From a virus, in the IMG/VR virus record IMGVR_UViG_3300048930_000011, positions 1 to 29,385 of that record: a stretch of 29,385 nt of DNA; one strand, 5' to 3'. Below the pieces are notes generated by a model, which saw only the letters and a program-made list of their open reading frames with translations, did no database searches and had not been told where the DNA came from. The position numbers and the translations under genes were made by a program. Shown one piece after another: positions 1-29,385 of the stretch; the first letter of the stretch is position 1, and every line of letters starts with the position of its first letter.

Positions 1-99
1 AGTCGGCGGCGAGGGCGGCGACGTGGGCGGCAGAGTCGGCGGCGAGGGCGGCGGCGTGGGAGGCAGAGTCGGCGGCGAGGGCGGCGGCGTTGGCGGAGG
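1..99 (+). repeat. 33-bp in-frame tandem repeat, three copies
   Basis: Three adjacent 33-bp units start at about 1, 34 and 67. Each begins agtcggcggcgagggcgg and they differ at only a few positions. The array probably continues past the left edge. Each unit encodes 11 residues of the Ala-rich protein, so copy number can change without shifting the frame. Confidence 0.85.
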
Positions 100-155
100 C
101 GAAGACCGATCAAACTGCCGAGTTTCTGCGTGTGGTCAATGGTGGAGAACAATGA
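1..155 (+). CDS. C-terminal end of an Ala-rich 11-residue-repeat protein (partial)
   Basis: An open frame enters from the left edge (first full codon at base 3) and ends at TGA 153-155, giving the last 50 residues. It begins with three near-identical 11-residue units (consensus ESAARAAAWAA) and ends in a non-repetitive tail closing with VVNGGEQ. The 11-residue spacing, alternating Ala with charged or aromatic residues, suggests a long helix or hendecad coiled coil. Ala-rich repeats of this kind occur in small non-structural phage proteins. The next gene starts at 152 inside the stop codon (ATGA), which supports this frame over the Gly/Val- and Arg-rich readings of the same repeat. No function can be assigned, and the start lies outside the window. 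Confidence 0.6.
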   Translation, partial: SAARAATWAAESAARAAAWEAESAARAAALAEAKTDQTAEFLRVVNGGEQ

Positions 156-385
156 ACATCACCATCCCGCCCGAGGCGCTGGAGGCAGCCAAAGAAGCTA
201 TCACCCCGCTGAGACATAACCAGTTTGTGACTACAAGCCAACTAGCCCGCGCCGCCTGCCTCGCCATGCTGAAGGCGTGGCAGACCGAAAAGCACAAAAT
301 GATTGTCGGCGTAGCCATTGATGAAGTTGGCGGGCAGTGCCCCGCCATCATCCTCCCCCTGCCGCAGGAGAACACCGATGACTGA
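152..385 (+). CDS. Small protein of unknown function (77 aa)
   Basis: ATG 152 overlaps the stop of the preceding gene by four bases. The product starts MNITIPPEALEAAKEAI, followed by a helical segment with TTSQLARAACLAMLKAW, then a hydrophobic beta-like part (MIVGVAIDEVGG) and an acidic end. Short phage proteins opening with a 'PPEALEAA' segment are common in early accessory regions of alphaproteobacterial phages, but I do not recognise a characterised family. Its end overlaps the next gene by eight bases, so it belongs to the same translationally coupled plus-strand operon. No catalytic motif is visible. I am confident it is a gene but not of any role. Confidence 0.6.
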   Translation: MNITIPPEALEAAKEAITPLRHNQFVTTSQLARAACLAMLKAWQTEKHKMIVGVAIDEVGGQCPAIILPLPQENTDD

Positions 386-671
386 CGCACGCGAGGCGCT
401 GAGAGAGCGGGTGGCGAGAGCGATGTATGACCGCTGGCGCACAACCCGCCCCAATGCCCCTATCTTCGACAACCTCTATGCGGATGCGCGCGAAAGCGAG
501 TTGGCCGATGCAGACGCCGCCCTCTCCGTGGTGCTGGAGGAAGCGGCGAAGGTGGCGGAAGCATTTCCGGCGAGAACTCACGGCAATCTTGCTACCGCGC
601 CTTATGCTGCCGCTGAACAGGCGGGAGACGAAATCGCCGCCGCCATCAGGGCGATGATGGGGAAGGACTAG
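378..671 (+). CDS. Small helical protein of unknown function (97 aa)
   Basis: The start is taken as ATG 378, which overlaps the upstream gene by eight bases and begins MTDAREALRERVARAMYD. A longer reading from 318 would run through the upstream gene. The product is mostly helical, with clusters of Ala, Glu and Arg (ALSVVLEEAAKVAEAF, then EIAAAIRAMMGKD at the end). 'A(R)AMYDRW' followed by 'ALSVVLEEAAKVAE' resembles small phage proteins built round an ALxALxEAAxVAE helix. These are widespread, uncharacterised accessory genes. No enzyme motif, signal peptide or membrane segment is visible. It is the third gene of the plus-strand operon. Confidence 0.6.
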   Translation: MTDAREALRERVARAMYDRWRTTRPNAPIFDNLYADARESELADADAALSVVLEEAAKVAEAFPARTHGNLATAPYAAAEQAGDEIAAAIRAMMGKD

Positions 672-675
672 CGCC

Positions 676-753
676 ATGAAACTATGGCATTATGTCATTA
701 TGGATATTGCAGTTTTTGCCGCAGGTTATTGCGCGGGCCTGTTGTTCTATTAG
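676..753 (+). CDS. Predicted 25-aa single-pass membrane peptide
   Basis: ATG 676 to TAG 751-753 encodes 25 residues, almost all forming one hydrophobic helix (VIMDIAVFAAGYCAGLLFY) after a short MKLWHY start. A GGAAGGA ribosome binding site lies about nine bases upstream, inside the end of the preceding gene, and the spacing fits the operon. The stop overlaps the stop of the convergent minus-strand gene (750-752). Too short for most gene callers. The role is unknown; small membrane peptides next to phage lysis genes can be holin accessories, but here that is only a guess. Confidence 0.5.
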   Translation: MKLWHYVIMDIAVFAAGYCAGLLFY

Positions 754-1163
754 CGCCTCAGCACCAGCGGCCCAGCCCCCAGCATCGTCGCAATGAGCAG
801 ATAGGACCATTCGAGCGCCACGCCGGGCGAAGGCCACGCCGCGCCGGTCATGACCTGAAAGGCCGGGGCGCCGATCTGATAGAACACCAGCACTGACACT
901 TGCAGGAACAGCGTGGCTGCCCATGCCCGCTGCAGGATTGGCGATGCCTTGAGCGTAGCCTGAGTGGCCTTCGCCGTGTCCGCCGCCGCCTGCGCCCAGC
1001 TGGCCTCGATCCGCGCCCCAGCTTCCTCGGCTGCGATCCTCACGCGGCTGTCAAATTCTGCCTGAGAAACCTTGCCCTGCTCTTTCAGTTTGTAGAGCTC
1101 GAGCAGCTTGCCGAGAAAATCCCCGGTCAGATATTTTGCGATTGTGACGGCAAGTCCGATCAC
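750..1163 (-). CDS. Membrane protein, holin-like (137 aa)
   Basis: The chosen start is GTG 1163, which overlaps the stop of the upstream gene (GTGA). The longer reading to 1244 would lie inside that gene. The N-terminal half is an amphipathic, charged helical region (residues about 10-85, including LGKLLELYKLKEQGK). Two hydrophobic segments follow: WAATLFLQVSVLVFYQIGAP and then WSYLLIATMLGAGPLVL. The layout (charged helix, then two membrane helices) and the place at the end of the lysis cassette resemble phage holins, including the 3TM holin group used for gene-transfer-agent release. Family membership is not certain. It is the last late gene and ends against the plus-strand operon. Confidence 0.55.
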   Translation of the reverse strand: MIGLAVTIAKYLTGDFLGKLLELYKLKEQGKVSQAEFDSRVRIAAEEAGARIEASWAQAAADTAKATQATLKASPILQRAWAATLFLQVSVLVFYQIGAPAFQVMTGAAWPSPGVALEWSYLLIATMLGAGPLVLRR

Positions 1164-1372
1164 GCGGGCGGTGCCTTGTTCTGGTCTACCAGCCGCCCGG
1201 CGATGCCGCCAATGGCGAGCGCCACGAGTATCCACGGCTGCCATTCAGGCGGCACCCATGCCCTGACATCGGCCGGCAGAGCGGGCCAGACTATGGGCAG
1301 GACGGCGATGATGGCCAGCGCCTGAACGCTGAACCAGCGCCACGCCTCGCGCCAATCATATACGAGCTTCAT
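1160..1372 (-). CDS. Small phage membrane protein (70 aa), lysis-associated
   Basis: The product starts MKLVYDWREAWRWFSVQALA. It has two hydrophobic helices (about residues 12-33 and 47-62) separated by a polar turn containing WVPPEWQPW, and ends GRLVDQNKAPPA. The 'DWRxAWRWFSVQ' start followed by a membrane helix and 'P.....W' is a recurrent pattern in short phage proteins annotated as holins or DUF7940-like proteins; I match this from memory of the family. A GAGGTGA site precedes the ATG. It lies between two other membrane proteins and close to the endolysin, so a holin role is plausible but not shown. Confidence 0.6.
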   Translation of the reverse strand: MKLVYDWREAWRWFSVQALAIIAVLPIVWPALPADVRAWVPPEWQPWILVALAIGGIAGRLVDQNKAPPA

Positions 1373-1381
1373 GGCGTCACC

Positions 1382-1501
1382 TCACAGGATGGCCGCGAGC
1401 AGGATCAGCAGCACCAGCGCCGACGCGGCGATCACGGCAATGGCACCGGGGACGCCAAGGCGGGCGACAAGGGCGGTCCAGTAGGCGGAAATACGGTCCA
1501 T
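1382..1501 (-). CDS. Small single-pass membrane protein (39 aa)
   Basis: ATG 1501 to TGA 1382 encodes 39 residues: a short polar start (MDRISAYWTALVARLG) followed by one long hydrophobic helix rich in Ala, Val, Leu and Ile to the C-terminus. AAAGGA sits seven bases upstream of the start. The gene begins five bases after the endolysin stop and ends nine bases before the next membrane gene, so it is tightly embedded in the lysis operon. Very small, one-helix proteins at this place can be pinholins or holin regulators. The sequence alone does not tell which. Confidence 0.55.
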   Translation of the reverse strand: MDRISAYWTALVARLGVPGAIAVIAASALVLLILLAAIL

Positions 1502-1505
1502 GGTA

Positions 1506-2129
1506 TTATCCTTTCATCATCCAGGTTGCGAGGGCGGCGATGAGAGCAGCGGCGGCACCGAGCACCCACGCCGCGAGGCTGGCGCCGGGAGGCTCCGGCT
1601 GGGGCTGGACGGGCTGCGCGGGCTCGGGGGCGGCAGGGGTAGCCGGGGGAGGCGGAGCGGCTTCCGGCGGCTTCTGGGGGGCGGTGGCGGATCGGAGGAA
1701 GAACGCCCTCTCATCCATTCGGCGGTTCACCAGCCCTTGCAGCACCTTGCCGCCCGCCTTGTTCCACATGAGGAAGGCGTCCGCCGCGCCGGGAATGTCG
1801 CCAGAGTTGAACCGGCGGACAAGGGTGCTTCCGGCGAAAGCTCCCGGCCCGATGTTGTAGCACAGGCTCACCATGGCATCGAACTGCGGTTGAGACGGAG
1901 CGCGGGTCAGTGCCCTGGTGACGGCGGCCTCGTATTTGACCAGTGATCGTACCAGGTAGTCATCCGCCTGCTGTTGCGTGATGACCATTCCCTTAGTGAC
2001 AGGAACGATACCGGCGGCAGATGTCAGGCCGTAGCCGATTGTCCATACGCCAACGCTGTCCTGATATGCCTTGAGGCGACAACCTTCCCATTTCTTGATG
2101 AGGTCGATGCCGGAACGAGACGTCTTCAC
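1506..2129 (-). CDS. Phage endolysin, GH24 lysozyme with C-terminal membrane segment
   Basis: The lysozyme domain (residues about 1-145) cleaves peptidoglycan glycan strands. The T4/P21-type catalytic triad is visible: Glu15 in KKWEG, Asp24 in AYQDSVG and Thr30 in WTIGYG, with the usual 8 and 5 residue spacing. RNAs downstream in the family carry a QFDAMVSLCYNIG helix, present here. After the domain comes a Pro/Ala linker (residues about 150-180, PPPPATPAAPEPAQ) and a final hydrophobic helix (AAWVLGAAAALIAALATWMM). There is no N-terminal signal or SAR segment. The start is GTG 2129, overlapping the upstream HNH gene (GTGA), with GGGAGG just upstream. A C-terminal anchor is unusual compared with N-terminally anchored SAR lysozymes. 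Confidence 0.9.
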   Translation of the reverse strand: MKTSRSGIDLIKKWEGCRLKAYQDSVGVWTIGYGLTSAAGIVPVTKGMVITQQQADDYLVRSLVKYEAAVTRALTRAPSQPQFDAMVSLCYNIGPGAFAGSTLVRRFNSGDIPGAADAFLMWNKAGGKVLQGLVNRRMDERAFFLRSATAPQKPPEAAPPPPATPAAPEPAQPVQPQPEPPGASLAAWVLGAAAALIAALATWMMKG

Positions 2130-2626
2130 GCGAACCTCCCATTCTGAGTTCGCTGGACTTTCAAAGGTTTTGCAGCCAGAGCGTCAAAAGCCTCTTGGTA
2201 ACTGACGCCGAGACGTGTTACGCGATTTGTTACAGCACTTCCGGTTACGCCGATAAGTTTGGCGGCATCCTTGAGCATAAGCCTCTCCCCATTAAACTCT
2301 ACCCACCGATTGCGACGATTGTTTCTGGCTTGCTGCGCGGCAGTTGCCCATCTGCAATTCTTGGGGCTATATGGACCATCATTATCTATCCGGTCGATAG
2401 ACATACCGTCCGGGGCAGCCCCCATATCAGAAAGAAAATTGCAAAAGTCATTCCACCTCGGGTCAATGGTGATCCCACGATTCATGTAGTTGTGGGGGTC
2501 AATCCGCCCAAACACACGCATTCGCATTGCCTTCCATATGCGATACGTTCGAGTGCGTGCGCCACGCCGTGAATGGCCGTGCCGTATGTTCGGATGCAAT
2601 TGCAGACTGTCATAGAATGCTTTCAT
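2126..2626 (-). CDS. HNH / homing-type endonuclease (166 aa)
   Basis: Residues about 25-105 carry the typical phage pattern GITIDPRWNDFCNFLSDMG, then SIDRIDNDGPYSP and NCRWATAAQQARNNRR. This is the His-Asn-His-like core of free-standing phage endonucleases that nick or cut DNA and often behave as homing elements. The C-terminal part (LMLKDAAKLIGVTGSAVTNR) looks like a helix-turn-helix specificity module of the kind found after HNH domains. AGGA precedes ATG 2626. The gene sits between a secreted protein and the endolysin, and its last codons contain the endolysin ribosome binding site. It is likely a mobile passenger gene. Target specificity is unknown. Confidence 0.8.
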   Translation of the reverse strand: MKAFYDSLQLHPNIRHGHSRRGARTRTYRIWKAMRMRVFGRIDPHNYMNRGITIDPRWNDFCNFLSDMGAAPDGMSIDRIDNDGPYSPKNCRWATAAQQARNNRRNRWVEFNGERLMLKDAAKLIGVTGSAVTNRVTRLGVSYQEAFDALAAKPLKVQRTQNGRFA

Positions 2627-2637
2627 GGGGAGTTCCT

Positions 2638-3039
2638 CTAGGTGTTGGGGGGCGCCCAGAAGCAGTAGGCGGAGCCTTTCTTATCGTCGGGCTCACCCGT
2701 GAAGGGCATCACGGGGTCGTAGCTGCGAAGGCAGATATGGAAATTGCCGTCCCAGCTGGGCTGAATGCGGTCCCAGGTGATGAGGGTGTCGACCGGCGCC
2801 GTACGGTAGGGGTTGATTTGCCGGGCCTGATCGGCCGTCATGCGGATCCGGTAGCCGTCGAGCTCGCCCTCGATCATGCCGGGCTCCACCTTGAGGATTG
2901 CGCAATCCTCGCCGCCGCAGCAGCCGTTGCCGAATACCGGATCTCGGAGGCCGGTATACGGGTCGTGCGCCGCCGCGAGGACCGGCGCCAGAAACACGAA
3001 AGCCGCCACGAGGGCGGCCAGAACGGCAAGACGGCGCAT
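2638..3039 (-). CDS. Secreted Cys-rich protein (133 aa)
   Basis: ATG 3039 was chosen because GGAGAA lies a few bases upstream and the product then begins with a clear signal peptide: MRRLAVLAALVAAFVFLAP followed by an Ala-rich cleavage region before HDPYTGL. A longer reading to 3165 would overlap the upstream gene. The mature protein has GNGCCGGEDCAI, then CLRSYDP and a late Cys (AYCFW), so disulfides are likely. The pattern H..Y....P..G..CC...DC resembles small secreted proteins common in alphaproteobacterial chromosomes. In a lysis region it could act in the periplasm, for example in superinfection exclusion or envelope disruption, but this is inference. Confidence 0.6.
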   Translation of the reverse strand: MRRLAVLAALVAAFVFLAPVLAAAHDPYTGLRDPVFGNGCCGGEDCAILKVEPGMIEGELDGYRIRMTADQARQINPYRTAPVDTLITWDRIQPSWDGNFHICLRSYDPVMPFTGEPDDKKGSAYCFWAPPNT

Positions 3040-3049
3040 GCGTGTTCTC

Positions 3050-3400
3050 CTACAGTTTCGGGATACTCCAGACGAAAGAAGCAATCTTGGCGATGACGGC
3101 GCCCATGGCGGCGGAAATGGTTCCGACACCGACGAGGATCTTCCATCCGCCCTTGGCCTGATCAATCAGGCTCTTCATGGCGGTGACTTCCTTCTTGAGT
3201 TCAAGGATCTGTTCGTTTGCATCCGTGACCATGTTTTTCAGATCTGAGACGGCGATGTTGTATTGCTCCTGTTGAGAGCGAAGCATCCGGTCATGGAGTG
3301 CCGCCTGATCCTTCATCTCATCCACAATCATGGCAACGGTCGCCTGAAGCGCGCCGATGTCGCGGTCGAACGATGGCGTTGGGATAGGCGGCGACATCAT
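3050..3400 (-). CDS. Coiled-coil membrane protein, DUF1515-like (116 aa)
   Basis: The start at ATG 3400 (the first of ATG-ATG) has GAGGAG four bases upstream; an upstream TTG in frame is less likely. Residues about 10-85 form a polar heptad-type helix (LHDRMLRSQQEQYNIAVSDL, then ANEQILELKKEVTAMKSLID). A hydrophobic segment follows (WKILVGVGTISAAMGAVIAKIASFV) with a very short end. Such 'coiled coil plus C-terminal membrane helix' proteins near phage lysis genes are often grouped with holins or DUF1515 proteins in rhizobial phages. It opens the lysis cassette just downstream of the glycosyltransferase. A direct role in lysis is likely but unproven. Confidence 0.6.
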   Translation of the reverse strand: MMSPPIPTPSFDRDIGALQATVAMIVDEMKDQAALHDRMLRSQQEQYNIAVSDLKNMVTDANEQILELKKEVTAMKSLIDQAKGGWKILVGVGTISAAMGAVIAKIASFVWSIPKL

Positions 3401-3436
3401 CTGCTCCTCTTCTTGTGCAAGCTGCAAGGTTGTTGA

Positions 3437-4489
3437 TCAGGCGTACCAGCCGCGATCCCACAGCGTGAGAAGGCGTCGGAAATAGCGGTCATATCGTTCT
3501 GCTATGGTCTCGAGCGAGTAGAGCCGCTGGGCGCGTTCACGAATATAGGCATAGTCGAGTTGGTCAACCTTGGTGGCCGCTTCCACGAACTCGGAGAGCA
3601 TCCGGCACCGGAATCCGGTCTTGCCATGCTCCACCGTCTCGGTCATCGCTCCCCAATCCGTCGAGATGACCGGCGTCCCGCAGCCCTGCGCCTCGACCGC
3701 CACGTTGCCGAAGGGTTCGATGTAGGTCGTTGGCACGAAGACGGCGCGGGCGCGCGACATGATGCGGCCCCGCTCTTCCGGCCCGATGATGCCCAGATAC
3801 TCGCCATAGTCCGGCGGCGTACCCTGCCCCGCGATCAGCAGTCTTGCCCCGATGCGCTTGCACGTCTCGACGGCGATAGCGTAGCCTTTCCGCTCGATCA
3901 TCCTGCCGATGAAGAAGAAATAGTCATCCTTCTCGGCTGAGAACGGGAACCGCTCGACCTCGAAATAGCCGGGGATCACATCGTCAAACCAGACGCCATC
4001 GGCGGCGGCGGGGTTTCCAGCCTGTGCGCCATAAACCGTATGCATCCAGGCATAGCTCTCAAAAACCCGATATTTGGCAAATGTGCCGGGATAGCCGATG
4101 CCGAACTCAACCGTCATGTGGTGCGGGAAGGCCATGGCAATCGGCTGGTGCGAGGTGCCGCCAATGACGCAGATGAAATCCTTCTGTTGAATGCGTCTGC
4201 CGATCTCGCGGATGGCGTTGCCGTTGAAGGTGCGCCAGTGTGGTAGGCTCGCGTCGAATGATGCCATGCAGTAGTGCTTGTCACCCACCGCCTTGCGCCG
4301 GTCATCCTCGCTGATGCAGATAATGTGCTCAGTGCATGGCGCGTCATTCTGCGCCCCTGCGTAGAGGAATACCTCGTGGCCGAGACGCATCATCATAATG
4401 CAGAACTTCCTGACCTTCTCGGTGAAGGCGCAGGCGCTGTAGTCATCGGTTGTTTGAGTGTGGGGCAGGCTTACGACGTGGAACCTCAT
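3437..4489 (-). CDS. Glycosyltransferase family 4-type enzyme (350 aa)
   Basis: This is a GT-B-fold glycosyltransferase that would move a sugar from a nucleotide-sugar donor. The N-terminal domain begins MRFHVVSLPHTQTT and contains the acceptor-side helices. The C-terminal donor domain starts near FFFIGRMIERKGY (about residue 191), continues with LLIAGQGT and IGPEERGRIMSRARAVFVP, and carries the family E-x7-E motif (Glu258 and Glu266 in EPFGNVAVEAQGCGTP), then GKTGFRC. The start at 4489 overlaps the upstream stop (ATGA), and the 388-residue reading is rejected. It has no signal peptide or membrane segment. Its place beside tail fibre genes suggests a fibre protein or a host surface glycan as acceptor, not phage DNA, but the acceptor is unknown. 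Confidence 0.85.
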   Translation of the reverse strand: MRFHVVSLPHTQTTDDYSACAFTEKVRKFCIMMMRLGHEVFLYAGAQNDAPCTEHIICISEDDRRKAVGDKHYCMASFDASLPHWRTFNGNAIREIGRRIQQKDFICVIGGTSHQPIAMAFPHHMTVEFGIGYPGTFAKYRVFESYAWMHTVYGAQAGNPAAADGVWFDDVIPGYFEVERFPFSAEKDDYFFFIGRMIERKGYAIAVETCKRIGARLLIAGQGTPPDYGEYLGIIGPEERGRIMSRARAVFVPTTYIEPFGNVAVEAQGCGTPVISTDWGAMTETVEHGKTGFRCRMLSEFVEAATKVDQLDYAYIRERAQRLYSLETIAERYDRYFRRLLTLWDRGWYA

Positions 4490-4965
4490 AGCTGCGCCGC
4501 CGCGATGAAGAAGGCGTCGATCTGTTCGTCCGTCAGGCCAAGGCTTGCCGCGAGGCCGGTCAGCAGCGGATTGTCGCGCCGGTAGCGCGTCCGGTATTCC
4601 CACTCGATGCGGACGGCTTGGCTCTGCTTTTGAATCATCGCTTCCACGTCATCGAGCAAGCCTTCGTTGAGAAGCAGCAGGCGGATTTGAGCGGCGTCTA
4701 CTTCTTCCGGGACCGGAATCGGAACTTCATCCACGGCCCATTTCCGCATCCACTTGCCGTCGATCAGTTCCGGCGTTTCCTCGCGCAGCGCCTGCCCCGG
4801 CCCGATCTGCGGAGGATCGACCGCGACGACCGGAAAAACGCCGTACTCCGCAAGAAGCTTATCCGGCATTTCGCGCGGGAAGCTGACATTCGGGTTTTCA
4901 TACTTCAACCGTGCCGGTTTGAAAGGATACTCGATCTCTTTCCCGTCCGTTCTGAGATAAGACAT
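4486..4965 (-). CDS. Tail-fibre-assembly-like protein (159 aa)
   Basis: The start MSYLRTDGKEIEYPFKP is followed by NPNVSFPREMPDKLLAEYGVFPV, a pattern typical of short phage proteins encoded beside tail fibres. The C-terminal half (EWEYRTRYRRDNPLLTGLAA, then LTDEQIDAFF) is the kind of helical tail seen in XkdW-like or tail-fibre-assembly proteins. It may act as a fibre chaperone or be a minor fibre component. AAGGA precedes ATG 4965. The neighbouring genes are a fibre-domain protein upstream and the glycosyltransferase downstream, which overlaps it by four bases. The family call is based on pattern and context and is moderate in confidence. Confidence 0.6.
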   Translation of the reverse strand: MSYLRTDGKEIEYPFKPARLKYENPNVSFPREMPDKLLAEYGVFPVVAVDPPQIGPGQALREETPELIDGKWMRKWAVDEVPIPVPEEVDAAQIRLLLLNEGLLDDVEAMIQKQSQAVRIEWEYRTRYRRDNPLLTGLAASLGLTDEQIDAFFIAAAQL

Positions 4966-4977
4966 GATTTTGCTTCC

Positions 4978-5711
4978 TTAAGCCGGGCGAAGGGCAATCG
5001 TCATTGCTGCCCATGATGCAAAACTGTTACCTCCGGCAGGATTTTCCATTACCGGATCGAATGCACCTGATGTCCAATCATCTTTGTGGCCGAATGCCAT
5101 CAGGCAGTAATAAGAATCATTATTAGCGAGAACGCTTAGAACATCAATCATATTGCTGGAGGTCAAAACTGTTACATCTACACGCCGCTGACCCGTGGCA
5201 CCTATACCGACGATAAAAGCCCCTGCCGTTGATGGTGTAATCGCCGGAGGATTCGGCGTCATGCTGTTTGCACCAGTGGCCGTTGTCGTCGTGACATCAA
5301 ATGGATTAGATGTATTGACGTTTCGGAACACCATAATTCCAAGCGCGCCGCTTTCGGCGGCATCCCCGGTTGGACCGAAAGTTACGTCCGTGTCGCTTGT
5401 AATGAATTTATAACAGACAAGAAGGTTTGTATCTGAACTGTCATCAACCCACAGCTCGCTGCCGATGATGTTATATGCATTGGTGCCATCTGTTATTGAC
5501 AAAGTTCTATCAGCTATTGCGCCTGTTCCGAATATGGCAATGACGAAATCGCCGCTGGACGCGCCAGAGGCAATCCCTCCGGTCAATCCTGAATTGATAG
5601 CTAACGTGCTGTTGCCGCTTGTGGCTCCTGCCTTCGATGAGACTTTTCCTCCGACATATTCAATGTTTTTAGGAGCATCGTCGGAAAGCAGCTTCCTTGC
5701 CAGAACGCCCA

Positions 5712-5712
<1 letters not shown>
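4978..5712 (-). CDS. Fibre-domain protein, paralogue of the 8515-9360 product (244 aa)
   Basis: ATG 5712 shares one base with the stop of the collagen-like fibre gene (TAATG). The product is beta-rich, low in charge and high in Ser, Thr and Gly (VGGKVSSKAGATSGNSTLAI, then GDFVIAIFGTGA, NIIGSELW, TPNPPAITPSTAGAFIVG, and AAMTIALRPA near the end). The same ordered blocks occur in the 8515-9360 product, so the two genes are paralogues. The jelly-roll-like strand pattern and the setting suggest a fibre tip or receptor-contact domain. It lacks the KVWNGSAW tail of its paralogue. No enzymatic motif is seen. Confidence 0.7.
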
Positions 5713-8121
<2,409 letters not shown>

Positions 8122-8132
<11 letters not shown>

Positions 8133-8493
8133 CGACGTTCCCCCCGCCCTCACCGATGAGATTGCCCATCAGGAACACCTCCTCGCGCGAACCCACGGTC
8201 CGTTGCATCTCGTACTTCGTCAGAGCCCCTTCCGGGATCGTCCGCGACTGCGCCACCGTCATCTGTATCGTCGCCCGCGCATCCGCGACCGACTCGTCTT
8301 CCGACAGCGTGATCCCGGTCCCGACGCCCAGCGTCACTGTGGAAGTCGGCGTCGTGAACGTGAACTTGAGCGTGCTGTCGAATGCGACGAGCGTGCCATC
8401 CTCGCCGCCAGCCCTGAAGCGAACGATGATTGGGTCTGGAGCCCCGATATGGACGTAGAAGTCCTTTCGCGGCGTGCTTTGAATGCTGGACAT
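8122..8493 (-). CDS. Tail-associated protein of unknown function (123 aa)
   Basis: Begins [19 protein letters not shown] and is rich in beta-type, Ser/Thr segments ([19 protein letters not shown]), followed by [14 protein letters not shown] and [15 protein letters not shown]. The order is typical of a small, single-domain structural protein. It lies between two fibre genes, begins after a GAGGTGA site and ends inside the start of the collagen fibre gene, so its product is probably made in step with the fibre. The shape is consistent with a small fibre adaptor or baseplate-domain protein. I recognise no named family with confidence. Confidence 0.6.
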
Positions 8494-8514
8494 GGCGCTC
8501 TGTCACCTCGATCA

Positions 8515-9360
8515 TCAATAATCCGTTGTCACCCAGGCGGAACCGTTCCAGACCTTCACCGGCTTCGCCACCCAGGCGCTGCCGTTCCAGACCTTCACCG
8601 GTTTCGCCACCCAGGCGCTGCCGTTCCACACCTTGATATTGCCTCCGGCAGTAGCTGCGGGGCGAAGCGCAAGCGTCAGCGCGGCCCAGCTGAAATTCGT
8701 GGAGTCCGTGGCGTCATGCAGCCATTGCGTCGGCGTGAATGTGCCGCTCGTCCAGTCGCTCTTGTAGGCCCCGAGAATGTTGACATCATCCGTATCGTTC
8801 TGCGCGGCGCCATTCGTGGATGTGTATCCTGTCACGTTGTAATAGTTCTGCGCTCCGCCGTTGTGAGCTGACGCGGCAGCGGAGAAAATCCACGCTCCTG
8901 CCGTCGATGGCGTTATGGCTGGCGGCGTCGGGCGGTTTGTATTCAGCCCCGTGGCGGTTGTCGCCGCGACATCCAGCGGAGTTGTCTTGTCAACCCCTCT
9001 GAACACCATGACCATGGTGACGCCGGCATAGTCCGCGTTCCGCGTCGGTCCAAAAATCACCGAGGCATCGGGTGTCGGCCCCATGAACTTGTAGGCAACA
9101 CGCAGATGGGCTTCATAGTTGTCGTTCGAGAAAAGCTGCGAGCCGATCAGCGTGTAATCGTTCACGCCATCGGTTATATCGAGGTTGAGGGCCGCCACGG
9201 CACCGGATGAGCCGACGCCGAATATGGCGATCACGAGGTCATCTTCCGCCACGGATGACGAGATGCCGCCGCTCAATCCGCTGCTGAGCGTCATCGTGCT
9301 GTTGCCGGACGCTGCTCCGGCCTTGCCAGCGACCTTGCAGCCGACAAAATCGATTGCCAT
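8515..9360 (-). CDS. Fibre-domain protein with KVWNGSAW repeats (281 aa)
   Basis: ATG 9360 overlaps the stop of the upstream fibre gene by one base (TGATG). Residues 1-240 form a beta-rich, Ser/Thr/Gly-rich domain paralogous to the 4978-5712 product: shared blocks include KAGAASGNST, DLVIAIFGVG, RPTPPAITPSTAGAW and WAALTLALRPA. The C-terminus carries three tandem copies of a 13-residue unit, KVWNGSAWVAKPV, the last one ending the protein (VTTDY). Such 'K.WNGSAW' units are common at the ends of phage fibre proteins. The product is probably a fibre tip or receptor-binding protein. It precedes the small tail protein and the collagen fibre. Confidence 0.72.
   Translation of the reverse strand: MAIDFVGCKVAGKAGAASGNSTMTLSSGLSGGISSSVAEDDLVIAIFGVGSSGAVAALNLDITDGVNDYTLIGSQLFSNDNYEAHLRVAYKFMGPTPDASVIFGPTRNADYAGVTMVMVFRGVDKTTPLDVAATTATGLNTNRPTPPAITPSTAGAWIFSAAASAHNGGAQNYYNVTGYTSTNGAAQNDTDDVNILGAYKSDWTSGTFTPTQWLHDATDSTNFSWAALTLALRPAATAGGNIKVWNGSAWVAKPVKVWNGSAWVAKPVKVWNGSAWVTTDY
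8530..8634 (-). repeat. 39-bp in-frame tandem repeat (two full and one partial copy)
   Basis: Units begin cacccaggcg at 8530, 8569 and 8608 on the plus strand and continue with ccgttcca(g/c)accttcaccgg. The third is cut short where the repeat joins the unique domain. Each unit encodes the 13-residue KVWNGSAWVAKPV segment, so changes in copy number stay in frame. Confidence 0.9.
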
Positions 9361-10751
9361 CAGTTCGTATCCACCCACAGATCATTGGTGGACGGGCTGC
9401 CAGGCTCCGTGGTGCCGACGCTGATGTTTCTGGTTGCAGCCGTTCCAAGTCCGAGCGCGGTCCTCCCGGCAGCGGCATCGGCTGCGGTGATGAGCGAACT
9501 TCCGGTAGCGGTAGCACCAATGGCCGTCCGCGCGGCTGACTCCGACGCCGCGGTAAAGACCGCGCTGCCGACGCTCGTCGCGCCGAGATTGGTGCGTGCC
9601 GTCGCCGCCGATGTCAGGTCAGAAAGGTTGCTGGCCTTCTTGGCGGCCAGCGCGTCGGCGCCATCCACATAGGTTTTCGTCGTGGCGTGAAGCCCGCTCG
9701 ACGGGGCCCCGGAAAGCGTCAGCGCTCCGGTCATCGTGCCGCCAGCCTTCGGCAACATGGTATCGGCGTACTGCTTCGTCGCGGCGTGCAGGGCAGAGGA
9801 CGGGTCGGCATGCAGTGTGATGAACCCCGTCATCGTGCCGCCGGTCTTGTCGAGCTTCCCGTCGATGGCGGTGGACGAGGTGTCCTCGCCCACGAGGTCG
9901 AAATCTCCGCTTGTCGAGTTATAGATCAGGAACTGGCCGGAGCCAGCCGTTGCCGGGCTTCCGGTGATCTTGTCGTCCCATGAACTATCGACGCTGCCGG
10001 AGATCGATACGGCGTAATAGTCGCCGTTCGAGAACGGACCGGACAGCGCATATGCTGCGGTCACGTCAACTGATCCCTTGTACGATCCGGCGACCGGGAC
10101 GAGTGAGCTATCGATCACGCCGGACGCATTCGTCCTCACCACCTTCCCGGCATAGGTCGCGGAACCCCCAACCGTCGTCTGATAGGCCCCGTCATCGACA
10201 TAGCCCTTGGTCGCGGCATGGAGATCGTCGGACGGATCGGCATGGAGTGTCAGAAACCCGGTGAGGGTGTCGCCCGCCTTGTCAACCTTGAGATCGTCGG
10301 CATCATCCACGTACTGTTTCGTGGCCGCGTGGAAATCGGAGGACGGGTCCGCGTGGAGGGTGAGGAAGCCGGACATCGACCCGCCGGATGTCGAGAGCTT
10401 GCCGCTGATCGATGTCGAAAGCGCGGTATCGGCCGCATCAACGTATTGCTTCGAGGCGGCATGGAGCGCGGATGACGGATCGGCGTGCAGGACGATGAAC
10501 CCGGTCATCGTGCCGCCGGATTTCGACAGCTTCGCGTCAAGTGCCGTCTGGACGGCTGAGTTGATCGAATTACTTGCCGCCGCATATTCGAGGGATGCCC
10601 ACGCGGTCACGCCGTCGCCCACCTTGAAACGGATGTCCGATGACGAAACGCGCTCGATGCCGATCTCGCCATCTCCGAGAACGATGTTGTTGGCGGCCCA
10701 GTCGGCTGTGCTACCGACGAGCTGCCTCATCCGGGCGAGTGTGTCTGCCAT
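9360..10751 (-). CDS. Tail fibre protein with LHADPSS repeats (463 aa)
   Basis: Begins MADTLARMRQLVGSTADWAA and contains the fibre-type sequence DIRFKVGDGVTAWASLEY near residue 40. Five copies of a roughly 20-residue unit follow, consensus GFLTLHADPSSALHAATKQY with variants, separated by KLSKSGGTMT-type linkers; the fifth is degenerate (TLSGAPSSGLHATTKTY). Such repeats form the shaft of phage tail fibres. Between copies three and four lies a domain containing YKGSVDVTAAYALSG and DYYAVSISGS. The C-terminus (TARTNLGATSVG, then TALGLGTAATRN) resembles the LG..A tails of lambda-like side fibres, ending TNDLWVDTN. The next fibre gene starts inside its stop codon. Confidence 0.85.
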   Translation of the reverse strand: MADTLARMRQLVGSTADWAANNIVLGDGEIGIERVSSSDIRFKVGDGVTAWASLEYAAASNSINSAVQTALDAKLSKSGGTMTGFIVLHADPSSALHAASKQYVDAADTALSTSISGKLSTSGGSMSGFLTLHADPSSDFHAATKQYVDDADDLKVDKAGDTLTGFLTLHADPSDDLHAATKGYVDDGAYQTTVGGSATYAGKVVRTNASGVIDSSLVPVAGSYKGSVDVTAAYALSGPFSNGDYYAVSISGSVDSSWDDKITGSPATAGSGQFLIYNSTSGDFDLVGEDTSSTAIDGKLDKTGGTMTGFITLHADPSSALHAATKQYADTMLPKAGGTMTGALTLSGAPSSGLHATTKTYVDGADALAAKKASNLSDLTSAATARTNLGATSVGSAVFTAASESAARTAIGATATGSSLITAADAAAGRTALGLGTAATRNISVGTTEPGSPSTNDLWVDTN

Positions 10752-10761
10752 GGTATCCCTG

Positions 10762-11274
10762 TCAGGCTGTCAGGCCGGTTGGCCCGGCAATGATGGTGTC
10801 GGTTGACGGGCTCGCAGGCGTTCCCGCCGTGATGGTGTCGGTTGACGGGCTCGCAGGCGTTCCCGCGATGATCCAGTCTGCCGGCAATTCCTCCGCCGCG
10901 AGAGGAAGAACGCTGACGTTCAGTTCGGCCTGAACGGCCACCCGCACATGCGTCGGCGATAGCTGTTGCACCGAGATATCCCCGATGTAGCGCACATAGT
11001 GCGGCACCAGCACGTCAGATGTCGCCCCGGAGTAGGAGCTTGCCAGATCCATGTAATGCCAGTCATAGCCGTAGCGGTTCGCCCAGGACTGCCACTGCCA
11101 GAGTTCAGATATGGACAGGACCATCGAAAGGCTGGAAACGTGCCGCTCGCGTTTCGCGCCGCGCCGCTGGCGGGTGTTACCCCTCTCGAAGGCAATGGCC
11201 GAGATGCCGTATTGCGTATCGACGCTGTAACCTTCGACGGATGGCGCCGGCAGGCCGGAAGGGTAATCCGTCAC
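10762..11274 (-). CDS. Tail-tip-associated protein, second of two paralogues (170 aa)
   Basis: GTG 11274 overlaps the stop of the upstream paralogue (GTGA) and gives a product starting TDYPSGLPAPSVEGYSVD. The pattern YPSGLP-P...GY and the later SISELWQWQSWANRYGYDW match YPASLPKPLLNGYGFAV and VSEWWTWSQWVADYGHGW of the upstream gene, so these are tandem paralogues. The C-terminus here is extended with a 13-residue repeat (TPASPSTDTI.AG, twice plus a partial). Proteins of this kind follow the tail tip gene in many alphaproteobacterial siphophages, but their function is not known to me. A tail-tip or fibre-attachment role is inferred from context. Confidence 0.65.
   Translation of the reverse strand: MTDYPSGLPAPSVEGYSVDTQYGISAIAFERGNTRQRRGAKRERHVSSLSMVLSISELWQWQSWANRYGYDWHYMDLASSYSGATSDVLVPHYVRYIGDISVQQLSPTHVRVAVQAELNVSVLPLAAEELPADWIIAGTPASPSTDTITAGTPASPSTDTIIAGPTGLTA
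10791..10866 (-). repeat. 39-bp in-frame direct repeat, two copies
   Basis: Two identical 37-base stretches (tgatggtgtcggttgacggg continuing ctcgcaggcgttcccgc) lie at 10791-10827 and 10830-10866, giving a period of 39. They encode a 13-residue unit TPASPSTDTI(T/I)AG in the C-terminal tail of the preceding tail protein. The identity of the copies at the DNA level suggests a recent duplication. Confidence 0.92.
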
Positions 11275-11666
11275 AGCACTTCCTCGAGATAGGCCGCGAT
11301 GGCCGATGGCGCCAGTTCGGCGGCCACCGATGCGCGAATGCACTCCTGCCCTATGGCCTCCGCCGATACGCCGGAAATCAGCCGCACGAGGACCGTCGAG
11401 ACGTTCAGGTCGATCCGTCCCGCATAAAGCGTCGGAATGTCGATCTCGAACCAGCCATGGCCATAATCGGCCACCCACTGGGACCACGTCCACCATTCGC
11501 TGACGGTCAGCAGGAAGGACAGCGTGAACGTGTGCGGCATGGTGTCGAACACGCGGCGCTGCGCCTGGTCCGTGTCCGTCCCGGAGCGGATCACGCCGGA
11601 TGCGACGGCGAACCCGTAGCCGTTCAGAAGCGGCTTCGGCAGGGATGCCGGATACTGTTCAGCCAT
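11271..11666 (-). CDS. Tail-tip-associated protein, first of two paralogues (131 aa)
   Basis: ATG 11666 lies two bases after the stop of the tail tip gene. The product starts MAEQYPASLPKPLLNGYGF and has a central strand-rich region with VSEWWTWSQWVADYGHGWF and IDIPTLYAGRIDLN, ending in a short helix (SAIAAYLEEVL). It is the paralogue of the next gene, which has the same YP..LP...GY opening and Trp-rich centre but a longer, repeated tail. The place directly after the host-specificity protein suggests a small protein that decorates or caps the tail tip. No named family is assigned. Confidence 0.65.
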   Translation of the reverse strand: MAEQYPASLPKPLLNGYGFAVASGVIRSGTDTDQAQRRVFDTMPHTFTLSFLLTVSEWWTWSQWVADYGHGWFEIDIPTLYAGRIDLNVSTVLVRLISGVSAEAIGQECIRASVAAELAPSAIAAYLEEVL

Positions 11667-11668
11667 GG

Positions 11669-13948
11669 CTACACCAGGAAGCTCATCGTGCCGGTGAATA
11701 TCTCCGGCGCGTAGTTGACGGCCTCGACGGTCACCGTGCCGTCGCCTGTCGGCTTCGTGGCGACCACGACGAAATCACGGACCAGCGTCGTGGCGTCACC
11801 GAAGGCGAAAGAGGTATACTCGTATTCATTGTCGTAGTTGACTGTCGTCGGCGGGGAGGACGGCAACAGGACGATGTTGTCCCGCGACCCGCGCGTCACG
11901 GCGATGGGATCGGTGACGCTGCCGTCCGGCTTGCGGAGAAGTATCTGCTTTTCGCCGCCGCTCCAATCGAGAGCGTGGTCTACCGTCAGGATGGTGCCGT
12001 TCCGCGCGATCACCAATCCGCCGTCACCCCAGCGCGGGACATTGTGCGAGATGCCGATCCGGTCCCCGAGCTGGAGGATAAGCCCCTCAAGCTCGGTGTC
12101 GAAGCTGACCCGCTTCCGCTGTGACCGGCTGCGCTGCCACGTCAACCGCGCATACTGCGCCGCGTGCGTGGCATTCGTGACGCCGGGAAGCGCGAACCGG
12201 TCAGGCCGCAGCGCATTCGTCGGATAAGTCGTGTAGGACTCCCGGAAGTCCTTCGGGTCAAGATATTCGATCTCGACGCCATCGGCGGCATCTTCCTCGT
12301 CGAAACTGTAGCTGACCGTCATCGATCCGGCCACGATGTTGGCGTCCGTGAACAGCGCCGAGCGGACGGCCTTCACGCCATCCTGCGCCACCGACATCAT
12401 CGGCCCCAGTGGCAGCGGCTCCGCGGCGAACGGCGTGGTGATGGTCCGCAGCGCCTCCCATACCGTGCCGGGCGCGCGGAAGACGTAGTTGAACTGGTAG
12501 GCAGACCAGGTGGAGCGCAGGCTCGTCAGCGTGGCGGTGTCGAGTTCCGTGCGCGGGCGTCCCGCGCCGTAGGTCGTATCAACGTAGACATCCGCGAAGG
12601 CGTCAGCGGGATTGGTCGAGGCCGCCAGCGTGCCGCCAGCGGGCGGCGGCAGCAGGCGGGACGCCTTGCAGCGGATGCGGATCGAGGCATTGGACCCGAG
12701 CCCCTGGCTGGCCTTGATCCGGGCTGCCAGAAGCGTGACGTTGCCGTAGGCATCACCAGCGGGATAGTCGGCGTAGAGCTTCAGGCCAGACCAGATGAAC
12801 CGGTCGCCGCCCTTGTTGGCATTCGGCGCGTCGGTGATGCGGGTCAGCTTGACGGCCCAGCGCGCGCTCTTCGGCGCGGTGAACATGTACGACCGGCGCA
12901 GCGGCGACGAGATCTCCGTCCGGTTCTTGTCCGATGTCGAGGACGTGCTCGTCGTCGTGAGGTTCGGGCCGGTGATGCTCGTGCTCAGGATCGTGCTGGT
13001 GGTGACCGTGGTCGAATAGGTCGGGCCGACCGGCGTGTCGTCGTCATCGATCTCAAAGTATTCCACCAGGAACTGCGTGTTGCGTCCGCGAATGTCGCCG
13101 CTGTCGTCAGGACGGAACTGCCCGGCCGGAAACAGGATATCGATCTGGAACTTCGACCCCTGCTGTCCCGGCTTGCAGACCGCGAAGGGCCCAGCGGTGT
13201 CATTCGCCTTGAGGAACTCCTGGTTGTCAACTTCGGGCGACGAAACCACGTTCTCGTGGAACCCGCCACCCATGGCCGCCGCGATGGTCCCGAGCGTCGA
13301 ATTGTGCTGCGATGGCTTGAACGCCTGCCAGGTCACGATGCCGGAGGCCAGCGTGGCAGTTTCCGTATCCCCGACATACACATCCGAGACGTCGATGTCG
13401 CCATGGCCGACGCACATGATGAGGTCGAGATACTGGACGCCGTTGTACCGCTGGCTGCTCAGGCTCGACTGTGACCAGTCGAACCAGGAATAGGGCTGCG
13501 CCACATAGTCCGGCGTCGTGATGACGGTTCCGTAGACCACCGGGATAGGGTCACCGATGCGCGCCGCGTTCTGGTCCGACGCCACGTCGAACACGGACGT
13601 CGCCGTCCCGCCCTTCTTGCCCTGCTCCGCCTTGGGGGCGAAAATCCTCATGGCGAAGTAGCTGACGCCCGCCAGCGCGATGGAGATCAGGAGGTTGATC
13701 GCCAGCGCGGAGAGCGAGATCGGCTCCGCCGGCATCAGCGCGATGACCGCGACGTCATCATCGAGGACGGCGTAGTCCAGGTCATCGAGCGGCTTTTCCA
13801 CGCCGTTGACATAGAACCGCACCGGCATGCCGAAGCCGCGCGGGTGCTCTGCCTGAAGCCAGTCGATGACGCGCGTCCCGGTATCAACCGGGAAGATTTC
13901 GCGGGTATGCGGGGCCAGCGGATTGCGGAGAAGGACTAGCGATGCCAT
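11669..13948 (-). CDS. Tail tip / host specificity protein, TipJ-like (759 aa)
   Basis: A large tail-tip protein in the position of lambda gpJ or gene-transfer-agent gp15; it would close the tail tube tip and bind or attach the receptor-binding parts. The N-terminus has a small ubiquitin-like region (residues about 1-70, VIDWLQAEHPRGFG), a hydrophobic stretch (ALAINLLISIALAGVSYFA, about 80-98), and then the family hallmark IGDPIPVVYGTV with repeated beta-sandwich domains. A Ser/Thr-rich insert (TTVTTSTILSTSITGPNL) lies about 313-335. The fibronectin-like C-terminal half runs to the end. It overlaps the NlpC/P60 gene by 13 bases. The assignment rests on length, motif and gene order. Confidence 0.88.
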   Translation of the reverse strand: MASLVLLRNPLAPHTREIFPVDTGTRVIDWLQAEHPRGFGMPVRFYVNGVEKPLDDLDYAVLDDDVAVIALMPAEPISLSALAINLLISIALAGVSYFAMRIFAPKAEQGKKGGTATSVFDVASDQNAARIGDPIPVVYGTVITTPDYVAQPYSWFDWSQSSLSSQRYNGVQYLDLIMCVGHGDIDVSDVYVGDTETATLASGIVTWQAFKPSQHNSTLGTIAAAMGGGFHENVVSSPEVDNQEFLKANDTAGPFAVCKPGQQGSKFQIDILFPAGQFRPDDSGDIRGRNTQFLVEYFEIDDDDTPVGPTYSTTVTTSTILSTSITGPNLTTTSTSSTSDKNRTEISSPLRRSYMFTAPKSARWAVKLTRITDAPNANKGGDRFIWSGLKLYADYPAGDAYGNVTLLAARIKASQGLGSNASIRIRCKASRLLPPPAGGTLAASTNPADAFADVYVDTTYGAGRPRTELDTATLTSLRSTWSAYQFNYVFRAPGTVWEALRTITTPFAAEPLPLGPMMSVAQDGVKAVRSALFTDANIVAGSMTVSYSFDEEDAADGVEIEYLDPKDFRESYTTYPTNALRPDRFALPGVTNATHAAQYARLTWQRSRSQRKRVSFDTELEGLILQLGDRIGISHNVPRWGDGGLVIARNGTILTVDHALDWSGGEKQILLRKPDGSVTDPIAVTRGSRDNIVLLPSSPPTTVNYDNEYEYTSFAFGDATTLVRDFVVVATKPTGDGTVTVEAVNYAPEIFTGTMSFLV

Positions 13949-14331
13949 CGCCAGAACTCCGTATGAGAATACAGCAGCCGGAAGCGCGGCAGCGGGTGCC
14001 AGGCGGAACCGAATGCCCGTGAGGCGTGAAGAACGCCGCCGGAAACGACAACCCCGACGTGATGCGGCCGAGCCCGGCTTCCAACGATGGCGATGTCCAT
14101 ATCATCCGGCGTCTCGACCGGCACCGTGCGTCCGCCGTCCACCTCTCCCGCCAGCGCGGCAGAGATCGCCCGTGAAGCCGATTGCGGGCCGGGGGCGGCC
14201 TGATACCAGTCCGGCAGAGAAACGCCGCGCACGGCCTTCAGGACCGCCGCCACGAGGCCATAGCAGTCATAGGCATCCGGCCCGCGCGCCCCTTCCCGGT
14301 ACGGCAGGCCGATGAACTGGTCCAGGATCAT
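13936..14331 (-). CDS. NlpC/P60-type tail peptidase (131 aa)
   Basis: A tail-associated cysteine peptidase predicted to open the peptidoglycan cross-links during DNA entry. The catalytic Cys is seen in DAYDCYGL (Cys23), and His in RPHHVGVV (His90 or 91), with a further His in VLHAS (His102), in the usual order for the fold. The start 'DQFIGLPYREGARGPDAYDC' is typical of phage and gene-transfer-agent forms (gpK or gp14 type). It overlaps the upstream DUF1833 gene by four bases and the downstream tip gene by 13, placing it in the tail-tip assembly cluster. Length fits the single-domain family members. Confidence 0.88.
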   Translation of the reverse strand: MILDQFIGLPYREGARGPDAYDCYGLVAAVLKAVRGVSLPDWYQAAPGPQSASRAISAALAGEVDGGRTVPVETPDDMDIAIVGSRARPHHVGVVVSGGVLHASRAFGSAWHPLPRFRLLYSHTEFWRWHR

Positions 14332-14828
14332 CGCCTGAGCCCCGGAAAGTCGCTGTAGCGGTAGAAGGTAAAGGGGAAAGCCCTGTTCAGCACGTCCGTG
14401 CGCGTCGCCGTGGCCGATACCGCCTCGCGCGTCACCTGGACGCCCGTGATGATGAGGGATAGCGGCGGGTCGTTCTGAGGGACCGTCGCCGCGGTGTCGA
14501 GGTAGACCCGATATGTGCAGCGGATCGGCTCTTCCGGGAGCGCGATGGCGGCTTCCAGCGGGTCCACCAGGTCGCGTCCGATGTTGGCGATGGTCAGTCC
14601 CATGTCCTGTTGCCCCTGCCCGTCCAGCGACGGCAGGACGATGCGGAACGGCATCGCCACAAAGGTGACCATCTGGCCGGTTTCAAGCAGGAACTGCCAC
14701 GGCTGGTTATCGGAGGTAACGTAGTAGGTCTGCGGGAAGAGGGAGTGCGAGAACGCCAGCGTCTCGATGAACCGCTGCGTCGTCGGCGCGCTCGCGTAAA
14801 TCTCTTTGAGAGCGGCGGAAATGGTCAT
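14328..14828 (-). CDS. DUF1833-type tail protein (166 aa)
   Basis: Begins MTISAALKEIYASAPTT and includes AMPFRIVLPSLDGQGQQDMG and GLTIANIGRDLVDPLEAAI, with a later LIITGVQVTREAV block; this is the pattern I associate with phage proteins annotated DUF1833. They lie between the tape measure and NlpC/P60 genes and are probably part of the distal tail or baseplate hub, in the place taken by gp12/gp13 in gene transfer agents. The start overlaps the tape measure stop (TGATG), and its end overlaps the peptidase start by four bases. Most of the fold is beta. The precise role is not established. Confidence 0.75.
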   Translation of the reverse strand: MTISAALKEIYASAPTTQRFIETLAFSHSLFPQTYYVTSDNQPWQFLLETGQMVTFVAMPFRIVLPSLDGQGQQDMGLTIANIGRDLVDPLEAAIALPEEPIRCTYRVYLDTAATVPQNDPPLSLIITGVQVTREAVSATATRTDVLNRAFPFTFYRYSDFPGLRR

Positions 14829-16396
14829 CAGCGCCCGGCCCTCCGCAGCCCATAGCCGCGCTCCACCGCCTGCGCGATGGGGTTGCCGCCGCGCGCCAGA
14901 TCCTTCGCGATCTCCGCCTTGACGATATCAATCTCAAGGCCGCCGTTCATGCCGCGCCTGGTCGAAACCTGAGCCCCGGCGTAATTGTTCACCGTCACAG
15001 CCATCTCGCCGCCGCCCATGCGGTCCATCGGCGTGATCCGGGCCGGGCCGTGGATGATCTCCGGGCCGGCCTCGCCAGCGATACCCCACTTGCCGGAGCC
15101 CAGATAGCCGCCATTGGCGAACAGGCCGCCGAAGACCATTCCACCGATGTTGATCCCCGCGCCGCCTCCGCCGGTCAGCCCGCCCAGAAACATCCTGATC
15201 AGGCTATTGGCCGCCATCTCGGCAGCGATGTCGGCAAGGCTCTGGATGATGCTCTGAGCCATCTGCGCAAACGCCTCTTTCGCGCTCATGGTGCCGGTGA
15301 TCAGGCCGGAGATGGCATCGCTCAGACCGTACTGGATGGTATCGCCAATGCGCAGCAGGCTGTCCGAGAACAGGCTGGCCTCGGGAGTCGCGCTCTTCAG
15401 GTGCTCCTCCAGCGCGGAAACGGCCTTGCCCGCGCCGTAGATGTCCTCGATTGTCGATTGCCGTTCCTTCTTGCCCTTCTCAGGCTTCAGCACCGGCACA
15501 TTGGCGAAGGGGTTGGTGGTCGGTTTCAGGGACGGGAAGGCGAATTGCCCGGCGCCGCCCATCGGCCCCATGTTCACCACTGGCTTGCCGCGATACTGAT
15601 CTCCGTTCAGCATCGCCCAGAGTTCCTGAATGGCCGACGGCTTGTCGGAACTCAGGTTGGCGAACATCTCCTGAATGCCCTGCACATGCAGCGAGGCGGC
15701 CTCCACCATGCCTACGACCATGCGCTGCCACATGGTCGCGATGTTCGCGGTGGTGCGGTTGTAGGCTTCCTCGATCTCCTGAAGCCGGGCAACCTCTTCG
15801 TTGCTGTGGTAGACGCCGCTCGCGACCATTTCCTGCGTGGCGGTATCGACGCCCTCCGCGCCGGTGCGGAACGCCTCCACCAGCTCACGGCCCACGCGGG
15901 TGCCGAGAACGCCGGTGGCCATCGCCAGCTGATCGGCTGGCGTCTTCGCGTTGCGCAGCAGATCCATGAAGTCGCGGATCACCGCGTTGGTATCTCGGCC
16001 TTGCGCCGTGAGCCCGTTCGCGGCGAAGAGCTTGCTCAGCTTGGAATTGACGTCGGTTGACTGCTCCGCGATCTCCTGCAGGCCCTTGGCCATTACCTCG
16101 GCTGACGTGCCGGACGCCAGCGCCATGCGGTTGAACACCTGCACCTGTTCGGCGGTGATCCCTATCGTCTCCGCGAGATCGCCAATCTGGGCGATCTGCT
16201 TGATGGCATCAGTAACAGCTGCTCCAAGCGCGCCGATACCAAGGCCGCCCAGCATGCCAGCGAAGGCGGCGCCGAGGGTCGAGAATGATTTCTGCAGCCC
16301 CGCGAGGGATGACTGAGCCTGCTTCAGCCCATTGGCGAATGCCGCCGTGTCGATCCCCAGCCGGACCATGAGATTGCCGATTTCTGCCTGGCTCAT
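14828..16396 (-). CDS. Tail tape measure protein (522 aa)
   Basis: Sets tail length and is thought to be ejected ahead of the DNA. The start MSQAEIGNLMVRLGIDTAAF continues into a helix-rich region with KSFSTLGAAFAGM and a Gly/Ala-rich segment (LGGLGIGALGAAV, residues about 49-61), then long helices. The later part has LITGTMSAKEAFAQMAQSI (a lambda-type tape measure signature near residue 365) and ends with ANGGYLGSGKWGIAGEAGPE and GGGEMAVTVNNYAG. At 522 residues it is short for the family; using about 0.15 nm per residue the tail would be near 78 nm. ATG 16396 overlaps the chaperone frameshift product stop (ATGA). Confidence 0.9.
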   Translation of the reverse strand: MSQAEIGNLMVRLGIDTAAFANGLKQAQSSLAGLQKSFSTLGAAFAGMLGGLGIGALGAAVTDAIKQIAQIGDLAETIGITAEQVQVFNRMALASGTSAEVMAKGLQEIAEQSTDVNSKLSKLFAANGLTAQGRDTNAVIRDFMDLLRNAKTPADQLAMATGVLGTRVGRELVEAFRTGAEGVDTATQEMVASGVYHSNEEVARLQEIEEAYNRTTANIATMWQRMVVGMVEAASLHVQGIQEMFANLSSDKPSAIQELWAMLNGDQYRGKPVVNMGPMGGAGQFAFPSLKPTTNPFANVPVLKPEKGKKERQSTIEDIYGAGKAVSALEEHLKSATPEASLFSDSLLRIGDTIQYGLSDAISGLITGTMSAKEAFAQMAQSIIQSLADIAAEMAANSLIRMFLGGLTGGGGAGINIGGMVFGGLFANGGYLGSGKWGIAGEAGPEIIHGPARITPMDRMGGGEMAVTVNNYAGAQVSTRRGMNGGLEIDIVKAEIAKDLARGGNPIAQAVERGYGLRRAGR

Positions 16397-16737
16397 TGCA
16401 GTGTCTTCAGCTCCTCGGGATCGCCGCCAAAGGCGAGGAATATGGATTTCAGCGCAATCAGGTGTTCTTCAGGCGTCTGCCGCCTGCCGTTGCCGGGCCG
16501 GTTGCCGATCAGCAGGCTTTCCAGCTTCGGCAGCTTCCTCGTCCGGTCCAGAGCCACGATGTGCCAGGCCAGAGACATGCGTTCATCCGCTTCCCGCTCA
16601 AGACGGCGCATCGCGCCCTTCATCTCGCGGTCCGCTTCCATCGGTGTGATCTGCCAGAAGCGCCCCGGGTCGAACCCCGCCGCCACCCAGTTCAGGTGGG
16701 CTCCGGCCCAGTCCGTCCGCGCTTCCGGCCTTACCGG
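16393..16737 (-). CDS. Frameshift extension of the tail assembly chaperone (rcc01693-type domain)
   Basis: An open frame of 114 codons in the -1 frame relative to the preceding gene, with no ATG, GTG or TTG before its conserved part. Its start coincides with the slippery heptamer at 16737-16743, and reading after a -1 slip gives PVRPEARTDWAGAHLNWVAA, then GFDPGRFWQITPMEADREMK. The 'W...G..P..FW.ITP.E' pattern matches phage tail assembly chaperones of the rcc01693 type (PF09550). With the upstream frame it would give a fusion of about 218 residues, analogous to lambda gpG-T, which binds the tape measure during tail assembly. Its stop overlaps the tape measure start. Confidence 0.75.
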   Translation of the reverse strand, partial: PVRPEARTDWAGAHLNWVAAGFDPGRFWQITPMEADREMKGAMRRLEREADERMSLAWHIVALDRTRKLPKLESLLIGNRPGNGRRQTPEEHLIALKSIFLAFGGDPEELKTLQ

Positions 16738-17048
16738 TTTTTTCCGGCGGCCCCCGCGGGCTGTGGGAATGCCAGCATCATCGCCTTGTTGATAGCCTCG
16801 GACGTCGCCGCGGCCCCGGCCTCGTGCATGATGTCGCCGGCTTCCTCGATGCTGACGCCGTGATGGTGGCGGAGCCCAGCCCACAGCACGGCCCGCACCA
16901 CCGACACCCGGCCCATGCCCGCCACGATGTCGCTCAGGCTCTTGTCGAGATGGTTCTCCAGCTCGCAGACGGAATTGATCGTGAAGGCCAGCGTGTAGGT
17001 TTTCTCGCCAGCCTTCAGGCTGACTTCGCCACGGTGCGGGTTAGGCAT
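16731..17048 (-). CDS. Tail assembly chaperone, GTA gp10-like (105 aa)
   Basis: Starts MPNPHRGEVSLKAGEKTYTL and continues with INSVCELENHLDKSLSDIV, then VRAVLWAGLRHHHGVSIEEAGD; this resembles the gene-transfer-agent gp10 family (PF11836). The place between the tail tube and the tape measure is that of lambda gpG. Its last codons GGA AAA AAC CGG TAA hold a -1 slippery heptamer, so two products are expected: the 105-residue short form and a longer fusion with the next frame. ATG 17048 overlaps the tail tube stop (TGATG). The fold is mostly helical. The family and role are well supported by context. Confidence 0.82.
   Translation of the reverse strand: MPNPHRGEVSLKAGEKTYTLAFTINSVCELENHLDKSLSDIVAGMGRVSVVRAVLWAGLRHHHGVSIEEAGDIMHEAGAAATSEAINKAMMLAFPQPAGAAGKNR
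16737..16743 (-). promoter_or_regulatory. Programmed -1 ribosomal frameshift site (A AAA AAC)
   Basis: On the minus strand the bases 16743 to 16737 read AAAAAAC, phased as A AAA AAC in the upstream chaperone frame, a canonical X XXY YYZ heptamer. The zero-frame stop follows two codons later (CGG TAA at 16731-16736). Slipping back by one enters the rcc01693-type frame directly. A G-rich stretch lies roughly 10 bases upstream, which could act as an internal Shine-Dalgarno stimulator. No downstream structure was worked out. Confidence 0.8.
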
Positions 17049-17461
17049 CAGGCCGCCGCCCAGGTCGGCTTGCCGGTGATCTTGAACGTAGCCGAGGCGG
17101 TCATCTTGTCATCGACCGGCGCCTGCGGCTGATAGGCGGTCACGATGGCGGTGAACACCACGTTCGCGCCGTTGGCGGCAGTGATCTTGAACTGCCCTGC
17201 GGTGGCCGCCGTCAGCGCCGCGATGATCACGTCCGCGTGATTGGGGACGTAATTCATCTCGATGGTGACCTCGCCCGCGTCCATCAGGCCGGGGATGTAT
17301 TCGCGGAACTGGTCTGGCGATGCCATGTTCGTGGCGTCGATGGCGTCGCGGCTGTAGCCCGGCCAGGTGATCGAGGTGACTTCCGCCACGTCCACATAGC
17401 TAGAACCGTTATAGATTGCGAAATCGGTGTTGTAACCGATGACTGCCGTGGTGGCGGGCAT
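17048..17461 (-). CDS. Major tail tube protein (137 aa)
   Basis: Expected to polymerise into the hexameric tube of the siphophage tail. The sequence has the tail-tube plan: an N-terminal strand (TAVIGYNTDFAIYNGSSYV) and an EVTSITWPGYSRDAIDATNM loop, followed by REYIPGLMDAGEVTIEMNYV and a C-terminal block with VVFTAIVTAYQPQAPVDDKM and TASATFKITGKPTW. The 'DATNM(A/S)S.D.FREYIPGL.DAGE' block is a standard signature of lambda-V or TP901-1-type tube proteins. Gene order fits exactly: tail terminator before, chaperones after. ATG 17461 is two bases past the stop of the upstream gene. Confidence 0.92.
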   Translation of the reverse strand: MPATTAVIGYNTDFAIYNGSSYVDVAEVTSITWPGYSRDAIDATNMASPDQFREYIPGLMDAGEVTIEMNYVPNHADVIIAALTAATAGQFKITAANGANVVFTAIVTAYQPQAPVDDKMTASATFKITGKPTWAAA

Positions 17462-17463
17462 GG

Positions 17464-17859
17464 TCAGGCTCCTTTGTGCCAGATGTTGAAATCAAGCGAG
17501 GTGCGGAACAGCTTGTCTGGCGTGTTCGTATCCTCGAAATCGTCGCGCTCCCCGATCAGGAAGCAGCCCTCGAACCGAATATCGTATGCCGTATCGCTGT
17601 AGCCGCTCAGTCTGGCCTCCACGGCCCGCGCCACGGCCTTCGCGCTGCCGTAGCTGGCCCCGATGCAGTCCACCTGTACCCGGCTTGCCACGAGGCCAGA
17701 CGGGCCTTGCATGTGCATGTCGCGCAGGCCGCTGATGCGGTAGAGCACGATCCTTGGCGACGCCGCGCCCTGCGGAGATCGAACCCAATGGATGCGCGTG
17801 GCCACCAGCGCCGAGAGGTCCGTCCCCGCCAAAAGGTAGCTGCGAAGCGCCTCCTCCAT
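17464..17859 (-). CDS. Tail terminator, DUF3168 family (131 aa)
   Basis: Starts MEEALRSYLLAGTDLSALV and continues RIHWVRSPQGAASPRIVLYR, then VDCIGASYGSAKAVARAVEA and a closing TSLDFNIWHKG. This is the standard layout of DUF3168 proteins (gene-transfer-agent gp8, lambda gpU-like), which cap the tail tube and set the head-tail junction. The gene sits between the HK97 gp10-like protein and the tail tube gene, as expected. ATG 17859 shares its first base with the stop of the upstream gene. I am confident about family and place in the tail. Confidence 0.9.
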   Translation of the reverse strand: MEEALRSYLLAGTDLSALVATRIHWVRSPQGAASPRIVLYRISGLRDMHMQGPSGLVASRVQVDCIGASYGSAKAVARAVEARLSGYSDTAYDIRFEGCFLIGERDDFEDTNTPDKLFRTSLDFNIWHKGA

Positions 17860-18431
17860 CAGGCGGCCTCGTGCGCCATCAGCGCCGCGATGGAAGCCCG
17901 GTATTTGGCGTCCGCCGTGGCCTTCTTGCTCCGCCCGAGACGCCTGGCGGCCATGATGATCTCGTTGCCCAACTCGCGCCGGATGATGTCCAGCGCCTCG
18001 CGTCTGCCGCTATCCCATGCCGGGCGCATAAAAGGCTTGGGAGCCGTCTTCGCGGTCCCGAACTCGACCAGGTGGGCATAGGCCAGAACGCCGCGCGCCG
18101 GGCCGACGAACATCTCCGCGAAAGAGCCTTGCCCTTTGGCATCGCGCCGGGCCTGACGCAGCGCCGCCGTGGCCGCCTGCCGGCCAAGCCCCGCGCGCAT
18201 CGCGGCGGCATACTCTGCGCTGCCAACCTTGTTCTTTAGCCGGGCCGATACGATGATCCGCCCCGCCAGTTTGCCGGTATCCACCGGCGCCAGCCGCGAT
18301 GCCTCGCCGGCAATCGGCTGGCCCGCCTTGGTCAGCGTCCGCTTCAGCACGTTCCGCGCCGTGGCCTTGGGCAGCTCCGCCAGCGCCTGCTCAAGCGCGC
18401 GGAATCCGGTGGTCGAAACGGTCACCTTCAT
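17859..18431 (-). CDS. HK97 gp10-like neck / tail completion protein (190 aa)
   Basis: Contains the family features TTGFRALEQALAELPKATAR, then EASRLAPVDTGKLAGRIIVS and AYAHLVEFGTAKTAPKPFMR, a pattern shared by HK97 gp10 and related neck or tail completion proteins. The C-terminal third is a long charged helical region (RREALDIIRRELGNEIIMA) and ends AALMAHEAA. It is longer than usual for the family because of an internal Lys/Arg-rich stretch (RQARRDAKGQGSF). It overlaps the head closure gene by four bases at its start and shares one base with the terminator start at its end. A structural role between head and tail is well supported. Confidence 0.85.
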   Translation of the reverse strand: MKVTVSTTGFRALEQALAELPKATARNVLKRTLTKAGQPIAGEASRLAPVDTGKLAGRIIVSARLKNKVGSAEYAAAMRAGLGRQAATAALRQARRDAKGQGSFAEMFVGPARGVLAYAHLVEFGTAKTAPKPFMRPAWDSGRREALDIIRRELGNEIIMAARRLGRSKKATADAKYRASIAALMAHEAA

Positions 18432-18757
18432 GACTCAGCCCTCGCCGCCGCCGTGATCTCGAGCATCTCCCGGCGTCCGATTTCCTTCACGCCTTGGATG
18501 TCCCAGGTGCGCCCGTCGTATTCAATCTGGTCGCGCGGATCGAGCGCAGCCGCCATGGCCGAATAGCGGACGGTGAAGCGGTTCAGCCGGGACGCCAGCG
18601 TCTCGCCCGCCCGCCACCGCTCGCCATCGCTTACTGGCGCGGCATGCGCCCAGACCGTGGCGACGGTAGTCCACTCGTCCACGGGCTCTCCGAACCCGTT
18701 CTCGCCGGACTTCCGGCGCTTCAGGACGATGCGGCGGTCAAGACGCCCGGCATCCAT
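18428..18757 (-). CDS. Head closure / head-tail adaptor protein (109 aa)
   Basis: Starts MDAGRLDRRIVLKRRKSGEN and has GFGEPVDEWTTVATVWAHA, then FTVRYSAMAAALDPRDQIEY and WDIQGVKEIGRREMLEITAA, the standard layout of SPP1 gp16 or HK97-type head closure proteins (a small beta barrel that plugs the connector). Its end overlaps the gp10-like gene by four bases. It follows the decoration gene with three bases between. The beta-strand pattern and gene order make the assignment solid. Confidence 0.88.
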   Translation of the reverse strand: MDAGRLDRRIVLKRRKSGENGFGEPVDEWTTVATVWAHAAPVSDGERWRAGETLASRLNRFTVRYSAMAAALDPRDQIEYDGRTWDIQGVKEIGRREMLEITAAARAES

Positions 18758-18760
18758 GGC

Positions 18761-19171
18761 TTAGAGCGATGCGCCCGAATACTGGAACCGGACATCGAGG
18801 ATGGCGGTGGTGGTGGCCATGCCGACGAGGCACGAGTATTCCCCCGCCCCGATGTCAGCCACCGGGCAGATGCCGCCCGGCGTGTCGCTGAGATAGTAGG
18901 CCACGCCAGCCACCAGCGTCCCGCCGATGGTGCAGAGGCCGGATTTCAGCACCCGCACCGGCTGGCCCGCGGCCCCGCCGTTGAGGGCGATGCCCTTGGC
19001 CTGGCGCACCTCGGCAGATGCGGAATTGTTGTCGGCCAGATACCACTTGCCATCGGCGGCGGCCTTGTACAGCACCTGACCGGCGGTGACGGTCGCGCCG
19101 AGCGTACCGTTCTCGGTGTCGGCACCCGTGCCGGCCAGCACGTTGGCGGCAGTGATCGAGATGTCAGTCAT
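18761..19171 (-). CDS. Head decoration-type structural protein (136 aa)
   Basis: Begins MTDISITAANVLAGTGADTE, continues GTLGATVTAGQVLYKAAADG, and has VRQAKGIALNGGAAGQPVRV, then CTIGGTLVAGVAYYLSDTPG and a closing DVRFQYSGASL. This arrangement is common in small beta-rich phage proteins of the capsid decoration or structural cement kind (DUF2190-like). In this position, between the connector and head closure genes, it probably binds the outside of the capsid. The evidence is the strand pattern and gene order. An alternative is a minor neck protein. Confidence 0.65.
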   Translation of the reverse strand: MTDISITAANVLAGTGADTENGTLGATVTAGQVLYKAAADGKWYLADNNSASAEVRQAKGIALNGGAAGQPVRVLKSGLCTIGGTLVAGVAYYLSDTPGGICPVADIGAGEYSCLVGMATTTAILDVRFQYSGASL

Positions 19172-19195
19172 GGTGATCTCCTGTGGTGGAAGGGG

Positions 19196-19771
19196 TTAGG
19201 TGCCGACGCGGCGGAAAGGACCGAGCAGCGAGGACACCGCGAGCGGAACTTCTGCCATCTGGGCCTCGCTGACCGCCTCGCGGTTGGCGTACCAGTGGCC
19301 GATGAGCAGCAAGGCCGCCGCGCGGATCGCCGGGGGGACGCTCGATGCGCCTCCGTACCCGGCCACGAATGTGATTTTCACCGCGTCATCGCGGGTGTAG
19401 GTCTGCGGCCATTGCTGGTTGTATTTCAGCGTGATGTATGGGCTGAGCCCGTCCGTCAGCACGGCATAGACCGATGCCGCCAGCGTCTGGATGCTGTCGG
19501 TGCTGTCGTAATACTGGACCGTCGCGGACTGGACCGGCGCGAGCGGGATTTCCAGGCGGTCGGAAAACGATGGGAACTCGACTGTCCACGTCTGCGTGAC
19601 CAGAGCCCGCCCGAGAATGCCGCGATAGCCGTCAAGGTGCGCGAGCGCGGCATCCATCAGCCCGACAATGACCGCGTCCTCGTCGGCGTGGTCGACGCGC
19701 AGATGCGCCTTCACGTCACTGAGCGAAAGCAGCGCCTCCGTGGGTGCAACCGTGCGGACTGGAGCGAGCAT
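19196..19771 (-). CDS. Head-tail connector, gp6-like (191 aa)
   Basis: Contains TEALLSLSDVKAHLRVDHAD at the N-terminus, the family signature of HK97 gp6-type connectors, followed by a helical region (AALAHLDGYRGILGRALVTQ), a strand-rich middle (WTVEFPSFSDRLEIPLAPVQ) and a C-terminal helix pair (PAIRAAALLLIGHWYANRE). These rings attach to the portal and hand over to the head closure protein. The gene comes after the hairpins at 19778-19813 and before the decoration gene. Length and motif match gene-transfer-agent gp6. Confidence is high. Confidence 0.88.
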   Translation of the reverse strand: MLAPVRTVAPTEALLSLSDVKAHLRVDHADEDAVIVGLMDAALAHLDGYRGILGRALVTQTWTVEFPSFSDRLEIPLAPVQSATVQYYDSTDSIQTLAASVYAVLTDGLSPYITLKYNQQWPQTYTRDDAVKITFVAGYGGASSVPPAIRAAALLLIGHWYANREAVSEAQMAEVPLAVSSLLGPFRRVGT

Positions 19772-19777
19772 GAGCAG

Positions 19778-19813
19778 CCTTCTGAAATGAGAAGGGCGGC
19801 CCGGAAGCCGCCC
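19778..19813 (-). terminator. Tandem hairpins between head genes
   Basis: Two inverted repeats lie between the 19838-20266 and 19196-19771 genes. The first pairs gggcggc (19794-19800) with gccgccc (19807-19813) over a six-base loop. The second pairs ccttct (19778-19783) with agaagg (19790-19795), overlapping the first by two bases. On the minus strand the GC-rich stem is followed by TTCTCATTTC, a weak U-tract. It may be a partial terminator or an mRNA processing or stability element rather than a full stop. Confidence 0.5.
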
Positions 19814-19837
19814 CTCAGGGTTCAGGTGTCAGTCAGA

Positions 19838-20266
19838 TCAGGCCGGGGGATTCTCGGCCGGCATGCGCCACGGCTTGCACACCCACGAGGCGGCAAGGAA
19901 AATGTTGCCGCTATCGTTGCCCGCAGGCGTGATCGTCGCGCGGATGTAACGCTTGTTGCCGACGTAACCGAGCTTCCTGCACTCATTGTCGTCGTCGAAC
20001 TGGAACCCGGCGAGGGCTTCCGTGCCGTTCATGTCGTCATCCGATACCGCGTTCGCACCGGACATGCCGGAGTCGTTTGACTCCTCCAGTAGGACGGTGA
20101 AGGTGGCATTGGCATCGGTGTTCGCGCCGAGCTGCACCGCCAGCATCACACTCTCAAAGTTCCTCACGTCAAGGATCTCGGAAACGATGGCGGTGTTGTC
20201 AGTGCGCGCCGCCTGGGGAGAAACCGCCCTCTTAAGGGTCAGGTTGTTCGCAATGTCGCGAAGCAT
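19838..20266 (-). CDS. Phage protein of unknown function following the major capsid gene (142 aa)
   Basis: Begins MLRDIANNLTLKRAVSPQAA and has a beta-type middle (ESVMLAVQLGANTDANATFT, then VLLEESNDSGMSGAN) and a C-terminal block with YVGNKRYIRATITPAGND and NIFLAASWVCKPWRMP. The lower charge and the mixed strand pattern are like small capsid-associated proteins that follow the major capsid gene in many alphaproteobacterial siphophages; I know of no firm functional name. It starts after the intrinsic terminator at 20306-20329 with AAGGAA upstream. It may be a head-surface or connector-associated protein. Function open. Confidence 0.65.
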   Translation of the reverse strand: MLRDIANNLTLKRAVSPQAARTDNTAIVSEILDVRNFESVMLAVQLGANTDANATFTVLLEESNDSGMSGANAVSDDDMNGTEALAGFQFDDDNECRKLGYVGNKRYIRATITPAGNDSGNIFLAASWVCKPWRMPAENPPA

Positions 20267-20295
20267 GGTGAATTTCCTTCGTCAGTGTTGAGGGG

Positions 20296-20329
20296 GAAAG
20301 AAAACGGCGGGGACGATGCCGCCCCCGCC
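20296..20329 (-). terminator. Intrinsic terminator downstream of the major capsid gene
   Basis: On the minus strand ggcgggg (20323-20329) and ccccgcc (20306-20312) form a 7-bp GC stem with a 10-base loop. It is followed by GTTTTCTTTCC (down to about 20296). It begins seven bases after the capsid stop. A partial terminator here would raise capsid mRNA over the downstream tail genes. Confidence 0.7.
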
Positions 20330-20336
20330 TGATTCG

Positions 20337-21668
20337 TTACGAGGTGCCGAACTTCATCAGCTTGATGGCCTCGAAATTCACGACGCCGCCGCCAGTGCGC
20401 TTGGTGGTGTAGAACTTCACGAAGGGCTTGGCGGTGAACGGATCGCGCAGGACGCGGATGCCGACGCGGTCGACGATCTGGTAGGCCGCGCGGAAGTCGC
20501 CGAACGCCATGGACAGGCTGTCCGTGGTAAGCGACGGCATGTCCTCCATCCGCGACACCGGATAGCCGAGGATCGTCTCCGGCTGGCCGGCGGCAAGGCC
20601 GGGCTGCCAGACATAGGCGTCCGTGGTCGCGCCGATCTTGAACTTGCGGATCGCAGTCAGGACCGCGCGCGGAGCCGCCCATCGGGCATTCGCCAGATAG
20701 CCCTGCTTGAGGGTTCCAACCAGGTCGATCAGCTTGTCCGCCTGCGTGGCAACCGTGGAGCCGAAGGCGCCATTGGTCCCCGTGGCGACGTGGCCGATGG
20801 TCCCCCAGGTCACGCCGGAGCCAGAATCGGCGGCGGTCGTGTAGGAAGTGAAGCCGCGGATCTTGGTGGCGCCCTTCACGAACTCCGAGTTCTCGAAGCG
20901 CGCAAACTTGTCCGCCACCTTGGCCGAGAGCCATGCCTCGATATCGACCGAGGCGTCATCGAGGATCGACTGCGTGGCCTTCGGCTCGCTGTCGATGATC
21001 CACACCGGGATCGACCACTTGCCGACCTGCGGCGTGGTTGTGTCGGAGCCCTGCGCGCTTTCACCGGCATAACCGGCACCAGCCTCGCCCAGATCCTCGA
21101 TGCCTTCCATCTTGTCGCTGGAGATCGCCTGAACCGACGCGATCTGACGCATCTCCGAGGTTTCGTAGACCTTGGTCACGATGCGGCCGCCGGTGTCCGG
21201 CGTCACGAGATAGCCGCCGTCCGGGTCGGAACCGACCGAGAGCGTCTTCACCTCATCCGCCGTCAGCAGCCGCGCGTCCTTCGCCATGAAGTTGCGGAAG
21301 GCCGACTTGTAGGCGCGATAACCGTCTGCGTCGACCGGCTCGTAGGCAACCTGACGATCCTTGGCGGAGGCCTTGAGCGCGTCGTTGAATGACTTGAGCT
21401 CGACGTCGAACTTGTCATCGCCAGTGCCCTTGGTGCCGAGCTTGGAGAGACGGAGTTCGAGCTCTTCGCGCTCATTCTTCTCGGCTGCAATCTGGCGCTC
21501 CAGAGCGGCCTTGGCCTCGACGGCCTTGTCCAGATCCGTCTCGATCCGCGTCAGCTTTTCCTCGATGACGACATCGCGCTTCTTCAGGTTGGCGTCGTTC
21601 GCGGCCTTGAAGGCTTCAAAAGCCTCGCCCTGCTTCTCAATCAGGGGCTTGAGTTCTGCAATTTCCAT
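20337..21668 (-). CDS. Major capsid protein, HK97 family (443 aa)
   Basis: Forms the icosahedral shell. The N-terminal 75-130 residues are a helical, heptad-type scaffolding (delta) domain (EIAELKPLIEKQGEAFEAFK, then LERQIAAEKNEREELELRL) that the prohead protease would remove, with a likely cleavage region near KSAFRNFMAKDARLLTADEV before the HK97 core. The core shows PDGGYLVTPDTGGRIVTKVY, then PVWIIDSEPKATQSILDDAS and WVAAPRAV-like ARWAAPRAVLTAIRKFK, with the closing QIVDRVGIRVLRDPFTA block, all typical. The gene directly follows the protease and precedes a terminator. The exact cleavage site is not determined. Confidence 0.95.
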   Translation of the reverse strand: MEIAELKPLIEKQGEAFEAFKAANDANLKKRDVVIEEKLTRIETDLDKAVEAKAALERQIAAEKNEREELELRLSKLGTKGTGDDKFDVELKSFNDALKASAKDRQVAYEPVDADGYRAYKSAFRNFMAKDARLLTADEVKTLSVGSDPDGGYLVTPDTGGRIVTKVYETSEMRQIASVQAISSDKMEGIEDLGEAGAGYAGESAQGSDTTTPQVGKWSIPVWIIDSEPKATQSILDDASVDIEAWLSAKVADKFARFENSEFVKGATKIRGFTSYTTAADSGSGVTWGTIGHVATGTNGAFGSTVATQADKLIDLVGTLKQGYLANARWAAPRAVLTAIRKFKIGATTDAYVWQPGLAAGQPETILGYPVSRMEDMPSLTTDSLSMAFGDFRAAYQIVDRVGIRVLRDPFTAKPFVKFYTTKRTGGGVVNFEAIKLMKFGTS

Positions 21669-21672
21669 GGGA

Positions 21673-22353
21673 TTAACCTTTCATGGAGTTGATGTTTCGG
21701 CGGATCAGATCCGCCAACTCACCACCGTCCTCATCCCGAGGTTCCGAATGGCCTTTGAACCCAGACGCGGCAATTGCCTTCGCCTTGGCGTGTGAGAAGC
21801 CCCCTACATCCCGTAGGAAGTCCTCAAATTCTCGAATGGTCTTGACACTCTCGGCGGCTTTGACGCCCGTCACAAGCGCCTTGTCGTTAGCTGGGAACGT
21901 CACGATGGACACTTCCATCAAATGAATTTCTTCAAGAGTGCGCGGAGGGTCAGCAGGCTTCACTCCACGCGAGAACTTGACAGGCTTAAACCCGATGGAA
22001 AGGCCCTTAAGCGTCCGGTTCTTAAGACCGGCATAGACCTTCTTCCCTTCGTCTGTATCGAGCGGATCAATCCGTCCGCGCACTTTCAGCCCCTTGGCGT
22101 TTTCTTCCATAACCGTCCAGACGCCAATCGGTATTCCGTCAGTTGCGGGACCAAATCCGCGCTGGCCGTGCTGCAAAAGCATCGGAGGCAAATCTCCTTT
22201 TGCTTCCCATTCTCGCAGCGTGGTCTTGAATGCGCCCTTGGCGATGACGTCGCCGTAGCTGTCAAGATTGCCGAAGATGGCGCCGTAGCCCGAAAACTCT
22301 CCGGTCTTGGCGTCGAAGTCGTCCGACGCCAATTTGATCTCGATGCGGTCCAT
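21673..22353 (-). CDS. Prohead protease, HK97 family (226 aa)
   Basis: A herpesvirus-assemblin-type (S78) serine protease that trims the capsid delta domain. It opens with FDAKTGEFSGYGAIFGNLDS and DVIAKGAFKTTL, the standard family start. Catalytic residues are visible as His62 in MLLQHG and Ser119 in LKGLSIGF, and the MEVSIVTFPAN motif follows (about 146-156). A charged C-terminal tail (HAKAKAIAASGFKGHSEPRD) is probably a scaffold-contact segment. It lies between portal and capsid, with a four-base gap to the capsid start. Confidence 0.93.
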   Translation of the reverse strand: MDRIEIKLASDDFDAKTGEFSGYGAIFGNLDSYGDVIAKGAFKTTLREWEAKGDLPPMLLQHGQRGFGPATDGIPIGVWTVMEENAKGLKVRGRIDPLDTDEGKKVYAGLKNRTLKGLSIGFKPVKFSRGVKPADPPRTLEEIHLMEVSIVTFPANDKALVTGVKAAESVKTIREFEDFLRDVGGFSHAKAKAIAASGFKGHSEPRDEDGGELADLIRRNINSMKG

Positions 22354-22361
22354 GGCTGCTC

Positions 22362-23582
22362 CTATCGTACCGGTCCATCGGCCGCCTGAGCGGCCTGCGG
22401 CGTCGGGTCGAACAACTCATCACCGCCTTCGATGGGCGGTAGTTCTTCGAGAGCCCGAATTTCGTTGCGGGTCATGATGCCTGGCGTGGCGTTCACAGAC
22501 CCCACCATGCGCGTATAGAACTCGGCACGGTCGCGGGCAGCGCCGCGCATCAGCGCATTCGGTGTGAACTTCGTATAGTAGCCCTGCCTGCGCTCATCCT
22601 CAGTCAGCAGGTTGACATCGGCGCTCTGCTCGATCCGCTCGTACCAGGGCGAGAGCGTATGCACGACATGCGCAATGAACATCTGCTCCGCGCTTGCGTA
22701 GGTCGCCGCCTTGTCGCTGTACCCCACCATGATCGGCATGACGCGGAACCCGCGGCAAATCTCGGTGATCTGGAAGGCCCGCGTCTCAAGGTGCTGGGCG
22801 TCGACGCCAGTCATCTGCGTCGGCGTGAACTTCGCCCCAAGATCGAGGATCATCGGCTTGCCGGCGCGCTCGCCGCCCATGGCATACTTGTCCAGCCACG
22901 CGGAAAGAAACTCATACTTTTCTTTCGAAAGGCTTCCATCCACGCTATAGATTCCACTCATCTTGGCGGAACCCTTGTGCATCTCGGAATGCGCGGCCTC
23001 GGACGCAATCGCCAGACCAACGGCCTCGCGCACCAGGCGCACGGCATCGAGCCCGGTGAATCCGTTCCACGACGGCCCCTTGATATGCCATATCGTGTCG
23101 GCGGAGAACTCGACACCCTGCCCGATTGCGGGGTTGTACTTGTACGCGATCTTGCCGTCCGCCTTCTTTTCGACGGTGACGAACTGCGGTTCCAGCGGCA
23201 CAAGCTCGCGGATTTCACGCGCGCTCCCCACGCGTCCTATGAACACATAGGCATTGCCCGTCAACGCCGCGTGAAAGGCAACCGTCTCGCGAAACTCGAA
23301 ACTCGTCTGCCAGCGGTTCGGGCGCCGGTAGATCACGTCGTACAGCGGATGATCCGGCGCCGGACGGCCGCCATTCTCATCCAAGTAGACCTTGAACGGA
23401 ACCTGGGCGATGCCTTCGGCAATCACCCGCAGGCAGGCCAGAACCGTTGTCACCTCAAGCGCCGACGCCCAATTGACGGAGATGCCCGTCTTTGACGGAG
23501 GCCCGCCGTAGATCTCGCGGAAAAGGTCCAGCGTCGAATACTTCGCTTCCTTCGGACCGAACAGCCGCGTCCACCAGGACAT
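22362..23582 (-). CDS. Portal protein, HK97 family (406 aa)
   Basis: Forms the dodecameric ring at the head vertex through which DNA is packed. Family features include ALEVTTVLACLRVIAEGIAQ near residue 45, then HPLYDVIYRRPNRWQTSFEF and ALTGNAYVFIGRVGS, followed by DTIWHIKGPSWNGFTGLDAV and AFQITEICRGFRVMPIMVGY in the second half. The length is normal for the family. Its first base is shared with the terminase stop (ATGA-type spacing), and a short gap separates it from the protease. The identification is firm. Confidence 0.95.
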   Translation of the reverse strand: MSWWTRLFGPKEAKYSTLDLFREIYGGPPSKTGISVNWASALEVTTVLACLRVIAEGIAQVPFKVYLDENGGRPAPDHPLYDVIYRRPNRWQTSFEFRETVAFHAALTGNAYVFIGRVGSAREIRELVPLEPQFVTVEKKADGKIAYKYNPAIGQGVEFSADTIWHIKGPSWNGFTGLDAVRLVREAVGLAIASEAAHSEMHKGSAKMSGIYSVDGSLSKEKYEFLSAWLDKYAMGGERAGKPMILDLGAKFTPTQMTGVDAQHLETRAFQITEICRGFRVMPIMVGYSDKAATYASAEQMFIAHVVHTLSPWYERIEQSADVNLLTEDERRQGYYTKFTPNALMRGAARDRAEFYTRMVGSVNATPGIMTRNEIRALEELPPIEGGDELFDPTPQAAQAADGPVR

Positions 23583-25183
23583 CAGGCGGCTTCCCAGAAG
23601 GAGGTTCCGACGTCAGTGGCGGGCATGTGCGCCTCGGCCACCCCCACCGCCATGGCAAGCGCGACCATACCGTCGATCCGGCCATGCGATTTCGACTTGC
23701 TCAACTTGCGATTCCCCGCTGGGTCCGTCTGTGTCGTTGCGTTCGCCGCGCACATGGTCAGGACCGGATGGCCACCGTGCGCAATCTCTCCGTTGAGCAG
23801 CAGGCTTTCCAGCGTCCGAAGCGCCGGCGACATGCTTCCGAACCCCTGCCCGAACTGCTCGAAAATCGCATGATCGCCATCGAGCTCGTCCTCCGTGAAA
23901 CCGGCCCGCTGAAGCCATGGCTTCAGGTGCTTCCAGTTCCAGCGGTCAAACGCGATCTTGCGGAACGCCACCCGCTGGTGTTCGTCGAACAGCCGCGCGG
24001 CGACGTATTCATACTGGATCGACCGCCCCGGCGTCGTCTCGATGTGGCCCTGCTTGGCCCAGATGTCGTACGGGGTCCGGTCCTGCCGTGATTTCTCGGC
24101 AAGCCCCGCCTCCGGCAGCCAGAACACCGGCTGCACGTGCCAGACACCATCGATCTGCGCGACCTTCACGAACGCCGTCAGGTCACTCGTCTCCGACAGG
24201 TCGAGCCCGGCGAAGACGTCATGGCCAGCGAAATCATCGGCAACGGCGCCAGCGCACTCGGTCCACACCACACGCGACACGAACGGCGTGTTCATCGCCA
24301 CGCGCCGGTTCAGAATCAGGTTTTCATACTCTGGCTGGCGGCTCGGCATGCGCTTGGCGTCTGCCGCCATCGCCAGCACTTCCTCCGGGTTCATGAACAG
24401 GCCAAACGCCGGGTTCGCCGCCCTGATCGCATCCTCCGAAAACGGGTCCAGACCTTCCGGCGCGGAAGCCATCCGCAGCACGGTGCGCGGGTCGCTCCCC
24501 GTCAAGGCGTCATCGATCAGGATCGAGAGCAGATCGCCATCGTTCGGCGCCTGCGTCGAGATGATGATGGACAGCGGGCTTTCCTGCGCCGCCGTCGCTG
24601 TCTCCAAGGCCTCGTAAAGGTCCGACTTCGGCCCCTTCACCTGGCCCAGCTCGTCATGCACCGTCAGCGCCGGGCTCAAGCCATAGGCCGTCGAGGCATC
24701 CGCCGACAGCGCCCGGTACAGCGTCCCCAGATCAGGACACGCCAGCTGCTTCGCCGTGTCTCGGATCACCGTCACAGCCGACAGTTCCGGCGAAAGCCGG
24801 ATCATCTTGGCCGCAAGGCTGAACAGAATGGCCGCCTGGTCTCGCGACTGGGCGGCCGAGTTCAGCTGCGAATTCGGTTTCGCCTCCGGCCCGCACAAGT
24901 GCAGGAGCAGGATCATCGCCGCCTCGGTGGTCTTGGCGTTCTTCCGGCCCCTCGACAGGATCGCCCGGCGCGTGCCGTGCGGGTTGTCGTAAATCGCCCG
25001 GAAGTCCTCCCGCATGTACTCCGCCATCACCAGCGGCTTGCCGACGAACCGCCCTTCCGGCACGCGTAGATAACGCTCGACCCACGCGATGTTGCGTTCG
25101 GCGCGGCTGGTGTATGGCGCCCAAGGCGAAGCCGCCTCAGCCTTCCCAGGGCTTGCGGCCGGCTTGCGTTTTCTTGTTGCCAC
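23582..25183 (-). CDS. Terminase large subunit (533 aa)
   Basis: Motor and nuclease for DNA packaging. The ATPase domain shows a Walker A-type segment LSRGRKNAKT (about 77-85), Walker B TVHDELG (acidic pair near Asp177-Glu178), and a following S-T motif (IIISTQA). The nuclease domain has FAGLDLSETSDLTAF (Asp328) and a late GRIDGMVALAMA block (Asp504) that would complete the metal site. The start is uncertain: no ATG occurs early in frame. GTG 25183 is chosen; it overlaps the small subunit by 47 bases. A GTG at 25246 is less likely. HK97-type order is conserved. Confidence 0.92.
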   Translation of the reverse strand: MATRKRKPAASPGKAEAASPWAPYTSRAERNIAWVERYLRVPEGRFVGKPLVMAEYMREDFRAIYDNPHGTRRAILSRGRKNAKTTEAAMILLLHLCGPEAKPNSQLNSAAQSRDQAAILFSLAAKMIRLSPELSAVTVIRDTAKQLACPDLGTLYRALSADASTAYGLSPALTVHDELGQVKGPKSDLYEALETATAAQESPLSIIISTQAPNDGDLLSILIDDALTGSDPRTVLRMASAPEGLDPFSEDAIRAANPAFGLFMNPEEVLAMAADAKRMPSRQPEYENLILNRRVAMNTPFVSRVVWTECAGAVADDFAGHDVFAGLDLSETSDLTAFVKVAQIDGVWHVQPVFWLPEAGLAEKSRQDRTPYDIWAKQGHIETTPGRSIQYEYVAARLFDEHQRVAFRKIAFDRWNWKHLKPWLQRAGFTEDELDGDHAIFEQFGQGFGSMSPALRTLESLLLNGEIAHGGHPVLTMCAANATTQTDPAGNRKLSKSKSHGRIDGMVALAMAVGVAEAHMPATDVGTSFWEAA

Positions 25184-25559
25184 GATGGTTCGTCGTCGAT
25201 TGCTGCGTGATGCGCATCTTCGTCGCGAGGCTCGTGATTGCCCCACTCTCCCGCTGCTGCATCTTCAGCAGCCGGTCATAGTCCTCGATGCCGAGCCCCG
25301 GGTCCGACGTTGCCTTCTCGATCAACTCCGCCAGACGCCGCGCCTGAACGACATGGCGGCAATACTGCCCGAGGATCGGAACCGTCGCCCGGTCGAACCA
25401 GTCCGCCGGCATCGTCGAAACAACGGCGTGCCAGACCTCGATCTCTTCGTCGGTCAGGTCATGCGGCGGCTTCTGCCGCTCGACGATCTCCAGCGTATCG
25501 GCAGGGTTCGCCAGCGTCATCAACGATGCAGCCGACGGCCTGCCGCGCTTGCGTTTCAC
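25137..25559 (-). CDS. Terminase small subunit, P27-like (140 aa)
   Basis: Recognises phage DNA and assists the large subunit. Begins with a basic stretch (MKRKRGRPSAASLMTL), then LEIVERQKPPHDLTDEEIEV and WHAVVSTMPADWFDRATVPI, with ILGQYCRHVVQARRLAELIE and the closing LKMQQRESGAITSLATKMRI. This matches the P27 family (Phage_terS). The start is GTG 25559 with GAGGAGG upstream. A basic, Gln/Thr-rich tail (TQQSTTNHRGNKKTQAGRK) follows. The gene lies directly between the HNH gene and the large subunit, the standard arrangement. Confidence 0.92.
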   Translation of the reverse strand: MKRKRGRPSAASLMTLANPADTLEIVERQKPPHDLTDEEIEVWHAVVSTMPADWFDRATVPILGQYCRHVVQARRLAELIEKATSDPGLGIEDYDRLLKMQQRESGAITSLATKMRITQQSTTNHRGNKKTQAGRKPWEG

Positions 25560-25686
25560 TTCACGGCCTCCTCAGCCAGTTTCAGATTTTCAACAAACAC
25601 ACCCAAAACGCGAAAATTACGGTTTATGGGTTTTTTTGAGGCCCCACCGGTCTGGAAAACAAATCACCCTAAAGATTTACCCCCCC
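25560..25686 (-). other. Intergenic gap upstream of the terminase; possible cos region
   Basis: A 127-base gap, noticeably more AT-rich than its surroundings. It has an imperfect inverted repeat (acccaaaac at 25601-25609 and gtttatgggt at 25622-25631), a T7 tract (25631-25637), and a run of eight C (25680-25687) that reaches into the HNH stop. In cos phages with an HNH gene, the cohesive-end site often lies near this spot. I see no sequence that proves a cos site. Confidence 0.3.
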
Positions 25687-26019
25687 CTAGGTTGCATTCG
25701 CCGGATGCTTTTGATCTGTCGGCCAACCGTCGATGCCGATTGCCTTGCTGTAGCCGGTTCGCTCCTCGGACTGCTTGCCGCTGTCGTGGCATGGCTTGCA
25801 GAGCGTCCAGAGATTGGCCGCGTCCCAGAACAGTTCATGGTTGCCGCGGTGCGGGGTCTTGTGGTCCGCTACAAGCTGCGATGTCCGGCCTTCGAGCCTG
25901 CCGCACTTCTGGCAGGTGAACTGGTCACGGACGAGGATCGACCATCGATGGCGCTGCCATGCTGCGGTCTTGTACAGATGGCGATAGGCTTGGGCTTCCG
26001 GGCTGCGATGATCTGGCAT
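25687..26019 (-). CDS. HNH endonuclease of the packaging module (110 aa)
   Basis: The HNH core is visible: RWSILVRDQFTCQKCGRLEG, then QLVADHKTPHRGNHELFWDA and NLWTLCKPCHDSGK, giving the two Cys pairs, the first His in ADHK, an Asn in NLWTL and the last His. ATG 26019 was chosen because the longer reading (to 26193) would run across the intrinsic terminator and has a non-protein-like composition. Such small HNH proteins beside HK97-type terminases are needed for the terminase cut at cos (Kala and colleagues). The gene opens the late block with no clear RBS. The end carries GYSKAIGIDGWPTDQKH. Confidence 0.85.
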   Translation of the reverse strand: MPDHRSPEAQAYRHLYKTAAWQRHRWSILVRDQFTCQKCGRLEGRTSQLVADHKTPHRGNHELFWDAANLWTLCKPCHDSGKQSEERTGYSKAIGIDGWPTDQKHPANAT

Positions 26020-26143
26020 GTAATTCGTGGCCCCGTGTCGTGGAGGCTTACGGCTTTCCGATCTCTGTTCCCTTCGGCGGCATCGAGGACGGTTGCCAGT
26101 CTTGGCGGATGGTGAGGCCAGACCCTGCGACAACCTGAAACGC

Positions 26144-26168
26144 AAAAAGCCCCGCTTAGTGGCGAGGC
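26144..26168 (-). terminator. Intrinsic terminator between the regulatory/replication block and the late genes
   Basis: On the minus strand gcctcgc (26162-26168) pairs with gcggggc (26149-26155) around a six-base loop, with one G-T pair, followed directly by TTTTT (26144-26148). It lies 41 bases beyond the stop at 26209 and before the HNH start at 26019. This is the clearest terminator in the window and splits the minus-strand genes into two blocks. Confidence 0.8.
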
Positions 26169-26208
26169 CTTCGAATTGTGCCATAGTGAACACATTTTCG
26201 AGTACCCG

Positions 26209-26781
26209 TCAAGAGGTTGCATCTTCCGGGTTGATAACCGGCCTGTAGTCATCGGCATGGGCGACGTGCGGGCGGGTCTTGCGCTCGCCGTAGTAGTGGT
26301 GGTCCAAGGCCTGAAGGGCGAGGATGAGAGCGGCATGGGCCTGCGCCTTGGCCAGCTTGGGCGCCTTCTGGCGAAACCACTTCCGGCCCCATTCCTCGAC
26401 GGGCTGTTCCAACAGCACGAGATCGGTGATCACGGTCGAGTGGATCATGCCGATGGCCTGGACAGCGCGCTTGTAGCTGGTCATGGCGGCGAGCTTGCGG
26501 TCGCTTTCGTGCATGATCAGGCCACCGTCCACGACCTCGCGAGCGGGGTCTATGACACCCGATGCTGCGAGGCCGCTATAGTACCAGTCGCCGTAGAAGC
26601 GGGTCCCGGCCTGGTACTGATCGCCACTTATCACGCCGCGGCTGGCGAGCCGTTCCAGCGGGTGACCGTCCAGCATGCGGATAGCCTGGTAATGGACGCT
26701 GTCGGCGGCGGTGAATGCCTCGACTTGGTCCCCGGCCTTGGCAAGGCGCTCTGGAGTTGGGCCGATGGGATTTCGGTTCAC
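26209..26781 (-). CDS. DUF6456-like protein, candidate late regulator (190 aa)
   Basis: Starts at GTG 26781 in the stop of the upstream gene (GTGA). A central region has ISGDQYQAGTRFYGDWYYSG and LAAMTSYKRAVQAIGMIHST, then the end KAQAHAALILALQALDHHYY. The 'AG.R...D...AG' segment with helix after helix and the 'A...L..AL..L..HY' close resemble DUF6456 domains of alphaproteobacterial HTH proteins; the match is from memory. As the last gene of the regulatory block, immediately before a terminator, it is where lambda has Q. An antiterminator or late activator role is inferred from this only. Confidence 0.5.
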   Translation of the reverse strand: MNRNPIGPTPERLAKAGDQVEAFTAADSVHYQAIRMLDGHPLERLASRGVISGDQYQAGTRFYGDWYYSGLAASGVIDPAREVVDGGLIMHESDRKLAAMTSYKRAVQAIGMIHSTVITDLVLLEQPVEEWGRKWFRQKAPKLAKAQAHAALILALQALDHHYYGERKTRPHVAHADDYRPVINPEDATS

Positions 26782-27290
26782 GCTGCGTCGGTCCGCTTTG
26801 GGATGAACGGGTAGCCATCGGCCTCCAGCTTGGCGATCAGCTGGGGCGTTGGCGGCGCGGCTGGCGTCTTGAGTTTCAAATTCTTGATGTCTTCCGCCGT
26901 GGGATCGGAAAACTCCCGCTTTGGCGGGTTTCTGTCATCGCCGGGATTGTATCCTAAAATTTCTCTCACCACCCGGCGCTTGCGCTCGTAATCAGTTTCC
27001 TCGTCCCATGGGCCGACATCTGGTTGCAGTCTATGGTATACGGTGTGCGCCGGTTTGAATTTCTCTTCCCTTTCAATCCTTTCGCGCAACAAGGCATGCA
27101 CGTCCGCAATCGTGGGCAAGAATTGGCAACGGCTGGCAACACCCGTCCGTGGATCGGTAACCGCAGCAATCTCATCTGCGGTCAAATATGACAGTGCTTC
27201 GGCAAAGTTGATGATGTACTCAGGCGGCGCTTTTCCGTAATCCGGGTACGCCGCCAGTATTTTCTTTGCCGCCTTCCTGGCCTCGTCCAT
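26778..27290 (-). CDS. Possible replication partner protein (170 aa)
   Basis: The start is set at ATG 27290, MDEARKAAKKILAAYPDYGK, which overlaps the initiator gene by 71 bases; ATG 27311 is also possible, and the 251-residue reading would cover much of the initiator. Features are an N-terminal helical part with YIINFAEALSYLTADEIAAV, TDPRTGVASRCQFLPTIADV and HALLRERIEREEKF. The form 'A..L......DP..G....F.P....V...L' is one I have seen in phage proteins after a replication initiator, where a helicase-loader-like job is suspected. The C-terminus is Pro- and Lys-rich. The functional call is inference from position. Confidence 0.5.
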   Translation of the reverse strand: MDEARKAAKKILAAYPDYGKAPPEYIINFAEALSYLTADEIAAVTDPRTGVASRCQFLPTIADVHALLRERIEREEKFKPAHTVYHRLQPDVGPWDEETDYERKRRVVREILGYNPGDDRNPPKREFSDPTAEDIKNLKLKTPAAPPTPQLIAKLEADGYPFIPKRTDAA

Positions 27291-28071
27291 CTGCGCGCCG
27301 GATGGCCTCATCAAAGACGGCATCGAGCATGTCGAATCCGTCACGGAGGGAAGGTTTTGACTTGGGAGATTGGGATGAGGATTGCCGTACCTGTCTGTCA
27401 TAGCTCCCTTCCATGAGGCGTGTGAAACTGGATTGTTGAAGGACGAAATCCAAATTGGCCTTCCATCCCCGGTCGTTGTCACCGCACAGGAACGGGCTTC
27501 CCCGGATTTTCGCCAATGCATCCATCCAGCCAATCAAGCCGCCACATTCGTTCAGGCGTTGTTTAATTTTTGCCTTGCGGCTGGCGTTGAAAGTTTGCGC
27601 CTTTGGCAATCCGAGTTCAGATGCAAGGTCATTGAAGGCATCGAATGCCAACTTTTCCTCACAATCCGTTTTTGCCTCGCGCGCGCTTAAGGAAGGTATT
27701 GAAGGTTCTATGACAGGTTCTGCTGTAGCACCGTGCGACTTAGGTTGTTGCTGTGTGCTACGTTGCTCACTGCTACGTAGCTGTGTGCTACGTTGCTGTG
27801 TGCGACTTAGGTCAAGCATGATCATGTCGGATGACCGTGACCCATCGCCACGATGCCTCCTCTCCCTGCTCAAAAATCCACAATCTTCCAAATGGTCAAG
27901 CGCCCGCATGATGCTATGCCGGGAAAGTTCGGTATCCTCCGCAAGCTGCTCCTGAGAAGGCCAGCAAATGCCCTCTTCATCGGCATAGTTTGCCACGGCC
28001 AAAAGAACGGCTTTTGTCGTTGCTGAACCAGTTTTTATGGCTCTTGCCCATGCCATCGCGGAGTAGCTCAT
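27220..28071 (-). CDS. Replication initiator-like winged-helix protein (283 aa)
   Basis: The N-terminal 90 residues form a winged-helix domain: MSYSAMAWARAIKTGSATTK, then AVANYADEEGICWPSQEQLA and LSRHSIMRALDHLEDCGFLS. This is the form found in many phage replication proteins of the lambda O / DnaD-like kind. Then comes a Gln/Ser/Arg-rich region made by a tandem DNA repeat (residues about 89-108), and a C-terminal domain with AFDAFNDLASELGLPKAQTF and GWMDALAKIRGSPFLCGDND, then a WKANLDFVLQ helicase-loader-like end. It would bind iterons within its own gene and recruit the helicase. ATG 28071 follows the GcrA gene stop by four bases. Confidence 0.78.
   Translation of the reverse strand: MSYSAMAWARAIKTGSATTKAVLLAVANYADEEGICWPSQEQLAEDTELSRHSIMRALDHLEDCGFLSRERRHRGDGSRSSDMIMLDLSRTQQRSTQLRSSEQRSTQQQPKSHGATAEPVIEPSIPSLSAREAKTDCEEKLAFDAFNDLASELGLPKAQTFNASRKAKIKQRLNECGGLIGWMDALAKIRGSPFLCGDNDRGWKANLDFVLQQSSFTRLMEGSYDRQVRQSSSQSPKSKPSLRDGFDMLDAVFDEAIRRADGRGQEGGKENTGGVPGLRKSAA
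27748..27807 (-). repeat. Four contiguous 15-bp iterons, candidate replication origin
   Basis: Four adjoining 15-base units at 27748-27762, 27763-27777, 27778-27792 and 27793-27807; minus-strand consensus CGTAGCACACAGCAA. Two differ from the consensus by a few bases each. A 13-base direct repeat, gtgcgacttaggt on the plus strand, occurs at 27733-27745 and 27800-27812, bracketing the array. The array lies inside the initiator gene, as the lambda origin lies inside O. Confidence 0.7.
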
Positions 28072-28075
28072 ATTC

Positions 28076-28567
28076 TCACGCCGCCCTCTTCAGGCTGCTC
28101 AAGACGGAATTAACGGTCTTCTTGATCAGTTCATCGGACAAATGCGCGCCGCTCTCCTTGACGTGATATTCGCAATACCGGTCATCGTGGAGCGCGGCAT
28201 TGCAGAAGGTATGCCCGCCAGGAACGTTAACATTGTAGCCAACCGGCCACTTGCAGCCGGTCACGTCCAAGATGCTGATGGCGCGGCGCGGGCGCTTGGG
28301 AGGGGTGATTTTGAGGACCGGCATGATGCCGCCGGCGGCCCTAGATGCCAGCCCCGGACGCTCACGAGCCGTCTTTGACTTACCACACGGCGTCTTGACC
28401 TTCGGCAGCGGCTGGTGGCCTTCGGCAATGCGGATGCGCTGCCATTTGCCGATGACGGCATTCCGCGAACATCCCAGCACCAGCGCAATCTCGCGCATGC
28501 TGTTCCCGTCTTTGATCATCGAGCGGAGTATATTTGTCTTGTCATCGGTCCAGAAACTATCGATCAT
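28076..28567 (-). CDS. GcrA-family cell cycle regulator homologue (163 aa)
   Basis: GcrA is an alphaproteobacterial regulator that works with the sigma70 RNA polymerase at promoters carrying CcrM-methylated GANTC. The N-terminus shows the HTH: FWTDDKTNILRSMIKDGNSM, then REIALVLGCSRNAVIGKWQR, like the canonical NAVIGK...R segment. The C-terminus has the Cys-rich end CKWPVGYNVNVPGGHTFCNA and HDDRYCEYH (Cys105, Cys122, Cys132, His135), as in GcrA. The length is in the family range. ATG 28567 overlaps the stop of the upstream gene (ATGA). Its target promoters are unknown; phage or host genes are both possible. Confidence 0.87.
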   Translation of the reverse strand: MIDSFWTDDKTNILRSMIKDGNSMREIALVLGCSRNAVIGKWQRIRIAEGHQPLPKVKTPCGKSKTARERPGLASRAAGGIMPVLKITPPKRPRRAISILDVTGCKWPVGYNVNVPGGHTFCNAALHDDRYCEYHVKESGAHLSDELIKKTVNSVLSSLKRAA

Positions 28568-28950
28568 GACGCCTTCCCCCTCATTGCGGCACGGACCATC
28601 GCAAGGCTTTCGCCAGTGAGTTCATAGCCAAGCCCGTAATGCGTGGTGATCTTGATCCACGGCACGGCACGGCGGATACGCTTGATCATGGTATCGACGA
28701 GCCGGTAACTGCCAAATTCGTGGTTATCCACGCCGAAGTGCATGAGTTGTTCGCGGCTCATGATGCCGCCCTTGGCAAGGGCAACGAGCATCCGCGTCTG
28801 TCCTATGGACGTGCCGAACGTCTGATGGACGTTGCGGAGTTCATCGGCCTGCTGAGATTTGAATTCCGCCATCTCGGCCTCAAGGTCACTCACGCGCTGG
28901 CGAAGCGCCACCAGTTCGGAAAGCGTTTCCTGGGGGATTCCCGGCATCAT
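28564..28950 (-). CDS. Coiled-coil winged-helix DNA-binding protein (128 aa)
   Basis: ATG 28950 (followed by a second ATG) has GGAGGAAGGG just upstream. The N-terminal half is a heptad-like helix (LSELVALRQRVSDLEAEMAE), for dimerisation. The C-terminal half reads RMLVALAKGGIMSREQLMHF, then FGSYRLVDTMIKRIRRAVPW and ITTHYGLGYELTGE, the fold of OmpR-type transcription regulators with its closing G.GYEL hairpin, but there is no receiver domain. It is likely a phage transcription regulator. It overlaps the GcrA homologue start (ATGA) and the Cys-rich gene end by four bases. Its target is unknown. Confidence 0.72.
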   Translation of the reverse strand: MMPGIPQETLSELVALRQRVSDLEAEMAEFKSQQADELRNVHQTFGTSIGQTRMLVALAKGGIMSREQLMHFGVDNHEFGSYRLVDTMIKRIRRAVPWIKITTHYGLGYELTGESLAMVRAAMRGKAS

Positions 28951-29159
28951 AGACCCTTCCTCCTGATGAAGTTGAGCGCATTTGGACCGCACTTTCCAGT
29001 TCCGAGATCATGGCTCCGATCCGGCTCCGGTTCGTCTGAACGCTCGAAGTTGACGATGATGCCAGCCAGCCTGAGCCGGGTAAGCTGGGGAGAACAGCAG
29101 CGGGACCGCATCTGGTTGTCGCGCTGCATCCACTTGCAATCGGCGCAGAGTTCCGTCAT
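28947..29159 (-). CDS. Small Cys-rich protein (70 aa)
   Basis: ATG 29159 in the stop of the methyltransferase gene (ATGA) starts MTELCADCKWMQRDNQMRSR, with further Cys in RCCSPQL and GKCGPNALN. The pattern C-x2-C...CC...C suggests a small metal-binding fold. The 133-residue reading beginning at 29348 is rejected because it runs through the methyltransferase frame. Many phage operons hold such small Cys-rich proteins whose roles are unknown. It ends in KGL with the winged-helix gene starting inside the stop. Confidence 0.65.
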   Translation of the reverse strand: MTELCADCKWMQRDNQMRSRCCSPQLTRLRLAGIIVNFERSDEPEPDRSHDLGTGKCGPNALNFIRRKGL

Positions 29160-29385
29160 GCCGCCACCAGTGAATCGAACAGGCTGGCGGATTGCGCTTC
29201 GACGCCTGCGATATTCTTGCACGCCTGCCGCCAGTAAGCCTCTTTCAGTTCGACGCCGATGAACTTCCGTTTCAGCTTGACCGCGACATATCCCTCGGAG
29301 CCAATGCCCATGAACGGGGAAAGAACCACGTCGCCGGGATTGCTCCACAGGATCATCGCGCGTTCGATCAGGTCAAGTTGCAACG
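29156..29385 (-). CDS. DNA methyltransferase, C-terminal part (partial)
   Basis: The frame enters from the right edge, so only the last 75 or so residues are seen. They hold LDLIERAMILWSNPGDVVLS, then PFMGIGSEGYVAVKLKRKFI and GVELKEAYWRQACKNIAGVE, with the AdoMet-binding F.G.G motif (motif I) and the following acidic residue (GVE). This is the end typical of N6-adenine or N4-cytosine methyltransferases with motif I near the C-terminus (beta-type). The catalytic DPPY/SPPY motif would lie outside. There is no CcrM-like C-terminal extension. The recognition site cannot be read from the sequence. Confidence 0.85.
   Translation of the reverse strand, partial: LQLDLIERAMILWSNPGDVVLSPFMGIGSEGYVAVKLKRKFIGVELKEAYWRQACKNIAGVEAQSASLFDSLVAA

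Follow-up and report, generated by a model that had tools for sequence, protein, structure and literature searches.

The tail assembly locus of this virus raises the question as to whether its two overlapping chaperone frames are translated as separate proteins or are joined by programmed ribosomal frameshifting. The window analysed here, the whole 29,385 nucleotide stretch of IMG/VR record IMGVR_UViG_3300048930_000011, carries a minus-strand siphophage structural operon (terminase, portal, protease, capsid, head-tail proteins, tail tube, chaperones, tape measure and tail tip) with the gene order tail tube - TAC1 - TAC2 - tape measure, so that the chaperone pair is directly flanked on both sides by the genes it would be expected to accompany in a lambda-type system (Table 1). 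In the chaperone region neither a promoter nor a terminator was found.

Table 1 Features of the tail chaperone locus, in positions of the window
Feature	Position	Strand	Basis
ORF1, tail assembly chaperone 1, 105 aa, gpG-like / RcGTA g10-like	16731..17048	minus	PF11836, phrog_2115, AlphaFold model
Slippery heptamer A_AAA_AAC, in phase with ORF1 and one codon short of its stop	16737..16743	minus	sequence
ORF1 stop codon TAA	16731..16733	minus	sequence
ORF2, -1 frame extension, tail chaperone 2 domain (gpT / RcGTA g10.5-like)	16393..16737	minus	phrog_19318, relatives' PF09550/PF06223, dN/dS
Candidate stimulator: Shine-Dalgarno-like GGGGG, 7 nt upstream of heptamer	16751..16755	minus	anti-SD duplex energy
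Candidate stimulator: downstream stem-loop	16653..16729	minus	fold energy, pairing in relatives
Major tail tube protein gene, before the chaperone pair	17048..17461	minus	PF16461 E=9.5e-19
Tape measure protein gene, after the chaperone pair	14828..16396	minus	phrog_1538 E=4e-20

The 3' end of ORF1 reads GCC GCC GGA AAA AAC CGG TAA, and the heptamer A AAA AAC has both the sequence and the exact -1 phase that the sequence-only reading had given it. Past the heptamer the -1 frame reads P V R P E A R T D W A G A H L N W ... F W Q I T P and runs for 114 codons after the slip to a TGA at 16395-16393; the predicted fusion, put earlier at about 218 residues, was recomputed as 104 + 114 = 218. The tape measure gene begins with an ATG at 16396 that overlaps the ORF2 stop as ATGA, and translation of the tape measure, if coupled to this -1-frame stop (16393-16396), would depend on frameshifted ribosomes.

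ORF1 matches PF11836 (Phage_TAC_11 / GTA-gp10) with E=4.6e-6 at 27.1 bits, just below the cut-off of 27.8, and phrog_2115 ('tail protein') with E=1e-19. Its AlphaFold model has a pLDDT of 89; the best VIA-align match among solved structures is the HK97 tail assembly chaperone 2OB9, and matches among the BFVD viral models include several tail assembly chaperones and N15 GT. ORF2 matches phrog_19318 (E=1e-20), a family without a named function that links 16 of the 17 aligned ORF2 relatives. Ten of these 17 match PF09550 Phage_TAC_6 (best 8.8e-20) and one, L032, matches both PF09550 and PF06223 Minor tail protein T, the lambda gpT family (1.5e-7). By these profile matches the ORF2 family bridges GTA chaperone 2 and lambda gpT, while the window's own copy matches neither profile (PF09550, no match at E<=1; PF06223, no match). 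The ORF2 model is of moderate quality (pLDDT 75, pTM 0.43) and with it VIA-align returned unrelated helical proteins only; for both chaperone domains Foldseek against the PDB gave nothing significant and a sequence search of PDB chains gave no matches.

Were ORF2 translated separately, it would have to rely on reinitiation at or near the ORF1 stop, on a GTG at 16884 or on an internal GTG or ATG. The codon spanning the ORF1 stop is a non-standard GTA in the window and ATA in others, neither of which is a start. The GTG at 16884, although in frame, is the single ATG, GTG or TTG that precedes the DW block in the -1 frame, lies deep in the ORF1 overlap and was rejected as a start since it is not conserved, being absent from the close relatives L003, L004, L006 and L007. 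The next start codons of the -1 frame fall within the conserved DW...FW block, which internal initiation would cut off. The claim that no ATG, GTG or TTG precedes the DWAGAHLNW block in the downstream part of this frame was thereby borne out, and the close relatives too are without a start upstream of the block. Rhodobacteraceae relatives of gene transfer agent (GTA) type do practise separate translation of the second gene, by way of ATGA overlaps; however separate translation would also leave the conserved in-phase heptamers described below unexplained, and we consider it very unlikely for this virus. As in lambda G/GT, the second frame is open, lies at -1 and has no start of its own.

Relatives were drawn from viral contigs, phage records and bacterial genomes, with ORF1 found by profile and all junctions scored by one script, giving 95 loci (one record per near-identical group, ORF1 E<=1e-3). 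No start codon was present within 60 nt of the second-frame domain in 41 of the 95, termed start-less, and in all 41 the second frame lies at -1. Of the 41 start-less loci, 34 have a strict X_XXY_YYZ heptamer in phase, the counts for the other two phases being 3 and 1; of the 54 loci that do have a start codon, 8 have one in phase (Fisher p=1.6e-11, a value that is indicative only because the loci are related). When start-less loci were grouped into independent clusters below 50% identity, 23 of 29 had a heptamer at the junction, and the pattern is therefore not confined to one clade. Among close relatives the identical position holds A_AAA_AAC in the window and in L003-L005 and C_CCA_AAC in L006-L009; elsewhere in the family the variants C_CCC_CCG, G_GGA_AAG (in Paracoccus relatives; also the heptamer of lambda), G_GGA_AAC and A_AAA_AAG occur. 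In close relatives as elsewhere the pattern is kept and the letters change, which argues against conservation for amino acids alone. Homologues lacking a slippery site had been named as grounds for abandoning the frameshift; the majority of the start-less loci carry one, an outcome that favours the frameshift.

Seven start-less -1 loci are without a strict heptamer (L011, L030, L051, L097, L107, L118 and L123) and may use other slip motifs; Agrobacterium phage Rivra, for example, has C_CCC_AAG, a candidate for P-site slipping. A further locus (L018:994-1389) has A_AAA_AAA near the end of ORF1, with ORF2 in the +1 (or -2) frame and a GTG close by. Scans of genome contigs gave six Paracoccus loci for A3 and no close relatives for A2, and a PHROG search of 385 alphaproteobacterial genomes gave matches in two.

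Comparison of ORF2 in the -1 frame with L003-L006 gave dN/dS values of 0.13-0.29, indicating purifying selection and therefore that the -1 frame is translated and useful. This bears directly on whether the frame break could be a decayed gene or a sequencing error. No support for that reading was found; the only near-identical record, L002, agrees with the window over 4 kb but may be the same virus. Both frames are under purifying selection and dozens of independent loci share the break. Decay was rejected on these grounds, being in practice refuted by the relatives, and we regard decay or error as having a next to negligible probability. The comparative evidence (heptamers in 34/41 start-less loci, a -1 frame in 41/41 and purifying selection) strongly supports the earlier proposal of a programmed -1 frameshift as in lambda, and from it we conclude that the site is very probably functional and joins the two tail chaperone domains.

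The string itself is not rare, since AAAAAAC was found twice on the two strands of the window with 1.2 expected. The other copy lies at 25630-25636 on the minus strand, upstream of the terminase gene. Strict in-phase heptamers number 6 in the 24 likely coding sequences of the window (7249 codons), the chaperone site being the only one with six A, and in the ORF1 bodies of relatives they occur at 0.26% of codons, corresponding to 0.06 expected per 25 codons, or about 0.06 per locus. What goes beyond chance is the heptamer's phase, place and conservation.

The run of six A also permits an explanation in which the fusion arises by transcriptional slippage, with ribosomes not involved. RNA polymerase slippage usually needs runs longer than A6, and it is disfavoured here because most heptamer variants of the family have no long run, with relatives carrying C_CCA_AAC, G_GGA_AAG or C_CCT_TTC in its place; the phase and the spacing of the stem also suit ribosomes. 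Transcriptional slippage therefore appears extremely improbable. Counting against the ribosomal frameshift is that, in E. coli, A_AAA_AAC is generally regarded as less slippery than A_AAA_AAG.

Candidate stimulators flank the heptamer on both sides. The upstream GGGGG gives an anti-SD duplex energy of -8.6, the strongest among ORF1 windows, and a Shine-Dalgarno-like site upstream ranks at 0.05 or better (the top 5% of its own ORF1) in 12 of the 34 heptamer loci. Downstream, a 104-nt fold reaches -50.1 kcal/mol (z -3.06), while shorter folds (62 and 77 nt) are unexceptional with z about 0. Its outer stem of 11 bp (16729-16719 / 16663-16653), separated from the heptamer by a spacer of 7 nt, was independently proposed by RNAalifold, and 92% of its cells are paired over six distinct sequences compared with 32-47% when it is slid. 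Two pairs are changed on both sides, and shuffles gave 13/500 to 77/500, only a moderate excess, so that covariation offers the predicted stem moderate support. Taken over all family members, the stretch of 75 nt that follows the heptamer folds more strongly than four control positions, with a mean z of -1.39 against -0.12 to -0.59 (p=8e-4).

In the mechanism that we propose, most ribosomes would read ORF1 through to its TAA and produce the 105-residue chaperone, and a minority, holding tRNA-Lys at AAA and tRNA-Asn at AAC, would move back by one base at A_AAA_AAC and continue in the -1 frame to give the predicted 218-residue fusion of both chaperone domains. The Shine-Dalgarno-like G run and the stem-loop probably assist the slip. 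If the products act as gpG and gpGT do in lambda, the short form would coat the tape measure protein, and the T-like domain of the fusion would recruit the tail tube protein; the slip, how often it occurs and what its products do are all inferred here from lambda (PMC5009743).

The sequence-only reading had also held that GTAs encode the two domains as separate genes, and that this phage, in contrast, seems to link them by recoding. The first part stands for Rhodobacteraceae: in all 36 GTA-type loci of this family that were examined (L055-L060 and L066-L095, called by a strong PF09550 match plus a g10-like ORF1 and not in every case by a complete cluster) an ATG or GTG lies up to 42 nt before the second domain, in most of them overlapping the stop of g10 as ATGA, and an in-phase junction heptamer occurs in just one (L079). 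It does not stand for three loci of other alphaproteobacterial genomes (L136, L137 and L138), in which C_CCT_TTC lies in phase and the conserved FPW is not preceded by a start. All three are genuine GTA clusters (GTA_TIM PF13547, E<1e-148), and L136 also has terminase, protease, capsid and TAC_11. In most loci of this type the ORF1 stop does coincide with an ATG or TTG, but a start there would lose the FPW. Since these loci are start-less and carry the heptamer, recoding does not in general separate phage from GTAs, and the sequences suggest that frameshifting may operate in GTAs outside Rhodobacteraceae.

More GTA-type pairs of this sort were seen in L098, L099, L101, L102, L109, L112 and L119 and in the IMG/VR contigs L020-L022, L025, L026 and L028; they carry C_CCT_TTC or C_CCT_TTT in phase, and their FPW-type block has no start ahead of it. 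The C_CCT sites of GTA-type pairs often extend to C_CCT_TTC_CCT. Six IMG/VR contigs of GTA type use TTT for the Phe of FPW though TTT makes up 0-14% of their Phe codons; in L136-L138 the choice of TTT is no evidence, because it accounts for about half of Phe codons there. A search of an open-access library gave no earlier paper describing frameshifting in GTA tail chaperones; the +1 frameshift of PMC10299305 concerns a hydrolase.

On balance we lean slightly towards an evolutionary reading in which -1 frameshifting would be the older expression mode of the PF11836/PF09550 pair, still used by RcGTA-like agents outside Rhodobacteraceae (at C_CCT_TTC_CCT), and in which Rhodobacteraceae would have replaced it with a stop/start overlap, giving up the obligate fusion. 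The comparison also turns the contrast with GTAs into a question of evolution that can be tested, namely which of them still produce a fused chaperone and what Rhodobacteraceae agents lost or gained by the separation.

The frameshift also bears on published phage annotations. In PG1, Rivra, Psul1, Pben1, a Syntrophomonadaceae phage and the Caulobacter W2/Kronos group, the start given for the second ORF lies within the matched domain or at its edge, and these annotations probably hide unannotated frameshifts. The internal starts truncate a conserved domain (as in Paenibacillus phage PG1, Agrobacterium phage Rivra and Paracoccus phages Psul1 and Pben1), and a frameshift in those phages would restore the whole second-chaperone domain. 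The published records affected in our set are L029 (PG1), L030 (Rivra), L034 (Psul1), L036 (Pben1), L032 and L033 (W2).

Among known systems, the HK97 chaperone 2OB9 aligns with the ORF1 model at Z 4.5 over 84 residues (rmsd 4.5, identity 8%), which points weakly to a resemblance of fold, the low Z not being proof of common descent; members of an HK97-like TAC cluster frameshift at 6-7% (PMC3711429). With RcGTA g10/g10.5 (PMC11409702) the phage shares the families PF11836 and PF09550, the gene order and an ORF2 that is usually at -1 there too, whereas the second gene of Rhodobacteraceae has its own ATG or GTG, usually overlapping the stop as ATGA. The lambda gpG/gpGT frameshift (Levin 1993; Xu, Hendrix and Duda 2004, 2013, 2014, the 2004 work as described in PMC5009743 and PMC3711429; reviewed in PMC5009743) has a shared layout, with two chaperone frames between the tail tube and tape measure genes, a start-less ORF2 at -1, a strict heptamer near the ORF1 stop and, in L032, an ORF2 domain that matches lambda gpT. 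The phage differs from lambda in its heptamer, A_AAA_AAC, in chaperones of the PF11836/PF09550 branch that have little sequence in common with lambda's, and in having a Shine-Dalgarno-like G run and a stem 7 nt downstream as predicted stimulators. The mechanism is a known one, that of lambda G/GT, of which this locus is a well-supported further instance in this chaperone branch; what had not been expected is that gene transfer agents are divided in this respect.
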